A DNA stretch of 64,000 nucleotides from Mesoterricola sediminis. GTDB lineage: Bacteria; Acidobacteriota; Holophagae; Holophagales; Holophagaceae. Of the stretch, positions 1 to 64,000 are shown piece after piece. Both the position numbers and the translations under genes were made by a program. The notes under the pieces were generated by a model. It was not told the DNA's origin and made no database searches. It saw only the letters and a program-made list of their open reading frames with translations. How positions within the stretch are numbered: position 1 is the stretch's first letter; every line of letters begins with the position of its first letter. The stretch is taken from positions 1,612,001 to 1,676,000 of the forward strand of contig NZ_AP027081.1 of NCBI RefSeq assembly GCF_030295425.1. Direction: 5' to 3'.

Positions 1-5
1 GGTCG

Positions 6-419
6 GTGCGCATCCTGGGACGGATCCTCGAGGACATCGGGCAGGCCAATAAGCTCCACGGCCAACTCGGCGCGCACCTCGCGCAGGCCGGGAGCTTCCT
101 CTGGGGCCTTGTGCAGGTGTCCATTCCGGGCTCCATGGCGGAGGCGGTGTTCCGCCACTTCACGGCCATGGCCTGCCTGTTCGGGGCGCTGATGGTCGCG
201 ACGGGCCTGGCGTTCTCCCTGCCCGTGACCCAGGCGGGCTACGCCATCCTCGTCCTCGCCGTGGCCCTCCATGTCCTCACGCGCGCAGTCCGCTACCGCC
301 TCCTCGGGCGACCCTGGGCCCGGGTCCTCGCCGCCCTCGGGGGGATCCTGGTCCTCCTCGGTCTGGGCTGGTACCTGCTGCCCCAGGTCCAGGCCAAGGT
401 GCATGGGCTGGTCCGCTAG
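6..419 (+). CDS. Hypothetical membrane protein, probably 5'-partial
   Basis: I do not recognise this protein. The frame is open to the left edge of the window, so the GTG at position 6 may be an internal codon and the real gene may begin outside the window. The visible 137 residues have a soluble amphipathic stretch (about 1-45) followed by three hydrophobic segments at about 48-72, 76-93 and 104-125, and end in a short basic tail. It ends 50 bases before the DUF2157 gene on the same strand. No catalytic motif is visible. It could be the C-terminal membrane part of a larger protein. Confidence 0.5.
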   Translation: MRILGRILEDIGQANKLHGQLGAHLAQAGSFLWGLVQVSIPGSMAEAVFRHFTAMACLFGALMVATGLAFSLPVTQAGYAILVLAVALHVLTRAVRYRLLGRPWARVLAALGGILVLLGLGWYLLPQVQAKVHGLVR

Positions 420-469
420 CCCCCGATGGGGCGCTGGTCCCGGGCGGGCTTCGGCGCCATACTCCTCCC

Positions 470-1603
470 ATGAATCGCCAACTCGAAGCTGCGCTCGATC
501 GCTGGCTGGAGGCCCGCCTCCTGGAGCCGGGCCAGGCGGAGGCCATCCGCCGGTTTGAAACGGAAGGGGAGGGGGCCGGGCGGCTCAGGTGGCCGGTGAT
601 CCTCGCCCTGGCGCTGGGCGTCGTGCTCGTGGGGGCCGGGGTGCTCCTTTTCGTGGCGGCCCACTGGAACGCCCTGGCACCGGGGACGCGCTTCGGGCTG
701 GTGCTGGCGCTCGGGGCGGGCTTCCACCTGCTGGGCGGGGCGGCCAGGGAGGGGTTCCCGCGGCTGGCCACGGCCCTCCACGGGGTGGGGACCGGGGTGC
801 TGGGGGCGGGCATCTACCTGGCGGGCCAGATCTTCAACCTGGAGGAGCACTGGCCCGCGGGCCTCCTCCTGTGGACCCTGGGGGCCCTCGCGGGGTGGCT
901 GATCCTCCGGGACTGGGTGCAGGGGCTCCTGCTGGCCCTCCTCGCGCCGGCGTGGCTGGGCTCGGAATGGGTGGAGGCCATGGACGCCGGGGTGCGCGCG
1001 CACCACGTGTCCCAGCGGGTGCTGGCGGCGGGGCTCCTGGGCTTCGCGGTGACCTACCTCTCCGCCCGCAGGGGACCCGGCGACGGGCTGATGCGGAAGG
1101 CCCTGGCCTGGGCCGGGGGCCTGGGCCTCCTTCCGTTGGGGATCCTGGCGGCGGCCCTGGGGTCGGAGCGCCTGTTCTACGTGGCCGGGCCGGATCCGGC
1201 GCCCGGCCTGGTCTGGGCGGGATGGCTGGGGGCCCTGGGCATTCCGCTGGCGGCGGCCTGGGCCCTCCGGGGCCGGGAGGCCTGGCTGAACGGGGTCGCG
1301 GCCCTGTGGATCCTGGGGCTCCTGAGGCTCGCCAACCATGCCTGGTTCGTCTACGGCTGGTGCGCCCTGGGCGCGGTGGGGCTCGCGGCCTGGGGCCTCC
1401 GCGAGGGGCGGCGGGAGCGGGTCAACCTCGGGGTGGCGGGCTTCGCGCTCACGGTGCTCTGCTTCTACTTCTCGGACGTGATGGACATGCTGGGCCGGAG
1501 CCTGGGGCTCATGGGCCTGGGGATCGTCTTCCTGGCGGGGGGCTGGGGGCTGGAGCGGGTCCGGCGCCGGCTCAACGCGCGCATCGGGGGAGGTGCGGCA
1601 TGA
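470..1603 (+). CDS. DUF2157 family integral membrane protein
   Basis: A 377-residue membrane protein. Residues 1-40 form a short soluble Glu/Arg-rich N-terminus; from about residue 43 onward about ten hydrophobic helices follow. The N-terminal block (a helix ending near the GVLLFVAAHWN segment, then a Gly-rich second helix) is the hallmark of DUF2157. The function of that family is unknown. The last codons overlap the start of the next gene as ATGA, so the two are translationally coupled. DUF2157 followed by a GDYXXLXY protein is a common bacterial pair, which supports both calls. Confidence 0.8.
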   Translation: MNRQLEAALDRWLEARLLEPGQAEAIRRFETEGEGAGRLRWPVILALALGVVLVGAGVLLFVAAHWNALAPGTRFGLVLALGAGFHLLGGAAREGFPRLATALHGVGTGVLGAGIYLAGQIFNLEEHWPAGLLLWTLGALAGWLILRDWVQGLLLALLAPAWLGSEWVEAMDAGVRAHHVSQRVLAAGLLGFAVTYLSARRGPGDGLMRKALAWAGGLGLLPLGILAAALGSERLFYVAGPDPAPGLVWAGWLGALGIPLAAAWALRGREAWLNGVAALWILGLLRLANHAWFVYGWCALGAVGLAAWGLREGRRERVNLGVAGFALTVLCFYFSDVMDMLGRSLGLMGLGIVFLAGGWGLERVRRRLNARIGGGAA

Positions 1604-2148
1604 GGCTCGCGGGCCGATCCCTTCTGCTGGCGGGGGTCCACCTCGCCCTGCTCCTCAGCCTGGGCGGGAAGCTGCTCGTGGACAGGGCCACCCGGCCCCG
1701 GGGCTGGTTCCGGGCGGCCCCGGTGGACCCGATGCTGCCCGTGCGCGGGCGGTACGTGGCCCTGGCCCTGGAGGTGCCCTTGCGGGGCGCCGCGCCCGCG
1801 TCGGCGCTGACGCCCCCGCGTCCCGGCCTCTTCGGGTCCCGTTCGTTCCCGGTGCGGCTGGAGGCCGACGGGGGCATCCACGCGGTGGCCGCGCCGGCGG
1901 ATTCCCGGGGGCCGGACCTGCACTGGGCGACCCTCCCGGACGCGGCCCTGGCGCTGCCCGAGGACCGCCGCTACGTGCGGATCTCCGAGGGGATGGCCTT
2001 CTTCTTCCCCGCGACGGCGCGGGACCCCTCCCTCCGCCCGGCGGGGGAGGAACTGTGGGTGGAGGCGACGCTGCCCCGCCGGGGGCCCCTCCGGCCCATC
2101 CGGCTCGGCGTGAAGAAGGACGGCGAGCTGCGGCCCTGGAAGCCCTGA
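1600..2148 (+). CDS. GDYXXLXY-domain protein
   Basis: A 182-residue protein with one N-terminal membrane anchor (about residues 5-24) and the rest predicted outside the cytoplasm. It carries the RGRYVALAL block (about residues 48-56) that corresponds to the GDYxxLxY signature, and a C-terminal IRLGVKKDG segment. The start ATG at 1600 overlaps the TGA of the DUF2157 gene. Families with this domain have no established biochemical role, but they are repeatedly encoded next to DUF2157, probably as a membrane complex. Longer in-frame reading upstream runs through the DUF2157 gene and is not coding. Confidence 0.72.
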   Translation: MRLAGRSLLLAGVHLALLLSLGGKLLVDRATRPRGWFRAAPVDPMLPVRGRYVALALEVPLRGAAPASALTPPRPGLFGSRSFPVRLEADGGIHAVAAPADSRGPDLHWATLPDAALALPEDRRYVRISEGMAFFFPATARDPSLRPAGEELWVEATLPRRGPLRPIRLGVKKDGELRPWKP

Positions 2149-2158
2149 GCGCGCGGGG

Positions 2159-2180
2159 CCCGCGGGGCCGGCCCCGCGGG
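2159..2180. terminator. Perfect 22-bp GC palindrome between convergent genes
   Basis: CCCGCGGGGCC is followed immediately by its reverse complement, between the stop codon at 2148 and the stop codon of the leftward rhodanese gene at 2194. The position fits a bidirectional transcription terminator or barrier, but there is no T-tract, so intrinsic termination is uncertain. Confidence 0.45.
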
Positions 2181-2193
2181 TCCCGCCCGGGCT

Positions 2194-3555
2194 TCAGTCG
2201 GCGATGAACTCGCCGGTGTCCAGGATGGCGATCTCCCCGTTCAGGAAGGCGGCGTCGTAGCCCTGCTCCCGAAGGAGGTGGTAGGCCAGTTCCGCGCGCA
2301 TGCCGGTGGAGCAGTGGACGAGGACGCGCTGGCCGCGGGGGACCTCCGCGAGGCGGCCGCGCAGCTCCGGCTCGGGGATGGCGAGGGCGCCCTTGAGGCG
2401 GCCCGTGGCCACCTCGTCCGGATTTCGCACGTCCAGGATGACGGCCTTGCGGTCGGCGGGGGCGAGGGCCGCGATGCGGGTGAACTCGGCGGCGGGGATG
2501 GCGCCGGGCCGGAGCTTGGGGACGAAGTCGACGGTCCGGGCCAGTTTGCCGGTGGTGGTGGGGAGGCCCGCCGCGCGCCAGGCCCCGAAGCCGCCGAGGA
2601 GGGTGTTCACGCCCGGGTAGCCGGCCTGGGCGATGCGCTCGGCCAGGGCCCTGGCGGCGGGGCCGCCGTCGGCGTCGACGACCAGGACGGGGGGCTTCAC
2701 CTTGGGGGCGGGGAAGGTCTGGAGGAGGGCCTCCAGCCGGGCCGGATCGGCGGCCACCGCCCCCGCGGGCGCGCCCTGCTCGGCGGCGGCGCCGCGCAGG
2801 TCCAGGATGACGGCGGGCATGGCCTTGGCCAGGAAGGCCTCCCTGAAGCTGTCGGCGCTGATGACCCCCGCGTGGCGGGTGTACCAGCCCGGCATGCCGT
2901 CCACGAACACCTTCACGTTGGTGTAGCCCAGCTTCTGCGCCTTCCGGGAGGAGCCGGGGCTCATGTTGCAGGTCTTGCCGCTGCAATAGTAGATGATCAG
3001 CTTGTGCTTGTCCGCGGGAAGGCGGTCGGTGAGCTTGTCGAAGGCGGGGAAGGGGAGGTTGATGGCGGTGGGGATGCTGCCCTCCTGGAACCGGGGCTGG
3101 GGCCGGCAGTCCACGAGCAGGTAGTTCCCCTTCTCGGGGCCGAGGGCCACCAGCTTCTCCAGGTCGGCGAAGGCGAGGGTCTCGTTGGCGGCGAGGGCCA
3201 CGGGCGGCTTCACGGACACGCGGGTGGCGGTGCGGATCCCGTCCTTCTCGACGTACTCGACGCGCACCTCGTGGCCCTTCTTGATGAGCTTGAGGGTGTC
3301 CTCGGCGGTCGCGCCGGCCTCCCGGGCCTCCACCTTCAGGGCGGCCTTGTCGTAGCGGAGCACTTCGATGGCGTCGTCGATCCTGAGCTGGAAGGCGCCG
3401 TTCTTGGCGATGAGGTTGTCGAAGTTGCCGCGCAGGTTGCCCGGCGCCGTGGTGTGGCAGTTGGCGCAGATCTTCGCCATCACGGGGCGGGGCGGGGCCT
3501 GGGCGGTGCCCGGGAGGGCGGACGCGGCGAGGAGGAGGGCGGTGAGGGTTCGCAT
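2194..3555 (-). CDS. Secreted triple-rhodanese protein with CxxCH motif
   Basis: A 453-residue protein with a signal peptide (about 1-20) and a single CANCH motif at residues 30-34, the pattern used for covalent haem c attachment. Three rhodanese-like modules follow. The first (about 125-225) has an active-site-like loop CSGKTC; the second (about 240-335) has Asp where the catalytic Cys should be and looks degenerate; the third (about 355-453) has HCSTGMRA with an intact Cys. A periplasmic role in sulfur transfer or sulfane-sulfur handling is inferred. The ATG at 3553-3555 was chosen because it directly precedes the signal peptide. A longer frame exists upstream but has no signal-like start. 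The gene is convergent with the GDYXXLXY gene and divergent from the pentapeptide gene. Confidence 0.75.
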   Translation of the reverse strand: MRTLTALLLAASALPGTAQAPPRPVMAKICANCHTTAPGNLRGNFDNLIAKNGAFQLRIDDAIEVLRYDKAALKVEAREAGATAEDTLKLIKKGHEVRVEYVEKDGIRTATRVSVKPPVALAANETLAFADLEKLVALGPEKGNYLLVDCRPQPRFQEGSIPTAINLPFPAFDKLTDRLPADKHKLIIYYCSGKTCNMSPGSSRKAQKLGYTNVKVFVDGMPGWYTRHAGVISADSFREAFLAKAMPAVILDLRGAAAEQGAPAGAVAADPARLEALLQTFPAPKVKPPVLVVDADGGPAARALAERIAQAGYPGVNTLLGGFGAWRAAGLPTTTGKLARTVDFVPKLRPGAIPAAEFTRIAALAPADRKAVILDVRNPDEVATGRLKGALAIPEPELRGRLAEVPRGQRVLVHCSTGMRAELAYHLLREQGYDAAFLNGEIAILDTGEFIAD

Positions 3556-3593
3556 GGGGGCTCCGGGGCTGGATGGGGATGGAGAGGTTGTAT

Positions 3594-3607
3594 CAAATAA
3601 CCATTTG
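3594..3607. promoter_or_regulatory. Candidate operator CAAAT-AACC-ATTTG in the divergent promoter region
   Basis: CAAATAACCATTTG is a perfect 5+4+5 dyad inside a short AT-rich island (about 3590-3630), unusual in this GC-rich region. It lies 39 bases upstream of the rhodanese start. A weaker dyad (ATTTGTTTGAAT) overlaps its right side. The arrangement suits a repressor site controlling the rhodanese gene. The cognate regulator is unknown. Confidence 0.4.
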
Positions 3608-3678
3608 TTTGAATACCTAATTGTCGATGATGGGGTCGGGTTTCGATCCCCCGGGGATGCTGGTACCTTGGCGGGAGC

Positions 3679-4317
3679 ATGCGGACCCCCTCTCCGACCC
3701 ACCCTGGCCGCGCGCCGCGGACCCCCTACGGGGGCGGCCAGGACCTGGTCCCGGAGACGGCCTTCGAGGGGATGGCCTTCGAGGGGCAGGACTTCGGGGG
3801 GCAGTCGTCGGACCTGGTCGCCTTCCGGGGCTGCGACCTGGGGCGGGTCTCCTTCGCCAACGGGACCCTGTCCCGGGTGGAGTTCGGCGACTCGGTCCTG
3901 GAGGCCTGCGATCTGGCCAACGCCCGCTGGGAGCGGGCCCACCTGGCCGGGGCGCGGTTCTCGGGATGCCGGCTGGTGGGCCTCGACCTCACGGGGGCGC
4001 TGCTGCGGCGGTGCCGGCTGGAGGCGTGCAACGCCTCCCTGGCGTGCTTCCGGGACGCCTCCCTCCGGGAGGTGCGCTTCCAGGACTGCGACCTGCGCGG
4101 CAGCTCCTTCCAGGGCGCGGACCTGCGGGGGGTCTCCTTCGCGGGCTGCGACCTGGCCGAATGCCAGCTCTCCTTCGCGAAGCTGGGCGGCGCGGATCTG
4201 CGGGGGGCCCGGATCGAGGGGCTGCGCGTGCGCATCGAGGACCTGAAGGGGCTGATCGTGGATCCGGTGCAGGCGGCGTACCTGGCCGGGCTGATGGGGC
4301 TCCGGATCCTGCCCTGA
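3679..4317 (+). CDS. Pentapeptide-repeat protein
   Basis: A 212-residue protein. From about residue 28 to 180 the sequence repeats with a five-residue period of A/C(D/N)LxX and F/L type, for example DLRGSSFQGADLRGVSF and GADLRGARIEG. This is the pattern that folds into a right-handed quadrilateral beta helix. The first 25 residues are Pro-rich and not part of the repeat. The last 30 residues (VDPVQAAYLAGLMGL) resemble the C-terminal cap common in these proteins. Qnr-type members mimic DNA and bind gyrase, but most members have no assigned role and nothing here points to one. Confidence 0.85.
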   Translation: MRTPSPTHPGRAPRTPYGGGQDLVPETAFEGMAFEGQDFGGQSSDLVAFRGCDLGRVSFANGTLSRVEFGDSVLEACDLANARWERAHLAGARFSGCRLVGLDLTGALLRRCRLEACNASLACFRDASLREVRFQDCDLRGSSFQGADLRGVSFAGCDLAECQLSFAKLGGADLRGARIEGLRVRIEDLKGLIVDPVQAAYLAGLMGLRILP

Positions 4318-4378
4318 GCGGCGAAACAGACAAGCGAAGCGGCTTGATCGTGACGCCCGGCCGGTTCATGCTCCCAGC

Positions 4379-6010
4379 ATGCACCTGGACCACGTGGAGA
4401 TCGTCAACTACCAAGGCATCGCCCGCCTGCGGGTCCAGCTGGAGCCGGACGCCACGGTCCTCTTCGGGGAGAACGCCTGGGGCAAGACCAGCCTGGTGGC
4501 GGCCCTGCAGAGCACGCTGGGCGGGCGGGGCTTCACCGAGGCCGACTTCCACCGGGTCGCCAACGACCGCACCACCATCGCCCGGCACCTGAGCGTCACC
4601 CTGGCCTTCCAGGGGGAGCCGGAACCCGGCCTGGCGGAGGCCGGATGGCGGGACGGCCAGGGCGCCTTCCACGTGGTGCTCCAGTGGGCGGGGCGCCGGA
4701 TGGCGCGGGGCCAGTGCCGGGTGCGCCTGCGGTTCCTGGACCGGCTGGGGCGGGAGCTGCCCCTGGACGAGGAGGCGGTCGCTGCCCGGGCGGCGGAGGT
4801 GGTCCGCACCCATCCCCTCGTGGTCTTCCGGGAACTGCGCCTGGCGGACGGGATCCTGGCGCCGGCCATGGCCACGGACCTGGAGCTGCACGAGGATCCG
4901 GAGAAGGCCGTGGGGCGGGTCTTCCAGCGCCTGCTGGCCGTGCCCCACCAGGTGCACCCGGGGGAGCTGGCCCGGGGGCTCGAGGCCCTCAAGCGCGTCG
5001 CCCAGCGCCGGCCGGACCTCTTCCGCGCCCTCCACGGCGACGGGGAGGCGCCCCTGCGCCGGGCCTCGGACATCGCGGACGCGCCGCTGGGGCTGCAGGA
5101 AGGCAATTCCCTGGCGGACCTGGCCCGGCACGCGGGGGCCGGCATGCGCCAGGTGGCCCTCCTGACGCTGGTGGGCGCCATGCTGGAGGCGGAGGCCTCG
5201 GCGCCGCAGGGCGACGGCGCCAGCCCCCTGCTGGTCCTGGAGGACCCGGAGACCCACCTGCATCCCATCCAGCTGGCGACGGCCTGGAACCTGGTCGCCC
5301 AGCTCTCGGTGCAGAAGGTGGTGACCAGCGCCAGCGCCTCGCTCATGGCCGGCTTCCCCCTGCGGGCCCTGCGGCGCCTGGTGCGCCGCAGCGGGGACAC
5401 GGCGGTCTTCCCGGATCCGGACGGGCCCGCCCTGGGCCCCACCGACGTGCGCCGGGTGGCCTTCCACGTGCGCACGCACCACGCGGACACGCTGTTCGCG
5501 CGGGTGTGGCTGCTGGTGGAGGGGGAGACGGAGAGCTGGCTCCTGCCCGAGCTGGCGCGGGTCTGGGGGCTCCACTTCCCCCTGGAGGGGGTCCACTGCG
5601 TCCCCTTCGCCCAGGCGGGGCTCGGGCCCCTGGTGGCCTTCGCGGACCGCTTCGGGATCCCCTGGCACCTGGTGGCCGACGGGGACGACGCGGGCCGCCA
5701 TTACGTGTCCAAGGCCCGGGGCCTCCTCCGGGGGCGCCCGGAGGCGCGCCACATCACGGCCCTCCCGGACCTGGACCTGGAGCACTTCCTGTGGCGGGAA
5801 GGGTACGAGGACGTCTACCGGCGCGCCGCGGGACCGGCGGCGCCCGGGGCGGACGCGTCGACGGTGATCCACCAGGCGCTCCGGGCCTGCTCCAAGCCGG
5901 GCATGGCCCTGGAGGTGGCCGAGGCGGCCGGGAGCCGGGGCCCCGCGGGCATCCCCCGCCTCCTGGGGCGGCTCTTCGGGATCCTCCGGGAGAAGGCCGT
6001 CCACCCCTGA
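4379..6010 (+). CDS. OLD/YbjD-like ATPase with TOPRIM domain
   Basis: A 543-residue protein with an ABC/SMC-like ATPase N-terminus: Walker A GENAWGKTS at residues 30-38, the ybjD-like NYQGI block just before it, and Walker B with H-loop-like LVLEDPETHLHP near residue 286. From about residue 372 a TOPRIM domain follows, with the metal-binding glutamate in LLVEGETES and an ADGDDAG acidic motif near residue 436. These are the marks of the OLD family of ATP-dependent nucleases, closest in style to E. coli YbjD. Biochemical activity of the YbjD branch is not well defined. Single gene; no reverse transcriptase or Gabija-type helicase partner lies next to it, so a phage-defence role is not supported by context. 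Confidence 0.8.
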   Translation: MHLDHVEIVNYQGIARLRVQLEPDATVLFGENAWGKTSLVAALQSTLGGRGFTEADFHRVANDRTTIARHLSVTLAFQGEPEPGLAEAGWRDGQGAFHVVLQWAGRRMARGQCRVRLRFLDRLGRELPLDEEAVAARAAEVVRTHPLVVFRELRLADGILAPAMATDLELHEDPEKAVGRVFQRLLAVPHQVHPGELARGLEALKRVAQRRPDLFRALHGDGEAPLRRASDIADAPLGLQEGNSLADLARHAGAGMRQVALLTLVGAMLEAEASAPQGDGASPLLVLEDPETHLHPIQLATAWNLVAQLSVQKVVTSASASLMAGFPLRALRRLVRRSGDTAVFPDPDGPALGPTDVRRVAFHVRTHHADTLFARVWLLVEGETESWLLPELARVWGLHFPLEGVHCVPFAQAGLGPLVAFADRFGIPWHLVADGDDAGRHYVSKARGLLRGRPEARHITALPDLDLEHFLWREGYEDVYRRAAGPAAPGADASTVIHQALRACSKPGMALEVAEAAGSRGPAGIPRLLGRLFGILREKAVHP

Positions 6011-6023
6011 GGGGATCTCGGAC

Positions 6024-6052
6024 TTGTAATTCGGAAAATTCCGAATTATGCT
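6024..6052 (+). promoter_or_regulatory. Promoter of the arsR1 operon
   Basis: TTGTAA (6024-6029) and TATGCT (6047-6052) are separated by exactly 17 bases and match the -35 and -10 consensus at four of six positions each. The spacer is almost wholly a 20-bp palindrome. Transcription from here would begin near 6059, so the ATG at 6048 would not be on the message; this supports the GTG start at 6087. Confidence 0.6.
6028..6047. promoter_or_regulatory. ArsR1 operator: perfect 20-bp palindrome
   Basis: AATTCGGAAAATTCCGAATT is a perfect inverted repeat (two 9-base arms around AA). It fills the space between the -35 and -10 elements of the arsR1 promoter, where a bound repressor would block RNA polymerase. 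The adjacent ArsR1 is the obvious candidate binder. Confidence 0.7.
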
Positions 6053-6086
6053 GGCCCCGAGCCCCGATGGGGGCGCCGGAGCCGCC

Positions 6087-6467
6087 GTGGATCGACACCT
6101 GCCTTCGCTGACGGACCGCCTCAAGGCCGTCGCCAATCCCCTCCGCCTGCGGGTGCTCGCCCTCGTGGGGGCGGGGGAGCTCTGTGTGTGCCAGGTGGCC
6201 GAGACCCTGCAGGTGCCCCTCTCCTCCGTGTCCGAGGCCCTGCGCGAACTCCGGCGGGCCGGCTACATCGTGGAACGGAAGGCGGGCCGCTGGGTCCACG
6301 TCTCCGTGCCGGCCGAAGGCCTGAGCCCCCTCCAGCGGGCCCTGGTGGGGGAGGCCATGGCCACGCCCGAGGCCGCCGAGGACCGGCGCCGCGCGGTGGA
6401 GGTGAACGCCCGGCCGGTTCAGGAGGTCTGCTGCAAGGCCCAGGCGGCGGAGGGGAGCCATGCCTGA
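6087..6467 (+). CDS. arsR: ArsR-family arsenite-responsive repressor (ArsR1)
   Basis: A 126-residue winged-helix repressor. With the GTG at 6087 as start, the metal-binding motif ELCVCQV places cysteines at residues 33 and 35, close to Cys32/Cys34 of E. coli ArsR, where As(III) binding releases DNA. A GGAG ribosome-binding site precedes this GTG. An upstream ATG at 6048 in the same frame falls inside the -10 hexamer and is rejected. The C-terminus has an extra Cys pair (EVCCKA). The gene overlaps the downstream permease gene by 8 bases, so it is likely autoregulated as first gene of the operon through the 6028-6047 palindrome. Confidence 0.87.
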   Translation: MDRHLPSLTDRLKAVANPLRLRVLALVGAGELCVCQVAETLQVPLSSVSEALRELRRAGYIVERKAGRWVHVSVPAEGLSPLQRALVGEAMATPEAAEDRRRAVEVNARPVQEVCCKAQAAEGSHA

Positions 6468-7536
6468 GCCCACCTGCTGCGCACCTGCCCAGCCGGATCC
6501 CGCCCCCCGCGCCGGGTTCTGGCGCCGGGGCGGCTGGCTCCTCGTCGCGCTTCCCGCCTGGATCCTGGCCTACCGGGCCCTGAAACCCTTGGCGGACGCC
6601 CTGGCCTTCCGGGGCCTCGGGCTCGCCCCGGGCAGCCACCTGGGCGAGGCCGTGGCCTTCCTGGCCTACGACCTGCCCAAGGTGCTGCTGCTCCTGACGG
6701 CGGTGGTGTTCGGCGTGACCTTCCTCCAGACGTTCGTGAGCCCCCGCCGGGTCCGGGACGCGCTCGCGCGCCGGGCGGCGGGGGCGGGGAACGTGATGGC
6801 GGCCCTCTTCGGGATCGTGACGCCCTTCTGCTCCTGCTCGGCGGTGCCTCTCTTCATCGGATTCCTGCGGGCGGGGGTGCCCCTGGGCGTGACCTTCAGC
6901 TTCCTGGTGGCCGCCCCCATGGTCAACGAGGTGGCCCTTGGCCTGCTCCTGGCCATGTTCGGGTGGAAGATCGCCGCCCTCTACGCGGGGACGGGGGTGG
7001 CCATCGCCGTCTTCGCGGGCCTGGTGCTGGGGCGCCTCCGGATGGAGCACCAGCTCGAGGACTGGGTCCAGGCCGCCCTGGCGGCGCCGGTCCTGGGCGA
7101 GGGGGAGGAGACGCGGCCCGGATGGACGGAGCGCGTCGACGAATCGGTCCGCGGCGTCCGGGACATCGTGGGCAAGGTCTGGCCCTACATCGCCGCCGGC
7201 ATCGCCGTGGGCGCCTTCATCCACGGGTTCGTGCCGGAGGGGCTCATGGCCGGGGTGCTGGGACGCCAGGCCTGGTACAGCGTTCCCCTCGCGGTGCTCG
7301 TGGGCGTTCCCCTCTACAGCAACGCCGCCGGGATCCTGCCCATCGTGGAGGCCCTCCTCGCCAAGGGGGCGGCCCTGGGCTCCACCCTCGCCTTCATGAT
7401 GGCCGTCATCGGGCTGTCGCTGCCGGAGGCGGTGATCCTCCGCAAGGTCCTCAAGCCCCGGCTCATCGGCGCCTTCGTGGGCGTCGTCGCCGCGGGCATC
7501 CTCGCCGTCGGCTACCTCTTCAACGCCATCCTCTAG
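6460..7536 (+). CDS. arsP: ArsP/DUF318-type permease (organoarsenical or metal efflux), copy 1
   Basis: A 358-residue inner-membrane protein with about eight to ten helices in two halves separated by a charged cytoplasmic loop (about residues 190-235). The family signature TPFCSCSAVPLFIG lies near residue 123; a second Pro/Gly-rich motif (VGVPLYSNAAG) lies in the second half. ArsP proteins export trivalent methylated and aromatic arsenicals; other members of this permease superfamily are linked to other metals. Placement behind arsR and upstream of two thioredoxins and a CcdA-like protein, with arsM nearby, supports organoarsenical export. The N-terminus has a Cys pair (TCCAP). It shares long blocks with the second copy at 11778-12896. 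Confidence 0.8.
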   Translation: MPEPTCCAPAQPDPAPRAGFWRRGGWLLVALPAWILAYRALKPLADALAFRGLGLAPGSHLGEAVAFLAYDLPKVLLLLTAVVFGVTFLQTFVSPRRVRDALARRAAGAGNVMAALFGIVTPFCSCSAVPLFIGFLRAGVPLGVTFSFLVAAPMVNEVALGLLLAMFGWKIAALYAGTGVAIAVFAGLVLGRLRMEHQLEDWVQAALAAPVLGEGEETRPGWTERVDESVRGVRDIVGKVWPYIAAGIAVGAFIHGFVPEGLMAGVLGRQAWYSVPLAVLVGVPLYSNAAGILPIVEALLAKGAALGSTLAFMMAVIGLSLPEAVILRKVLKPRLIGAFVGVVAAGILAVGYLFNAIL

Positions 7537-7545
7537 GAGATCCCC

Positions 7546-7779
7546 ATGCTCATCGAAGTCTTCGGCCCCGGCTGCGCCAAGTGCGAGACCCTCCTCCGGA
7601 ACGCCCAGGCCGCCGCGGCCCAGGCCGGGGGCGACCACGCCGTCGTCAAGATCCACGATTACGCGGCCATGGCCGCCCGCGGGATCCTCTCCACCCCGGC
7701 CCTGGCCCTGGACGGCCAGGTGAAATTCCAGGGGAAGGTGGCCAGCGCCGACGAGATCGCCGCCCTCATCCGCGGCTGA
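7546..7779 (+). CDS. Small thioredoxin-family redox protein
   Basis: A 77-residue protein with no signal peptide. The glutaredoxin-like fold is shown by the N-terminal strand LIEVFGPGCAKC (CAKC redox pair at residues 10-13) and the cis-proline segment ILSTPALALDG near residue 52. This is the TM0996/MTH895 small redox-disulfide family, which is typically encoded directly after DUF318/ArsP permeases. It is 9 bases after the permease with a clear AGGAG site. A cytoplasmic role in keeping permease or arsenical thiols reduced is likely but inferred. Confidence 0.85.
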   Translation: MLIEVFGPGCAKCETLLRNAQAAAAQAGGDHAVVKIHDYAAMAARGILSTPALALDGQVKFQGKVASADEIAALIRG

Positions 7780-7795
7780 GACCAGGAGGTTCCCC

Positions 7796-8179
7796 ATGCG
7801 TCCCCGCCTTGCCGCGGCGGCCTTCGCCGCCATCGCGCCCCTCGCCCTTTCCGCCCAGGTCCCGGCCCTGGACCCGGCGGGCCTGGCCCAGGCCCTCAAG
7901 GGCGGAACCTGGGCCGTCATCGAGTTCGGCGGTCCCGCCTGCGTCCCCTGCAAGCGGATGCAGCCGGTCCTCGCCGCCGTTCAGGCGCGGCTGGGCGCCA
8001 AGGCCGTCGTGCGGAACGTCTACCTCACCGAGCACCCCAAGGTGGCCGGCGCCCACAAGGTCATGGTGATGCCCACCCAGGTCGTCTTCGCCCCCGGGGG
8101 CAGGGAAGTGCTTCGCCACGTGGGCTACTGGGAGCAGGCCGACTTCCTCGCGGCCCTGGCCAAGGCCGGGCTGGAATGA
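7796..8179 (+). CDS. Periplasmic thioredoxin-like protein
   Basis: A 127-residue protein with a cleavable signal peptide (about 1-20, ending LALSAQ) followed by a thioredoxin fold. The active site is ACVPCKRM (Cys49, Cys52), preceded by the strand WAVIEFGG; the cis-proline loop is VMVMPTQVVF. The predicted location is the periplasm, where the adjacent CcdA-like membrane protein could supply electrons. The stop codon overlaps the ccdA-like start (ATGA), so the two are translationally coupled. Confidence 0.85.
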   Translation: MRPRLAAAAFAAIAPLALSAQVPALDPAGLAQALKGGTWAVIEFGGPACVPCKRMQPVLAAVQARLGAKAVVRNVYLTEHPKVAGAHKVMVMPTQVVFAPGGREVLRHVGYWEQADFLAALAKAGLE

Positions 8180-8892
8180 TTCCCGGCTTCCTGGAGCGGC
8201 TCGCGGAGGGCGTCACCCAGGCCCCGCCCCTCCAGCAGGTGGGGATCGCCTTCGCGGGGGGGCTCCTCACCTCCGCCAATCCCTGCGTCCTGGTGGCGGC
8301 GCCCCTCGTGGTCGGCTTCGCCGGGGGCACGGAGGCCGGCCGCCGGCATCCCGCCCTCTTGTCCGGCGCCTTCGTCCTGGGCCTGGCCGGCGCCTTCACC
8401 CTGTTGGGCCTGGCCGCCGCCCTGACGGGCACCCTCCTCGGCGATGTGGGGTGGGGCTGGAAGGCTGCCCTCGGGGTCGTGCTCCTCCTGGTGGGCCTGC
8501 ACCTCGCGGGCTGGGTGCGCTGGCTGCCCGCGCCGGATCCCGCGCGGCTGCGGCGCTTCCAGGGCGCGGGGCTCCTGGGGGCCTTCGCCCTGGGGGGCCT
8601 CACGGGCACCCTGTCCGCCCCCTGCGCGACCCCGGCCCTGGCGGCGGTGCTGACCCTGGTGGCCCTGCAGCGGCGCATCCTCTGGGGGGGCGCGCTGCTG
8701 TTCGCCTATGCCCTGGGCCACGGCCTCCTCCTCTTCCTGGCCGGCACCTCGTCGGGCTGGGTGCAGCGGTTCACCCGGAACCGGCGCTCCGCGGCCCTGG
8801 CCACGGCCTTTTCCCGGGGGATGGGCCTGCTCCTGCTGGCCTGCGCGGCCTGGGTGCTGGTGCTCGCTTGGCAGGCGGCTGTGGCCGGTTGA
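8176..8892 (+). CDS. CcdA-like transmembrane electron carrier
   Basis: A 238-residue membrane protein with six predicted helices. It has the two conserved cysteines of the DsbD-beta/CcdA family: SANPCVLVAAP near residue 37 in helix 1 and SAPCATPALA near residue 150 in helix 4. Such proteins carry electrons from cytoplasmic thioredoxin to periplasmic thiol proteins. The partner is probably the periplasmic thioredoxin encoded just upstream, giving the arsenic operon its own reducing line. A separate full-length DsbD is encoded at 16661-18412. Confidence 0.83.
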   Translation: MIPGFLERLAEGVTQAPPLQQVGIAFAGGLLTSANPCVLVAAPLVVGFAGGTEAGRRHPALLSGAFVLGLAGAFTLLGLAAALTGTLLGDVGWGWKAALGVVLLLVGLHLAGWVRWLPAPDPARLRRFQGAGLLGAFALGGLTGTLSAPCATPALAAVLTLVALQRRILWGGALLFAYALGHGLLLFLAGTSSGWVQRFTRNRRSAALATAFSRGMGLLLLACAAWVLVLAWQAAVAG

Positions 8893-8923
8893 CCCTTCGC
8901 GCCGGCGGGGGCTTTCGCCTAGA

Positions 8924-8952
8924 TTTCTATTGCTCTAGTTTTGTCGAAATAT
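8924..8952. promoter_or_regulatory. ArsR2 operator (copy in arsR2 promoter)
   Basis: The reverse complement of this 29-base segment reads ATATTTCGA-CAAA-ACTAGA-GCA-ATAGAAA in sections and matches the segment at 11713-11741 at 23 of 29 positions. The two copies lie upstream of arsR2 and arsP2 and in opposite orientation. A weak promoter (TTGCTC at 8930, TACACT at 8952, 16-base spacer) overlaps it, which would make the arsR2 message almost leaderless. Confidence 0.65.
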
Positions 8953-8963
8953 ACACTGGGGCC

Positions 8964-9287
8964 ATGGCACCCTCCGACCCCGTCCTCGACCTCCACGTGC
9001 GGCGCCTCAAGGCCCTGGGGCACGCGGCCCGCCTTGCCATCGTCCGGGTGGTGGTCCAGGGCCCCGAGGGGGGCACGCCGGCCGGGGAGATCCAGGCCCG
9101 GCTCGGCATCCCCGGTTCCACCCTCAGCCATCACCTTTCGGAACTGACCCAGGCGGGCCTCCTGCAGCCCTCGCGCCAGGGGACCACGATCCGGTACGCG
9201 GCCTGCTTCGACCATCTGCGGGCCCTCACCGACTACGTCTGGGAGAACTGCTGCGGCAGCGGGCGCTGCGGCCCGGACTGCCCGTGA
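8964..9287 (+). CDS. arsR: ArsR-family repressor with C-terminal cysteine site (ArsR2)
   Basis: A 107-residue winged-helix protein. It lacks the ELCVC motif in the recognition region (that position reads TPAGEIQ) and instead has a C-terminal cysteine cluster [13 protein letters not shown], Cys96, Cys97, Cys102 and Cys106. This placement is very like the Cys95/Cys96/Cys102 site described for Acidithiobacillus ferrooxidans ArsR, an independently evolved As(III) site. The DNA-reading helix is [16 protein letters not shown]. The start ATG at 8964 was chosen because longer reading runs back into the ccdA-like gene. It leads the arsM-acr3 operon and probably binds the element at 8924-8952. Confidence 0.87.
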
Positions 9288-9298
9288 AAGGAGGCCCC

Positions 9299-10135
9299 AT
9301 GCCCCTGTCCGACCATCCAACCCACACGACCGTCCGCAAGGCCTACGGGAAGATCGCGTCCGCCGGCGCGGGATGCTGCGGGCCCGGCTCCTCCTGCTGC
9401 GGCGGCGCCCGGCCCTCCGAGGTGGCCCTGGGCTTGGGCTACGCCGGCGACGACCTGGCGCGCCTGCCCGAGGGGGCGAACCTGGGCCTCTCCTGCGGCA
9501 ATCCCACGGCCATGGCGGAGCTCCGGCCCGGCGAGACGGTGCTCGACCTCGGCTCCGGCGCGGGAATGGACGCCTTCCTCGCCGCGCAGCGTGTCGGCGC
9601 TTCGGGCCACGTGCACGGGGTGGACATGACCCGGCAGATGGTGGCCCGGGCCCGCGCCAACGCCGCCGAGTTCAAGCGCCGCACCGGCCTGGCCAACCTC
9701 ACCTTCCATCTCGGCCAGATCGAGGCGATCCCCCTTCCCGACGCGTCGGTGGACGTGGTCCTCTCCAACTGCGTCCTGAACCTCAGTCCGGACCAGCCCC
9801 GGGTCTGGCGGGAGATCGCCCGGGTCCTCCGTCCCGGGGGCCGCGTCTCCATCTCGGACATGGTGCTGCTGCGGCCCCTCCCCGACGAGGTCCGCGGGGA
9901 CGTGGAGGCGCTGGTGGGATGCATCGCCGGGGCCTCCCTTGCGGACGACGTGGCGCGCATGATGCGGGAGGCGGGCCTGGAGGAGGTCCGGCTCCTGCCC
10001 AAGGAAGGCGCCCTGGAGGCCATGCTTCCGGAGGACGATCCCATGGCCGCGCGGCTCCGGGCGCTCCTCCCGGAGGGGACGCGCCCCGCCGATTTCGTGG
10101 CCAGCCTCATCCTTTCCGCCCGCCGACCCGCCTGA
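9299..10135 (+). CDS. arsM: Arsenite S-adenosylmethionine methyltransferase
   Basis: A 278-residue cytoplasmic enzyme that methylates As(III) using SAM and thiols. The SAM-binding motif is [12 protein letters not shown] (about 81-92). The three cysteines needed for As(III) binding and methylation are present: Cys66 in LSCGNP, Cys158 in SNCVLNL and Cys208 in VGCIAGA. An N-terminal cysteine-rich patch ([12 protein letters not shown], 25-36) is also typical. The ATG at 9299 follows an AAAGGAGG site; a GTG at 9284 overlapping the arsR2 stop is the alternative. Products (methylarsenite, dimethylarsenite) are substrates of ArsP permeases, which fits the two arsP genes around it. Confidence 0.92.
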
Positions 10136-10146
10136 ACGAGGTGCCC

Positions 10147-11223
<1,077 letters not shown>

Positions 11224-11242
11224 CCGGGGAAAGGAGGCCGCC

Positions 11243-11659
11243 ATGGCGGACGGCGCGCGACCGGGCATGGTGATCCAGGGGCTGTGGTTCCTGGGGCCCC
11301 GGGAGGCCCTGGAGCAGCTCAGCGCCGGCGCGGTCCTCGTGGACCTGCGCAGCGACGCGCTGGTGGAGATGAAGGCCTTCTCCGTGCCCCGCCTCGTGCG
11401 CGTGCCCCACCTCCAGGTGGCGGAACGCGCCGGCGACCTGCCCCGGGCGGTCCTGCTGATCCTGGCCGACGCCTCGGGGGTCTACACCCGGGCCGCGGCC
11501 CGGACGCTCCTGGCGGCGGGCTTCGACCGGGTGGCCTGCCTCAACGGGGGCATGCTGGCCTGGGACCAGGAGGGCCTGCCCCTGGTGACCGATCCCGACG
11601 CCCTCCTCCACGGCGACTGCGCCTGCGTCATGCGGTCCCGCAAGGACCGCCGCCCCTGA
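11243..11659 (+). CDS. Rhodanese-like domain protein without catalytic Cys
   Basis: A 138-residue protein with the rhodanese fold: strand VLVDLRS near residue 32, the segment VPHLQVAERAGDLP, and the closing GFDRVACLNGGMLAWDQEGLP. The active-site position reads ILADASGVYTRAA, so the usual catalytic cysteine is absent. A Cys pair sits at the extreme C-terminus (GDCACVMR). It follows acr3 by 19 bases with a GGAGG site. Its role in the arsenic operon is unknown; it may be a binding or sensing relic rather than a sulfurtransferase. Confidence 0.72.
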   Translation: MADGARPGMVIQGLWFLGPREALEQLSAGAVLVDLRSDALVEMKAFSVPRLVRVPHLQVAERAGDLPRAVLLILADASGVYTRAAARTLLAAGFDRVACLNGGMLAWDQEGLPLVTDPDALLHGDCACVMRSRKDRRP

Positions 11660-11705
11660 CCGGAGCCCCCAGGGCACCCCTCCGCCGACGGGGCGGCCAC
11701 GGGGG

Positions 11706-11733
11706 TTGACAGATATTTCGATAGAACTAGAAT
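11706..11733 (+). promoter_or_regulatory. Promoter of arsP2
   Basis: A perfect TTGACA (11706-11711) and TAGAAT (11728-11733, five of six) are 16 bases apart, about 45 bases upstream of the arsP2 ATG. The operator element 11713-11741 overlaps the spacer and -10, so arsP2 is probably repressed by ArsR2 independently of read-through from acr3. Confidence 0.72.
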
Positions 11734-11741
11734 TATGGAAA
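11713..11741. promoter_or_regulatory. ArsR2 operator (copy in arsP2 promoter)
   Basis: Reads ATATTTCGA then TAGAACTAGA then ATTATGGAAA. It matches the reverse complement of 8924-8952 at 23 of 29 positions, with the blocks ATATTTCGA and AACTAGA identical. It covers the promoter of arsP2. Confidence 0.65.
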
Positions 11742-11777
11742 CAATGGGCCGGTGCCCGTCCTTTCCAGGGAGTTTCC

Positions 11778-12896
11778 ATGCGCATCGTTCGACGTGAATC
11801 CAGGGCGGTCCTGACGGAGGCCTGCTGCGGCGGGGCGGGGGGCTGCGGCTGCTCGGTCCCGCCCGCCGGGGCGGGGCGGGGGCTCGCGGATTGGGTCCGG
11901 TGGGCGCCTCCGGTCCTCGCGGCGGGCGTGGCCCTCTACCTGGGCCTGGAACCCCTGGCCCGGTTCCTCACCGCCCGCGTCCTGGGGCTGGACCCCGCCT
12001 CGCGCCTGGGCGGGGCGGTGGCCTTCTTCCTCTACGACGCGCCCAAGGTGCTCCTCCTCCTGGGCGCGGTCACGTTCGCGGTGGCCTTCCTCCAGAGCTT
12101 CCTCGACCCGGCCCGGACCCGGGCGCTCCTGGCCCGGCGCCGGGGCGCGGCCGGCAACCTCCTGGCCAGCCTCTTCGGCATCCTCACCCCCTTCTGCTCC
12201 TGCTCGGCCGTGCCCCTCTTCATCGGGCTCGTGCGGGTCGGCGTGCCCCTGGGCGTGACGTTCAGCTACCTGGTGGCCGCGCCCATGATCAACGAAGTCG
12301 CGCTGGTGCTGCTCCTGGCCATGTTCGGGTGGAAGCTGGCCCTGCTCTACGCGGGGACCGGGGTGGCCCTGGCGGCCGCGTCGGGGTGGATCCTCGGGCG
12401 GTTCGACCTCGCCTCGGCGGTGGAGCCCTGGGTGGCGGAGGGCCGGGCCGATTCCGGGACGGCCCCCGCGGGGCCCCTGGGGCTGGCAGTCCGCTTGGAC
12501 CGGGCCCTGGCGGGCGCCCGGGAGACGGTGGGGAAGGTCTGGCCCTACGCCCTGGCCGGCATCGGTGTCGGCGCCTTCCTCCACGGCTACATTCCCGAAG
12601 GCCTCCTGGCGGGGTTCATGGGGCGCGGCTCCTGGTGGACGGTGCCCCTGGCGGTCCTCATCGGGGTGCCCCTCTACGCCAGCACCGCCGTGGTGCTGCC
12701 CATCGTCCAGACCCTGCTGGCCAAGGGGGCCGCGCTGGGAACCGTCCTGGCCTTCATGATGGCGGTGACGGCCCTGTCCCTGCCCGAGGTGATCCTGCTC
12801 CGGCGGGTGCTCCGGCCGCGCCTCATCGCGCTGTTCCTCGGCGTGGTCACCGTGGGCATCATCGGCGTGGGGTGGCTCTTCAACGCGCGCCTGTAG
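11778..12896 (+). CDS. arsP: ArsP/DUF318-type permease, copy 2
   Basis: A 372-residue membrane protein paralogous to the permease at 6460-7536. It shares TPFCSCSAVPLFIG, the LVAAPM(V/I)NEVAL block, VGKVWPY in the central loop and a second half with GVPLYAS and ALSLPEVILLR. The N-terminus is cysteine-rich (EACCGGAGGCGCS, about residues 13-25) beyond what the first copy has. The ATG at 11778 follows GGGAG with good spacing; a TTG in frame at 11706 is the first triplet of the -35 box and is rejected. It has its own promoter and operator. The two copies may differ in substrate, for example methylarsenite versus another arsenical or metal. Confidence 0.8.
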   Translation: MRIVRRESRAVLTEACCGGAGGCGCSVPPAGAGRGLADWVRWAPPVLAAGVALYLGLEPLARFLTARVLGLDPASRLGGAVAFFLYDAPKVLLLLGAVTFAVAFLQSFLDPARTRALLARRRGAAGNLLASLFGILTPFCSCSAVPLFIGLVRVGVPLGVTFSYLVAAPMINEVALVLLLAMFGWKLALLYAGTGVALAAASGWILGRFDLASAVEPWVAEGRADSGTAPAGPLGLAVRLDRALAGARETVGKVWPYALAGIGVGAFLHGYIPEGLLAGFMGRGSWWTVPLAVLIGVPLYASTAVVLPIVQTLLAKGAALGTVLAFMMAVTALSLPEVILLRRVLRPRLIALFLGVVTVGIIGVGWLFNARL

Positions 12897-12921
12897 CCGC
12901 CGGAAGGGGAACGGGGGGATA

Positions 12922-13458
12922 ATGGATGTTTCCCCTTCAATCGGAGCCTCCGCCTTGACCCTGCGTTCCTGTTGCCTGCTCTGCATGTTGGCCCTGCCGG
13001 CCCTGGCCCAGGTGGAGGGGACCTGGGACCTGGTCCAGGCCCCGGACCTGGAGGCGCAGGTGGCGGCGGCGACGAAAGGCCTGCGCCCCGCCGAAGCGGA
13101 CCGGGCGCGCCGCCGCCTTCAGGTGGTCCGGGCGGCCCCCCGGAGAATCACCCTCCGCCACGCGGGGGGCCGGTTCCACGCCGAAGCCGAGGGCGAGCCC
13201 GCCCTGGACGTGCCCGACACGGGCCGGGCCGTGCCCTGGACCGGGCCGGACGGCGGGACCTACCTGGCCGCGGTCCGCCGGGAAGGGAAGGCCCTCGTCC
13301 AGACCCTGATGGGCGAGGACGGCATGCGCGCCTGGACCTACCGCCTCGAGGGCCTGGTCCTGAGGGTGCGCGTGGAGAGCAAGGGGCTGCTGCTGCGCCG
13401 GCCCCTGGTGTACACCCTGGTCTACCGGCGCGCGCCCGCGGAGGGCGGCCGCCGCTGA
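12922..13458 (+). CDS. Hypothetical secreted protein
   Basis: I do not recognise the family. The protein has a signal peptide (SCCLLCMLALPALAQ) then about 150 residues that begin VEGTWDLVQAP and contain alternating short beta-type segments (RRITLRHAGGRFHAE, GTYLAAVRREGKALVQTL, LRVRVESKG), suggesting a lipocalin-like beta barrel. Start choice is uncertain: ATG at 12922, or TTG at 12955 with GGAG 8 bases upstream, which gives a more usual signal peptide length. It lies 25 bases after arsP2 but nothing ties it to arsenic. Confidence 0.55.
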   Translation: MDVSPSIGASALTLRSCCLLCMLALPALAQVEGTWDLVQAPDLEAQVAAATKGLRPAEADRARRRLQVVRAAPRRITLRHAGGRFHAEAEGEPALDVPDTGRAVPWTGPDGGTYLAAVRREGKALVQTLMGEDGMRAWTYRLEGLVLRVRVESKGLLLRRPLVYTLVYRRAPAEGGRR

Positions 13459-13671
13459 GGCTGCGCTTTCCGGCCCGGGACCCGTGGCGGACCGAGTCTT
13501 TAAATGAGGTGAATGAACGGGTTGCGTTTCAGTCGAAGCGCTCTTAAAACACCCCGGAAACTTCACCAAAGATCTCGTTGCCGCCCGTCCGGAAGCGGAA
13601 AACCATCAAGGGAGCGGCGACCCCGTCCACGCCTGGACTTCCGGGCCCCCCATCCCACAGTCGGAGCGAGC

Positions 13672-15180
13672 ATGAACGGCTTCATTCAAGCGGCCGCAGC
13701 GGCAGCGCTGTGCGCCTCCCTGGCGGCGCAGGCCCCCCCCATCCTGGAGCGCACCCTGCCCAATGGCTTCCAGGTGCTGCTCGTGGAGCGCCATGACGAG
13801 CCGTCCATCTCCTGTGGGTGGGTGGTGCGGGCCGGAAGCGCCAATGAGCGGCCCGGCATCACGGGCGTGGCCCACCTCTTCGAGCACATGATGTTCAAGG
13901 GCACCCGCACCATCGGCACCCGGGACGCGGTCCGCGACGGCGAGCTGAACCGGAAGCAGGACGAGGTGATGAAGACCGTCCGGGAGGAACAGGCCCTCCT
14001 CTGCGAGCGCCTGCGCCGCGGCGAGATCCAGGACCTGCGGGACCCCGCGGCGCGCACGCCGCGCCTCCAGGCCGCCCTGGCGGAGCTGGACGCCCTGGTG
14101 AAGGCCCAGCGCGCCCTCATCGTGAAGGACGAGCTGCCCAAGGTCTACGGCCAGGCCGGGGCCACGGGCCTGAACGCCAACACCACCACCGACCGCACCT
14201 TCTTCCACATCGATGTGCCCGCCAACAAGCTGGAGCTCTGGGCGTGGCTGGAGTCCGACCGGCTCCTGGACCCGGTGTTCCGGGAGTTCTACAGCGAGCG
14301 CGACGTGGTCCTGGAGGAGCGCCGCATGCGCGTGGAGGCGACGCCCACGGGCCGGGCCATGGAGACCTTCCAGGCCATGCAGTGGCAGGCCAGCCCCTAC
14401 AGCTGGCCCGTCATCGGCTGGCCCAGCGACATCTCCAGCCTGACCCGGGACCAGGCCGACGCGTTCTTCGCGACGTACTACGCCCCCGGCAACATCACGC
14501 TCATCCTGGTGGGCGACTTCAAGGCCGAGGAGGCCATGGCGACCCTCACCCGCTACTTCGGGCGGGTCCCCGCGAACCCCGTCCCGCCGCCGCCGGTCAC
14601 CGTGCTGGAACCGCCCCAGGGCGGGGAGCAGCGCCTGACCGCCGATGTCGAGGCCACCCCCTTCGTGCTGATCGCCCAGAAGGCCGTGCCCTCCGTCCAC
14701 CGGGACGCCGCGGCGCTGGACATCCTCGCGGCCATCCTGAACGGGGATTCGGGCCGCCTGAAGCGCGCCCTCGTGCAGGGCCGGGGCGCCGCCATCGAGG
14801 CGGGCTGCGGCTTCGAGGGCCAGAAGTACGGCGGCACCTTCCGCCTCTACGCGGCCCCGGTGCCCGGGAAGGGCCCGGAGGAGCTGGAGGCCCTCCTGCT
14901 CGACGAGATCCGGGCCGTCCAGGACCAGGGCGTCACGGACCACGAGCTCCAGAAGGTGAAGAACCAGATCGCCGCCTACACGTACCGGCGCATGGAGCGG
15001 AACGGGGACCTGCGGGACCAGCTCGCCGAGGCGGTGTCCGCCGGCACCTGGCGGGACTTCCTGGCCGAGCCGGAGCGCCTCCAGGCCGTGACCCGCGAGG
15101 ACGTGCAGCGGGTGGCCCGGACCTACTTCGCCCGCGAGGGCCGCAACACCCTGGTGGTCCGCCGGAAGGAGACCAAGTGA
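13672..15180 (+). CDS. M16-family zinc metallopeptidase, active subunit
   Basis: A 502-residue protein with signal peptide (1-20). The inverted zinc motif HLFEH is at residues 68-72 (VAHLFEHMMFKGT), and the distal acidic helix appears as YSERDVVLEERRM near residue 214. Between them an insertion of charged, helix-prone sequence (about 90-150) is larger than in minimal M16 proteins. The second M16 domain covers roughly 275-500. Together with the next gene it should form a two-subunit periplasmic peptidase in which this is the catalytic partner. The start ATG at 13672 directly precedes the signal peptide; an in-frame upstream extension has no such feature. Confidence 0.88.
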   Translation: MNGFIQAAAAAALCASLAAQAPPILERTLPNGFQVLLVERHDEPSISCGWVVRAGSANERPGITGVAHLFEHMMFKGTRTIGTRDAVRDGELNRKQDEVMKTVREEQALLCERLRRGEIQDLRDPAARTPRLQAALAELDALVKAQRALIVKDELPKVYGQAGATGLNANTTTDRTFFHIDVPANKLELWAWLESDRLLDPVFREFYSERDVVLEERRMRVEATPTGRAMETFQAMQWQASPYSWPVIGWPSDISSLTRDQADAFFATYYAPGNITLILVGDFKAEEAMATLTRYFGRVPANPVPPPPVTVLEPPQGGEQRLTADVEATPFVLIAQKAVPSVHRDAAALDILAAILNGDSGRLKRALVQGRGAAIEAGCGFEGQKYGGTFRLYAAPVPGKGPEELEALLLDEIRAVQDQGVTDHELQKVKNQIAAYTYRRMERNGDLRDQLAEAVSAGTWRDFLAEPERLQAVTREDVQRVARTYFAREGRNTLVVRRKETK

Positions 15181-16652
15181 TGTACCGCCCCCTCCTCCTC
15201 GCCCTGGCCGCGGGCCTGGCGCTGCAGGCCCAGGCCATCCCGCCCCGGCCCGAGGCCATCGCGTTCAAGCCCCTCGCCTTCACCGTCCCCAAGGCGGGCG
15301 CCTTCAAGGCCGCCCTCTCCAACGGCATCCCGGTCTACATCGCGGACGAGCCCGGAGGGCTCCCCCTCGTGCGGATCCGCGTCTTCATCAAGGGCGGCTC
15401 CTACCTGGATCCCGCGGGCAAGGAGGGCCTGGCCGCCCTCGCCGGGGCCCAGATGCGCGCCGGCGGCACCCGCCGCACCCCGGCCGCGGCCCTGGACGAG
15501 CGGCTCGAGTTCCTGGCCGCCGACCTCCAGGCCCAGCTGGGCGAGACCTCGGGCTCCCTCGCCCTGGACATCCTGGACAAGGACCTGCCGGAAGGGCTGG
15601 ACCTGCTCATGCAGGTGCTGACCCAGCCGGCCTTCGCCCCGGAGCGGCTGGCGGAGGCCAAGCGCGCCCTCCGCCAGGGCCTGGCCTCCCGGAACGACCG
15701 GCTCGACACCATCGCGGGGCTGGAGATGCCGCGCCTCCTCTACGGGGAGGGGCACTTCACCCGCGCCGGGGCCACCGCCGCGAGCGTGGACGCCATCACC
15801 CGGGAGGATCTGGCGGCCTTCCACGCGCGGCTGCTCCACCCCGCCAACCTGGTCGTTTCCGTCTCCGGCAAGTTCCAGCGCAAAGCCATGCTGGCCCGCC
15901 TCGACGCGACCCTGGGCCGGCTCACGGCCGGGTCCGCCGCGCGGGTGAGCCCCGCGGTGCCCGCCCCGGCCTACCGGGCCAGGCCCGGCATCTACGTGAT
16001 GGACAAGGCGGTGCCCCAGAGCCTGGTGCGCTGGAGCCTCCCGGGCCTGCGCCGCACCGACCCGGACTGGGCCGCCGCGACCGTGCTCAACCGCATCCTG
16101 GCCGGGGGCGACTTCACGGCCCGCCTCACCAAGAAGATCCGCAGCGACGAGGGCCTCACCTACGGCATCGGCGGCGCCTTCGGCGACGGTCCCTACTGGC
16201 GGGGCAACTGGAGCGGCCAGTTCCAGACCCGCAACGCCTCCGTCGCCTACGCCCTGAAACTCTTCCTGGCCGAGGTGGAGCGCATCAAGCGCGAGCCCGT
16301 GCCCGCCGAGGAGCTGGCCTCCATCCAGGCCGGGATCGTGGAAGCCTTCCCCGCCCGGTGGGGCCGGAAGGCCGGCGTCGTGGACCTCTTCGCCAGCGAG
16401 CGCCTGGTTGGCTGGCCCGAGGACGGGTGGGCCGACTACCGCGCGCGCATCCAGGCCGTCACGGCGGAGGATGTGCAGCGGGTGGCCCGGACGTACCTGG
16501 ACCCCGCGAAGCTGGTCCTCCTCGTGGTGGGCAAGGCCGACGAGGTCCTGGCCGGGGACCGGGACCATCCCGGCGCCCTCGCGGACGTGGCGCCGCTCCC
16601 CGTGGTGCGCCTGCCCCTGCGCGACCCCCTGACCCTGAACCCCCTTTCCTGA
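15180..16652 (+). CDS. M16-family peptidase, non-catalytic subunit
   Basis: A 490-residue signal-peptide protein (about 1-20, LALQAQA). It has the M16 fold pattern (LSNGIPVYIADE, IKGGSYLDPAGKEGLAAL, late NRILAGGDFTARLTKKIRSDEGLTYGIGG) but the zinc motif HxxEH is missing: the aligned segment reads GLAALAGAQMRAGGT. The second half has the R/Y pair (RSDEGLTYG) that holds substrate in two-subunit M16 enzymes. The start codon overlaps the previous stop (TGATG), so the partners are co-translated. Confidence 0.87.
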   Translation: MYRPLLLALAAGLALQAQAIPPRPEAIAFKPLAFTVPKAGAFKAALSNGIPVYIADEPGGLPLVRIRVFIKGGSYLDPAGKEGLAALAGAQMRAGGTRRTPAAALDERLEFLAADLQAQLGETSGSLALDILDKDLPEGLDLLMQVLTQPAFAPERLAEAKRALRQGLASRNDRLDTIAGLEMPRLLYGEGHFTRAGATAASVDAITREDLAAFHARLLHPANLVVSVSGKFQRKAMLARLDATLGRLTAGSAARVSPAVPAPAYRARPGIYVMDKAVPQSLVRWSLPGLRRTDPDWAAATVLNRILAGGDFTARLTKKIRSDEGLTYGIGGAFGDGPYWRGNWSGQFQTRNASVAYALKLFLAEVERIKREPVPAEELASIQAGIVEAFPARWGRKAGVVDLFASERLVGWPEDGWADYRARIQAVTAEDVQRVARTYLDPAKLVLLVVGKADEVLAGDRDHPGALADVAPLPVVRLPLRDPLTLNPLS

Positions 16653-16660
16653 GGTCGTCC

Positions 16661-18412
16661 ATGCTCCTGTCCCGTTTCCTGCCGGTCCTCCTCCTCGTCT
16701 TCGCATGGGCGGGCCGGGGCCTCGCGGCCGATCCCAGGATCGGCGTCGCCTTCGAGAAGGGCGAGGTCGTCCTCACCGTCCCCAAGGGGACCCACATCAA
16801 GAAATCCTTCACCGAGGTGCGCCTGGAGGGCGCCGGCCGGATCCAGGCGGGGCCCCTGCCCAGGGCCGACGGCAAGGACGAGCTCGGCGACGACGTCTTC
16901 CACGGCATCGTGCGCATCCCCGTGGCCGGCCAGGGCCTCCAGGGGGAGGCGCGGCTCGTGGTCACCTACCAGGCCTGCACGGAGGGCGAGGGCGGCAACT
17001 GCTACCCGCCCACCGACGTGCCGTTGACCGTGAGGGCCGCGGACCTGAAGCCGATGCCGGAGCCCAAGGCGAAGGCCGGGGCCGCTCCGGCCCAGGCCTC
17101 CCCGGCCGCCGCGGCCTCCCCGGCTCCGCAGGCCGCGCCCGCCCCTGAAGCCGCACAGCCCGCGCCCGCCGCGGCCCCCGCCCATGCCGAGCCCCCCGCG
17201 CCGGCCGCCAAGGATAAAGGCTTCCTCCTGGGCCTCCTCGTGGTCTTCCTGGCGGGGCTCGGGGCCTCCCTCACGCCCTGCGTCTACCCCATGATCCCCA
17301 TCACCATGGCCATCATCGGCGCCAAGGGCGGCGGCAGGCTGAAGGGCTTCTCCCTCTCCTTCGTCCTCGTCCTGGGCATGGCCGTCACCTACACGGTGCT
17401 GGGCGTCGTCGCGGCCCGGAGCGGCGCCACCTTCGGGGCCTTCGCCCAGAAGGCCGCCTTCCTCGTGCCCGTGTCCGCGCTCTTCGCGGTCTTCGCCCTG
17501 TCCCTCTTCGGCGCCTTCGAGATCAGCCTGCCCCAGGGCCTCCAGAACCGCCTCCAGGGCGGCGGCCCCCGCAAGGGCTACGCCGGCGCCTTCTTCATGG
17601 GCCTCGTCCTGGGTCCCCTGGCCGCGCCCTGCGTCGGCCCCATCATCGGCACCGTGCTGGTGGGCATCGCCCAGAAGGGCAGCATGGTCCTGGGCGGCCT
17701 GCAGCTCTTTGTCTTCGCCCTGGGCATGGGCGTGCTCTTCATGGCCGTGGGCACCTTCAGCGCGGGCCTGCCCCGCAGCGGCGACTGGCTGACCCGCCTC
17801 AAGCACGTCATGGGCCTGGTGGTCCTGGGCTTCGCGGCCTGGAACGTGCGCTTCGTGGTGCCCGGATGGGCCAACTACGCCCTGTGGACCGCGACCGCCC
17901 TCGCCGGCGCGGCGGTGTTCGGGGTCTTCGAGGCCGCGGAGGGCCTGGCCGCCCAGGCGCGCAGGGCCCTGGCCGCCGTCCTCCTGGTGCTCGCCGCGGT
18001 CCTCGCCCTGAAGGCCGTGGAGACGGGCCTGGACGTGCAGCTCCTGCCCGCCGGAGGCGCCGCGCAGGCCGGGAAGGCCGAGGCCTCCGCCTGGGGGACC
18101 GATTTCGAGAAGGCCCTCGCCGAGGCCAAGGCCTCCCGGAAGGTGGTCCTCCTGGACACCTGGGCCGTGTGGTGCGCCCAGTGCAGGGAGCTGGACGAGA
18201 AGACCTGGCCGGATCCCGAGGTGACGGCCTGGATCAAGGCCAACGCCATCGCCGTGAAGGTGGACGCCGACAAGGTGCGCCCCGACCTGGCGAAGACCTA
18301 CGCCATCCGCAGTTTCCCCACCGTGATCCTGATGGACGCCGAGGGCCGGGAGATCCGGCGCAGCCTGGGCTTCCGCAAGCCGGCCGAGATGCTGGCCTGG
18401 CTACGCTCCTGA
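16661..18412 (+). CDS. dsbD: Thiol:disulfide interchange protein DsbD
   Basis: A 583-residue three-domain electron shuttle. After the signal peptide the periplasmic alpha domain carries a cysteine pair, CTEGEGGNCYPP, near residues 107-115 (spacing two residues longer than in E. coli). An Ala/Pro-rich linker (about 128-185) follows. The beta domain has eight helices with the two catalytic cysteines in LTPCVYPM and AAPCVGP. The C-terminal gamma domain is thioredoxin-like with WAVWCAQC. Electrons flow from cytoplasmic thioredoxin to periplasmic partners. trxB and trxA follow on the same strand, so the full chain NADPH-TrxB-TrxA-DsbD is encoded within 4 kb. Confidence 0.93.
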   Translation: MLLSRFLPVLLLVFAWAGRGLAADPRIGVAFEKGEVVLTVPKGTHIKKSFTEVRLEGAGRIQAGPLPRADGKDELGDDVFHGIVRIPVAGQGLQGEARLVVTYQACTEGEGGNCYPPTDVPLTVRAADLKPMPEPKAKAGAAPAQASPAAAASPAPQAAPAPEAAQPAPAAAPAHAEPPAPAAKDKGFLLGLLVVFLAGLGASLTPCVYPMIPITMAIIGAKGGGRLKGFSLSFVLVLGMAVTYTVLGVVAARSGATFGAFAQKAAFLVPVSALFAVFALSLFGAFEISLPQGLQNRLQGGGPRKGYAGAFFMGLVLGPLAAPCVGPIIGTVLVGIAQKGSMVLGGLQLFVFALGMGVLFMAVGTFSAGLPRSGDWLTRLKHVMGLVVLGFAAWNVRFVVPGWANYALWTATALAGAAVFGVFEAAEGLAAQARRALAAVLLVLAAVLALKAVETGLDVQLLPAGGAAQAGKAEASAWGTDFEKALAEAKASRKVVLLDTWAVWCAQCRELDEKTWPDPEVTAWIKANAIAVKVDADKVRPDLAKTYAIRSFPTVILMDAEGREIRRSLGFRKPAEMLAWLRS

Positions 18413-18425
18413 ACCCGAGGTCCCC

Positions 18426-19400
18426 ATGTCCCAACCGGTCCGGAATGTCCTGATCATCGGCGGAGGCCCCGCCGGGTACACCGCCGCCATCTACGCCTCC
18501 CGGGCGGGGCTGCAGCCCCTCCTGCTGGAGGGGCCCCAGCCCGGGGGCCAGCTCACCATCACCACGGACATCGAGAACTTTCCCGGCTTCCGGGACGGCA
18601 TTGCCGGCCCGGAGCTGATGGCGACCCTGCGGGCCCAGGCGGAGCGCTTCGGGACCGAGATCCTGGCCGCCACCGTGGCCTCGGCCGATCTTTCGGCCTG
18701 TCCCTTCGCCGTGGAGACGGACCAGGGCCGGGTCCTGGCCGAGACGGTCATCCTCGCCACGGGCGCCTCGGCCAAGTGGCTGGGCCTGGGCAAGGACGAG
18801 GCCCTGAGCCGCGCCGGGGGCGGGGTCTCGGCCTGCGCCACCTGCGACGGCTTCTTCTTCCGCGGCCGGGAGGTGGCCGTGGTGGGCGGGGGCGACACGG
18901 CCCTGGAGGAGGCGCTGTACCTGACGCGCTTCGCCACGCGGGTGCACCTGGTGCACCGCCGGGACGCCTTCCGGGCCTCCAAGGCCATGCAGGCGCGGGC
19001 CCTGGCCCACGAGAAGATCACCCTCCACTGGAACAAGCGGGTCGCTGACCTCCGCACCGCCCGGGCCGAGTTGGCCGGGGGGGCCCAGGAGCGGCTCGAG
19101 GCCCTGGTGCTGGAGGACACCGTCACCGGCGCCACCAGCCTCCTGCCGGTCCAGGGGCTGTTCGTGGCCATCGGCCACCAGCCCAACACGGCCTTCCTGG
19201 GCGGCCAGCTGCCCGTGGACGCGGGCGGCTACCTGAAGGTGGAGCCGGGGACCTGCCGCACCGCCGTCGAGGGGGTGTTCGCCGCGGGCGACGTGGCGGA
19301 TCCCACCTACCGCCAGGCCATCACCGCCGCGGGGCGGGGCTGCATGGCGGCCCTCGAGGCCGAGCGCTGGCTCGCCGAGCGCGAAGCGGCCGTCTGCTGA
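18426..19400 (+). CDS. trxB: Thioredoxin reductase
   Basis: A 324-residue flavoprotein of the low-molecular-weight class. The N-terminal FAD motif is IIGGGPAGYTAAIYASRAG (10-28), the redox pair is CATCDG (Cys137, Cys140), the NADPH motif is VVGGGDTALEEA (about 152-163) and the C-terminal FAD segment is GVFAAGDVADPTYRQAITAAGRG. It reduces thioredoxin with NADPH in the cytoplasm. It lies 13 bases after dsbD and is followed by a LysR gene and then trxA, likely one operon. Confidence 0.95.
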   Translation: MSQPVRNVLIIGGGPAGYTAAIYASRAGLQPLLLEGPQPGGQLTITTDIENFPGFRDGIAGPELMATLRAQAERFGTEILAATVASADLSACPFAVETDQGRVLAETVILATGASAKWLGLGKDEALSRAGGGVSACATCDGFFFRGREVAVVGGGDTALEEALYLTRFATRVHLVHRRDAFRASKAMQARALAHEKITLHWNKRVADLRTARAELAGGAQERLEALVLEDTVTGATSLLPVQGLFVAIGHQPNTAFLGGQLPVDAGGYLKVEPGTCRTAVEGVFAAGDVADPTYRQAITAAGRGCMAALEAERWLAEREAAVC

Positions 19401-19416
19401 ACCCCGGGGGCCGGCC

Positions 19417-20349
19417 ATGCACTTCGCCGATCTGGAAATCCTCCTCTGCATCGCCCAGGAAGGCCGCTTCACCTGGGCGGCCCGGAAGCTGAACCGGTCC
19501 CAGCCCGCGGTGAGCATGGCCGTGCGCCGCCTGGAGGCGGCGTTCGGCGAGCGCCTCCTGGGGCGGAACTCCCACCGGGTGGTGCCCACCGAGGCGGGGC
19601 GGCTCGTCCTCGCCATGGCGGAGCGGGTGCTCCAGCTCCGGGAGGCCACCCAGCGGGGCCTCCGCAACCTGGAGGGCGGCGGGCGCGGCCTGCTCCGCAT
19701 CGTGGCGCCGGAGCTCCTGGCCACCTACCTGCTGCCGCCCCTGCTGGAGGCCTTCCACGCGCGCGCGCCGGGGGTGCGCATCGAGGTGGTGCAGGGGCCC
19801 TCGAGCGACGTGCTGAAAGGGGTGGCCGACGACGACTTCGACTTCGGGTTCCTGGCCTTCGCGCCCGGTTCGGGGGATCTGGTCCACCGCTCCCTCTTCG
19901 TGGACCCGCTCATGCTCTGCGTTCCGCCGGGGCATCCCCTGGAACGCCTGCCGAACGTCACCTGGGCCCACCTGCGGTGCTGGCCCCTCATCGCCCACTC
20001 CCGGCCCACCCCGACGCGCCGGCGCCTCGAGTTCCAGCTGGAGCAGGCGGGAATCGGGCTGGCCAACGCCATGGAACTGCCCTCCCTGGAGGCCATCAAG
20101 CACTTCGTGGCCGCCGGCGCGGGCATCGCCATCCTGCCCCGCCTCTGCCTGGAGGCGGAGCGCGCCGAGGGGCGCCTCGCGGCGATCCCCCTGCCGGGCG
20201 CCCCCATCGCCCGGGACATCCGGGTCGTCCACCGCCGGCAGCCCCGGTGGTGCCCCGCCGCCCGGGCCTTCCAGGACCTGCTCCTGGCCCGGTTCGCGGC
20301 CCATCCCGCCGAGCAGGACACGAGGAGAGACCATGTCGAAGCTTGCTGA
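19417..20349 (+). CDS. LysR-family transcriptional regulator
   Basis: A 310-residue regulator. The N-terminal winged helix (1-65) has the LysR pattern EILLCIAQEGRFTWAARKLNRSQPAVSMAVRRLE. The rest is a periplasmic-binding-type sensor domain with the usual region LKGVADDDFDFGFLAF. It contains cysteines in the sensor domain (LMLCVPP, HLRCWPL), but they do not form a recognisable OxyR pair. It sits inside the thioredoxin operon, 16 bases after trxB and overlapping trxA by 17 bases, so it probably senses redox state or controls these genes; that is inference from position. Confidence 0.85.
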   Translation: MHFADLEILLCIAQEGRFTWAARKLNRSQPAVSMAVRRLEAAFGERLLGRNSHRVVPTEAGRLVLAMAERVLQLREATQRGLRNLEGGGRGLLRIVAPELLATYLLPPLLEAFHARAPGVRIEVVQGPSSDVLKGVADDDFDFGFLAFAPGSGDLVHRSLFVDPLMLCVPPGHPLERLPNVTWAHLRCWPLIAHSRPTPTRRRLEFQLEQAGIGLANAMELPSLEAIKHFVAAGAGIAILPRLCLEAERAEGRLAAIPLPGAPIARDIRVVHRRQPRWCPAARAFQDLLLARFAAHPAEQDTRRDHVEAC

Positions 20350-20653
20350 GATCACGGACGCCGGATTCCGGGAGGCCACCGCCCAGGGCTGCGTGCTGGT
20401 GGACTTCTGGGCCCCGTGGTGCGGACCCTGCAAGGCCCTGTCGCCCGTCCTGGAGACCGCCGCGGCGGAATTCGGGGACAAGGTCCGCATCGTCAAGATG
20501 GACATCGACGCCAACCCCGACACGGCCACGGACCTGGGGATCATGTCCATTCCCGCCCTGGTGCTCTTCCGGGACGGCCAGGTCGCGGCCCGCACCGGGA
20601 ATCCCGGCGGCCTCTCCGGCGTGAAGGCCTTCCTGACGGCCTCGCTGGCCTGA
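20333..20653 (+). CDS. trxA: Thioredoxin
   Basis: A 106-residue cytoplasmic thioredoxin with the standard active site FWAPWCGPCK (Cys30, Cys33), buried Asp in VLVDFWA, and the cis-proline loop IMSIPALVLFRDG. It lacks a signal peptide. The start lies inside the end of the LysR gene, preceded by GAGGAGA. It should be reduced by the TrxB encoded just upstream and supply DsbD. Confidence 0.95.
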   Translation: MSKLAEITDAGFREATAQGCVLVDFWAPWCGPCKALSPVLETAAAEFGDKVRIVKMDIDANPDTATDLGIMSIPALVLFRDGQVAARTGNPGGLSGVKAFLTASLA

Positions 20654-20658
20654 TTCCG

Positions 20659-20675
20659 CCCCGCGCCCCGCGGGG
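20659..20675 (+). terminator. GC hairpin after trxA
   Basis: CCCCGCG-CCC-CGCGGGG, a perfect 7-base stem with a 3-base loop, 6 bases after the trxA stop. Only a weak T-rich stretch follows (TGTGCTTG), so it may be a weak terminator or a message-stabilising hairpin before the response regulator gene. Confidence 0.4.
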
Positions 20676-20684
20676 TGTGCTTGA

Positions 20685-21404
20685 ATGGAGCCCATGAGCC
20701 CTGCCACGCCACGGTCCCGGAGGATCCTGCTCGTCGAGGACGAGCCCGACATGGGCGCCATGGTGAAGGCGAACCTCGAGGCGGAAGGGTTCGCCGTGGC
20801 CTGGGAGACCAGCGGGGAAGGCGGCCTCGCGGCCCATGGCCGGGAATCGGCGGACCTGGTGGTCCTGGACCTGAACCTTCCCGGCATGGGCGGCTTCGAG
20901 GTGCTGGCCACCCTGCGGCGCCGCGCCGACAAGGTGCCGGTGATCATCCTCACGGCCCGCTCCGGCGGGGAGGACCGCGTGCGGGGCCTCTCCTCCGGGG
21001 CGGACGACTACGTCACCAAGCCCTTCGCCATGCTCGAGCTGGTCGCGCGGATCCAGGCGATCCTGCGCCGCTCCGAGCCGGAGGCCCCGTTCCAGCGCAC
21101 GGCGCGGAGCGGCCCCTACCGCATCGACTACCTGCATTTCACGGTCTTCCGCGGCCGCACGGACCTGGGGCTGGGCCTCAAGGAATTCCGCCTGCTGGAA
21201 GTGCTCGTCGCCCATCCCGGGCGCGTGCACAGCCGCGCCGACCTGGTGAACCTGGCCTGGGAGGCCGACGCGCGCCCCACGCTGCGCACGGTGGACCGCC
21301 ACATCCACGCGCTCCGGAAGAAGCTGGGGGATTCGGACGAGAACCCCGCCATCCAGACCCTGGAGCGCGAAGGCTACCGGTGGACGCTGCCGGTGAAGCG
21401 CTGA
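20685..21404 (+). CDS. OmpR-family response regulator
   Basis: A 239-residue two-domain regulator. The receiver domain (about 12-130) has the acidic pair VEDEPD, the phosphoacceptor Asp in VVLDLNLPGMGG, Thr in IILTARSGG and Lys in VTKPF. The C-terminal winged-helix domain shows the OmpR pattern EFRLLEVLVAHPGRVHSRADLVNLAW and RTVDRHIHALRKKLGD. No kinase is adjacent; the nearest is 4.4 kb downstream at 25826, behind the TonB receptor and TlpA-like genes, and is the likely partner. A second ATG at 20694 is an alternative start. Confidence 0.92.
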   Translation: MEPMSPATPRSRRILLVEDEPDMGAMVKANLEAEGFAVAWETSGEGGLAAHGRESADLVVLDLNLPGMGGFEVLATLRRRADKVPVIILTARSGGEDRVRGLSSGADDYVTKPFAMLELVARIQAILRRSEPEAPFQRTARSGPYRIDYLHFTVFRGRTDLGLGLKEFRLLEVLVAHPGRVHSRADLVNLAWEADARPTLRTVDRHIHALRKKLGDSDENPAIQTLEREGYRWTLPVKR

Positions 21405-21634
21405 CCCTTCGGCGGGTCCCGGAGGGCCCGTGAAAAGCCCGGCTTGTGGGGCGCGCCGCGGGCTTCGTGCCGACGGCAAACCTTCTTTTCTCATGGTTTA
21501 ATGAGGGACTGGCTCCTGCTTAAAACCAGCGCCGTCATTTCACTTGAAATAATCTTGAGGATTTGCCACAGGACCGTGACCATGGCCTCAAGCCCTCGGC
21601 CTCAACCGAACCTCACCTCCCAAGGAGCCATGCC
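21405..21634 (+). promoter_or_regulatory. Intergenic region upstream of the TonB receptor gene
   Basis: 230 bases without a gene. A stem AAGCCCG (21435-21441) and CGGGCTT (21459-21465) could end the response regulator message, but no T-run follows. The second half is clearly more AT-rich than its surroundings (stretches such as CTTGAAATAATCTTGAGG near 21543-21560), which suits a promoter for the receptor. The receptor RBS AAGGAG is at 21622-21627. I could not assign firm -35/-10 boxes. Confidence 0.4.
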
Positions 21635-24619
21635 ATGATCCGACCCGACCGACTGGCGGGCCTAGGAAAGCTTTGCTGCATCCTGGCCGCCGCATCCCCC
21701 TTCCTCCTCTCCCAGAGCGCTTCCGTCGGCAACCTCGCCGGGACCGTCGCCGGGCCCGGCCGCAAGCCCCTGGCCGGCGCGGTCGTCCAGGTCGACACCG
21801 GCCGCGGCATCCGGGAAGCCCGAACCGGCGAGGACGGCAAGTTCTTCTTCGCGCAGCTGCTGCCCGGCACCGTGAAAGTGCGGGTGACGGCCCCCGGCCT
21901 GGCGACCTTCGCCTCCCAGGTGACGGTGGTGGCCAACCAGAACACGGTCCTGGCCGTGCCCCTGAGCCCCGTGGCCGAGGCCCGGGTGGAGGTGGTGGCC
22001 GTGGCCAACCGCGAAGTGGGCGTCGACCCCACCGTGGCCGCCACGGGCGTCAACTTCGACTCGGCGACCATCGCCAGCCTGCCCCTCATCGGCTCCGACC
22101 CGTACGCGGCCGCCCTCGTCACCCTCCCGGGCACCCCCAGCGGCGGGTACAACTTCCACGGCTCGGAGGACGGCGGCAACGCCTACACCATCAACGGCGT
22201 CGAGTCCCGCTCCGCGGGCGGCGGCACGCAGCTCCTGCCCCTGAACCCCGACCTCATCGAGCAGTTCAACGTCCTCACCGGCGGCATCTCCGCCAAGTAC
22301 GGGCGCTTCGTCGGCGGCGTCGTCAATACCGTCACCAAGAGCGGCAGCAACACCTTCGAGGGGTCCGCGCGCCACGACCTGACCAGCAACTCCTGGAACG
22401 CCCTGCCGCGCCAGTCCGCCTACACGACGAGCATGCGCGTGCCCCGCCGGGTCACCGACGTCCAGTCCTACACGTTCCTGGGCCCCATCATCAAGGACAC
22501 CCTGTTCTTCGCGGTGGGCTACAAGACCACCACGCCGAGCACCACCACCGTCGTGACCGGCTCCGTGGGCAGCGGGCTCTTCAAGCCCTACCTCTTCACC
22601 TCCACCTCCACGAGCGAGTTGAAGGACATCCGCCTGGACTGGCAGATCAACGGTTCCAACAAGCTCTCCGGCTCCTGGAGCCGCTATGTATCGTCCAGCA
22701 CGGGCCCCACCAACGGGCGCGGCATGTCGACCATCGAGACGGGCGCGGGGCCCAGCCGCTCCGAGAAGTCCTACAAGTCGGTCTCGTACACGAGCATCCT
22801 GAGCCCCTCCCTCCTGCTCGACGTGATCGCCAGCGAGACCCTGACCAAGTCCGGCGGCCCCGGAACCGGCTCCCCCGGCGGGGACGACGTCGTGACCTGG
22901 ATCGACACCAAGGGCGCCGGCAACGGCGACCGGTACGACAACGGGGTCGTGGCCCCGATCCGCCGCCAGGAGAAGATCCGCACCCTGGGCGCCAACCTGG
23001 CCTGGAACAGCGCCCAGCACGCCCTGGAGACCGGCGTGCAGTACTACCACAGCCGCATCGACTCCATGGGCAGCTACGCGGGCGCGGACGGCAGCTACCT
23101 GGCCATGACCCCGAGCCGCGCCGAGATCCGCTTCTACGGCTGGACCGTCGCGGCCCCGCCCTCCATGGACCGCCTCTACCGGAACCTGGTTCGGGACAGC
23201 TCCAGCTCCACCAAACTCGTCCTGTTCGATCCCCTCCAGGGCGGCGCGGACACCCACATCCTGGGCCTCTACGTCAACGACGTCTGGACGATCGACAACC
23301 ACTGGTCCGCCAGCGCCGGCCTGCGCTTCGACCGCAACGAGGTCAAGCTGGATCCCGAGGGCGACAAATTCACCGCCTCCATCCTGACGCCCCGCCTCTC
23401 GGCCTCGTTCGACCTGAACGGCGACCGGAAGCACGTGTTCTCCCTGGGCCTGGCGGAGTACTCGGGCCAGTACAACGTCTCCACCTTCTCGGCCACGAGC
23501 GTGTCCAACACCGTCCCCGTGCGCCTGTACAAGTACTACGGCACCGGCAACGGCAGCGACGCCCTCAACGCCGACGGCACGATCAACTGGAACGTCTGGG
23601 GCAAGTCGGCCACCCAGCTCGGCGCGGCCAATCCCTACCTCGCCTCCACCAACCCCCTGACGAACCGCAAGGTCGTGGCGGATCCCGACACCAAGGCCCC
23701 GCGCTCCCGGGAGGCCACCCTCTCGTACCGCTACACCGACAACGTCCAGTCCCTCACCGCCACCCTCCTCCACAAGGTCCAGGACAACTACGTCGGTCTC
23801 CGCTACCTGGGCGCCGCCGGCACCGCCGCGGGCCAGGCCAGGCAGGAGTACTTCACCGACAGCGGCATGAAGACCCGCTACCAGGCGCTGGAAGTCCAGT
23901 ACAGGCGCCAGGTCATGACGGACCTCCAGGCCGGGGGCAACCTGACCTGGTCCTACACCCGGGCCAACGCCGGCCAGGGCATCGGCAACAGCACCCGGAA
24001 CCAGTACGGCGACTTCATCTCCAATGACCTGCTGGATCCCTCGGGCCCCCAGCCGGGGCAGTGGTCCTCCTCCTCCACGCCCTTCACCGCCCACCTGGAC
24101 GTGGCCTGGACCCATGATTTCGGCAAGGCCGGCAAGGCCACCGTCTCCCTCCTCGGCCACTTCTGGTCCAAGTCCTTCAGCGGCTACCGCTCGTACTCGG
24201 GTCCCACCACCGCCGAGATCCAGAGCTACGGCTACTCGGATTCCGTCACCCGCGTCTACGCCGGCGAGCAGCTGTGGTGGCCCGAGCAGTACCGGTTCGA
24301 CCTGCACCTGGGCTACGAGGTGCCCCTCTACCGCAAGGTGTGCGCCTTCGCGGCCCTGGATGTGACGAACCTCTTCAACCACATGCAGCCGATGTACGTC
24401 TACCACGCCACGGCCCTGACGGACGGGACCCGCACCTTCGCGCCCTACGATCCGTCCATCGCCGCCGCCTACCCCACGTGGTGGTCCAACCCGGCCCTGC
24501 GGCCGGTGGCCTACAACGCGCCCAATCCCAGCAACAACCCCTACATCATGGCCGACGGCCAGGTCGGGGACTACACGGCGCCCCGCAAGATCCAGGTCCG
24601 CCTCGGCTTCCGGTTCTAG
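21635..24619 (+). CDS. Oar-like TonB-dependent outer-membrane receptor
   Basis: A 994-residue outer-membrane protein. After the signal peptide (about 1-30) comes a carboxypeptidase-regulatory-like beta domain (GNLAGTVAGPGRKPLAGAVVQVDT, about 32-110), then a plug domain (about 120-230, with YTINGVESR and FNVLTGGISAKYGRFVGGVVNTVTK) and a long beta barrel ending in the aromatic terminus QVRLGFRF. This arrangement is that of the Oar/TonB receptors expanded in Acidobacteriota; the substrate cannot be read from sequence. The ATG at 21635 was chosen because AAGGAG lies 7 bases upstream and the signal peptide starts here. A response regulator lies upstream; a TlpA-like protein and sensor kinase follow. 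Confidence 0.88.
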   Translation: MIRPDRLAGLGKLCCILAAASPFLLSQSASVGNLAGTVAGPGRKPLAGAVVQVDTGRGIREARTGEDGKFFFAQLLPGTVKVRVTAPGLATFASQVTVVANQNTVLAVPLSPVAEARVEVVAVANREVGVDPTVAATGVNFDSATIASLPLIGSDPYAAALVTLPGTPSGGYNFHGSEDGGNAYTINGVESRSAGGGTQLLPLNPDLIEQFNVLTGGISAKYGRFVGGVVNTVTKSGSNTFEGSARHDLTSNSWNALPRQSAYTTSMRVPRRVTDVQSYTFLGPIIKDTLFFAVGYKTTTPSTTTVVTGSVGSGLFKPYLFTSTSTSELKDIRLDWQINGSNKLSGSWSRYVSSSTGPTNGRGMSTIETGAGPSRSEKSYKSVSYTSILSPSLLLDVIASETLTKSGGPGTGSPGGDDVVTWIDTKGAGNGDRYDNGVVAPIRRQEKIRTLGANLAWNSAQHALETGVQYYHSRIDSMGSYAGADGSYLAMTPSRAEIRFYGWTVAAPPSMDRLYRNLVRDSSSSTKLVLFDPLQGGADTHILGLYVNDVWTIDNHWSASAGLRFDRNEVKLDPEGDKFTASILTPRLSASFDLNGDRKHVFSLGLAEYSGQYNVSTFSATSVSNTVPVRLYKYYGTGNGSDALNADGTINWNVWGKSATQLGAANPYLASTNPLTNRKVVADPDTKAPRSREATLSYRYTDNVQSLTATLLHKVQDNYVGLRYLGAAGTAAGQARQEYFTDSGMKTRYQALEVQYRRQVMTDLQAGGNLTWSYTRANAGQGIGNSTRNQYGDFISNDLLDPSGPQPGQWSSSSTPFTAHLDVAWTHDFGKAGKATVSLLGHFWSKSFSGYRSYSGPTTAEIQSYGYSDSVTRVYAGEQLWWPEQYRFDLHLGYEVPLYRKVCAFAALDVTNLFNHMQPMYVYHATALTDGTRTFAPYDPSIAAAYPTWWSNPALRPVAYNAPNPSNNPYIMADGQVGDYTAPRKIQVRLGFRF

Positions 24620-24636
24620 GTCCTTCCATTCCCAAC

Positions 24637-24663
24637 CGGCCGGGCGCCTCTGGCGCCCGGCCG
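24637..24663 (+). terminator. Strong GC hairpin between receptor and TlpA-like genes
   Basis: CGGCCGGGCGCC-TCT-GGCGCCCGGCCG, a perfect 12-base stem with a 3-base loop, 17 bases after the receptor stop and 20 before the next ATG. No T-run follows, so it may end, attenuate or stabilise the receptor message. Confidence 0.55.
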
Positions 24664-24682
24664 CACCCCCTCGAAAGCACCC

Positions 24683-25816
24683 ATGCGTTCACTTGCCCCT
24701 CTCTTTCTTCTCCCCGCGGTCCTGACGGCCCAGGCCCCCGCCGAGGACGCCAAGGCCATGGTGGCCCGCTACACCCTGCTCCTGAAGGCCTATGGCCAGA
24801 AGGCCCAGGACGCGTCCGCCCGCAACCAGCGCCTCCCCCTGGCGGATACCCCCGAGGGCCTGTCGGTGGCCATCGGCCACGAGACGCGCCCGGCTGAGCG
24901 TCAGGTCCTCCTCGCCGCGCGCTACCTGATGTTCAAGGCCATGCTCCAGGCCCTCCCCAAGGACCTGCCCAAGGAGGCGGCCTCCCTCGCGAGCACCGTG
25001 GAATACGCCACGGGCCTGGAGCTGGCCGGCCAGATCACGCCGGATTCGCCGGCCTTCGACCTCTTCGAGGCCTTCGATCCCGAGGCCATGGGCTACATCG
25101 CCTGGCACGCCAGCGGCGGCGGCTTCGTGGCCCAGACCGAGGCCGCGGCGGCCCAGAAGGCCTTCGCGTTCCTGGACGCGGTCTTCGCCCGCCACCCCAA
25201 CCCGGCCGTGAAGCGCCGCGCCCTGGAGACCGCCATCGACCTGCACAGCCGGCCCCGCATGCTGGCCGAGGTGCGCGCGGACCTGGCCCGCCTCGAGGCC
25301 TTCGACCCCCAGGCTCCGGCCATCCGGACGTGGAAGGCCTGGCTCGTGACGGCCGAGAAGGAGGACCTCCTGGTGCCCCGTCCCGGCCGGCCCGTGCCCG
25401 CCTTCAAGCTCCCCGACGTGGAGCACCCGGGTGCCTTCCTGACGCCGGCCTCCTTCAAGGGCAAGTACGTCCTCCTGGATTTCTGGGCCACCTGGTGCGC
25501 GCCCTGCCGGGGCGAGCTGCCCAACCTGCACAAGGCCTACGCCGCCTTCCACCCCAGGGGCCTGGAGGTGCTGAGCATCTCCAGCGACCGCAAGGCCGCG
25601 GACGTGGTCGCGTTCCGCAAGGACAAGGACCACCCCATGCCCTGGCGCCACGCCTTCCCCGAAGGGGAGGCCCGGGAGGCGGTGATGCGGGCCTTCCAGG
25701 TGCGCGGCATTCCCCACATGGTCCTCGTCGGGCCCGACGGCACCATCCTCGCCACCGAAGGGCTGCGGGGCGAGGACCTGCAGAAAACCCTGGGCAAATA
25801 CCTCGGGAACAAGTAG
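24683..25816 (+). CDS. TlpA/ResA-like thioredoxin-domain protein
   Basis: A 377-residue protein with signal peptide (about 1-17, FLLPAVLTAQA). Residues 20-235 form a helical domain of unknown role. The C-terminal thioredoxin domain (about 240-377) has the strand KYVLLDFWATWCAPCRGELPNL with the CAPC pair near 271-274, the insertion typical of TlpA/ResA, and cis-proline in RGIPHMVLVGPDG. It is presumably a periplasmic thiol reductase or thiol-peroxidase-like protein. Encoded after the TonB receptor and 9 bases before the sensor kinase. Confidence 0.85.
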   Translation: MRSLAPLFLLPAVLTAQAPAEDAKAMVARYTLLLKAYGQKAQDASARNQRLPLADTPEGLSVAIGHETRPAERQVLLAARYLMFKAMLQALPKDLPKEAASLASTVEYATGLELAGQITPDSPAFDLFEAFDPEAMGYIAWHASGGGFVAQTEAAAAQKAFAFLDAVFARHPNPAVKRRALETAIDLHSRPRMLAEVRADLARLEAFDPQAPAIRTWKAWLVTAEKEDLLVPRPGRPVPAFKLPDVEHPGAFLTPASFKGKYVLLDFWATWCAPCRGELPNLHKAYAAFHPRGLEVLSISSDRKAADVVAFRKDKDHPMPWRHAFPEGEAREAVMRAFQVRGIPHMVLVGPDGTILATEGLRGEDLQKTLGKYLGNK

Positions 25817-25825
25817 CTTCCTCCC

Positions 25826-27469
25826 ATGGAACCCGTCCGGATCGTCAAACCCCGGCCGCGCTGGCTGCGGCCGGGATCCCGCCCGCGGGCCCACAGGGGC
25901 CCGCGGGCTCCGTTCTGGTTCCTGGGCGTGGCCTGGGCCGTCCTCTGCGCCATCCTGGCCGTCATTCCCCACGGCTACGTGCGGGACGCCCGGCAGGCAA
26001 GCCTGAACGCCTGGTACACCGCCTCCCATGAACGGGCGACCCGCTTGACGCAGGAATGGGAGCACTGGACCGCCCCCGTGCCCCCCTTCACCCGCGGGGA
26101 CGAGCCCGAGGTGGGGGCCTGGCTGGCCCGCGAGGCCCTCCTCACGGCCCTGGTGGATGCCGAGACCGGCACGGTGTGGATCCGGGAGGGGGACCACCTC
26201 CGGAAGCCCCGGAACGCCGGGGAGCGCCGGGTCCCGGCCGACTGGGCCTGGCGGGCCATGCAGGTCTGCCCGGCCTGGGCGGTGCGGGGCACCCCCGTCG
26301 CGGGGCCCATGGCCATCCGGCGGGACCGGGGCTTCGACGCCGGCGTGGGGTGGCTGCCCGGCAACCAGGATCCCCAGTTCGTGGAGCGGGGCAGCATCGT
26401 CGCCTACTTCGGCAAGTGGTGCCTGGTGAAGCAGTGGGTGCCCGGCAGCCCCGAGGTGGAGCGCTGGCTCCAGGGCACCCTCGGTTCCGCCGCCACCTAC
26501 CGGTTCGGGGCGCTGAACCACCGCAGCGCCGGGGGGCACCCGCGGCCCCGGCCCCTCGCCGCCTACCTGGGACGGCCCCAGCCGCCCGACAGCGGCCGGG
26601 TGGCCTTCCAGAACCCCGACGAAGCCCCTTTCCTGGTCGACCGGGATCTCAGCACGGCCTTCGGGGGGACCTGGAACGTCTACCTCCAGATGTCGCCCGC
26701 GACGTTCCGGGCCTTCCGAGCCGAGGACCTGCGCCGGCGGGGGCTGGCCTGGACCGCCTACGGCCTCGTCGTGGCGGGGTCCGGCCTCGCCCTCGCCGCC
26801 GTCCTCTTCACCCGGAAGCGGGAGCGCCGGATCGCGGACCGGCTGGCCTCCCTCACCCACAGCCTCAAGACCCCCCTGGCGGTGCTCCAGCTGCGCTGCG
26901 AGACGGCCCTCAACCCCGACCTGGCCCAGGCCGAGCGCGAGGCGCGCCTGCTGGAGATCCGCAACGGGGCCGACCACATGGCCCGGACCATCGAGGCCTG
27001 CCTGGAGGAGATGCGCTGCCCCGGCGGGGGGCGGTCCCAGGGCCTGGTGGGCCCGGACTTCTTCGAACGCCTCGACGAGAAGGCCAGCCCCGCCTTCGAG
27101 GCCCGGGACCGGGTCCTGGAGGTCTACGCCGCCGGGGAGGCCTTCCCCTGCAGCCCCACGGCCCTCGACTCCGCCCTCTCGACCCTGGTGGAGAACGCCC
27201 TCATGCACGGGCGCGGGAGGGTCGAGGTCCACGCCCAGCGGCTGGCGGACCACATGGAGATCCGGGTTTCGGACGAGGGCGACGGCATCCCCGGCCCGGT
27301 CCTGGAACACCTGGCGCACCGCCGCGGGGCGCCGGACCGCGCCCGGCGCGAAGGGGGCGGCCTCGGGCTCACCGTCCTCGCGGACCTGGCCCGGGAGGAG
27401 GGCTGGGGCCTCGCCTTCCGGGCGGTTCCGGCGGGCTTCGAGGCGGTGATCGACGTCCCCGTCGGTTAG
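25826..27469 (+). CDS. Membrane sensor histidine kinase
   Basis: A 547-residue kinase. A basic Pro/Arg-rich cytoplasmic tail precedes the first membrane helix (about 31-50), followed by a periplasmic sensor region to about 305 with no recognised fold, then a second helix (about 307-330). The HisKA phosphoacceptor is SLTHSLKTPLAVLQLRCETAL. The HATPase domain has the N-box TLVENALMHG, the G1 box VSDEGDGIPGP and GGGLGLTVLADLA. No HAMP domain is visible. The likely partner is the OmpR-type regulator at 20685. The PhoQ-like LTHSLKTPL motif supports pairing with an OmpR-class regulator. Confidence 0.88.
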   Translation: MEPVRIVKPRPRWLRPGSRPRAHRGPRAPFWFLGVAWAVLCAILAVIPHGYVRDARQASLNAWYTASHERATRLTQEWEHWTAPVPPFTRGDEPEVGAWLAREALLTALVDAETGTVWIREGDHLRKPRNAGERRVPADWAWRAMQVCPAWAVRGTPVAGPMAIRRDRGFDAGVGWLPGNQDPQFVERGSIVAYFGKWCLVKQWVPGSPEVERWLQGTLGSAATYRFGALNHRSAGGHPRPRPLAAYLGRPQPPDSGRVAFQNPDEAPFLVDRDLSTAFGGTWNVYLQMSPATFRAFRAEDLRRRGLAWTAYGLVVAGSGLALAAVLFTRKRERRIADRLASLTHSLKTPLAVLQLRCETALNPDLAQAEREARLLEIRNGADHMARTIEACLEEMRCPGGGRSQGLVGPDFFERLDEKASPAFEARDRVLEVYAAGEAFPCSPTALDSALSTLVENALMHGRGRVEVHAQRLADHMEIRVSDEGDGIPGPVLEHLAHRRGAPDRARREGGGLGLTVLADLAREEGWGLAFRAVPAGFEAVIDVPVG

Positions 27470-27478
27470 GATGGGCGG

Positions 27479-27760
27479 ATGGAACTGCGATTCAAGGTGG
27501 GGGACAGGGTCCGGCTCGCGCCGCAGGCGGTGCTCTATTACGGCGGCGCCCCGGGGTGGGTCCCCGAGGGGCAGGGGGGCGGCACGGCCGGCACCGTGGC
27601 CTTCGCGGGGGAGCGCCCCCACCGGCCCGGGGCCCAGCCCAGGCCCTACTACGTGACCTGGGACAACGGGGCCGGCAACAGCTACCGGGAGGAGGACCTC
27701 GCCGAGGCCGAACCGCCCCGGGAGGGTCCCACCAACATCCTGCCCTTCGGGCGGGGCTGA
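27479..27760 (+). CDS. Small SH3-like hypothetical protein
   Basis: A 93-residue protein of unknown function. It reads as a small beta barrel: FKVGDRVRLAPQA, then GTAGTVAF, PYYVTWDNGAGNSYREEDL. The 'GDRVRL ... G TVAF ... YYVTWDNG ... Y E DL' spacing is that of KOW/SH3-type or Mib/Herc2-like binding modules. The start is 9 bases after the kinase stop with a GGATGG site. No partner can be named. Confidence 0.6.
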   Translation: MELRFKVGDRVRLAPQAVLYYGGAPGWVPEGQGGGTAGTVAFAGERPHRPGAQPRPYYVTWDNGAGNSYREEDLAEAEPPREGPTNILPFGRG

Positions 27761-27824
27761 CCCGAATTTCAGCGGGCATGCGGGCGCCTCTTCGGGTATG
27801 GTCTAGGCCATCCTGAGGCCTTCC

Positions 27825-28991
27825 ATGTTCGAGCCGGTGGTCACCGAACTGCGGAAATTCGTCGCCCCCGAATTCCTCTTCGGCCTGGATGCCCGTTTGC
27901 AAGTGGGACGCTACGCCCGCACCCTGGGGGCGGGCCGGGCCCTGCTGGTCTCGGACCCGGGCGTGGCGGCCGCGGGCTGGACCGCCGAGGCGGCCGACCT
28001 CCTGGAGGCGGAGGGCCTCGAGGTCGCGACCTTCCTGGACATCAGCCCCAACCCCCGGGACCACCAGGTCATGGCCGGGGTGGAGCGCTACCACGCGACC
28101 CAGAGCGACCTCATCGTCGCCGTGGGCGGCGGGAGCCCCATGGACTGCGCCAAGGGCATCGGCATCGTCGTGGCCAACGGGGGGAGCGTGCTGGACTACG
28201 AGGGCGTGGACCGCGTCCGGGTGCCCATGCCGCCCCTGATCTGCGTGCCGACCACGGCGGGCTCCTCGGCGGACGTGTCGCAGTTCGCCATCATCACCGA
28301 CGTGGCCGAGAAGGTGAAGATCGCCATCATCAGCAAGGCGGTCGTGCCCGACGTGGCCCTCATCGATCCCCGGACCCTGGTGACGCTGGATCCCTACCTG
28401 ACGGCCTGCACGGGCATGGACGCGCTGGTGCACGCCATCGAGGCCTTCGTGTCCAACGCCCACTCGCCCATCACCGACGTGCACGCCGCCGAGGCGATCC
28501 GGCTCGTGGCGGCCCACCTCCGCGCCTCGTCGGAGCGGCCCGGGGACCTGGAACTCCGGACCCGGGTCATGCAGGCCAGCCTCCAGGCCGGTCTCGCCTT
28601 CTCCAACGCGAGCCTGGGCGCGGTCCACGCCATGGCCCACAGCCTGGGCGGGTACCGGGACCTCCCCCACGGCGAGTGCAACGCCCTCCTCCTGGCCCCG
28701 GTGGTCGCCTTCAACTTCCCCGCGGCGCCGGAGCGCTACCGCCGGGTGGCGGAGCTGGTGGGCTGCCCCGGGGCCGACGGGCCCGACCCGTCCGTGCGCG
28801 AGGCGCTGGTGCGCCACCTGCTGGACCTGCGCACCGCCTGCGGCATCCGGGGCGGGCTCGCGGAGCGGGGGGTGGGCGTCGCGGACACGGCCCGGCTCGC
28901 CGCCAAGGCCATCGAGGATCCCTGCAATGCGACCAACCCGAGGCCCCCCGCCCAGGGGGACCTGGAGACGGTCTTCCGGGAGGCGCTGTAG
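27825..28991 (+). CDS. ercA: ErcA-like regulatory alcohol dehydrogenase homologue
   Basis: A 388-residue iron-containing (type III) alcohol-dehydrogenase family protein. The nucleotide motif VAVGGGSPMDCAKGIGIV and the metal-site segments TACTGMDALVHAIEAF and HAMAHSLGGYRDLPHGECNALLL are intact. Its N-terminus (ELRKFVAPEFLFG) and PTTAGSSADVSQFAII closely follow ErcA, a regulatory homologue in Pseudomonas encoded with the kinase ErcS and involved in control of ethanol oxidation. The gene ends directly against the next gene (TAG, then ATG), a PAS-containing kinase, which matches the ercA-ercS pairing. Whether it has enzymatic activity is unknown. Confidence 0.82.
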   Translation: MFEPVVTELRKFVAPEFLFGLDARLQVGRYARTLGAGRALLVSDPGVAAAGWTAEAADLLEAEGLEVATFLDISPNPRDHQVMAGVERYHATQSDLIVAVGGGSPMDCAKGIGIVVANGGSVLDYEGVDRVRVPMPPLICVPTTAGSSADVSQFAIITDVAEKVKIAIISKAVVPDVALIDPRTLVTLDPYLTACTGMDALVHAIEAFVSNAHSPITDVHAAEAIRLVAAHLRASSERPGDLELRTRVMQASLQAGLAFSNASLGAVHAMAHSLGGYRDLPHGECNALLLAPVVAFNFPAAPERYRRVAELVGCPGADGPDPSVREALVRHLLDLRTACGIRGGLAERGVGVADTARLAAKAIEDPCNATNPRPPAQGDLETVFREAL

Positions 28992-30644
28992 ATGGCCGGA
29001 CGCCGCGACTGGAACGAGATGCGGGACCGGATCATCGGCCTCGGCGAGGACTCGGCCCGGAAGAGCTTCTACCCGGAACTGCAGCAGCGCCTCCGCCAGC
29101 TCGAGGAGACCCGGGAGCGCCTCCGCGCGTCCGAGGCCAACCTGGTGGCCGTGTTCAACAGCATCCACGACGGCATCGTCATCCACGACAAGGCGGGGCG
29201 CTTCCTCGAGGCGAACCGGGCGGCGGAGGCCCTGTTCGGGCTCCCGCGGGAAGCGCTCCTGGCCAGCACGGTCCTGGACCTCACGTACATCCCCGCCGGG
29301 CGGGAGGAGGTCCGGGCCCAGCTCGAGGGTCACTGGGCCCAGGTGGCGGCCCGCGGGTTCCACGTCCTCGAGTGGCAGCTGCTCCGGCCCGACGCCGAGG
29401 GGCCCCTGGACGTGGAAGTGACCCTGAGACCCGCCCACTGGTACGGGGAAGAGGCCCTCGTGGCGGTGGTCCGCGACATCACCCAGCGCAAGCAGGCCGA
29501 GCAGGACCTCCGCCAGGCCCAGAAGCTGGAGTCCCTGGGCCAGCTCGCCGGCGGCGTCGCCCACGACACCAACAACATGCTGGGGGTCATCATCGGCTAT
29601 TCGGACATCCTCCTGGAGAACGCCGCCATCCAGGATCCGGTGGCCCGGGCCCAGCTGGGGATGATCCGCCAGGCCGCGCTCCATTCCAGCGAGCTCACCC
29701 GGCAGCTGCTGGCCTTCGCCCGGAAGCAGACCATCCAGCCCCGCCGGGAGGACCTGAACCTCCTTCTGGACGAGCTCCAGCGCATGCTGCGCCGCCTCAT
29801 CGGCGAGGACCGGTCCCTGGTGTGGAAGCCCGCCTCCACCCTCTGGAACGTGTGGGTGGACCCCTCCCAGGTGAACCAGGTCCTCGTGAACCTCGTGGTC
29901 AACGCCCGGGACGCCACCCGCCAGGGCGGCGTGATCACCCTGGCCACCTGCAACCAGACCGTGGACCCCGCCTACGCCCGGGCCCACCCGGACGCGATCC
30001 CCGGCGACTACGTCGTGGTAGGCGTCACCGACAACGGGGCCGGGATGCCGCCGGAGGTCCTGGACCGGATCTTCGAGCCGTTCTTCACCACCAAGGAGGT
30101 GGGGCAGGGCACCGGGCTCGGCCTGGCCATGGTCTACGGCATCGTGCGCCAGAACGGGGGCTTCATCACGGTCTACAGCGCGCCCGGGGCGGGCACGACG
30201 TTCCGGCTTCACCTGCCGCGGTTCCGGGATCCGGCCGCCGACGCCGGGCAGGAAGCCCCGGCCGCGCCGCCGCGGGGGGGGACGGAGACGATCCTCCTGG
30301 TGGAGGACGAGGAGGCCCTCCTGGCCCTGGGCCGCACGATGCTGGAGGAGGCCGGCTACCGCGTCCTGGCCGTGCCCGCGCCCGAGGCCGCGCTGGTCCT
30401 GGCCGCCACGGAAGCGGGGCAGGTGCACCTCCTGGCCACGGACATGATCATGCCGGGCATGGGCGGGGTGGCCCTCTACCAGCGCGTGCGGGCGATGAGG
30501 CCCGGCATCCGCGCCCTCTTCATGTCGGGCTACCCCGGCGGCGCCACCTCCGCCCAGGGCGTGCTCGATCCGGGCCTGCCCTTCCTCCAGAAGCCGTTCA
30601 CCCGGGAGGAGCTCCTGCGGAAGGTGCGGGACGTGCTGGACTGA
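28992..30644 (+). CDS. Hybrid sensor kinase (PAS-HisKA-HATPase-REC), ErcS-like
   Basis: A 550-residue soluble kinase with no membrane helix. Residues 1-45 contain [35 protein letters not shown], a helix typical of kinases paired with ErcA. A PAS domain covers about 45-165. The HisKA phosphoacceptor is [19 protein letters not shown] (about residue 190; the usual F of HDFNN is T here). The HATPase has [21 protein letters not shown] and [14 protein letters not shown]-terminal receiver (about 433-550) has Asp in [13 protein letters not shown] and Lys in FLQKPFT. It starts right after the ercA stop codon, so the two proteins probably work together in sensing. Confidence 0.88.
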
Positions 30645-30646
30645 GG

Positions 30647-31141
30647 TCAGGACTCCAGGGCCTCGAGGCAGGCCGCGGCGGCCTCCCACTGGCGCTCCGA
30701 GAACACGGGGATCCCCGCCGCGCGGAGGCGCGCGGCGGCGACGCCCTGGCCCGGGACCCGGACGCCGGAGAAGGCGCCGTCGTGGATGGCGGCGGATCCG
30801 CAGCTCGGGCTGCCCTCCTTGAGCACGGCCAGGACCGCGCCCCCGGCCCGGGCCAGGTCCAGGGTGGCGGCGGCCCCCGCCAGGAAGGGGGCCGTGAGGT
30901 CCCGGCCGGCGGGGTCCAGGATCCGGGCCCGGCCCGCCAGCACCTCGCCGCCGTCCGCGCCGCCGGCGATTTCGGCGGGAGGGCGGGGCACCGGGAGACC
31001 GCCGGCCACCTCCGGGCAGCACGGGAGGACCCGGCCCTCCCGGAGCCAGCGCGCCAGGACCGGGTGGGTGGGCTCGAAGGCCCCGCCGTCGTAGCGCACC
31101 GGCTCGCCCAGGAGGCAGCTGCTGACGAGGACCCGCTTCAT
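30647..31141 (-). CDS. DUF523 family protein
   Basis: A 164-residue cytoplasmic protein with the family marks SSCLLGEPVRYDG at the N-terminus, LPCCPEVAGGL near residue 45 and VLKEGSPSCGSAAIHDG near residue 112. The conserved cysteines suggest iron-sulfur or metal binding. Members belong to the DUF523 group, whose role is not settled. The start overlaps the 3' end of the leftward membrane-protein gene by 4 bases, and its stop is 2 bases from the convergent kinase stop. Confidence 0.85.
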   Translation of the reverse strand: MKRVLVSSCLLGEPVRYDGGAFEPTHPVLARWLREGRVLPCCPEVAGGLPVPRPPAEIAGGADGGEVLAGRARILDPAGRDLTAPFLAGAAATLDLARAGGAVLAVLKEGSPSCGSAAIHDGAFSGVRVPGQGVAAARLRAAGIPVFSERQWEAAAACLEALES

Positions 31142-32604
31142 GGCGCGACCGGGACCGGCTTGCGGCCCAGCCAGACGGCACGGCCCACGGGGGCCCACTG
31201 CAGGTCCGGGAAGAGGAACCTGGGGTTGTAGGCGCACACGTAGGCCAGGCGATCGGCGGGCCCCATGCGGGCGATCCAGGGCCGCCAGACCGTGGGATCG
31301 TCGTAGGCGGCGACGGCGCGCCGGTACACGGCCAGGTCCGCGTCGGGCATGAGGGTCGGCTCGAAGCCCAGCACGTAGCGCCAGCGGGCGTGGGGATTGC
31401 GGTAGTAGGTGTCGTAGAACACCGCCATGTTGGCGGCGTAGATCACGCCGCCGTCGCCGGGCAGCCAGCCCTGCAGTTCGGGGCGGTCCGCGGCGATGGA
31501 GTTGGCGTGGGTGCGTTCGGCCCAGCGTCGGGGATCCGCCGAGGTGACGAGGAGGATGGCCGCCAGGCCCGCGCCCAGGGCCAGGACCAGCCGGCGCCCC
31601 GGAGCCCGTTCTCCCAGGGCGGCCAGGGCCGGTTCCAGTTGGCGGGCCAGCCAGAGGGCGGTGGCGGGCAGGCCCCAGTCCAGCCAAAAGCGCGACACCT
31701 TGAGACCCAGGAGCCAGCCGCCGAGGGCGAGCAGGAAGATCGGATCGCCCAGGCGGGCGCCCTCCTCCCCCCGCTCCACGGCCCAGAGCAGGGTGACGAG
31801 GAGGAGGCAACCCACCAGCCCGCTCCCCAGGGAGGGCCCAAGCTCGGCGGCCACCAGGCCGCCCTGGCCCAGGGGCCCCAGGGCATGGCCCAGGTGGATG
31901 AGTTCCCCCGCCAGGAAGGTCACCGGGTGGCCCGTCGCGAGGGCCGCGGCGGCGCAGCCGGCCATCCAGGCCAAGGCCAGGCGCCCCGCCTCCCAGCGGC
32001 GGTTGGCGGCGAGGAAGGCGAGGGGGATGAGGGCCAGCAGATACCAGCTGCCATGGAGGAGGGCCGCGACCCCGAACACCAGGGGCGTACCGAGCCACCG
32101 CGCCCAGGGGCCGGGCCGGGTCTCCCGGGTCCAGAGACTCAGGAGGACCAGCAGGCCGGCCATGGCCACGAGCAGGGGCCGGCCCAGCATCAGCCGCATC
32201 TGCCCGCCGCCGGCGATCCAGAGGAGCACCCAGGCGCAGACCCAGGCTTCGGGCACCCGCATCCAGGGCAGGGGCGCGAGCAGCACGAGGGCGGCCAGGC
32301 CCACCACGGAGAGGACGACCAGCCCATGGGCATCCAGCCCGAACCCGGCGTGGCAGGCCCGCAGGAGGGCGTGCCACGCCTGGTGCTGGTCGACGAGGAT
32401 GCCCGGCCGGAGCACCAGGATCTCGGTCCAGGGGCGGCCATCCACGGCCTGGGCGGCGTGCCGGAGGGCGTCGTCGGTGGGGTGGTAGCCGGTGGCCGCG
32501 AGGACCAGCGGCAGGGCCAGGAGGGCCAGGACCACGAGGAGCCCGGTGAGGCGCGCGGCGTGGCGCCGGAGGGCGCCGGCCAGGGTGGGGTCGGGGGCGT
32601 TCAT
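31138..32604 (-). CDS. Polytopic membrane protein, glycosyltransferase-like layout
   Basis: A 488-residue protein with about ten to eleven hydrophobic helices (first about 18-36) and a C-terminal soluble tail of about 130 residues. The first loop (about 38-75) has ATGYHPTDDALRHAAQAVDGRPWTE, an acidic loop after helix 1 as in GT-C membrane glycosyltransferases, but I cannot confirm the family. It overlaps DUF523 by 4 bases and the upstream paralogue by 4 bases, giving a leftward three-gene operon. Compared with the upstream paralogue, helices in the middle (ALAWMAGCAAA, DPIFLLALGGWLLGLKVSRFWLDWG, RRLVLALGAGLAAILL) line up well. Confidence 0.62.
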   Translation of the reverse strand: MNAPDPTLAGALRRHAARLTGLLVVLALLALPLVLAATGYHPTDDALRHAAQAVDGRPWTEILVLRPGILVDQHQAWHALLRACHAGFGLDAHGLVVLSVVGLAALVLLAPLPWMRVPEAWVCAWVLLWIAGGGQMRLMLGRPLLVAMAGLLVLLSLWTRETRPGPWARWLGTPLVFGVAALLHGSWYLLALIPLAFLAANRRWEAGRLALAWMAGCAAAALATGHPVTFLAGELIHLGHALGPLGQGGLVAAELGPSLGSGLVGCLLLVTLLWAVERGEEGARLGDPIFLLALGGWLLGLKVSRFWLDWGLPATALWLARQLEPALAALGERAPGRRLVLALGAGLAAILLVTSADPRRWAERTHANSIAADRPELQGWLPGDGGVIYAANMAVFYDTYYRNPHARWRYVLGFEPTLMPDADLAVYRRAVAAYDDPTVWRPWIARMGPADRLAYVCAYNPRFLFPDLQWAPVGRAVWLGRKPVPVAP

Positions 32605-33572
32605 CGGGTTCCTCCCCGGGCGGCGCCCGGCAGGGGCCTGGGGTTCCAGCGGCCCCCGGGATTGGCGGTGAAGAAGAGGAGGGCTGCAACGGCCAGGAAG
32701 ACCGCCAGCACCAGCCGGCGGCGCGGAGCCCGCGCCCCCAGGCGCTGGAAGGCCGGTTCAAGCTCTAAGGCCAGCCACAGGGCCGCGATGGGGTAGCCGG
32801 CCGCCAGCCAGAGCCCCGGGGCGCGCAACCCCGCGAACCACGTGCCGGCCGCCAGGAGGAAGGCGGGATCCTCCGCCAGCGACCGGCCACGGCCCTGGGC
32901 CGCACGGAGGAGGGCGCAGCCGAGGACGGCCAGCGCCGCCGGGCCCGGGTGGGACGGCGCGAAGGCCTCGCCCAGGCCCGTGAAGGGCCAGGGGGCGCCG
33001 GGGCGCAGGAGGGGCTCGCCGAGGAAGGGCAGGACGGCGCCCGTGAGGGCCATGGCCCCGGCGGTGCCAGCCGCCCAGGCCAGGGCCAGGTGGCCCGCCT
33101 CCCGGGCGCGGCCCGCGGCGAGGGTGGCGGCCGGGAGCAGGAGGAGCAGGGCGCCGCCCCCCCGGGCCCAGCCCGCCAGGCCCATGGCCAGCGCGGTGAG
33201 GGCCCAGCGCAGGCCGGGGCGGGACACCGGCCTGCGCCAGGCGATCGTCGTGGCCAGGAGCACGGCGACGGAGAGCAGGAGGGGCTGGCCCTGCATGGAC
33301 CAGCCCTGGGCGCCCTCCAGGCCCCACAGGAGCAGCCAGCTCGCGAGCCAGGCCTCGGGCGCCGCCAGCCAGGCCAGGGGCGCCCCCAGGACGGCCACAT
33401 GAAGGGCTGGACCCAGCCAGGCGGCGCGCTGGCCGGGGCCGGCCGGGGCCGGAAAGCCGCCGAGCCAGAGCAGGGCCGGCATGGCCAGGATGGCCGCGCC
33501 CGCGATCCAGGGGATCGCCTGGCCTATGGGGTTTTTTACAGGCGAGGGTGAGGCATCCGTAGGTTGAACCAT
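32601..33572 (-). CDS. Polytopic membrane protein, short paralogue of the next gene
   Basis: A 323-residue protein with about nine hydrophobic helices. Segments such as HLALAWAAGTAGA, DPAFLLAAGTWFAGLRAPGLWLAAGYPIAALWLALELEPAF and RRRLVLAVFLAVAALLFFTANPGGRW correspond in order to parts of the 488-residue protein encoded next. It stops just after the last helix, so it lacks the long soluble C-terminus, and the acidic loop after helix 1 is also missing. It looks like a tandem duplicate that lost catalytic or binding parts. It is the first gene of the leftward operon; its start region faces the acyl-CoA dehydrogenase gene across 149 bases. Confidence 0.6.
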   Translation of the reverse strand: MVQPTDASPSPVKNPIGQAIPWIAGAAILAMPALLWLGGFPAPAGPGQRAAWLGPALHVAVLGAPLAWLAAPEAWLASWLLLWGLEGAQGWSMQGQPLLLSVAVLLATTIAWRRPVSRPGLRWALTALAMGLAGWARGGGALLLLLPAATLAAGRAREAGHLALAWAAGTAGAMALTGAVLPFLGEPLLRPGAPWPFTGLGEAFAPSHPGPAALAVLGCALLRAAQGRGRSLAEDPAFLLAAGTWFAGLRAPGLWLAAGYPIAALWLALELEPAFQRLGARAPRRRLVLAVFLAVAALLFFTANPGGRWNPRPLPGAARGGTR

Positions 33573-33721
33573 CTTTTTCCGATCTTGTTCATGGTACTAT
33601 GCCTTAACCAATAGGACATTCATCATGCCGATCCAGGGGGCGACAACGCGCATGAGACACCCGGCATTCATGCTTCCACACCTCGCGCCGGCGCGCCGGC
33701 CCGGATGGAACGGGAGGCGCC

Positions 33722-34843
33722 ATGGATGAAGAGCTGGTCCTCTTCCGGGACGCCGTCGCCAAGTTCATCCACAAGACCTTCGTTCCCTGCCAGGAGCGCT
33801 GGCGGGCGCAGCACCATCCCGACCCGGACGCCTGGCGCAAGGCCGGCGAGGCGGGTCTCCTCCTGGTGGACCTGCCGGAAGCCAGCGGGGGCGGCGGCGG
33901 GACCTTCCGCCACGAGGCCGTCGTCATCGAGGAACTGGCCCGGGCCTCCGTGAACTTCGCCAACTACATCCAGGACGGCGTGGCCCACTACCTCCACCAG
34001 TACGGCAGCGCCGAGCAGCAGGCGCGTTGGCTGCCCGATCTGGCCAGCGGCGCCCGGGTGGGGGCCATCGCCCTCACGGAACCCGGGGGCGGCTCGGACC
34101 TGCAGGGCCTGGCCACCTCCGCCCGCCGGGATGGGGACCAGTACGTCCTCAACGGGTCGAAGACGTTCATCACCAACGGCACGCTGATGAACCTCCTCGT
34201 GGTGGCCGTGCGGACGGATCCCGCCGTGCCCGCCCTGCGGGGCATCTCCCTCCTGGTCTTCGAAACGGACGGCCTGCCCGGCTTCCACAAGGGCCGCCCC
34301 CTGGAGAAGGTGGGCATGAACGGCCAGGACACCTGCGAGGCCTTCTTCGACGAGGTGCGCGTGCCCGCGTCGAGCCTGCTGGGCCCCCGGGAGGGCCAGG
34401 GTTTCGCCCAGATCATGGATCGCATGGTGTACGAGCGCCTCGCCATCGCGGTGGGGGCCGCGGCCGCCATGGAGCGAGCCATCGAACTGACTTCCGAGTA
34501 TGTGAAGGAGCGGGGGGCCTACGGCGGCACCCTCATGGACCTGCAGAACACCCGGATGGTCCTGGCCGAGTGCGCCACCCGCGCCAAGCTCGGCCGCGTC
34601 TTCGTGGACGGCTGCATCGACCGCTACGTGGCGGGGAGGCTGGACCCGGTCACCGCGGCCCAGGCCAAGTACTGGCTCACGGAGAGCGAGTGCCTCGTCG
34701 CCGACGCCTGCGTCCAGCTCCACGGCGGATACGGCTACATGACCGAGTACGAGATCGCCCGCATCTGGGCCGACAGCCGGGTCCACCGGATCTACGGCGG
34801 GGCCAACGAGATCCTGAAGGAGATGATCGCGTGGTCCTTGTGA
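33722..34843 (+). CDS. Acyl-CoA dehydrogenase-like flavoenzyme (putative carrier-protein-bound substrate)
   Basis: A 373-residue protein with the full acyl-CoA dehydrogenase fold: FAD/substrate loop ALTEPGGGSDLQGL near residue 118, KTFITNG near 150, and the C-terminal FAD segment QLHGGYGYMTEYEIARIWADSRVHRIYGGANEI. The common catalytic Glu of the C-terminal YEG(T/A)N motif is Gly here (YGGAN); as in long-chain and isovaleryl-CoA dehydrogenases the base may instead be the Glu in MVYERLAIA. The next gene, an adenylation-carrier protein, overlaps it by 13 bases. Homologues in such settings oxidise aminoacyl groups tethered to carrier proteins (for example prolyl-carrier oxidation in pyrrole pathways), so a tethered substrate is plausible. 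Confidence 0.85.
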   Translation: MDEELVLFRDAVAKFIHKTFVPCQERWRAQHHPDPDAWRKAGEAGLLLVDLPEASGGGGGTFRHEAVVIEELARASVNFANYIQDGVAHYLHQYGSAEQQARWLPDLASGARVGAIALTEPGGGSDLQGLATSARRDGDQYVLNGSKTFITNGTLMNLLVVAVRTDPAVPALRGISLLVFETDGLPGFHKGRPLEKVGMNGQDTCEAFFDEVRVPASSLLGPREGQGFAQIMDRMVYERLAIAVGAAAAMERAIELTSEYVKERGAYGGTLMDLQNTRMVLAECATRAKLGRVFVDGCIDRYVAGRLDPVTAAQAKYWLTESECLVADACVQLHGGYGYMTEYEIARIWADSRVHRIYGGANEILKEMIAWSL

Positions 34844-36711
34844 AGACCTCCCTGGCCGCCTTCAACGACACCGCCGCCGACTGGCCTTCGGACCGCACCA
34901 TCGTGGACCTCTTCGAGGCCGCGGCGGCCGCGGATCCGGGGGCCGAGGCCATCCGCGCCGGGGAGCGCGCCCTGACCTTCGGCGAGCTCAACGCCCGCGC
35001 CAACCAGATCGCGTGGCAGCTCAAGTCGCTGGGAGCGAGGCCGGAGCGCGCCGTGGCCCTGAAGATGGAGCACTCCATCGAGGTGGTGTGCGCGATCCTG
35101 GGCATCCTGAAGTCCGGGTCGGCCTATGTCCCCATCGACCCCTCCAATCCGGCCCGCCGCGTGGAGGCCATCCTGGCCCGGATCGCGGAGACCCATCCCG
35201 GCGAGACCCCCCTGCTCGTGGCCGGGCAGGGCCAGGCCGCGGACCTGCCCAAGGGCCTGGCCCGGGTCGTGACCGTGTCGCCGGGCCTGCGCGGCCTGGA
35301 CCTCTTCCGCCGGGAGAACCCGGCCCGCGCGGCGGGCCCGGAGAACCTGGCCTACGTCATCTACACCTCCGGCTCCACCGGCGAGCCCAAGGGCGTGATG
35401 ATCGAGCACCGCAGCCTCGTGAACTACATCTGGTGGGCGAAGCGCTCCTACGTGCCCGCCAAGGGCATGGCCTGGCCCCTGTTCTCGTCCCTCGCCTTCG
35501 ACCTGACCGTGACGACGGTCTTCACGCCGCTGGTGTCGGAAGGGCGCATCCTCGTCTACCACGACGCGGGCTGGTCCCACGGGACCCTCCTCCTCAAGGT
35601 GATCGAGGACCGCGCGGTGAACATCATGAAGCTCACCCCGGCCCACCTGGCGCTGGTCAAGGACATGGACCTGGCCGCCCTGGACCTGCGCGTCCTCGTG
35701 GTGGGCGGCGAGGACCTGAAGGCCGGGCTCGCCCGGGAGATCCTCGCCAAGGCCGGTCCCGGCGTGGCCATCTACAACGAGTACGGCCCCACCGAGGCCA
35801 CCGTCGGGTGCATGATCCACCGCTACGACCCCGAGCTCGACACCGGCGTCTCCGTGCCCATCGGGACCCCCGCGGCGAACATGGCGGTCCTGCCCCTGGA
35901 CGAGGCCTACCGGCCCGCGGGGCCCGGCGGGCAGGGCCAGCTCTTCCTGGCCGGGCCCGGCCTGGCCCGGGGCTACCTCAACCGGCCCGACCTCACCGCC
36001 CAGCGCTTCCTCGAGATCCCCGATCCCCGCGAAGGCCGGGAGGGGGAGCGCCTCCGCGTCTACGCCACCGGGGACCTGGCCCGCTGGGGCGAGGACGGGC
36101 GGCTCGTGTTCCTGGGGCGCGCCGACGCCCAGGTGAAGATCGGCGGGGCCCGCATCGAACTGGGCGAGATCGAGGCCCGCCTCCAGCAGCACCCGGCGGT
36201 CCGCCGCTGCGCCGTCGCGGTGGTCCGGCAGCCGGGCGCCGCCCCCGAGGACGGGGACGCCAATCGCCTGGCGGCCTACTACGAAGCGGAGACCCCCCTT
36301 GCCGCCGGGGAGCTGCGGGCCTTCCTGGCCGAAACCCTGCCGGCCTTCATGCTGCCGGCCCACTACCTCCACCTGGACCGCCTGCCCCTCACCACCAACG
36401 GCAAGCTGGACCAGGCCGCCCTTCCGGCCCCCGGCACGGACCGGCCCGAGGTCTCCGCCGGGTTCGTGGAACAGGCCAGCGAGACCGAGGCGCAGATCGC
36501 CGCCATCTGGAAGGACGCCCTCCGCCTCACCCAGATCGGCGTGCGCGACGACTTCTTCGAGCTGGGGGGGAAGTCCCTCCCGGCAATCCGCATCCTCATG
36601 CAGATCAACAAGCTGTTCGGAATCGAGGTGCCCGTGGCCGCCTTCTTCGCGCACCCGACGGTGGCGGAGCTGGCTGAACTGGTCGACCGGCTCCGGGCCG
36701 GCAAGGACTGA
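34831..36711 (+). CDS. Stand-alone NRPS adenylation-carrier protein (A-PCP), Asn/Asp-like
   Basis: A 626-residue NRPS-like protein. The adenylation domain (about 15-520) shows AYVIYTSGSTGEPKGVMIEH, NEYGPTEATVG, YATGDLARWGEDG and LTTNGKLDQ. The carrier domain (about 540-620) has DDFFELGGKSLPAIR with the phosphopantetheine Ser. Reading the ten specificity positions by alignment to GrsA gives D-L-T-K-V-G-E-V-G-K, which differs at one position from the Asn code and is also close to the Asp code. There is no condensation, thioesterase or reductase domain. The start is GTG 34831, with AAGGAG 8 bases upstream inside the dehydrogenase gene; GTG 34840 is the alternative. A PPTase two genes downstream would activate it. 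Confidence 0.88.
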   Translation: MVLVKTSLAAFNDTAADWPSDRTIVDLFEAAAAADPGAEAIRAGERALTFGELNARANQIAWQLKSLGARPERAVALKMEHSIEVVCAILGILKSGSAYVPIDPSNPARRVEAILARIAETHPGETPLLVAGQGQAADLPKGLARVVTVSPGLRGLDLFRRENPARAAGPENLAYVIYTSGSTGEPKGVMIEHRSLVNYIWWAKRSYVPAKGMAWPLFSSLAFDLTVTTVFTPLVSEGRILVYHDAGWSHGTLLLKVIEDRAVNIMKLTPAHLALVKDMDLAALDLRVLVVGGEDLKAGLAREILAKAGPGVAIYNEYGPTEATVGCMIHRYDPELDTGVSVPIGTPAANMAVLPLDEAYRPAGPGGQGQLFLAGPGLARGYLNRPDLTAQRFLEIPDPREGREGERLRVYATGDLARWGEDGRLVFLGRADAQVKIGGARIELGEIEARLQQHPAVRRCAVAVVRQPGAAPEDGDANRLAAYYEAETPLAAGELRAFLAETLPAFMLPAHYLHLDRLPLTTNGKLDQAALPAPGTDRPEVSAGFVEQASETEAQIAAIWKDALRLTQIGVRDDFFELGGKSLPAIRILMQINKLFGIEVPVAAFFAHPTVAELAELVDRLRAGKD

Positions 36712-36726
36712 AACCCAGGAGCGCGC

Positions 36727-37401
36727 ATGAGCAAGGTGATCATCTTCGGAAGCGGCGGCTGGGCCCAGTACCTGCATCATTGCCTGACCCACGATTCGCC
36801 CCACGAGGTCGTGGCCTTCACGGTCGACGGCGAGTACGTGAAGGAGCCCACCCTCCTGGGCCTGCCCGTCGTGCCCTTCGAGGACCTTCCGGCCCGCTTC
36901 CACCCGGAGACGCACCGCATGCTGGTGGGGCTGAGCTACCAGCAGATGAACCGCCTGCGCCAGGCCCGGTACGCCCAGGCCAAGGCCAAGGGCTACGAAC
37001 TCATCTCGTACGTCAGCTCCCGCGCCGAGGTGGCGCCCGGCGTCGAGCTCGGCGACAACTGCCTCATCCTCGAGAAGGCCATCGTCCAGCCCTTCGTGAG
37101 GATCGGCGCCGACGTGACCGTGTGCGCCGCCGCCATCGTCGGCCACCACACCACCATCCGGGACCACGCCTTCGTGGCGCCCGCGGCGGTGCTCCTGGGC
37201 CTGGTGGGCATCGGGGAGCGCTGCCTCATCGGCGCCAACAGCACCGTGTACCAGGGCATCCAACTGGAGGAGGGCTGCCTCATCGGGATGGGCGTATGCG
37301 TGAACGAGAGCGCCAAGGCCGGCAGCGTCTTCATCCAGCCCTCCCCGGAGCAGATGCCCCAGACGAGCGACGAGCTGATCCCCTTCCTCCGCTGGTCCTG
37401 A
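36727..37401 (+). CDS. NeuD-like left-handed beta-helix acyltransferase
   Basis: A 224-residue protein. Residues 1-90 form a Rossmann-like PglD/NeuD N-terminus (KVIIFGSGGWAQYLHHCL). From about 95 the hexapeptide pattern of a left-handed beta helix begins (SRAEVAPGVELGDNCLILEKAIVQPFVRIGADVTVCAAAIVGHHTTIRDHAFVAP given here in shortened view: SSRAEVAPGVELGDNC and CAAAIVGHHTTIRD). The conserved catalytic His of the family is probably in VGHHTTI. Enzymes of this fold transfer acyl groups to amines or hydroxyls of sugars and amino acids. It begins 15 bases after the A-PCP gene, so the product may be an acylated amino-acid derivative. Confidence 0.8.
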   Translation: MSKVIIFGSGGWAQYLHHCLTHDSPHEVVAFTVDGEYVKEPTLLGLPVVPFEDLPARFHPETHRMLVGLSYQQMNRLRQARYAQAKAKGYELISYVSSRAEVAPGVELGDNCLILEKAIVQPFVRIGADVTVCAAAIVGHHTTIRDHAFVAPAAVLLGLVGIGERCLIGANSTVYQGIQLEEGCLIGMGVCVNESAKAGSVFIQPSPEQMPQTSDELIPFLRWS

Positions 37402-37403
37402 GC

Positions 37404-38111
37404 GTGGCCCCCGGCGAGGTCCAGGTCCGCGCCGCCCTGTTCCGGGACCTGGAGCCCGCCCTGGCCCGCTACCAGGCCTGGCTCTCCCCCGCCGAGCGGG
37501 ACCGGGCGGGGCGTTTCCGGAGGCCGGAGGACCGCCTCGCGTTCCAGCTGGGCCGCGGCTTCCTGCGGGCCCTCCTCGGGCGCGCCCTCGGCCAGGAGGC
37601 CTGGACCGGCGCCTTCGCGGCGGGTCCCGGGGGGCGCCCGGCCCTGCCCGGCGGGGCCGGGCGGGACCTGCGCTTCAGCCTCGCCCGGACCGGGTCGGCC
37701 GTGGCCTGCGCCCTGGCGGAAGGCCTGGAGGTGGGTCTGGACCTGGAATCCCCGGACCGGGGCCCGGATCCCACGGCCTGGGCCGCCGCCGCCCTGGGGC
37801 CGGCGGAGGCGGAGGCCTGGGGGACCCTGCCGGCGGCGGACCAGCCGGAGGCCCTCCTGCGCGCCTGGGTCGCCAAGGAGGCGGCCCTCAAGCTGGATGG
37901 CCGGGGCCTGGCCCTGGACCCCCGGAGCGCCCAGGCCGGTCCGGACTGTTGGCTCCAGGACACCTGCATCGTTAGCTTGCCTGACAGGGCGGCCTGGGTG
38001 CGGGGCTTCGCCTGGCAGGGGGCGCGGCTGGCGGTCGCCGCCTGGGCTCCTCCGGGCCGCCTGGACCTGCCCCCAGGTCCCGGGTTCCCTTGCGGGCGCG
38101 GACCCGCGTAG
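37404..38111 (+). CDS. 4'-phosphopantetheinyl transferase, Sfp type
   Basis: A 235-residue transferase that adds the phosphopantetheine arm to carrier proteins. The family marks are visible: DLRFSLARTGSAVACAL, the Mg-binding Asp in VGLDLE near residue 113, and WVAKEAALKLDGRGL near residue 156. The GTG at 37404 starts 2 bases after the stop of the acyltransferase gene. It is likely the fourth gene of the biosynthetic operon and its target is the carrier domain of the A-PCP. The last 40 residues (Pro-rich) have no match that I recognise. Confidence 0.85.
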   Translation: MAPGEVQVRAALFRDLEPALARYQAWLSPAERDRAGRFRRPEDRLAFQLGRGFLRALLGRALGQEAWTGAFAAGPGGRPALPGGAGRDLRFSLARTGSAVACALAEGLEVGLDLESPDRGPDPTAWAAAALGPAEAEAWGTLPAADQPEALLRAWVAKEAALKLDGRGLALDPRSAQAGPDCWLQDTCIVSLPDRAAWVRGFAWQGARLAVAAWAPPGRLDLPPGPGFPCGRGPA

Positions 38112-38149
38112 CATGGTGCGCGGGGCGCGCCCCGCAGGAGGCATTCGCG

Positions 38150-38449
38150 ATGAGCTTCGATGGCATCTGGGACGTGACGGTGCAGTCCCCCATGGGTCCC
38201 AAGACCTTCCGCCTGGAGGTGAGCACCGACGGCGGCGCCGTGGCCGGCAAGGCCCACATGGACGGGAACGCCGCCCCCATCCTCGACCCGCGCGTGGCCG
38301 GGGACCATCTCCTCTGGGCCATCAAGCTGACCCAGCCCATGAACATCCGCCTGGAGTTCGACCTCGTCCGCGAGGGCGAGGGCCTCGCCGGGACCGCCAA
38401 GGCCGGCTTCATGACCCTGCCCGGGGTCCGGGGCGTCAAGGTCGGCTGA
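38150..38449 (+). CDS. Small conserved hypothetical protein
   Basis: A 99-residue protein with no signal peptide or known motif that I can name. It begins SFDGIWDVTVQSPMGPKTFRLEVSTDGG and continues with alternating beta-type segments (AVAGKAHMDGN, LLWAIKLTQPMNIRLEFDLVREGEGLAGTAKAG), suggesting a small beta barrel of the kind described for proteins with a 'G.W...V.SP.G.......L' start. A strong CAGGAGG site precedes the ATG at 38150. It is 38 bases after the PPTase gene, so it may be the last gene of that operon. Confidence 0.68.
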   Translation: MSFDGIWDVTVQSPMGPKTFRLEVSTDGGAVAGKAHMDGNAAPILDPRVAGDHLLWAIKLTQPMNIRLEFDLVREGEGLAGTAKAGFMTLPGVRGVKVG

Positions 38450-38510
38450 GGACGGCCGCACCGGCTGTCGCGGGGGAGGCCCCTGTGGGAGCATGGGGGT
38501 GGAGGACCGC

Positions 38511-39134
38511 ATGACCGACGCCGCCCTGACCATTCCCGAGCAGCGGGTCCTGGGATGCCTGCTGGAGAAGGAGCTCAGCACCCCCGACGCCTACCCCCTC
38601 ACCCTGAACGCCCTCGTCAACGCCTGCAACCAGCTCACCAACCGGGATCCCGTCCTGGCCCTGGACGAGGCCGCCGTCCTGGAGGCCCTGGAGGGGCTGA
38701 AGGACCGTCAAGCGGCCTGGTTGGTGGGAGGCGCCGGCAGCCGCGTCCCCAAGTACGCCCAGCGCCTCGCCGAGGCCCGGAACCTGTCGGTGCAGGAGTG
38801 CGCCATCCTCGCCGAACTCCTCCTGCGGGGCCCCCAGACCCCGGGTGAGCTGCGGGCCCGGTGCGCCCGCATGTACCCCTTCCCCGACCTGGCCGAAGTG
38901 GAGGCCGTGCTGGCCCTCATGCTGGAGGCGGAGGCCCCCCTCGTGGCGCGCCTGCCCCGGCAGCCCGGCACCAAGGAGACCCGCTTCGGCCACCTCCTGG
39001 GGGACCCCCTGCCGGCCGAAGCCCCGGCCCCGCCCCAGCCCCGGGGCCGCCTGGAGGAGGAGGTCGCCGTCCTCCGCGCCGAGCTGGCCGCGCTCCGCGC
39101 CGAGTTCGAGGCCTTCCGCCGGCAGTTCGAGTAG
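38511..39134 (+). CDS. YceH/DUF480 family protein
   Basis: A 207-residue protein. The signature region EQRVLGCLLEKELSTPDAYPLTLNALVNACNQ is present in the first 50 residues (shortened here to LLEKELSTPDAYPLTLNAL), followed by two tandem winged-helix-like halves (LNALVNACNQLTNRDPV and LLLRGPQTPGELRARC). The C-terminal 40 residues form a coiled coil (EEEVAVLRAELAALRAEFEAF). The start ATG 38511 follows GGAGGA; an ATG at 38493 has no site. The family's role is unknown. Confidence 0.87.
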   Translation: MTDAALTIPEQRVLGCLLEKELSTPDAYPLTLNALVNACNQLTNRDPVLALDEAAVLEALEGLKDRQAAWLVGGAGSRVPKYAQRLAEARNLSVQECAILAELLLRGPQTPGELRARCARMYPFPDLAEVEAVLALMLEAEAPLVARLPRQPGTKETRFGHLLGDPLPAEAPAPPQPRGRLEEEVAVLRAELAALRAEFEAFRRQFE

Positions 39135-39232
39135 CCCGGCCCCACGGATTCGGGCGGGACGGCTGGAAGGACGGGCTTCCGCGGCCTATATTCCCTGCAT
39201 CCGGTGACCGGCCGGACCGCTGGGGAGGGACC

Positions 39233-39703
39233 GTGATCAAGCACGAGGTCGAGATCAGCTGGAGCCGGGGGGACGCGCCGTTCACGGACGCCAAGTACAG
39301 CCGCGCCCACCGGTGGGTCTTCGACGGCGGGGCCGTCGTGATGGCCACCTCCTCCCCGTCCGTGGTGCCCCTCCCGTACTCGGACCCGGTGTTCGTGGAT
39401 CCGGAGGAGGCCCTGGTGGCCGCGGCCTCCAGCTGCCACATGCTCTGGTTCCTCTCCATCGCCGCCGGCCGCGGGTTCACGGTGGACAGCTACGAGGACC
39501 GGGCCGTGGGCTACATGGGCCGGAACGGGGAAGGGCGCATCGCCATGGTCCGCATCGCCCTCCACCCCTGCATCCGCTTCGCCGGGGAGGGGCCGGACGA
39601 GGCCCAGGTGCAGGAAATGCACGAGGCCTCCCACGACTGCTGCATGATCGCCAACTCCCTCCGCACGGAGGTCAAGGTGGAGGCGCCCTTCAAGCGACCT
39701 TGA
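39233..39703 (+). CDS. OsmC-family protein
   Basis: A 156-residue protein of the OsmC/Ohr superfamily. The first peroxidatic Cys is in EALVAAASSCHMLWFLSIAAGRG and the second in ASHDCCMIANSLRTEV, both in the places used for hydroperoxide reduction. The sub-branch is uncertain (OsmC-like rather than Ohr). The GTG at 39233 follows GGGGAGGGA. It ends overlapping the convergent gene at 39690. Confidence 0.85.
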   Translation: MIKHEVEISWSRGDAPFTDAKYSRAHRWVFDGGAVVMATSSPSVVPLPYSDPVFVDPEEALVAAASSCHMLWFLSIAAGRGFTVDSYEDRAVGYMGRNGEGRIAMVRIALHPCIRFAGEGPDEAQVQEMHEASHDCCMIANSLRTEVKVEAPFKRP

Positions 39704-40190
39704 ACTTCCGGCCGATCCAGGTGCGGGCCAGGGGGGCCTGGAGCCGCCCGGCCCGCAGGTCCCCCACCGCGAAGAGGGCCAGGTCCGCGACCGGGGTCGC
39801 CGCGTCCAGGGTCCCGTCGAGCAGGAGGGCCTCCAGGGCCGCCTTGGGGTGGGCCCGCCAGCCGTCCTCCGCGCGCACGAGGACGTGGGTGGCCGGGTCC
39901 ACGGGGGCGAGGCCGGTTTCGGCCAGGAGGCCGCGCACCCGGCGGAACATGCCGTCGATGGCGCAGCCCGAGGGGTTGGACGCCATGTCCGGCTCGGCGA
40001 TGGCCAGGATCTGCCCCTCGAGGAGGGTCCACCGGCCGGCGTAGGCGTGGCCCTTGTGGCGCCACTGGCCCATCAGCGCGTCCAGGCCGGCCGCGAGGGC
40101 CGCGCGGGCCCCGGCGCCGGGGGCCGCCTCCAGGCCCAGCAGCCAGAGCCGGGCGTCGTCGGGGAGTTCGGGGAAGATGTCGGGGTGCAT
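39690..40190 (-). CDS. Conserved hypothetical protein
   Basis: A 166-residue cytoplasmic protein. The first 40 residues ([19 protein letters not shown]) and the segments [22 protein letters not shown] and [17 protein letters not shown] match a widespread uncharacterised family also seen in Bacteroidota, sometimes mislabelled as an ABC transporter ATPase; there is no Walker motif here. The SGCAID segment is its best-conserved part. Its 3' end overlaps the OsmC gene by 14 bases. Confidence 0.7.
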
Positions 40191-40351
40191 GATCGGCCTC
40201 GATCCGATTCTAGCCGAGATTGAGTCCGGCCGTCAGGGGTCCGAGGTCGGAATACAGGAAACGGAAATGCAGCATTCCCAGGGCTTGAGGTCCGACCCCC
40301 CCGGGGGGGCCGCCCTGGGGTACCATGGGGCAACCCTTCGAGGAGGCTCCC

Positions 40352-41272
40352 ATGACCGCTCGGGTCAAAGAAATCCTGTCGTGGTACGGCTCGGACAATC
40401 CCGGCGTGAAGGCCAACCTCGCGCGCCTGATGAACACCGGACGGCTCGCGGGGACTGGCAAGTTCGTCATCCTGCCCGTGGACCAGGGCTTCGAGCACGG
40501 TCCCGCCCGCAGCTTCGCGCCCAACCCGGCGGGGTACGACCCCCGCTACCACGTGGAGCTGGCCATCGAGGCCGGCTGCAACGCCTACGCGGCCCCCCTG
40601 GGCTTCCTGGAGGCGGTGGCCGGGGACTACGCGGGCGACATCCCCCTCATCCTCAAGCTGAACAACAGCGACAGCCTCTCGAAGCTGCCCGAGCCCTGCT
40701 CCGCCGTCACGGGGAGCGTGGAGGACGCCCTCCGCCTGGGCTGCGCCGCCATCGGCTACACCATCTACCCCGGCAGCGGCGACCGGAACGCCCAGCTCGA
40801 GGCCCTCCGGGAGCTGATCCTCGAGGCCAAGGCCGTGGGCCTCCCCACCGTCGTCTGGTCCTACCCGCGGGGCGGGGGCGTCTCCAAGGAGGGCGAGACG
40901 GCCCTCGACGTGGTGGCCTACGCCGCGCAGGAGGCCGCCCAGCTCGGCGCCCACATCATCAAGGTCAAGCCCCCCAAGGCCTTCCTGGAGCAGGCCGAGG
41001 CCAAGAAGGTCTACGAGAAGCACGGCGTCCCCATGGACACCCTGGCGGACCGCATCCGCCACGTCGTCCAGGCCGCCTTCAACGGGCGGCGCATCGTCAT
41101 CTTCTCCGGCGGCGAGGCCAAGGGCACCGAGGAGGTGCTGGCCGAGGTGCGGGAGATCGCCAAGGGCGGCGGCTTCGGTTCCATCATGGGCCGCAACGCC
41201 TTCCAGCGCCCCAAGGCCCAGGCCCTGGAGCTGCTGGCGGCCGTCATGGAGATCCACGCCGCCGCGCGCTGA
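40352..41272 (+). CDS. fbaB: Class I fructose-bisphosphate aldolase (DhnA type)
   Basis: A 306-residue aldolase that cleaves fructose 1,6-bisphosphate by Schiff-base chemistry. Family marks: [26 protein letters not shown] near residue 108, [10 protein letters not shown], the Schiff-base Lys region [12 protein letters not shown] (about 205-216), and the phosphate-binding end FSGGEAKG and [12 protein letters not shown]. The ATG at 40352 follows GAGGAGG; an upstream ATG at 40325 has no site. It is tail-to-tail with a class II aldolase gene, separated by a strong hairpin. Confidence 0.92.
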
Positions 41273-41302
41273 GCGGGAGGGAACCGGAACCCCCGGACGG
41301 GA

Positions 41303-41338
41303 ACGGGCCGATGCATGCGCCGGCATGCATCGGCCCGT
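41303..41338. terminator. Perfect 16-bp hairpin between the two aldolase genes
   Basis: ACGGGCCGATGCATGC-GCCG-GCATGCATCGGCCCGT is a perfect inverted repeat with 16-base arms and a 4-base loop. It lies 31 bases after the fbaB stop and 22 bases past the fbaA stop, so it probably serves both convergent genes as a bidirectional terminator. There is no long T-run. Confidence 0.7.
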
Positions 41339-41359
41339 GCGCCGGGGTCCCGGGGCGGA

Positions 41360-42388
41360 CTACGCGATCGTGCCGAGGGTGCGGCCCGCGCTGCGGAGGT
41401 CCTGGCAGGTGCGGATGACCCGGTCGGCCATGCTCTGCTCGGCCTTCTTCATGTAGGGGCGGGGGTCGTAGGCCTTCTTGTCGCCCACCTCGCCGTCCAC
41501 CTTGAGGACGCCGTCGTAGTTCTTGAACATGTGGTGGGCGATGGCGCGGGTGAACGCGTACTGGGTGTCGGTGTCGACGTTCATCTTCACGACGCCGTAG
41601 TCCAGGGTGGCGTGGATCTCCTCGAGGCTGGAGCCGGAGCCGCCGTGGAACACGAGGCGGGTGCGGGCGCCGCCGCAGGCCTTGGCGATGGCCTCCTGGC
41701 CCTCCTTCAGGATCTCGGGCTTCAGCACGACGTTGCCCGGCTTGTAGACGCCATGGACGTTGCCGAAGGTGGCGGCCAGGAGGTAGGGCCCGATGGGGCC
41801 CAGGGCCTTGTGGACGGCCACCATGTCCTCGGGCGTGGTGTAGAGCTTGTCCTTGGGCGTGCCGCTGGTGTCGTGGCCGTCCTCCTCGCCGCCGACGACG
41901 CCCGTCTCGACCTCGAGGACGATCTCGCTCTTGGCGCAGCGGGTGAGGAGCTCGACGGAGCGCTTGATGTTCTCGTCCAGGGGCAGCTCGGAACCGTCGA
42001 ACATGTGGGCGTTGAAGAGGTTGCCCTGGCCCGCGGCGCGGCGGCGCTCGGTCTCGGCGATGAGGGGGAGCACGAAGGTGTCGAGGTACTTGGGGTGGCA
42101 GTGGTCCGTGTGGAGGGCCACGTTCACCTCGTAGTGCTGGGCCATGTAGTGCACGTACTGGGCCAGCGCGATGGCGCCCTTGGCCATCTCCTTCACGCCC
42201 AGGCCGGACATGAACTCGGCCCCGCCCGTGGACACCTGGATGATGCCGTCGGCCTTGGCGGTCTTGAGGCCCAGGAGCACGGCGTTGGCGGTCTCGGTGG
42301 AGGTGACGTTGAAGGCGCCGAAGGCGTACTTCCCTTCCTGGGCCTTCTCGAGCATGGTGCGGTATTGGGCGGGTGTGACGACCGGCAT
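41360..42388 (-). CDS. fbaA: Class II fructose-bisphosphate aldolase
   Basis: A 342-residue zinc-dependent aldolase. Zinc and substrate ligands are visible: [13 protein letters not shown] near residue 92, [13 protein letters not shown] near 170, [14 protein letters not shown] near 215, and VFHGGSGSS and [14 protein letters not shown] in the C-terminal half. The ATG at 42386-42388 was chosen as the start of MPVVTPAQY; 19 further in-frame residues upstream look unlike the family. Divergent from the MFS gene. Confidence 0.93.
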
Positions 42389-42481
42389 CTGGAACCTCGT
42401 TGCTATGCGTCCCCCAGTTTGACACCGGCGGCGCCTCCCGGGCAACGAGGGCTATGATTGATTCAGGAGGCATGCGCTGCC

Positions 42482-43705
42482 ATGACGCGGAAGACCGGTT
42501 TCCTGGATGTGCTGAACCTGACCGTGCTGGTGGCGGCCCTGGGGTACTTCGTCGACATGTTCGACCTGCTCCTCTTCCCCATCGTCCGTCAGCCCAGCCT
42601 CCTGGCCATGGGCGTGACCGGCCCGCGCCAGATCGAGGTGGGCGCCCTCCTCCTGAACTGGCAGATGGGCGGCATGCTCCTGGGCGGCATCCTCTGGGGG
42701 ATCCTCGGCGACAAGAAGGGACGGCTCTCCACGCTCTTCGGCAGCATCGCCCTCTACTCCGTCGCCAACGTGGCCAACGCCTTCGTGGGCGGCATCCCCG
42801 CATACGCCGCCTGCCGCTTCCTGGCGGGCCTGGGCCTGGCCGGGGAACTGGGCGCCGCCGTGACCCTCGTCTCAGAGAGCATGCCCCGCGAGAGCCGCGG
42901 CTACGGCACGGCCCTCGTCGCCGCGGTGGGCATGGCGGGCACCGTCACCGCCGCCCTCACGGGCCGCTACCTTCCGTGGCGCGCGGCGTACCTCGTGGGC
43001 GGCGGCCTCGGCGTCCTGCTCCTCTTCCTCCGGGTGGGCATCCGCGAGAGCTTCATCTTCGCCCGGACCCACGAGAGCGGCGTGCGGAGGGGGGACTTCC
43101 TCAGCCTCTTCACGGACGGCGGCCGCCTGACGCGCTACGTGCGCTGCATCCTCATCGGCCTGCCCATGTGGTTCATCGTCGGCATCCTCATCATCTTCAT
43201 GCCCGAGTTCGGCGGGCCCCTCCGGTTCTCGGGCCACCCCAGCCCCGCGGTCGCGGTGGCCTTCTGCTACGGCGGGATCACGGTGGGCAGCGTCCTTTCG
43301 GGCTTCCTCAGCCAGTGGTGGGGGACGCGCACCAAGGTGGTCGGCGTGTTCATGGCGGCGGCCCTCCTGGGCACCGCGGCCTTCCTCCTGGGGCGCGGCA
43401 TGGGCGCGGCGGGGCTCTACGCCCTGGCCCTCTGGCTCGGCCTGGCCTGCGGCTACTGGGCCGTCTTCGTCACGGTCGCGGCCGAGCAGTTCGGCACGAA
43501 TCTCCGGGCCACGGTGGCCACCACGGTGCCCAATTTCGTCCGGGGCGCCGTCGTCCTCATCACCAACGGGTTCATCCTGCTGAAGGCCCCCCTGGGGCTG
43601 CTGGGTTCGGCCTGGACCGTGGGCCTGGCCACCTTCGGGCTCGCCGCCTGGGCCCTCTCGGGCCTGGAGGACACCCACGGCCGGGACCTCGACTTCGTGG
43701 AGTAG
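42482..43705 (+). CDS. MFS transporter
   Basis: A 407-residue transporter with twelve predicted helices. The acidic residues in helix 1 (GYFVDMFDLLLFPIVRQ) and the loop motif GILGDKKGRLSTLFG after helix 2 place it in the major facilitator superfamily, in the sugar/organic acid (SP/SHS-like) group. The substrate cannot be read from sequence. ATG 42482 was chosen; an earlier TTG at 42458 is possible. The nearby aldolase genes hint at a sugar or organic-acid substrate, but that is weak. Confidence 0.87.
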   Translation: MTRKTGFLDVLNLTVLVAALGYFVDMFDLLLFPIVRQPSLLAMGVTGPRQIEVGALLLNWQMGGMLLGGILWGILGDKKGRLSTLFGSIALYSVANVANAFVGGIPAYAACRFLAGLGLAGELGAAVTLVSESMPRESRGYGTALVAAVGMAGTVTAALTGRYLPWRAAYLVGGGLGVLLLFLRVGIRESFIFARTHESGVRRGDFLSLFTDGGRLTRYVRCILIGLPMWFIVGILIIFMPEFGGPLRFSGHPSPAVAVAFCYGGITVGSVLSGFLSQWWGTRTKVVGVFMAAALLGTAAFLLGRGMGAAGLYALALWLGLACGYWAVFVTVAAEQFGTNLRATVATTVPNFVRGAVVLITNGFILLKAPLGLLGSAWTVGLATFGLAAWALSGLEDTHGRDLDFVE

Positions 43706-43712
43706 GGCCCGC

Positions 43713-44441
43713 TCAGAAGACCGCGGTGGCGCCGCCGTCCACGGGGATGACGGTGCCCGTGGTCCAGCGGCTGCCGTCGCCGAGGAGGTGCTCCGCGAGG
43801 GCGGCGATCTCCTCCCCCGTGCCCATGCGGCGCATGGGGTTGACGGCGGAGAGGGCCTCCAGGGCCGCGGCGGGGTCGGGGGAGCCGGCGATCCGCGCGT
43901 CCACCATGGCGGTCCGCACCGGCCCGGGCGCGATGGCGTTGACGCGGATGCCCCGGGGGGCCCATTCCAGGGCCAGCACCTGGGCGAGCATGTGGACCCC
44001 CGCCTTGGCGACGCAGTAGGCGGCGCTGTCCGGGATGGCCCGGATGCCGATGTTGGAGCCCAGCAGGACGACGGAGGCGCCCGGGGCCAGGCGCGGCCCC
44101 AGATGGTGGCACATGAGCCAGGGCCCCTTGAGGTTGGCGGCGATCATGGCGTCGAAGGTGGCCTCCGGCGAGCCTTCCACGCTGCCCGTGGCCAGGGCGC
44201 CGGCGCAGAGCACGAGGCCGTCCAGGGCGGGGCAGGCGGCGGCCAGGGCCGCCACCGCCGCGTCGTCCGCGTGGTCCAGGGGCCGGATGTCGGCGACGGG
44301 CCAGGTGGCCTCCAGGGGCTCCCGCCGGCGGCCCACGAGGATCAGGTCCGCGCCCAGCGCCCCCAGGCGCCGCGCGCAGTCCCTGCCCAGGCCGGAACCC
44401 GCGCCCGAGACGAGGACGCGCCGGCCCGCGAAGGGCTTCAC
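43713..44441 (-). CDS. Short-chain dehydrogenase/reductase
   Basis: A 242-residue SDR oxidoreductase. The cofactor motif VLVSGAGSGLGRDCARRLGA is at about 10-29, the catalytic triad is Ser in LLGSNIG, Tyr and Lys in SAAYCVAKAGVHML, and the usual NAG is LCAGAL. The C-terminus ends TGTVIPVDGGATAVF, as in FabG-like enzymes. Start GTG at 44439-44441 overlaps the stop of the upstream DUF502 gene (GTGA), so translation is coupled. The substrate is unknown. Confidence 0.87.
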   Translation of the reverse strand: MKPFAGRRVLVSGAGSGLGRDCARRLGALGADLILVGRRREPLEATWPVADIRPLDHADDAAVAALAAACPALDGLVLCAGALATGSVEGSPEATFDAMIAANLKGPWLMCHHLGPRLAPGASVVLLGSNIGIRAIPDSAAYCVAKAGVHMLAQVLALEWAPRGIRVNAIAPGPVRTAMVDARIAGSPDPAAALEALSAVNPMRRMGTGEEIAALAEHLLGDGSRWTTGTVIPVDGGATAVF

Positions 44442-45052
44442 GGCTGCTTGCCGGCGGGCGTGACGACGCCGCCCGAGACCGCCCAGGTCAGGGCCTGGTC
44501 GGGGGTGACTTCCGTGGGACGGATGCGGGAGGCCGGGACCATCACGACGTAGCCGGAGGTCGGGTTGGGGGCCGTGGGGATGTAGACGGCCACGAGGGCC
44601 TCGGCGTCCTCGCCGCGGGTCCAGGCGCAGTCCCGGTTGGCGACGAAGGCCAGGGTCCAGGAGCCCTCCCGGGGCCATTCCACCAGGACCACCTCCTTGA
44701 AGGAGCCGCCCTGGCCGTTCTGGATGGCGCTCATGAGCTGCTTGGTGGCGCCGTAGATGCCCTTGACCAGCGGCACGTGCATGACGATGTCGTCCAGCCA
44801 GCCCAGGATCTGGCGGCCCACGAAGTTGCCCACGAGGGCCCCCGCCAGGAACAGCAGGCACAGGGTGGCCGCCGCGGAGATGAGGGCGAGGCCCCAGGCC
44901 GGGGGGACCGGCATGTGGAGCAGGGAGGCCATCCAGGCCGCCGGGGCCCGGAACACGTCCACCAGCGTCGTGAAGATGGCCCGCAGGATCCAGAAGGTCA
45001 CCACGGAGGGGAGCAGCGTGACGAACCCGGCGATGAGGTACTTCCTGATCAT
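44438..45052 (-). CDS. DUF502 family membrane protein
   Basis: A 204-residue protein with two N-terminal membrane helices (about 5-30 and 50-78) and a C-terminal soluble part. The family blocks LIAGFVTLLPSVVTFWIL and VPLVKGIYGATKQLMSA are clear, with the extracellular-type end AVYIPTAPNPTSGYVVMVP. Members are uncharacterised. It lies 7 bases downstream of pgsA, with the SDR gene behind it, forming a leftward operon. Confidence 0.87.
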   Translation of the reverse strand: MIRKYLIAGFVTLLPSVVTFWILRAIFTTLVDVFRAPAAWMASLLHMPVPPAWGLALISAAATLCLLFLAGALVGNFVGRQILGWLDDIVMHVPLVKGIYGATKQLMSAIQNGQGGSFKEVVLVEWPREGSWTLAFVANRDCAWTRGEDAEALVAVYIPTAPNPTSGYVVMVPASRIRPTEVTPDQALTWAVSGGVVTPAGKQP

Positions 45053-45059
45053 CGCGGCC

Positions 45060-45719
45060 TCACTTGTCCTTGAGGGCGGCGCCCTCGGTGCGGCCCAGGC
45101 GGCCCTGGCCGGTCATGATGCCGGGGCCCAGCACGTGCCAGAAGCGGCGGAAGTAGGTGACCGCGCTCCAGATCGCCAGGATCATGGCGACCCAGAGGAG
45201 CAGGACGCCCATGCCCCAGAAGAAGCTGAAGGGCCGGGGGAAGCTGATGAAGTGCCGGAAGATGCCCAGTCCGGTCCACTGGTAGAGCCAGAGGTCGAGC
45301 TTGGGCCCGAGGAGGAGACAGGAGATGGAGGCGATCTGGGCCCCGAGCTTCCACTTGCCGAGGCGCTCCGCGGCGATGGTGATGCCTTCCTCGCTGGCGA
45401 TGCCGCGCAGGCCGGTCACGGCCATCTCCCGCCCCAGGATGATGAAGGTCATCCAGGCCGGGGCCATGTCCAGCTCCACCAGGCTGATGAGGGCGCCCGA
45501 GATGAGAAGCTTATCGGCCAGGGGATCCAGGAGCTTGCCCAGGGTGGTCACCTGCTTCCACTTGCGGGCCAGGTAGCCATCCAGTAGATCGGTCAGGCTG
45601 GCCGCCCAGAACACAAGCACACCGATGATTTCGTGGTTGGTGACCCGGGTCAGGAGCACCACCACGAGGATGGGCACCATGAGGATCCGGGCGAGCGTCA
45701 GGTAGTTGGGTACGGTCAT
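45060..45719 (-). CDS. pgsA: CDP-diacylglycerol-glycerol-3-phosphate 3-phosphatidyltransferase
   Basis: A 219-residue integral membrane enzyme that makes phosphatidylglycerophosphate in the inner membrane. The CDP-alcohol phosphatidyltransferase motif is complete: DLLDGYLARKWKQVTT, then GKLLDPLADK. The N-terminus NYLTLARILMVPI is typical. It has a longer C-terminus than most (residues 190-219). It is the first gene of the leftward pgsA-DUF502-SDR operon. Confidence 0.93.
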   Translation of the reverse strand: MTVPNYLTLARILMVPILVVVLLTRVTNHEIIGVLVFWAASLTDLLDGYLARKWKQVTTLGKLLDPLADKLLISGALISLVELDMAPAWMTFIILGREMAVTGLRGIASEEGITIAAERLGKWKLGAQIASISCLLLGPKLDLWLYQWTGLGIFRHFISFPRPFSFFWGMGVLLLWVAMILAIWSAVTYFRRFWHVLGPGIMTGQGRLGRTEGAALKDK

Positions 45720-45810
45720 GGGTCAGCGGGTCTTTCGGCGGTTCGAACCAGGTCGGATTCCAGTCTACCCGCTTCGCGGCCCATTCCGGCAGGGGACCCC
45801 GCCTCCCGGA

Positions 45811-46458
45811 TCACAGGAGGGTCAGTTCGCCCCGGGCGGCGAGGCGCTGCCAGAGGCTGTCCTCCAGCACCTCGAAGGCCCCCTCGGGGCCGTCGGGGAA
45901 GAGGAGGCTCGCCCGGGAGACCCGCACGGGCACGCCCCGGTCCCGGAGGTCCCGCAGCGCGGCGAGGGCCTCGGGATCCTCCAGGAGCTGGGTGGCCTCC
46001 AGGGCGAGGCCGACCCAGGGGATGTCCGGCCCGGCCTCCCGGAGGAGGCCCAGCAGGAGGCGCCGGCCCAGGCCGCCCTGGGCGGACCCCAGGGCGGGCC
46101 GGGTCAGGAGGAGGGGGCGGGGCGCCGGGGCCGCGGGCCGGGCCTGGGGCACCGGGACGGGCGGCGCCGGGGCTGGCCGCGGCGCGGGCGGGCGCGCCGG
46201 GGCCGCCTCCGCCGGGGGCGGGGCGGGGGCCGGCGCCAGCCGGGGGGCGGTGTCGACGCGCCACCGGCCCTGCTCCCGCTGGACGGTGGTGATCCGGCCC
46301 GCGCGGTCCAGGAAGCGCTGGACGTTGTGGAGGAGCATCTCGTCGCCGTTCGTCAGGATCCGAAGGGGCAGGCCGGGGTGCGCCTCCAGCACCCGGGCGA
46401 TCTCCCGCAGGGCCTCGGAGACGGTGACTTCGACGAGCTCCAGCGTCAAGATGTCCAT
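45811..46458 (-). CDS. YedF-like two-domain protein (TusA-like and DsrE-like halves)
   Basis: A 215-residue protein. The N-terminal 70 residues (DILTLELVEVTVSEALREI..., GLPLRILTNGDEMLLHNVQRFL, TVQREQGRWRVD) resemble a TusA-type domain, but the catalytic Cys-Pro motif is absent. A long Ala/Pro linker (about 72-115) follows. The C-terminal 95 residues (LLLTRPALGSAQGGLGRRLLLGLLREAG, ALEATQLLEDPEALAALRDLRDRGVPVRVSR) resemble a DsrE-like half, again without cysteines. The order is that of YedF. Assignment is by pattern only. The gene is divergent from queG with 18 bases between start codons. Confidence 0.5.
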   Translation of the reverse strand: MDILTLELVEVTVSEALREIARVLEAHPGLPLRILTNGDEMLLHNVQRFLDRAGRITTVQREQGRWRVDTAPRLAPAPAPPPAEAAPARPPAPRPAPAPPVPVPQARPAAPAPRPLLLTRPALGSAQGGLGRRLLLGLLREAGPDIPWVGLALEATQLLEDPEALAALRDLRDRGVPVRVSRASLLFPDGPEGAFEVLEDSLWQRLAARGELTLL

Positions 46459-46476
46459 GCAAGGAGTCTAAGGCCT

Positions 46477-47406
46477 TTGGACGCGGAAACCCCGGAAAGC
46501 TTCAGGGAATGGCTGAGGGCGGAGGCCCTGGCCCGGGGCTTCGCCCGGGTGGGGTTCGCCGATTGCGCGCCCTTCGGCCGGGAAGGGCTGGACGCCTGGT
46601 TTGCCGAGGGCCGGGGCGAGCCCTTCCCCTGGCTGAAGGCCGAGGACCTGGCCGACCCCAGCCGCGTCCTGGAGGGGGCGCGCACGGCCCTCGTGGGATT
46701 CTTCCCCTACGCGCGGCCGGAGGCCGTGCCCGGGGCGGTCCCGGGGACCCTCAAGCTGAGCCGCTACCTCTGGGGGAAGGACTACCACATGATCCTGAAG
46801 CCCCGCCTCACCCGGCTCCTGGAGGCCGCCCAGGCCCGCCGTCCCGGCCTGAGGGGCCGGGTCTGCGTGGACACCGCCCCGGTCCTGGAACGCCAGCTGG
46901 CGGTCCGGGCCGGCCTGGGGTGGCAGGGCAAGCACACCCTCCTCATCGCGGGCAGGGACGGCTCCTGGGGCTTCCTGGGCGTGCTCCTCCTGGACGCGGA
47001 CCTGCCCCCGGACCGGCCCTTCCCGGGGGACCGCTGCGGGACCTGCACCCGGTGCATCGAGGCCTGCCCCACCGGGGCCATCGCCCCGTTCCGGATGGAC
47101 CCCCGGCTCTGCATGACCACGTACACCGTCGAGACCGAGGCGGAGCCTCCGGCCCCCGTCGCGCGGGCCCTGGCCGCCACGGGCTGGGCCGCGGGGTGCG
47201 ACATCTGCCAGGAGGCCTGCCCCTGGAACCGGGCGCCGGTCTGGGGCGATCCCGGCCTCTGGGGCGGGCCGAGCCCCCTCCACGGCCTGCCGGAGGCCGA
47301 GGCCTCCCTGGGGTGCGGCAGGTGGCAGTCCCTGACGCGGAGAACCGCTCTCAGGCGGGTCCGCCACCGGCACTGGCTGGCCACTGTGGCCCGGATCCGC
47401 GGCTGA
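46477..47406 (+). CDS. queG: Epoxyqueuosine reductase
   Basis: A 309-residue cobalamin-dependent [4Fe-4S] enzyme that converts epoxyqueuosine to queuosine in tRNA. The two ferredoxin-type clusters are CGTCTRCIEACPTGAI and CDICQEACPWN; the upstream blocks LSRYLWGKDYH, VDTAPVLERQLAVRAGLGWQGKHTLLI are characteristic. The TTG start at 46477 has AAGGAG 10 bases upstream. It is shorter than the E. coli enzyme (379 residues) and lacks the C-terminal HEAT-like repeats. Confidence 0.9.
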   Translation: MDAETPESFREWLRAEALARGFARVGFADCAPFGREGLDAWFAEGRGEPFPWLKAEDLADPSRVLEGARTALVGFFPYARPEAVPGAVPGTLKLSRYLWGKDYHMILKPRLTRLLEAAQARRPGLRGRVCVDTAPVLERQLAVRAGLGWQGKHTLLIAGRDGSWGFLGVLLLDADLPPDRPFPGDRCGTCTRCIEACPTGAIAPFRMDPRLCMTTYTVETEAEPPAPVARALAATGWAAGCDICQEACPWNRAPVWGDPGLWGGPSPLHGLPEAEASLGCGRWQSLTRRTALRRVRHRHWLATVARIRG

Positions 47407-47440
47407 CCCCTTTTACTGGTTTAACAGCGGGGCTTTTTTC
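47407..47440 (+). terminator. Candidate intrinsic terminator after queG
   Basis: CCCC and CTG arms pair with CAG and GGGG around a GTTTAA loop, followed by CTTTTTTC at 47433-47440. The stem has an internal bulge (TTTTA/C), but the run of six T makes intrinsic termination plausible. Confidence 0.5.
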
Positions 47441-47481
47441 TATAACGTTTCACGAGGGGAGACCCGCCGGAGACGACCTAG

Positions 47482-49374
47482 ATGGCGATCAAGAATTTCA
47501 CGGTCCAGGACGCGATGGCGATCTATGGCGTCAAGGAATGGGGCTATGGATTCTTCAGCGTGAACAGCAAGGGCCATCTCGAGGTTCATCCCACCCGGGA
47601 CGAGAACCTGTCCTGCGACGTGCACGAGATCGTCCAGCATCTCCGCAAGAAGGGCGTCCACACGCCCCTGATCCTCCGCTTCCCCCAGATCCTCGCCGCC
47701 CGCGTCACCGAGATCAACGAGGCCTTCCACAAGGCCATGCGCGAGTACGACTACGCCGGCACCTACCAGGGCGTCTACCCGGTCAAGACCAACCAGATGA
47801 AGGAGGTGGTCGACCAGGTGGTGAAGGCGGGCTACAAGTACCGCTACGGCCTGGAGGCGGGCTCCAAGCCCGAGCTCATGATCGCCCTGAGCATGAACCT
47901 GCACCCCGACGCGCTGGTGACCTGCAACGGGTACAAGGACGAGACCTTCATCCGCATGGCCCTCCTGGCGAAGAAGGCCGGCCGCAACGTCCTCATCACC
48001 GTCGAGAAGATGACCGAGCTCCCGATGATCCTCAAGGTCGCCAAGGAGCTGAAGGTCGAGCCCATGCTCGGGCTGCGGTTCAAGCTCAACGCCATGGGCA
48101 GCGGCAAGTGGGAGAGCTCCGCGGGCGACCACGCCAAGTTCGGCCTGAACACGCAGGAGCTGCTCGAGGCCGTGGAGACCCTCGAACGGCGGGGCCTCCT
48201 CGAGAGCATCGTGGAGCTGCACTTCCACATCGGCAGCCAGATCACCGACATCCGCAAGGTCAAGGTGGCCATGAAGGAGGCCACCCGCATGTACGCCAAG
48301 CTCTACAAGCGCGGCGTCCCGCTCAAGTACCTGAACGTCGGCGGCGGCCTCGGCGTGGACTACGACGGCAGCCGGACCACGTTCAGCTCCTCCATGAACT
48401 ACACGGTGGAGGAGTACGCCTCCGACGTGGTGTACACCACCCAGGACGTGTGCGCGCAGGAGCAGGTTCCCGTCCCGAACCTCCTGTCCGAGTCCGGACG
48501 GGCGGTGTCGGCGTTCCACGAGATCGTCGTCGTGGACGTCATCGGCCTCATCGACACCACGCACACCAAGTACCGGGTGGAGCTCACGGGGAACGAGCCC
48601 CAGGTCCTCAAGGAGCTCGCCTACACCCGCGACAACCTCTCCGTGAAGAACTTCGCGGAGATGTACCACGACGCCATCACCCAGAAGGACGAGCTCATCA
48701 CCCTCTTCAACCTCGGCTACCTGAGCCTGGACGACCGGGCCAAGGGCGAGATCCTCTTCTGGGAAGTCTGCCGCAAGCTGAGCCGGATCTTCAGCTACAA
48801 GAGCCTGAAGTACATCCCCGAGGAGTTCCAGGACCTGAGCAAGTCCCTGGCCGACAAGCTCATCGCCAACTTCAGCCTCTTCCAGTCCATGCCCGACCAC
48901 TGGGCCATCGACCAGCTGTTCCCCGTGATGCCCATCCATCGCCTCAAGGAGCGGCCCGCCATCTCGGCCACCCTCTGCGACATCACCTGCGACAGCGACG
49001 GCAAGATGGAGAAGTTCATCGACCTCAAGGACGTGCGGGACGAGATCCCCCTCCACGAGCCCCGGAGCGGCGAGCCCTACTACCTGGCCTTCTTCCTCAC
49101 CGGGGCCTACCAGGACATCCTGGGCATGCGCCACAACCTCTTCGGCTCGCCCACCGAGGCCCACGTGGTCGTGAACGAGGACGAGGACTTCAAGATCCAG
49201 CAGATCATCCCCGGCGAGACGATGGACAACGTGCTCCGCAGCGTGCACTACGATCCCGACGAGCTGGTGGAGGGCCCCACCCGCCGGCGCCAGGGCAAGA
49301 CCGACGCCAGCGAGGCCCTCAAGGCCCTCCTCACCCAGCAGCGGAGCCTCACGACCTATCTCGAGATGCCCTGA
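47482..49374 (+). CDS. speA: Biosynthetic arginine decarboxylase
   Basis: A 630-residue PLP enzyme converting arginine to agmatine for polyamine synthesis. The PLP lysine is in GVYPVKTNQMKEVV near residue 98; other marks are LNVGGGLGVDYDGS near 285, SESGRAVSAFHEIVV and the C-terminal region with CDITCDSDGKMEKFIDL. Length is normal for the family. ATG 47482 has GGAG upstream. No other polyamine gene is in the window. Confidence 0.95.
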   Translation: MAIKNFTVQDAMAIYGVKEWGYGFFSVNSKGHLEVHPTRDENLSCDVHEIVQHLRKKGVHTPLILRFPQILAARVTEINEAFHKAMREYDYAGTYQGVYPVKTNQMKEVVDQVVKAGYKYRYGLEAGSKPELMIALSMNLHPDALVTCNGYKDETFIRMALLAKKAGRNVLITVEKMTELPMILKVAKELKVEPMLGLRFKLNAMGSGKWESSAGDHAKFGLNTQELLEAVETLERRGLLESIVELHFHIGSQITDIRKVKVAMKEATRMYAKLYKRGVPLKYLNVGGGLGVDYDGSRTTFSSSMNYTVEEYASDVVYTTQDVCAQEQVPVPNLLSESGRAVSAFHEIVVVDVIGLIDTTHTKYRVELTGNEPQVLKELAYTRDNLSVKNFAEMYHDAITQKDELITLFNLGYLSLDDRAKGEILFWEVCRKLSRIFSYKSLKYIPEEFQDLSKSLADKLIANFSLFQSMPDHWAIDQLFPVMPIHRLKERPAISATLCDITCDSDGKMEKFIDLKDVRDEIPLHEPRSGEPYYLAFFLTGAYQDILGMRHNLFGSPTEAHVVVNEDEDFKIQQIIPGETMDNVLRSVHYDPDELVEGPTRRRQGKTDASEALKALLTQQRSLTTYLEMP

Positions 49375-49388
49375 GCCGGGAGGCGGCC

Positions 49389-50453
49389 TCAGGCCGGGAA
49401 CATCACCTTCACCCGTTCGATCTGCGCCTGCATCTCGCGCCAGTGGAGTCGCGCGCCGCGGCGGGCGAGTCGGAGGGCGCCGAGGCTCTGGCGGGTCTCC
49501 GCCAGGCGGGTGCCGTCCTCCGGGTCCAGGGCCAGGCGGTGGAGCCCCGCCGCGAGCCGGAGGAGGTGCAGGTCCGCGTGCCCGGGATCGTCGGGGATCA
49601 CCGGCTCGTGCTGGCGCCGGCAGACCTCCTTGAGGTGGGCGGGGAGGCCCCAGAGGTCGTGGAGCACGATCCCGATCTCCACGTGGACGCGCTCCAGGAC
49701 CTCGTCCACCACCGGCCCGGGCGGGACCTCGGGGAGGGCGCCGGAGATGGCCAGGTTGGCCAGGGACCTGAGGGCGAGGGATTTGCCGATGGCGTGGAAC
49801 ATGCCGGCCAGGAAGGCCCGGTCGGCCCGGCCCGCGTCCAGCTCGAAGGCGTACTGGCTCGCCGAGAAGGCGACGGCCATGGTGTCGAGGAAAAGGTCGT
49901 GCCACCGGCCCGGGAACACCTCGTACTCCACCCGGAGGGACACATCGAAGAGGGTGCGCCCGGCGACGCCGGCGGCGATCTCGCCGACGCCCCGCAGGCC
50001 GATCCGCATGACGGCCATGCGCAGGTCGGTCGCGTCTCCGCCCCGGTTGTAGAGGGCGGAATTGGCCACCCGGAGCACGTTCAGGGACACGGCGGGGTCG
50101 GTGCCGATCGCCTTGATGAGGCGGGCCAGGTCCACCTCGGGGTCGTTCAGGAGGTCCATGATCTGGACGGCGAGGGCGGGGTAGGCCGTGGGGGCGGGCT
50201 TGTTGCGGCTGAAGTGGTCCAGCACCTGGGCCGCGAGGGCGGCGGCGGCGGCCTCCTCGGCCCCGGACCAGGGGCGGGGGCGCGGCTCCGCCGCGCCGCT
50301 CAGGAGGGCCCAGGGGCCGTCGAAGGGATCGGGTTCGGGGGCCGGCTGCTCGGGCGCAGGCGCGGGCGGCACGGCGGGCGAGGCCATGCCCGGCGGCTCA
50401 GGCGGTTCGGGCCGGGCCTTGGCGTGGAACAGGCGCTTGAAGAGGGGCAGCAC
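49389..50453 (-). CDS. HDOD-domain signalling protein
   Basis: A 354-residue protein. An Ala/Pro-rich N-terminus (about 1-65) precedes an HDOD domain (about 85-290): IMDLLNDPEVDLARLIKAIGTDPAVSLNVLRVANSALYNRG with the shortened core NVLRVANSALY, AVMRIGLRGVGEIAA and the HD-like AFLAGMFHAIGKSLAL. HDOD proteins lack phosphodiesterase activity and are usually regulators of motility or c-di-GMP responses. Start is GTG 50451-50453 with GGAG just upstream; other starts are possible. A GGDEF protein is encoded divergently next to it, separated by 88 bases. Confidence 0.75.
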   Translation of the reverse strand: MLPLFKRLFHAKARPEPPEPPGMASPAVPPAPAPEQPAPEPDPFDGPWALLSGAAEPRPRPWSGAEEAAAAALAAQVLDHFSRNKPAPTAYPALAVQIMDLLNDPEVDLARLIKAIGTDPAVSLNVLRVANSALYNRGGDATDLRMAVMRIGLRGVGEIAAGVAGRTLFDVSLRVEYEVFPGRWHDLFLDTMAVAFSASQYAFELDAGRADRAFLAGMFHAIGKSLALRSLANLAISGALPEVPPGPVVDEVLERVHVEIGIVLHDLWGLPAHLKEVCRRQHEPVIPDDPGHADLHLLRLAAGLHRLALDPEDGTRLAETRQSLGALRLARRGARLHWREMQAQIERVKVMFPA

Positions 50454-50541
50454 GGCTCCATGGTAGCGGGGGCGGCCCAGGTGTCCAGCGCGCAACGGGC
50501 CGCCGCTCGGCAGATCCCGCCGCCATGCTAGATTCGGCCGC

Positions 50542-51639
50542 ATGTTCACGCCCCTTCGCGACCTGGCCGCCCTGGCCCGCCCCGATCCGGCGGGGCAGGA
50601 TCTCAAGCTGGAGGTCCACCGGGAGTTCAGCGCCGCCATGAGCGTGGTCTGCGGGCTCACGGCGGCGGGGCTCTGGCTCTGGGACTGGACCATCGACCCG
50701 GCCTCGGCGCCGCGCACCGCCGCCTTCCGGGGGGGCATCCTGGCCCTCTACCTCGCCAACGCGCTGGTGCTGGTCCTGGGCCGGCGGCGGCGGCCCCTGG
50801 TGGCCTTCGGCGTGGCGCAGGCGCTGGCGGGGGAGGCGCTCTTCGTGCTGCTCCTGGACCGGCTCCGCGGGGGCATGGGGCAGGCGCCGGGCGGGTTCAT
50901 GTACTTCTTCATGGTGCCCCTCGTGCTCTTCCAGGGCTTCCCCCTGGCCGCGGGCCTCCTGTACGCGGTCCTGGCCGCCCTCCTCCCCCACGCGATGGCC
51001 CTGGCCGGCGCGGCGCCGGGGTTCCCCCACGGGGCGTACGCCGTCCTCATCTGGCCGGCCTTCCTCGTCACCTCCGTGGCCCAGGCCGCCTTCGCCCTGG
51101 GGTGGCAGCGCCGCCAGGAGACGGAGCGGGACCTGGAGCGCGCCGGCAACACCGACAGCCTGACCGGGGTGGGGAACCGCCGCCACTTCGCGCGGGTCCT
51201 GGCCCGGGAGATGGGCCGGAGCCGCCGCTTCCGGCATCCCCTCTCCCTGCTCCTGCTGGACATCGACCACTTCAAGCGCGTGAACGACACCTGCGGGCAC
51301 CTGGCGGGGGATCGCGTCATCCGGCGGGTGGCCGAGGCCTGCCGCGAGGGCAGCCGCGAATCGGACAGCGTCGCCCGGTGGGGCGGGGAGGAGTTCGCCG
51401 TGCTCCTGCCGGAATCCGACGCGGACGGGGCCTGGGCGCGGGCCGAGCGCATCCGGGAGGCGGTGGAGGCCCTGGCGGTGGACGTGGGGCCGGGACCCCC
51501 CGTGCGGTGCACCGTCAGTGTCGGGGTGGCGGCGATGCGGGACGGGGAGGACGGCGACGCGTTCGTGCGCCGGGCGGACGAAGCCCTCTACCGGGCCAAG
51601 GCCGCGGGCCGGAACCAGGTGGGCCGGGCGCCGGATTGA
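50542..51639 (+). CDS. Membrane diguanylate cyclase (GGDEF)
   Basis: A 365-residue protein with about five N-terminal membrane helices (about 33-190) and a C-terminal GGDEF domain (about 200-365) that makes c-di-GMP. The active site is RWGGEEFAVLLPES, and the inhibitory I-site RxxD (RESD) stands five residues before it, so product inhibition is expected. DSLTGVGNRRHF and LLLDIDHFKRVNDTCGHLAGD are intact. Head-to-head with the HDOD gene, which suggests a linked c-di-GMP response. Confidence 0.92.
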   Translation: MFTPLRDLAALARPDPAGQDLKLEVHREFSAAMSVVCGLTAAGLWLWDWTIDPASAPRTAAFRGGILALYLANALVLVLGRRRRPLVAFGVAQALAGEALFVLLLDRLRGGMGQAPGGFMYFFMVPLVLFQGFPLAAGLLYAVLAALLPHAMALAGAAPGFPHGAYAVLIWPAFLVTSVAQAAFALGWQRRQETERDLERAGNTDSLTGVGNRRHFARVLAREMGRSRRFRHPLSLLLLDIDHFKRVNDTCGHLAGDRVIRRVAEACREGSRESDSVARWGGEEFAVLLPESDADGAWARAERIREAVEALAVDVGPGPPVRCTVSVGVAAMRDGEDGDAFVRRADEALYRAKAAGRNQVGRAPD

Positions 51640-51648
51640 CCGGATCCC

Positions 51649-52074
51649 TCAGTCCCAGTCCTTGCGGCTGCGCGCCTTCTTGACGGCGCCATCCCGCTTC
51701 TTGCCGTCGACCCGGCGCGCCTTGCTGGACCGGGTGGGACGGGTCGCCCGGCGGGGCACCGGCGCTCGCAGGGCCGCCTCGATGGCGTGGGCGACCTTGG
51801 TCCGGGCGTCCTCCAGGTTGGTGATCTGGTCCCGGGTGCGGGAACTGGTGACGATCCACCGCCCGTCCGCATCGGTCTGGTTGGCCACCTTGGCCTTCAG
51901 GCGCTCAAGCGACCCGGCATCCAGGCCTTCGATGAGGTCCAGGTCCACCCGGAGTTCGACCTTGGAGGCCACCTTGTTGACGTTCTGGCCGCCGGGCCCT
52001 CCGGCCCTCACCGCCTTGACCTGGAAGGCCTGGGCGGGGACCGTCACCGCGGCGGTGACCTGCAGGGCGTCCAT
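51649..52074 (-). CDS. arfB: Peptidyl-tRNA hydrolase ArfB (ribosome rescue)
   Basis: A 141-residue class-I-release-factor-like protein that frees stalled ribosomes. It has the RAGGPGGQNVNKVASKVELR block with the catalytic GGQ near residue 27 and a basic C-terminal tail (about 110-141, KARRVDGKKRDGAVKKARSRKDW) that threads into the empty mRNA channel. Its start ATG overlaps the stop of the STAS gene (ATGA), so the two are co-translated. Confidence 0.92.
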   Translation of the reverse strand: MDALQVTAAVTVPAQAFQVKAVRAGGPGGQNVNKVASKVELRVDLDLIEGLDAGSLERLKAKVANQTDADGRWIVTSSRTRDQITNLEDARTKVAHAIEAALRAPVPRRATRPTRSSKARRVDGKKRDGAVKKARSRKDWD

Positions 52075-52382
52075 CAGGAGGTGATCTTGAACAGGCGCTC
52101 GAAGCGGACCACTTCCAGGAGGTTCATCACAGGGGCGGAGGGGCGCCGGAGTTCGACGGAGACCTGCCGGGCCTCGGCGGCCTCGCGCAGGAGCAGGATC
52201 ATGCCCAGGGAACTGGCGTCCAGGTAGGTCACCTTCTCCATGTCGAGGACGATGCGCTCCAGGCCGGGGGTCTCCAGGGCGTTGCGGGTGCTGGCCTTGA
52301 ACGCGGCATGGGCCTCGAAGGTGAACCGCCCGTCGAGACCGATCGTCGCCGTGCGGTCCTCGTTGCGGCTCGTCAAGTTCAT
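52074..52382 (-). CDS. STAS-domain anti-sigma factor antagonist-like protein, copy 1
   Basis: A 102-residue single STAS domain. The conserved segment IVLDMEKVTYLDASSLGMILLLREAAE contains the Ser that is phosphorylated in SpoIIAA-like proteins (DASSLG). It ends LLEVVRFERLFKIT. No anti-sigma factor is seen nearby. A paralogue follows at 52433. Confidence 0.87.
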   Translation of the reverse strand: MNLTSRNEDRTATIGLDGRFTFEAHAAFKASTRNALETPGLERIVLDMEKVTYLDASSLGMILLLREAAEARQVSVELRRPSAPVMNLLEVVRFERLFKITS

Positions 52383-52432
52383 GCTGCCTCCCTGCGGGGT
52401 CCACCCAGATTACCCGGGCCGGGGGCGCTTTG

Positions 52433-52762
52433 CTATTTGACGATGCGGAACAGGCGCTGGAAGTGGACGGATTCCAGGAGCACCGAGGCGCAGGGGGCGA
52501 GCGCGGAGATCTCCAGTTCCCGGCCCCGGGCCTCGGCTTTTTCCCTCAGGACCAGCAGCATGCCCAGGGAACTGGCGTCCATGTGCGAAACGCCGCCCAG
52601 GTCCAGGTGGATGACCGCGACCCCGGGATCCTCCAGGAGCGGCTCGGTGGCCTTCCGGAAGGCGCCGAGGGCGCCGAAGGTGAGGCGCCCGGCGAAGGCC
52701 ACGCGGGCGACCCCGTCCACCCTCTCGACCCGTGCCTCCATCCGCGCCTCCGGACCCATCAT
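52433..52762 (-). CDS. STAS-domain protein, copy 2
   Basis: A 109-residue STAS domain paralogous to the gene beside it, with VIHLDLGGVSHMDASSLGMLLVLREKAEARG and the end LLESVHFQRLFRIV. The Ser of DASSLG is intact. 50 bases separate it from the next STAS gene; the two are probably transcribed together. The partner kinase is not in the window. Confidence 0.87.
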   Translation of the reverse strand: MMGPEARMEARVERVDGVARVAFAGRLTFGALGAFRKATEPLLEDPGVAVIHLDLGGVSHMDASSLGMLLVLREKAEARGRELEISALAPCASVLLESVHFQRLFRIVK

Positions 52763-52800
52763 AGCTGGCGCGGCCGCGGCAACCGCATCAGAATGGGCCC

Positions 52801-53124
52801 ATGACGCTCGGGTCCCCCTTCCGCCATGGCCAGCTCGTGGTCCTCGTCCTGAGGGACCCCCGCGAGCGCGTCTGGGGGCGGCTCCTCGGCCTCGATCCCG
52901 CGGGGGTGACGGTGCGCGGCGTGGACCTGCGCGCGTGGGAGGACGTCCTGGCCCTGGTGCGCCGGGGAGAGGGGGACCAGGTGGCGCTCGCCACGCGCTT
53001 CCTCCCCATGCACCGGCTCGAGTCCTTCTACGTGGACGAGGCGAGCTCCGGGGTCCCCAGCCTCGGCGACGACTTCGCCCAGCGGGCCGGGGTCGACCCG
53101 GAGGCCTTCCTCCAGGATCCCTGA
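52801..53124 (+). CDS. Conserved hypothetical protein
   Basis: A 107-residue soluble protein, unrecognised. It starts GSPFRHGQLVVLVLRDPRERVWGRLLGLDPAGVTVRGVDLRAWEDVL and contains a small Sm/SH3-like beta pattern (QLVVLVLRDP, VWGRLLGLDPAGVTVRGVDL), with an alpha-helical acidic tail. A Gly-rich first strand plus a mid GVTVRGVDL motif recalls Hfq-like or 'Sm-like' folds, but I cannot support a function. Confidence 0.6.
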   Translation: MTLGSPFRHGQLVVLVLRDPRERVWGRLLGLDPAGVTVRGVDLRAWEDVLALVRRGEGDQVALATRFLPMHRLESFYVDEASSGVPSLGDDFAQRAGVDPEAFLQDP

Positions 53125-53149
53125 GCCCGCCGGGCGACGACCTTCCGGA

Positions 53150-53551
53150 CTACTTGGCGGCCCGGGCCACCTGGCGCTCCCCGCGCCGCTCCTGGCGGGT
53201 GCCGCGGCGCTCGCGGGCCTTGCCCTGGGCGACCTCGGCCTTGCCCACCGCCTCCTTGCGTTCGGCCTTGGCCTCGAGGGCCGCGGCCTTGGCGGGGTGG
53301 CCCACGTTCTCCTGGTGCTCGGCGCGGGCGTCGAGGCGCGCCGCGCGGGCCTCCTTGGCCTTGCCGCGGGCGACTTCGCGGGCCCCGGCTTCCTGCTTGC
53401 GCTCGCCGCGGCGGATGTTGCGCTCCCCGCGCTGTTCGAGGTTCTTGGCGGCCGGAGCCGGAGCCGGGGCCGGGGCCGGGGCCTGGGCGGAGAGGGCGGC
53501 GGCGACGAGGCCGGTGGCGGCGATGGTGAGGAGGGTCCTGAGGGGGGTCAT
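53150..53551 (-). CDS. Secreted low-complexity Arg/Ala/Glu-rich protein
   Basis: A 133-residue protein with a signal peptide (TLLTIAATGLVAAALSAQA) and a short Ala-Pro repeat (APAPAPAPAP). The rest is made of charged repeats such as RGERNIRRGERKQEAGAREVARGKAKEAR and RRGTRQERRGERQVAR, likely a helical or disordered highly basic segment. The ATG was placed at 53549-53551, where CCAGGAGACC provides a ribosome-binding site. The function is unknown; it could bind nucleic acid or polyanions. Confidence 0.6.
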   Translation of the reverse strand: MTPLRTLLTIAATGLVAAALSAQAPAPAPAPAPAAKNLEQRGERNIRRGERKQEAGAREVARGKAKEARAARLDARAEHQENVGHPAKAAALEAKAERKEAVGKAEVAQGKARERRGTRQERRGERQVARAAK

Positions 53552-53724
53552 GGGGTCTCCTGGTGGCGGGCTGTGGGTGCCCGGAAAGGGATCAGCAGGA
53601 TGGATGCCAAAGCGGATCCGGGCGGTTTTCCTGGCCATTGGACGGGTCCGGCGCCCCGGAGGTTGAGCCGGGCGTGGCGTTCCTCCACAGGACGATGCGG
53701 AATGCCCCGGAGGGGTGTGGGAAG

Positions 53725-54318
53725 ATGGAGGCCATGGAACGGATCGCGCTCTTCATTTCCGGAACGGGGGGCAACGCCCTGAACCTCCTGCGGGCCTGCG
53801 GCGAGGGCCGCGTGCCGGCCCTGCCCGTCGTCGGCGTCTCCTCCAGCGCCCGCGCCGCGGGCGTGGAGCGCCTCCGGGCCGAGGGCCTCCCGGTGGAGGT
53901 GGTCCTCCGGTCCGCGCACCCCGACGACCTCGCCTTCTCCGAGGCCTGCTATGCCGCGGCCGAGGCCGCCGGGGCCGGCCTCATCTGCCTCTGCGGCTGG
54001 CTCAAGCGCCTCGAGGTGCCGCCCCGCTGGGAGGGCCGGATCCTCAACATCCACCCCGGCCTCCTGCCGGAATTCGGCGGCCCGGGCATGTACGGCATGC
54101 ACGTGCACCGGGCCGTGCTGGAGGCCGGCGCCCGCGAGTCCGGCTGCACCGTGCACGAGGTGGACAATGTGTACGACCATGGCCGGATCGTGGACCAGGC
54201 CCGGGTCCCGGTCCTGCCCGGGGACACGCCGGAGGACCTGCAGAAGCGGGTCTACGCGCAGGAGATGGCGCTCTACCCCCGGGCCCTCGCCGCCCACCTC
54301 GCCGCGCGCGGCCGCTGA
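53725..54318 (+). CDS. purN: Phosphoribosylglycinamide formyltransferase
   Basis: A 197-residue enzyme transferring formyl from 10-formyl-THF to GAR in purine synthesis. It has the N-terminal IALFISGTGGNALNLL, the folate and catalytic region LCGWLKRL ... ILNIHPGLLPEFGGPGMYG with the essential His, and HEVDNVYDHGRIVDQARVPV. ATG 53725 is used; ATG 53734 is a possible start. The family consensus SGxGSN reads SGTGGN here. It is followed by an oxidoreductase gene. Confidence 0.9.
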   Translation: MEAMERIALFISGTGGNALNLLRACGEGRVPALPVVGVSSSARAAGVERLRAEGLPVEVVLRSAHPDDLAFSEACYAAAEAAGAGLICLCGWLKRLEVPPRWEGRILNIHPGLLPEFGGPGMYGMHVHRAVLEAGARESGCTVHEVDNVYDHGRIVDQARVPVLPGDTPEDLQKRVYAQEMALYPRALAAHLAARGR

Positions 54319-54377
54319 GGGCTTGGGCCTTCCCCAAAGGTGCTAGGCTGGACCGGACAAGACGTCAAGGAGGAACC

Positions 54378-55346
54378 ATGTCCAAGATGCGTGTGGCCGT
54401 CGTGGGAGTCGGCAGCCTCGGGCAGCACCATGCCCGCATCGCCGCCGCCAGCGAGGCCGTCGACCTCGTCGCCGTGGTGGATCCCAACGAGGTCCGCGGC
54501 CGGGAGATCGCCGCCAAGTTCGACGCCCCCTGGGCCCCCGCCCTGGGTCCCGTCCTCGCGGACGTGGACGCCGTGCAGATCGCCGCTCCGACCGGGTTCC
54601 ACCACGCCATCGGCCTCGAGGTCCTGGCCGCGGGCAAGCACGTGATCATGGAGAAGCCCCTGGCGGCCTCCCTGGAGGAGGGCGCGGCCCTCCTCGCCGC
54701 GCTGGGGAAGGCCCGCGCCGCGAACCCCGGCCTGGTGGCCGCGGTCGGGCACCTGGAGCGCTTCAACCCCGCCGTCACCGCCCTGCGCGCCATGGGCATC
54801 CGGCCCCACTTCGCCGAGGCCGTGCGCGTCTCGCCCTTCCCCATGCGCAGCATGGAGGTGGACGTGGTCATGGACGTCATGATCCACGACCTGGACCTCC
54901 TCCTCGCCCTCATCGGGCGTCCCGTCACCTCGGTGGAGGCCGTGGGCGTCCCGGTCCTCACCCCCTACGCCGACCTGGTCAACGCCCGCCTCAAGTTCGA
55001 GGGGGGCGCCTTCGCGACGGTCACCGCCAGCCGCGTCGCCCGCAAGAAGGAGCGCACCCTCCGCGCCTTCGGCGCCCAGTCCTACGCCAGCCTCGACTTC
55101 GCCAGCCAGAAGCTGGAGGTCCTGCGCCTCGTCGCCGGCCCCGAGGGGCCCGAGGTGCGTCCCGAGCTGGTCGACATCGAGTCCGGCGAGCCCCTCAAGC
55201 TCGAACTGGAGGCCTTCTACGCGGCCTGCCAGGGCCGGGGCCAGGACTACGTGACCTGGGCCGACGCCCAGGAGGCCATGAAGGTGGCCGACCGGGTCCA
55301 GAAGTCCGTCGCGGAATCCCTGGCCAGCCTCAAGCTGGACGCGTGA
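54378..55346 (+). CDS. Gfo/Idh/MocA-family oxidoreductase
   Basis: A 322-residue NAD(P)-dependent oxidoreductase. The N-terminal Rossmann motif is VAVVGVGSLGQHHARIAA, the conserved EKP is VIMEKPLAASLEEG near residue 95, and the C-terminal domain has the VGHLERFNPAV block seen in UDP-N-acetylglucosamine-3-dehydrogenase-like members. Its substrate is unknown; in many bacteria this type lies in lipid A or surface sugar loci. The last codon overlaps the next gene (GTGA). Confidence 0.88.
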   Translation: MSKMRVAVVGVGSLGQHHARIAAASEAVDLVAVVDPNEVRGREIAAKFDAPWAPALGPVLADVDAVQIAAPTGFHHAIGLEVLAAGKHVIMEKPLAASLEEGAALLAALGKARAANPGLVAAVGHLERFNPAVTALRAMGIRPHFAEAVRVSPFPMRSMEVDVVMDVMIHDLDLLLALIGRPVTSVEAVGVPVLTPYADLVNARLKFEGGAFATVTASRVARKKERTLRAFGAQSYASLDFASQKLEVLRLVAGPEGPEVRPELVDIESGEPLKLELEAFYAACQGRGQDYVTWADAQEAMKVADRVQKSVAESLASLKLDA

Positions 55347-56308
55347 TCTTCGACCTCGCCTCCCTCGCCAAGCCCCTGGTGACGGCGCCCCTGGCTCTCC
55401 GGCACCTGGACCTCGACCGCGACCGCAGGGCCGCGCTCGGCTTCGCGGGACGGCGGGAACCCCTGACCGTTCGGCAGCTTCTTGCCCATGCCGCGGGTTT
55501 GCCGGCCTGGCTCCCCTTCACGGGGGAGCCGTTGGCTCGTCAGCTTGAGCGGGGCTGGCCGGCCCAGGACCATCCCAAGCTGGCCCCTGGCCGGGTTGGG
55601 GTCTGCACCTATTCGGACCTGGGCTACCGGCTCCTGGCCGATCTCCTGGAGGCCGAGACCGGGCAGGCCTTCCCGGCCCTCGGGGCCGCGGCCTCCGGCC
55701 TGTTGCCGGCCCCCTGGTCCGAGCCGCCCACCCCGGTCCCTCCGGGTCCGGACCGGGACTTCTGGGCCCTGGCCGCCCCTGGTCTCCCCTTCCCGGAACC
55801 CGCCCCCGGCCTCCCCCACGACGCCAACGCGCGGGCGGGCATGCGTGGCCACGCGGGCTTCGCCGCCGACCCGGCGCGGTTCCAGGCGTGTCTGGAGGCC
55901 TGGGCGGAGGCCGGCTGGCCCCGGCGCATGGCCCAGGACCAGGCCCGGGGGGCCGACGGGTCCCGGTGGGGACTGGGCCTCCAGCGCGCCTTCCGGGGCC
56001 CCGGGCGCTTCGGGACCCTCCTGGATGGGATCCCCCTCGGCCGGGGCGGCGTGCACGTCCTCGTCCGCGGAGGGGAGGCCGGGGATCCGCCGCCGATGGC
56101 CTCCGGCCCCGCCGGGGAGGCCTCGGGCTTCTGGTACCACCTGGGCTTCACCGGGCCGGCCCTCTTCTACCGCCCCGAGGACGGGCTTCTCCTCGGGATC
56201 CTGGCCCACCGCCGGGGGCCCGGCGGCGGGATCCTGGATCCGGACGCCCTTCAGGCCCGGCGCTGGGCGGCCCTCCAGGGCTGGATGGCGGATCAGGGCT
56301 TCGCGTAG
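55343..56308 (+). CDS. Serine beta-lactamase-like hydrolase, N-terminally short
   Basis: A 321-residue protein of the serine hydrolase/beta-lactamase class. It begins FDLASLAKPLV, so the SxxK catalytic motif (SLAK, Ser7 and Lys10) lies at the very N-terminus, whereas family members normally have 40-70 residues before it. Other marks are LTVRQLLAHAAGLPAW, YSDLGYRLLADLLE (Tyr-Ser-Asp in place of YxN), and WYHLGFTGPALF in the place of the late HxGxTG motif (His-Leu-Gly-Phe-Thr-Gly). Start GTG 55343 overlaps the upstream stop, and the sequence before it is the oxidoreductase, so the missing part is not nearby. Whether it is active is uncertain. Confidence 0.72.
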   Translation: MIFDLASLAKPLVTAPLALRHLDLDRDRRAALGFAGRREPLTVRQLLAHAAGLPAWLPFTGEPLARQLERGWPAQDHPKLAPGRVGVCTYSDLGYRLLADLLEAETGQAFPALGAAASGLLPAPWSEPPTPVPPGPDRDFWALAAPGLPFPEPAPGLPHDANARAGMRGHAGFAADPARFQACLEAWAEAGWPRRMAQDQARGADGSRWGLGLQRAFRGPGRFGTLLDGIPLGRGGVHVLVRGGEAGDPPPMASGPAGEASGFWYHLGFTGPALFYRPEDGLLLGILAHRRGPGGGILDPDALQARRWAALQGWMADQGFA

Positions 56309-57684
56309 AGGGCGATGACCTTGCGGATGGCGCCGGCGCAGGCCGCGCAGAAGGGCACTTCGTCCCGGGTGAACATCACGCAGTCCTCCTGGGCGCGGTA
56401 ATAGCCCCGCGACTCGTAGTTGGCCCCCTCGAAGGCCCCGACGGCGCCGTGGTGGACGTCGCCCCCCAGGAGGCCGGTCTCGAAGGCCTGCTGCGCCCGG
56501 AAGAGGGCGTCGATCTCGGATTCGGGCCTGCCCGCGGCGCGCAGGGCCTGGCGGCGGGCCTGGGTCTCCCGGCTGTGGGCGTCGAACGCGTCCTTCTTCC
56601 AGGGCGTGGGCAGGGGCGTGCCGGGGGTGACCAGGGCCTTCCACTTGGGGTTGCGCGGATCGGCGGTGGCGTTGGGCTCCCAGGGCTCGGGCCGCTCGGG
56701 TCCGCTTTCGTAGGCGACGGGGGAGGTGTAGTACTCGTCGGCCAGCCCCGCGAAGTGGTGGCCGAACTCGTGCACGAAGATGTAGGGGGCCCAGAGGCTG
56801 CCCGCGGCCACCGTGCTGAACTGGCCGAAGATGCCGGCGCCTCCGTAGGTGTCGCCGTTGACCAGGATCTCCAGGAACTCGTAGGGGGCATGGGCCGCCG
56901 CGTCGCGGAGGGCGCGGTTGTCGAAGGTCAGCACGTAGCGCTCCAGGCCGAACGCGTCGTAGGCGGCGCCCAGGGGGCTGCGCAGGTGGCGGCCCACGGA
57001 GGGACGGGAGACGCCGGACCGCTCCGCGGCGGGGCAGAGGCCCCAGACGTTGAAGTCGTTCTGCCGGTCCTTGAAGGGCTGCACCGCGAAGAGGGCGTCG
57101 GCGAGGCGGCGGGCCTCGCGCTCGAACTTGGGCCGCTCCGCCCGGGTGTAGCCGTCCCCGATGATCAGCAGGTCCACCTTGGCGGCGGGGTCCCCGGATT
57201 TCCGGATGGCGATGAGCTCGCCGGGGGCAGGGGTCGCGGAGGTGTCCACCGCCGGGTCCGCGGGATCGAGCGTGAACGACCAGACCTCCCGGAAGGCGTT
57301 GCGCGCGTCCCGCTTCTTCAGGTTCACCTGGACGGGGCCGTCGGGGCGGGGGAAGCGGAGCGATTCGGAGAAGGTCCGGGCGGCGCCCCGGGCCTCGCCC
57401 GTCGTCTCCCACTCGCCGTACACGGAGCAGAAGCCCCGGGAGTAGATCACCTTGTTGGTGGCCCGGTCCACCACCTCGAAGAGGTACTTGCCGAAGTTGG
57501 TGGTGTCCACGGCCTTGTCGGGATCGCCGGGCCAGGGCAGGGGCTCCAGCACGGCGCGGTCCAGGGCGAAGGTCTCGGAGGCGGCGGTGCCGGTGTGGTA
57601 GTAGTCGACCCGGAGGGTCCTGGGCGCCGCCGCCGCCAGGGTGGTGGCGGCCAGGGCGAAGGCCGCGCGCAAGAGCATGTTCAT
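56293..57684 (-). CDS. M64-family (IgA peptidase-like) secreted metallopeptidase
   Basis: A 463-residue protein with a signal peptide (about 1-20). An N-terminal beta domain (about 22-150, LRVDYYHTGTAASETFALDR) precedes the peptidase domain with LLIIGDGYTRAERPKF and the zinc motif YIFVHEFGHHFAGLADEYYTS (HExxHxxGLADE), followed by cysteines in CAACAG near the end. M64 members cleave proteins extracellularly. Its stop overlaps the serine hydrolase gene by 16 bases on the opposite strand. ATG 57682-57684 has GGGAGG upstream. Confidence 0.9.
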   Translation of the reverse strand: MNMLLRAAFALAATTLAAAAPRTLRVDYYHTGTAASETFALDRAVLEPLPWPGDPDKAVDTTNFGKYLFEVVDRATNKVIYSRGFCSVYGEWETTGEARGAARTFSESLRFPRPDGPVQVNLKKRDARNAFREVWSFTLDPADPAVDTSATPAPGELIAIRKSGDPAAKVDLLIIGDGYTRAERPKFEREARRLADALFAVQPFKDRQNDFNVWGLCPAAERSGVSRPSVGRHLRSPLGAAYDAFGLERYVLTFDNRALRDAAAHAPYEFLEILVNGDTYGGAGIFGQFSTVAAGSLWAPYIFVHEFGHHFAGLADEYYTSPVAYESGPERPEPWEPNATADPRNPKWKALVTPGTPLPTPWKKDAFDAHSRETQARRQALRAAGRPESEIDALFRAQQAFETGLLGGDVHHGAVGAFEGANYESRGYYRAQEDCVMFTRDEVPFCAACAGAIRKVIALYAKP

Positions 57685-57753
57685 CGGATGCCTCCCGGAT
57701 GGTCCTATACTAGCTCCCGATCCGCCGTCAGGCTCCCGTCCCGGAGATTCCGC

Positions 57754-58056
57754 ATGCTCACCCCCAAGCAGCGCCAGCACCTCAAGGCCATGGCCCATCC
57801 CCTCAAGGCCGCGGTCCACGTCGGCAAGGCCGGCCTCACCGACGCCCTCGCCGGCGAGCTGGACGTGATGCTCGAGAGCCTCGAGCTGATCAAGATCCGC
57901 CTCAACCAGAACACCGCCGAGGACGAGGCCGGGGTCGTGGAGGCCCTCAAGGCGAAGGTCCCGGGGCTGGAGGTCGTCCGGGTCATGGGCCACCAGGTGC
58001 TGGTCTACCGGGCCAGCCGGAACCGGCCCACCGCCTACCCGCTCCCCGTCGCCTAG
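57754..58056 (+). CDS. yhbY: YhbY-family (CRM-domain) RNA-binding protein
   Basis: A 100-residue protein with the CRM fold: LTPKQRQHLKAMAHPLKAAVHVGKAGLTDALAGEL shown by LKAMAHPLKAAVHVGKAG, the GxxG-like loop, and KIRLNQNTAEDEAGVVEAL. E. coli YhbY binds pre-50S ribosomal subunits. A weak GGAG site precedes ATG 57754. 9 bases separate it from the next gene. Confidence 0.92.
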   Translation: MLTPKQRQHLKAMAHPLKAAVHVGKAGLTDALAGELDVMLESLELIKIRLNQNTAEDEAGVVEALKAKVPGLEVVRVMGHQVLVYRASRNRPTAYPLPVA

Positions 58057-58065
58057 GGGGCTGAC

Positions 58066-60168
58066 GTGCCGTTCCTGTCCTGGTCCGAGGGGGGTGTCCT
58101 GCAGCGGCTCGAGGTGGACGGGGCCCTGCGCGTGGGCCGCGACCGGGCCCGGTGCCAGGCGGCGTTCCCCGGGGACGCGGGCATGAGCCGGGAGCACGCC
58201 ATCCTCGCGAGGGCCGGCGACCGCTGGTGGATCCGGGACCTGGGCTCGACGAACGGGACGCTGGTGAACGGCCTCCCCGTCCCCACGCCCATGGGCAGCG
58301 CCCTGCGGGACGGGGACGAGATCCGCGCCGGCTCCGCGGTCCTCGCCTTCACCGAGGGGTTCCCGGGCCTGGACGGCGTGGACTGCCTCGAGCGCGTGGG
58401 GGACCTCTTCTCCGAGATCCGCATGGAGCCGGGCCAGTCCCGGGTCCTCCTGCGCGGGCTCGAACTGCTCCACCGCGCCGCCGAGAGCCTCCTCGAGGAG
58501 GGGAGCGCCCAGGTCATGTTCCGCACGATCCTCGCCGAGGCGCTGAAGCTGCTGGGCGCGGACCGGGGCTTCGTGGTCATGGTCGAGCCGGACGGCGCCT
58601 GGCGGAGCCTGCACCGGATCGGCGACGTGGAGGACCAGCAGGGCCTCTCCCGTTCCGTCGTCGCCTATGTGGTCCGCCACCGGACGTCGGTGCTCAGCAA
58701 CTCGCCCCTCTCCGACCCGCGGTTCGGGGGGGACAGCCTCGCGGAGCTGCCCTTCGGGGCCGTCATGTGCGCGCCGCTGGAGGCCGCCGGCGACCTCAAG
58801 GGCGTCCTGTACCTGGACCGGGCCCGGGGCGAGAGGCCCTTCACCCGCTTCGACCTGGCCCTCATGCAGGCTTTCGTCCGCCAGGGCGCGGTGGCCCTCC
58901 GGCACACGGAGCTGGCCCAGGGCGCCATGCGGCAGGCCGAGCTCCAGGGGGAGTACCTCCGCCTGCGGGCCCTGCATGAGCGGACGGTGCGCCGGGTCGG
59001 CGAACTTCTCGGCGCCATGCGGAGCAGCCTGCTGTGGATCCAGGGCTACGCGGAGGCGGGCTACGGCGACCTCGCCTCGGCCCTCCTGCACCAGACGGAG
59101 CGCCTGCGCCGGCTGACCGAGTCGGGCCTGCAGGAGACGCTCCTGGAGATGCCCAAGGACCTGCCTGCGGCCACGGGGCTCCGCGAGCTCCAGGAGGCGG
59201 TGGAGCCCGCGTGGCGCGACCTCCTGCGGGTGCGCAAGGCCGGCCTCGCCCTCGAGGAGGTCCCTCCGGGGACCGTCTGGATGGCCGGGGAGCTGGCCCA
59301 TGCGGCCCTCATGGGCCTGGTGGAGCCCCTGCTCATGCGGGTTCCGGAAGGCGCCTCCATCTCGGGCCGCTGGCTGGACCTGCCCGGCGAATGGTCCCTG
59401 CGCCTGGCCTTCACGGGCGGCATGCCCATGCCCGTCCCGGATCCCTGGACCGTGCGCGCCCTGCGGGAGTCCGGCATCCGGTGGCACTGGAACGACCAGG
59501 TGCTCTCCCTCGACTTCCCCAAGGATGCCGGGAACACGCCGGGCTTCCTGCCCCTGCCCGCGCTGGGCCTGGTGAGCCGGGAAGGGGACCTGACCGCGCT
59601 GTTCGAGGGGGTCGCCGCCGCGGAGGACCTGTCCTTCCAGCTCCTCGAGGGCGAGCCGCCCCGCACCCAGGTGCCGGAGTTCAAGTACCTCGTCATCGAC
59701 GCCCAGGGCGCCGACGACCCCGTGGCGTGGGTGGACGCCTACCGCCGCCACCCCTCCTTCGCGACGGTGCCGATCCTCGTGATCCGGGCCCGGGACGACC
59801 AGTTCCCCGAACTGCTCGCCGCCGGCACCACCGACTGCCTTCCGGTCGGGTTCCGGTGGGAGACGCTCCACCACCGGCTCCAGGTGCTCCGCGGCCACGA
59901 CGAGCTCCAGCGCAAGGCCCGCGCCGCCGAGCGCCTGGATTCCTTCCGCCAGATGGCCGGCACCCTCAAGCACGAGATCAACAACCCCCTGGCGGTCATC
60001 TCCATGCAGGTGGAGCTGCTGGCCCGGAAGTACCCCGAGGAGCCCAAGCTCCAGAAGGTGATGGAGATGGTCGAGCGGATCCGGGTGCTGGTGCAGGTGC
60101 TCCAGCGCATGCGGGAGGCCACGACGGAGGACTATCCCGGCGGCGCCAGCATCCTGAAGCTGGGGTAG
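58066..60168 (+). CDS. FHA-GAF signalling protein with kinase-like remnants and C-terminal HisKA
   Basis: A 700-residue cytoplasmic protein. The FHA domain (about 1-95) has LRVGRDRARCQ, MSREHAIL and DLGSTNGTLVNG, which bind phosphothreonine. A GAF-like domain (about 130-280) follows. Residues about 300-360 resemble a dimerisation helix pair but lack a His; about 360-510 look like a degenerate HATPase without the N-box. About 540-640 is receiver-like (FKYLVIDAQGAD, then VPILVIRARDD) without the Lys. The only clear phosphoacceptor, GTLKHEINNPLAVISMQVEL, sits near residue 638, after the receiver-like part, and no HATPase follows it. The 4-domain order is unusual and may act as a phosphorelay scaffold. 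Confidence 0.7.
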   Translation: MPFLSWSEGGVLQRLEVDGALRVGRDRARCQAAFPGDAGMSREHAILARAGDRWWIRDLGSTNGTLVNGLPVPTPMGSALRDGDEIRAGSAVLAFTEGFPGLDGVDCLERVGDLFSEIRMEPGQSRVLLRGLELLHRAAESLLEEGSAQVMFRTILAEALKLLGADRGFVVMVEPDGAWRSLHRIGDVEDQQGLSRSVVAYVVRHRTSVLSNSPLSDPRFGGDSLAELPFGAVMCAPLEAAGDLKGVLYLDRARGERPFTRFDLALMQAFVRQGAVALRHTELAQGAMRQAELQGEYLRLRALHERTVRRVGELLGAMRSSLLWIQGYAEAGYGDLASALLHQTERLRRLTESGLQETLLEMPKDLPAATGLRELQEAVEPAWRDLLRVRKAGLALEEVPPGTVWMAGELAHAALMGLVEPLLMRVPEGASISGRWLDLPGEWSLRLAFTGGMPMPVPDPWTVRALRESGIRWHWNDQVLSLDFPKDAGNTPGFLPLPALGLVSREGDLTALFEGVAAAEDLSFQLLEGEPPRTQVPEFKYLVIDAQGADDPVAWVDAYRRHPSFATVPILVIRARDDQFPELLAAGTTDCLPVGFRWETLHHRLQVLRGHDELQRKARAAERLDSFRQMAGTLKHEINNPLAVISMQVELLARKYPEEPKLQKVMEMVERIRVLVQVLQRMREATTEDYPGGASILKLG

Positions 60169-60187
60169 CCGCGCTCCGCGGCGGGAT

Positions 60188-60745
60188 TCAGGGGGCAGGC
60201 GGCGTGCGCCAGGCGATGCCGCGCTCGTCGGCGAAGCCCCCCAGCAGCCCGTCCCAGGGGTCGGGGGGCAGGGCGTCGCAGCGCTGGAGGGCGAAGCCCG
60301 CGCCCAGCGTCAGGGTTCCGGGAGGGAGGGCGGCGAGGAAGGCGTCGTAGAACCCGCCCCCGTAGCCCAGGCGCCGCCCCGCCGCGTCGAAGGCGAGGCC
60401 GGGCACGAGCACCAGGTCCGCCGGGGGCAGGGCGTGGGGCGCGTCCAGGGGCTCCTGGAGGCCCCAGGGGCCGGCGCCCATGGGCGGGGCGCCCCAGGCG
60501 AGGACGGGGGGGCGGCGGCTCACCACCCGCGGGAAGAGGAGGTCGAGCCCCGCCTCCGCGAGGGGCCGCAGGTCGATCTCGGACCCCAGGGGCCAGAAGG
60601 CGGCCGCCGTCCGGAGGCCCCGGGCCCGGGCGAAGGCGGCGATGTGGCCGCAGGCCGCCTCCGACCACGCGGCGCGCAGCTCCGGGGCCTGGGCGTCGCG
60701 CAGGTCCCGGAAATGCCGCCTGAGGGCCGCCTTGGGATCAGGCAT
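60188..60745 (-). CDS. 5-formyltetrahydrofolate cyclo-ligase
   Basis: A 185-residue enzyme of the 5-FCL family (MTHFS). The ATP-site Lys/Arg at the N-terminus (PKAALRRHFRDLRD), the folate region FWPLGSEIDLRPL and the phosphate loop VPGLAFDAAGRRLGYGGGFYDAFL are clear. It restores 5,10-methenyl-THF. Its start overlaps the 3' end of mqnE by 8 bases. Confidence 0.9.
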   Translation of the reverse strand: MPDPKAALRRHFRDLRDAQAPELRAAWSEAACGHIAAFARARGLRTAAAFWPLGSEIDLRPLAEAGLDLLFPRVVSRRPPVLAWGAPPMGAGPWGLQEPLDAPHALPPADLVLVPGLAFDAAGRRLGYGGGFYDAFLAALPPGTLTLGAGFALQRCDALPPDPWDGLLGGFADERGIAWRTPPAP

Positions 60746-61856
60746 AGACCTGGTAGAGGTTGTCGCGCTCCAGGGGCTCGAACCCGGCGTCCCGGATGAG
60801 GCGGTCCAGCTCGCCCTTGGTGAGGCCCTGGGGGGTCTTGGCGCCGGCGAGGTGGGCGATGGTCTCCTCGATGATGGTGCCGTCCATGTCGTTGGCCCCG
60901 TAGCTCAGGCCGATCTGGGCCAGGCCCTCGGTGATCATGACCCAGTAGGCCTTGATGTGCGGGATGTTGTCCAGGAGGAGCCGGGCCACGGCCACCTCCC
61001 GCAGGTCCTGGGCGCCGGTGGTCTCGTGGATCTCGTACTTCCGGCTCAGCTCGTTGTCCTCCACCTGGTAGGCGAGGGGGATGTAGGCCAGGAAGCCCCC
61101 GGTCCGGTCCTGCAGCTCCCGCAGCCGCAGGAGGTGGTCCACGCGATGGGCGGGCTTCTCGATGTGGCCGTAGAGCATGGTGCAGTTGGTGGGCAGGCCC
61201 TTGCGGTGGGCGATCTCGGCCACGCGCAGCCAGATGTCGGCCTCCTTCTTGCCGATGCAGATCTCCTCGCGGATCTCCTCCGCGAAGATCTCGGCCCCCC
61301 CGCCGGGGCAGCTCTCGAGGCCCGCGGCCATGCAGCGGTCGATGAACTCCTCCACGCTGATGCCGGAAACCCGCGCGTAGTAGTCCATCTCCACCATGGT
61401 GAAGACCTTGAGGTGGAGGTCGGGGAACCTCGCCTTCAGGCGGCTGAAGAGGTCCTCGAAGTAGTCGATCTTCAGCTTGGGATAGTGGCCGGCCACCATG
61501 TGGAGCTCGCGGACCCCGTGGTTCTCGGGCTTCTCCATCTCCCGGATGATGTCGTCGGCGGAGAGGACGTAGGCCCGGGGATCGCCCGGCTTGGCCTGGA
61601 AGGCGCAGAACTGGCAGTGGGTGTAGCAGATGTTGGTGTAGGACAGGCGGCGGCTGGCGACGTAGTACGTCTTGAGGCCGTGGAGGCGGAGGCGGACGTG
61701 GTGGGCCATGGCTCCGACGCCCGAAAGGTCCGGGGTCTCGTAGAGGAGGAGGCCGTCCTCGAAGGTCAGGCGCTCACCCCGTTCCACCTTCTCCGCGATG
61801 GGGACCAGCCGGGGGTCCTTGAGGTGGCGTTTCAGGTCGAGGCTCATGCGGGTCAT
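60738..61856 (-). CDS. mqnE: Aminofutalosine synthase
   Basis: A 372-residue radical SAM enzyme of the futalosine menaquinone route. The radical-SAM cysteines are in NICYTHCQFCAFQAKPGD (CxxxCxxC), and the marks SCPGGGAEIFAEEIRE and HIPHIKAYW-type region (NIPHIKAYWVMITEG) fit MqnE rather than MqnC. Product is aminofutalosine from enolpyruvyl-benzoate and SAM. Other mqn genes are not in the window. It overlaps the cyclo-ligase gene. Confidence 0.92.
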   Translation of the reverse strand: MTRMSLDLKRHLKDPRLVPIAEKVERGERLTFEDGLLLYETPDLSGVGAMAHHVRLRLHGLKTYYVASRRLSYTNICYTHCQFCAFQAKPGDPRAYVLSADDIIREMEKPENHGVRELHMVAGHYPKLKIDYFEDLFSRLKARFPDLHLKVFTMVEMDYYARVSGISVEEFIDRCMAAGLESCPGGGAEIFAEEIREEICIGKKEADIWLRVAEIAHRKGLPTNCTMLYGHIEKPAHRVDHLLRLRELQDRTGGFLAYIPLAYQVEDNELSRKYEIHETTGAQDLREVAVARLLLDNIPHIKAYWVMITEGLAQIGLSYGANDMDGTIIEETIAHLAGAKTPQGLTKGELDRLIRDAGFEPLERDNLYQVYA

Positions 61857-62125
61857 GCGGGTCTCCGTCCTTTAGTCTACCGGGGGCGCGGAAGGGAGGG
61901 GCGGGCAAGGGCACTCCTATTAATTATTAGAGGCCGAGGGCGGGCCCTGCCGGGCCCCCGCCTGGGGGATAAAGGGCTTGTGCCATAGACGGGTATTACC
62001 TCGTGGTCCGAGGTATGGGTGATTGATGTGTTTTCGCCCCGCATATCCACTGATTCCTGGCACGATAGATGTTTTCCAGGAACGTCGAACAGCCAGGTCC
62101 GTACCAGCGGACACAGAGGAAGTGC
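61857..62125 (+). promoter_or_regulatory. 269-base intergenic region with several inverted repeats, upstream of GT8
   Basis: This is the longest gene-free stretch in the window. It holds GGGCCC-TGCC-GGGCCC (61942-61957), TACCTCG-TGGTC-CGAGGTA (61997-62015) and TTCCTGG (62054-62060) paired with CCAGGAA (62076-62082). A short AT-rich stretch (TATTAATTATTAG) is at 61918-61930. This could be a structured mRNA leader or an overlapping divergent promoter with the leftward mqnE. I cannot match it to a known riboswitch. Confidence 0.45.
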
Positions 62126-63121
62126 ATGGAACTCACCGGACAGATCGCGGGTGCCGTCACGAGGCGGGCGGTGTTCCGCGCGCCGGGCGCCTCCGCGGCC
62201 TCACGGCGCCTGGACGTGGGCTACGGCACCGATGCGGCCTACGTGCGGCCCATGGGCGTGTCCATCGCCTCCCTGGCGGAAGCCAACCCCGGCCTGGACC
62301 TGCGGGTGCACGTCTTCGCCAGTTCCATCACCGACGGCGACCTGGCGCGGCTCCGGACCCTCGCCGAAGGGCGCCCGGGCCTGGAGATCGTCCTCTACGA
62401 CGTGGACGCCGCGGTGTTCGGGAACCTGCCCATCCTCCGCCGCTACCCCCTCGCCATCTACTTCCGCCTCCTCATGCCCCTGGTCCTGCCGGACCTGGAG
62501 CGCCTCCTCTACCTGGATTCCGACATCCTCTGCCTGGGCGACCTGGGTCCCCTGGCGGACGCCGCCCCGGAAGGGGAGGTGGCCGCGGTGGTCTCGGACG
62601 TGGGCAAGACCCCCGGGAACCGCATGGCCGCCCTGGGCATGACCGGGGGCCGCTACTTCAACTCCGGCGTCATGCTCATCCGGGTTCCCCTCTGGAACAG
62701 CCTCCAGGTGTCGGAGCGGACCCTCCATCTCCTGGAGGAGACCCCCGCGCGCTTCCTCCTGCCGGACCAGGACGCCCTCAACCTCCTGCTGGAGGGGCGC
62801 CTCCGCTACCTGCCCGCCGCCTGGAACTGCATGAGCCTGGCCCCCGCGGACGTGGCCTCGGCCGTCCTGCTCCACTGCGCCGCCCACCCCAAGCCCTGGC
62901 GGGCCGCCTGCGGCACCCCGGCCCAGGCCCTCTACCTGGGCATCGAGGCCCGCACGCCCTGGGGCGGCCTGCCCCTGGAGCCGCCGAAGGACTACCAGGA
63001 AGCCCGCTGGTTCGCGCGCAAGCTCTTCCGGACCGGTGAGCTCTCCCAGGGCCTGGCCTGGTTTGCCCGCTCCGGCCTCATGAAATTCCGGAGGAAGGTG
63101 CTGGGACGGGGCGACGCCTGA
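62126..63121 (+). CDS. Glycosyltransferase family 8 protein
   Basis: A 331-residue GT8-type enzyme that transfers a hexose from UDP-sugar. It has the start RRLDVGYGTDAAYVRPMGVSIASL, the DxD metal site in RLLYLDSDIL near residue 132, and the late YFNSGVMLIRVPLW, LPDQDALN and HCAAHPKPW blocks typical of the LgtC-like group. The ATG 62126 follows AGAGGAAG; 19 further residues upstream are possible. No other sugar gene is adjacent, so the acceptor is unknown. Confidence 0.9.
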   Translation: MELTGQIAGAVTRRAVFRAPGASAASRRLDVGYGTDAAYVRPMGVSIASLAEANPGLDLRVHVFASSITDGDLARLRTLAEGRPGLEIVLYDVDAAVFGNLPILRRYPLAIYFRLLMPLVLPDLERLLYLDSDILCLGDLGPLADAAPEGEVAAVVSDVGKTPGNRMAALGMTGGRYFNSGVMLIRVPLWNSLQVSERTLHLLEETPARFLLPDQDALNLLLEGRLRYLPAAWNCMSLAPADVASAVLLHCAAHPKPWRAACGTPAQALYLGIEARTPWGGLPLEPPKDYQEARWFARKLFRTGELSQGLAWFARSGLMKFRRKVLGRGDA

Positions 63122-63140
63122 GCGGTCCGGCCTCACGGGA

Positions 63141-63162
63141 AAGGGCCCCCTCGGGGGCCCTT
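63141..63162. terminator. Perfect GC hairpin between convergent GT8 and rpoZ genes
   Basis: AAGGGCCCCC-TC-GGGGGCCCTT is a perfect 10-base stem with a 2-base loop, 19 bases after the GT8 stop and 22 bases beyond the rpoZ stop. It likely serves as a terminator for both. Confidence 0.65.
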
Positions 63163-63184
63163 GCCTTGGCGGACGCGCCGCGGG

Positions 63185-63472
63185 CTATTCGACGGAGATG
63201 GGGATCTCGGTGGTGTAGTCGAGGGCGATGATCTCGGGCTCCTCGAAGGCGATGCGGCCTTCCTCGACTTCCTTGATGGCCACCTGGGCCCAGAAGGACG
63301 CGAGGCGGGGGGCCTCCTGGGGCTGGCCCAGCTTGTTCACCGGCACGGAGACTTCGACCTTCGGGTAGGCGCCGCGCTGCAGCTGCTCGCACCGCTTCCC
63401 GGTGACGACGACGAACCTGTACTTGTTGCCGATCTCTTCCGGAATGTGGACGACGGTTCGCTGTGTGCTCAT
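63185..63472 (-). CDS. rpoZ: RNA polymerase omega subunit
   Basis: A 95-residue protein with NKYRFVVVTGKRCEQLQRGAYPKVE (seen in shortened form KRCEQLQRGAYPKV) and LASFWAQVAIKEVEEGRIAF, the core of RpoZ. The two conserved segments (KRxxQL.RGA and KEVxEG.I) match the family. It is divergent from coaBC, 76 bases apart; rpoZ and coaBC are commonly neighbours in bacteria. Confidence 0.9.
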   Translation of the reverse strand: MSTQRTVVHIPEEIGNKYRFVVVTGKRCEQLQRGAYPKVEVSVPVNKLGQPQEAPRLASFWAQVAIKEVEEGRIAFEEPEIIALDYTTEIPISVE

Positions 63473-63548
63473 GGACTGCCCTCGAAGAGGCCAAGTGTAT
63501 CAAGGAAAAGAAGGGAGATCCAGCGTTAGGATGGAAGGGGAGGCATCC

Positions 63549-64000
63549 ATGAACATCCTGCTGGGCATCACGGGCGGCATCGCGGCGTACCGCGCGGCGG
63601 AACTGGCCCGCACCCTCACCAAGCGGGGTCACACGGTCAGATGCTGTCTGACGGACGCCGGTTCCCGCTTCATCACGCCCCTGACCCTGGCCTCCCTCAC
63701 GGGCCAGCCCTGCTTCGGCGCCAACCCGGACTACCACGAGTGGCGGCCCAACCCGATCATCGAACACATCGATCTGGCCCGCTGGGCCCACGTGGCGGCG
63801 GTGGTCCCCGCCACCGCGGACATCCTCGGGAAGACTGCGAACGGCCTAGCGACCGACCTGCTTTCCACCCTCCTGCTGGCCACCACCGGGAAGGTCCTCT
63901 GGGCGCCCGCCATGAACACGGCCATGTGGAACCACCCGGCCGTCCAAAAGAACATCACCACCCTCCGCAGCTTCGGCCACACCTTCGTGGAGCCGGTGGA
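63549..64000 (+). CDS. coaBC: Phosphopantothenoylcysteine decarboxylase/synthase CoaBC, 3'-partial
   Basis: The first 150 residues of a CoaBC-type flavoprotein run off the window. The N-terminal flavin motif is LLGITGGIAAYRAAEL, the catalytic region includes EHIDLARWAHVAAVVPATADILGKTANGLATDLLS (shortened: PATADILGKTANGLATDL) and the family substrate clamp begins at APAMNTAMW. In coenzyme A synthesis it couples phosphopantothenate with cysteine and then decarboxylates it. The frame is open to the end. ATG 63549 was chosen from MNILLGITGG. Confidence 0.93.
   Translation, partial: MNILLGITGGIAAYRAAELARTLTKRGHTVRCCLTDAGSRFITPLTLASLTGQPCFGANPDYHEWRPNPIIEHIDLARWAHVAAVVPATADILGKTANGLATDLLSTLLLATTGKVLWAPAMNTAMWNHPAVQKNITTLRSFGHTFVEPV

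Follow-up and report, generated by a model that had tools for sequence, protein, structure and literature searches.

A dedicated acyl-CoA-dehydrogenase-like subfamily paired with Asn/Asp-code adenylation-carrier proteins, and a four-gene operon predicted to desaturate carrier-bound asparagine

Analysis of a 64,000-nucleotide stretch of the genome of Mesoterricola sediminis, a member of the Holophagaceae (contig NZ_AP027081.1, positions 1,612,001 to 1,676,000; hereafter the window) identified an operon in which an acyl-CoA-dehydrogenase-like flavoenzyme (ACAD) adjoins a stand-alone adenylation-carrier protein (A-PCP), with the ACAD belonging to a dedicated subfamily paired with A-PCPs carrying Asn or Asp codes. 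By analogy with known carrier-tethered systems, the ACAD very probably catalyzes the alpha,beta-desaturation of carrier-bound Asn. To the fuller proposal, that the operon is a self-contained route comprising Asn loading, desaturation and NeuD-type transfer of the oxidised asparagine acyl group onto an amine, we give roughly even chances. Pro and Cys are, as far as we could find, the amino acids documented to be desaturated by an ACAD while tethered to a carrier. A search of the open-access literature, with subscription journals not covered, recovered no dehydroasparagine or asparaginyl carrier dehydrogenase, and within that literature the desaturation of Asn/Asp by a fatty-acid-type dehydrogenase would be a so far unreported use.

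Organization and recurrence of the operon

The operon consists of four genes on the + strand:

33722..34843, + strand: ACAD, 373 aa; Pfam ACAD N/M/C domains
34840..36711, + strand: A-PCP; Pfam AMP-binding, AMP-binding_C and PP-binding
36727..37401, + strand: NeuD/PglD-type left-handed beta-helix acyltransferase, 224 aa; Hexapep, NeuD_NnaD (TIGR03570)
37404..38111, + strand: Sfp/HetI-type 4'-phosphopantetheinyl transferase (PPTase), 235 aa; Pfam ACPS

The first-pass annotation had described four genes which overlap or lie 2-15 bases apart, and both the coordinates and the Pfam/NCBIfam domains agree with this: the A-PCP starts with a GTG at 34840, such that the letters GTGA are common to its start and the ACAD stop, 15 bases separate its own stop from the NeuD-type gene, and the PPTase starts with a GTG 2 bases past the NeuD stop. 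The PPTase scores 41.2 bits against Pfam ACPS and 68 bits against the HetI model, with its GLDLE and WVAKEAALK motifs intact. Thioesterase and condensation domains are absent from the operon, and no sugar genes adjoin it. A second complete version is found in Geothrix oryzisoli (locus L038), with identities of 70/67/64/42 % and different flanking genes, and the ACAD/A-PCP pair is found again in two phyla, the Acidobacteriota and Gemmatimonadota. On account of this recurrence, both of the full set and of the pair, the arrangement is not attributable to chance.

A dedicated ACAD subfamily

A survey of 297 Acidobacteriota and 346 Gemmatimonadota genomes (about 640), to which the loci found with the A-PCP were added, yielded 17 distinct loci with an ACAD, 53-100 % identical to that of the window, adjoining an Asx-code A-PCP, usually 0-36 bases apart. 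All the A-linked ACADs fall into a single clade (UFB 94, SH-aLRT 91), with the beta-oxidation homologues outside it. Two further relatives lie beyond the 17 loci, namely that of L150, which is cut by a contig end, and that of L124 (59 % identical), which has no adjoining A-PCP. A partner acting in trans was considered for the latter and rejected, as the A(Asn)-AMDH-like module of its genome sits in another cluster, which has an ACAD of its own (31 %). The earlier suggestion that the dehydrogenase and A-PCP work together is thus strengthened by the recurrence of the pairing, the dedication of the ACAD subfamily and partner codes that are always Asn or Asp.

The loci differ in what accompanies the pair. 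The Gemmatimonadota loci and L123 have a thioesterase where the window has the NeuD-type gene, while L039, L144, L146 and L147 run on into NRPS modules with Gly and Thr codes and, therefore, are taken to make small peptides. Several sister loci lie near exopolysaccharide genes (Wzc, a glycosyltransferase or a flippase).

Structure, predicted base and lineage of the ACAD

The ACAD matches all three domains of its fold, and its structural model (pLDDT 88) is closest among solved structures to human LCAD (8w0t/8w0z: Z 50.7, rmsd 1.8, 371 aligned), with other matches including PigA and ColB1 (7xp7: Z 43.1, rmsd 2.4, 362 aligned). The first-pass annotation had read the C-terminal Glu position as a Gly and placed the base elsewhere; the position is indeed a Gly (G359), and Glu238, in the motif VYERLAIA, aligns with the LCAD base (the LCAD/IVD-type position). 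The two LCAD entries, 8w0z and 8w0t, differ at the Glu which matches Glu238. Hence, the missing C-terminal Glu is explained by the presence of an LCAD/IVD-type base, and the predicted base is Glu238, which would be able to take the alpha-proton. ETF genes, encoding a candidate electron acceptor, are present in the host genome.

Profile scores of the ACAD rank 2pg0 (511 bits) and LCAD (465 bits) above the prolyl-ACP enzyme 4irn (226 bits), and against the prolyl-PCP dehydrogenase model NF045652 (PltE/RedW) it scores 187 bits, short of the cut-off of 650. This ranking, together with the NF045652 score, rules out a descent of the prolyl-pyrrole type. In its logic, however, the operon does resemble the prolyl systems PltE/PltF, RedW, PigA and AnaB, in which a prolyl-PCP dehydrogenase accompanies an A domain: in each case an ACAD-fold flavoenzyme acts, or is predicted to act, on an amino acid tethered to a carrier that a lone A domain has loaded. 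In AnaB the base is located in helix G and not at the C-terminus, a placement common to the prolyl-PCP dehydrogenases and the window ACAD. The prolyl systems use Pro, in contrast to the Asn code here, and the window ACAD is of the LCAD lineage. Thus, of the comparison with prolyl-derived pyrroles drawn in the first-pass annotation, the shared logic is retained and the shared descent is not, the ACAD being of the LCAD rather than the PltE/PigA type.

A comparable situation is seen in the caerulomycin and collismycin systems, where the trans-acting ACADs CaeB1/ColB1 desaturate an aminoacyl-S-PCP. In vitro, CaeB1 has been shown to catalyze the alpha,beta-dehydrogenation of Cys-S-PCP (PMC8149447), whereas the corresponding activity in the window is predicted from the genes. 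Further, CaeB1/ColB1 act on Cys in a large assembly line with a Ct domain and have the C-terminal base E372, as against Glu238 and a lone A-PCP for Asn in the window.

The A-PCP and its amino acid

The core motifs of the A-PCP are intact (A3 YTSGSTGEPKG, A5 NEYGPTE, A10 NGKLD), as is the carrier Ser in DDFFELGGKSL. The ten-position code read previously, DLTKVGEVGK, was reproduced; nine of its positions are identical in L093 and L102, two CysH-like A domains with the code DLTKIGEVGK. The Glu at position 322 is common to the window, L038, L039, L125-127, the AMDH-type partners and the CysH-like L093 and L102. CysH, for its part, accepts Asn for loading and refuses Asp or Glu (PMC7966384). Since the window A domain has the Glu at 322 seen in the CysH-like domains, and CysH loads Asn and not Asp, the window A-PCP is predicted to load Asn.

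The CysH/AlbIV linker modules of cystobactamid and albicidin biosynthesis also provide a precedent for the architecture, in that a stand-alone A(Asn)-PCP holds Asn for modifying enzymes acting in trans (PMC7966384). CysH, however, has an AMDH insert and a hydroxylase partner, whereas the window and Geothrix A-PCPs lack this insert between A8 and A9 and have an ACAD partner; the Gemmatimonadota homologues do have an insert.

The partner A domains occupy three places in the A-domain tree, all with Asn or Asp codes, so that the feature staying constant with the ACAD is the amino acid. They comprise up to three lineages, two of which have inserts (AMDH-like, or an FkbM methyltransferase), and these inserts point to a requirement for a neutral side chain. 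The tree needs three partner changes, at least two of them forced by starred branches, while a single clade of partner A domains is not rejected by the AU test (p 0.08); swapping of A-domain partners is therefore likely, not proven.

The NeuD-type transferase and the proposed route

The window transferase scores 154.5 bits against TIGR03570, just under its cut-off of 160.8, which the L038 orthologue passes with 176.8. It is assigned to the sequence family of the sugar N-acyltransferases PglD, PerB, VioB and NeuD, and in the alignment the catalytic His of PerB (Asn in 4eaa) corresponds to its His140. The residue after this His is a His rather than Asp/Glu, and the protein is without the NH of the GNHIGHH motif, which is near-invariant in NeuD relatives. 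Its structural model (pLDDT 69) gave no significant fold match and is uninformative: the best hits, to transferases of the WeeI and PglB type and to a domain of a sugar dehydrogenase, had E > 0.1. The closest homologues lie in amino-sugar clusters, by 4-amino-sugar transaminases and glycosyltransferases; unlike those relatives, the window gene, which joins the ACAD/A-PCP pair in two species only, adjoins these two genes and not sugar genes. The host genome has about seven strong DegT-type matches. Given the amino-sugar clusters of the NeuD relatives and the exopolysaccharide genes near several sister ACAD/A-PCP pairs, offloading onto an amine, perhaps that of an amino sugar, is plausible, though hypothetical.

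In the route that we propose, the PPTase would convert the carrier to its holo form, and the A domain would adenylate L-Asn and attach it to the PCP. With Glu238 serving as base, FAD as hydride acceptor and electrons passing to ETF, the ACAD would then take the alpha-proton and a beta-hydride to give 2,3-dehydroasparaginyl-S-PCP. The NeuD-type transferase would pass the oxidised acyl group to an amine, with an activated amino sugar as the likeliest acceptor, a step that would account for the absence of a thioesterase and a condensation domain. Of these steps, we are least sure of the transfer from the PCP and of its acceptor.

Alternative readings

The transfer step is also where the principal alternative departs from this route. 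The desaturated Asn thioester could be the precursor of a free metabolite, released either spontaneously, through ring closure between side-chain amide and thioester to an aminomaleimide, or hydrolytically as a keto compound, while the NeuD-type protein only acetylates the amine or a later product. We accord this a substantial, though minority, chance: acetyl-CoA is the usual donor of NeuD/PglD enzymes, the operon has no sugar genes, and ACAD/A-PCP loci elsewhere finish with a thioesterase or continue as short NRPS lines. Further, dehydrocysteinyl-PCP is unstable and hydrolyses (PMC8149447). Against it stand the amino-sugar clusters that harbor the nearest NeuD homologues and the polysaccharide genes near several sister pairs. 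Conversely, a wider version of the sugar-transfer proposal, whereby a previously undescribed class of tethered Asn/Asp desaturases with three A-domain lineages in the Acidobacteriota and Gemmatimonadota would partly serve to provide the amino sugars of surface glycans with dehydro-Asx acyl groups via NeuD-type transferases, is speculative and on balance rather unlikely.

The remaining alternatives concern the substrate of the ACAD. Asn and Asp codes differ at few positions and the same ACAD clade includes Asp-code partners, such that the A domain could load Asp and the ACAD act on tethered Asp. However, these Asp-code partners are a separate set with a His at 322 and an FkbM methyltransferase insert, as if neutralising the side chain, in contrast to the Glu at 322 which links the window to the CysH-like domains. 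The first-pass annotation had allowed either residue; the code and the CysH data support Asn and disfavor Asp, which we regard as quite improbable. About equally improbable is an accident of position, with the ACAD being a common fatty acyl-CoA dehydrogenase that happens to lie beside the A-PCP. Its fold and sequence are LCAD-like, and the first-pass annotation had itself pointed to fatty acyl-CoA enzymes with relatives lacking the A-PCP as the rival case; yet L124 is the sole close relative without an A-PCP, as opposed to the single clade with 17 neighboring Asx-code A-PCPs in two phyla. Moreover, the fatty-acyl-type homologues (46-55 % identical), several of them in thiolase/ligase clusters, branch outside that clade, and the window ACAD does not group with the FadE/LCAD enzymes of beta-oxidation. 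On the ACAD tree and the recurrence of the pair, we reject positional accident.

Implications and sequence correlates

The recurring Asn/Asp version of carrier-tethered desaturation, seen here in a minimal four-gene form with its own PPTase, would, if true, represent a compact maker of dehydro-Asx. Should the NeuD step act on sugars, NRPS carriers would supply glycan decoration, with NRPS-type chemistry serving as a polysaccharide donor system. The ACAD subfamily additionally offers an entry point for genome mining into pathways of soil Acidobacteriota and Gemmatimonadota that are still uncharacterised. Comparison of the A-linked with other ACADs revealed few specificity columns (Q24, P33, Y317 and the Tyr preceding the base), which are offered as a lead only.

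Organization of the operon

In the complete 4.52 Mb genome of the host, a member of the Holophagaceae like Geothrix, the following four genes are tightly packed at 33722-38111 (+), with domain models concurring with all four assignments:

33722-34843 (+) acyl-CoA-dehydrogenase-like flavoenzyme (ACAD)
34840-36711 (+) lone adenylation-carrier protein (A-PCP), its start within the ACAD stop
36727-37401 (+) NeuD-type transferase
37404-38111 (+) PPTase

The A domain, carrier and PPTase retain intact catalytic motifs. No further operon members were evident in the flanks: the downstream genes show no evident link, and upstream lie two polytopic membrane proteins on the opposite strand. These adjoining proteins (31138-33572, -) have no Pfam match and, by eye, resemble each other and GT-C glycosyltransferases. 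Likewise by eye, two fructose-bisphosphate-aldolase-like genes of different classes (40325-41272, +; 41360-42445, -) stand tail to tail.

The amino acid loaded by the A domain

The ten code positions of the window A domain read DLTKVGEVGK. A domains partnering the same ACAD subfamily carry this code or DLTKIGEVGK (both Asn), or else DLTK[IV]GHVGK, which we take from the usual table to be the Asp code. The deciding comparison is with CysH from the cystobactamid pathway: this A(Asn)-PCP, which also stands alone but contains an AMDH insert, accepts Asn, Gln, isoasparagine and beta-cyanoalanine and rejects Asp and Glu (PMC7966384). As two CysH-like proteins, from Corallococcus (L093) and Rugamonas (L102), carry DLTKIGEVGK, as against DLTKVGEVGK in the window A-PCP, Asn is the best call from sequence for the latter's substrate. 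By eye, the Rugamonas cluster contains pABA-type genes.

Recurrence and evolutionary history

Geothrix oryzisoli (L038) also has the full operon, flanked there by unrelated genes. Scanning 297 Acidobacteriota genomes for the ACAD recovered three more genomes of the genus Geothrix with ACAD and A(Asn)-PCP (L125-127), where the pair is part of an exopolysaccharide locus that also encodes Wzc and glycosyltransferases; one further acidobacterium (L123) with ACAD and A(Asp)-FkbM-PCP-TE and, nearby, genes for glycosyltransferases and sugar transferases; and a lone ACAD copy (L124). In an acidobacterial MAG (L039), ACAD and A(Asn)-PCP open an NRPS. Gemmatimonadota possess two kinds of PPTase-ACAD-A loci, which occur together in one genome (G334). 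The first (L040-043, L082) has A(Asn) with an AMDH-like insert, scoring 134.7 bits against TIGR03573 and thus under the cut-off of 203, and in L041 and L082 a TubC-thioesterase follows this gene. In the second (L144-148) an FkbM methyltransferase domain is inserted into A(Asp), and some of these loci continue into Gly and Thr modules.

In the ACAD tree, all versions beside an Asn/Asp-code A-PCP (A-linked), together with L150, which is truncated by a contig edge, form one clade (support 94/91). The L124 copy is its sister, while plasmid beta-oxidation homologues (52-55 %) and other acidobacterial ACADs (46-48 %) fall outside. The partner A domains occupy three places in their own tree, with three changes in the bootstrap trees, a single clade being formally not rejected (p-AU 0.08). 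The combination of a single dehydrogenase lineage with A partners that change but invariably load Asn or Asp points to tethered Asx as the substrate. Separately, on a plasmid of Streptomyces sp. 3211 (L154:1-7125) an ACAD (53 %) directly follows an NRPS, the final A domain of which reads as Gly-like; as this ACAD groups with fatty-acid-type homologues, it perhaps represents an independent recruitment.

Catalytic base and proposed chemistry

Among solved structures, human LCAD and a Geobacillus ACAD come nearest to the window ACAD, nearer than the prolyl-ACP enzyme 4irn. In LCAD and IVD the catalytic base is located in helix G. Glu238 of the window ACAD (VYERLAIA) aligns with the LCAD helix G Glu, which is Gln in entry 8w0z. 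Every A-linked ACAD has Tyr-Glu-Arg at this site, and in all of them Gly or Ala replaces the C-terminal Glu of other ACADs. The first-pass annotation, having noted the Gly, held that the base must be elsewhere, and this alignment bears it out.

There is precedent, with Pro and Cys, for an ACAD that acts on an amino acid loaded by an A domain and bound to a carrier. The literature searched contained no account of the Asn/Asp version, nor of its lineage, its recurrence or the minimal four-gene form. With Cys, the enzymes CaeB1 and ColB1 carry out alpha,beta-dehydrogenation of cysteinyl-S-PCP, and the unstable dehydrocysteinyl form breaks down to the pyruvoyl form (PMC8149447). By analogy, with Asn in place of Cys, the window ACAD would generate 2,3-dehydroasparaginyl-S-PCP. 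ETF genes are found in the host genome.

Release of the product

In the Gemmatimonadota and L123 loci a thioesterase comes next, a position filled in the window and L038 by the NeuD-type transferase. This enzyme may move the acyl group onto an amino sugar. Its nearest homologues elsewhere adjoin WbqC, glycosyltransferase and 4-amino-4,6-dideoxy-sugar transaminase genes. Further, in two acidobacterial glycan clusters (L176:5039-9286, L177:5165-8805) a NeuD-type transferase comes after an SDR and a freestanding A domain, an arrangement which suggests that N-acyl groups on sugars are fed by adenylation. Given these neighborhoods, this gene order and the several DegT-type aminotransferases of the host genome, transfer to an amino sugar is the single likeliest use, though well under certainty, release being the weak point of the scheme; the main rival to sugar transfer is that the acyl group leaves the carrier unaided or that a small product is acetylated.

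A-domain inserts and related clusters

The A(Asp) domains that are split between A8 and A9 by the FkbM domain always lie behind this ACAD subfamily:

L123:5322-8879 A(Asp)-FkbM, insert between A8 and A9
L144:9301-15168 A(Asp)-FkbM, insert between A8 and A9
L145:7722-10460 A(Asp)-FkbM, insert between A8 and A9
L147:1076-10111 A(Asp)-FkbM, insert between A8 and A9

This insert possibly methylates the side-chain carboxyl on the carrier, and with either insert, AMDH or FkbM, the side chain could end up neutral. A separate cluster type recurring in several phyla (L086, L094, L098, L099, L108, L109, L110, L158) combines A(Asn) bearing a large insert with a stand-alone AMP ligase; most of these clusters contain a distant ACAD (~30 % identity) and some, by eye, an ornithine-cyclodeaminase-like gene.
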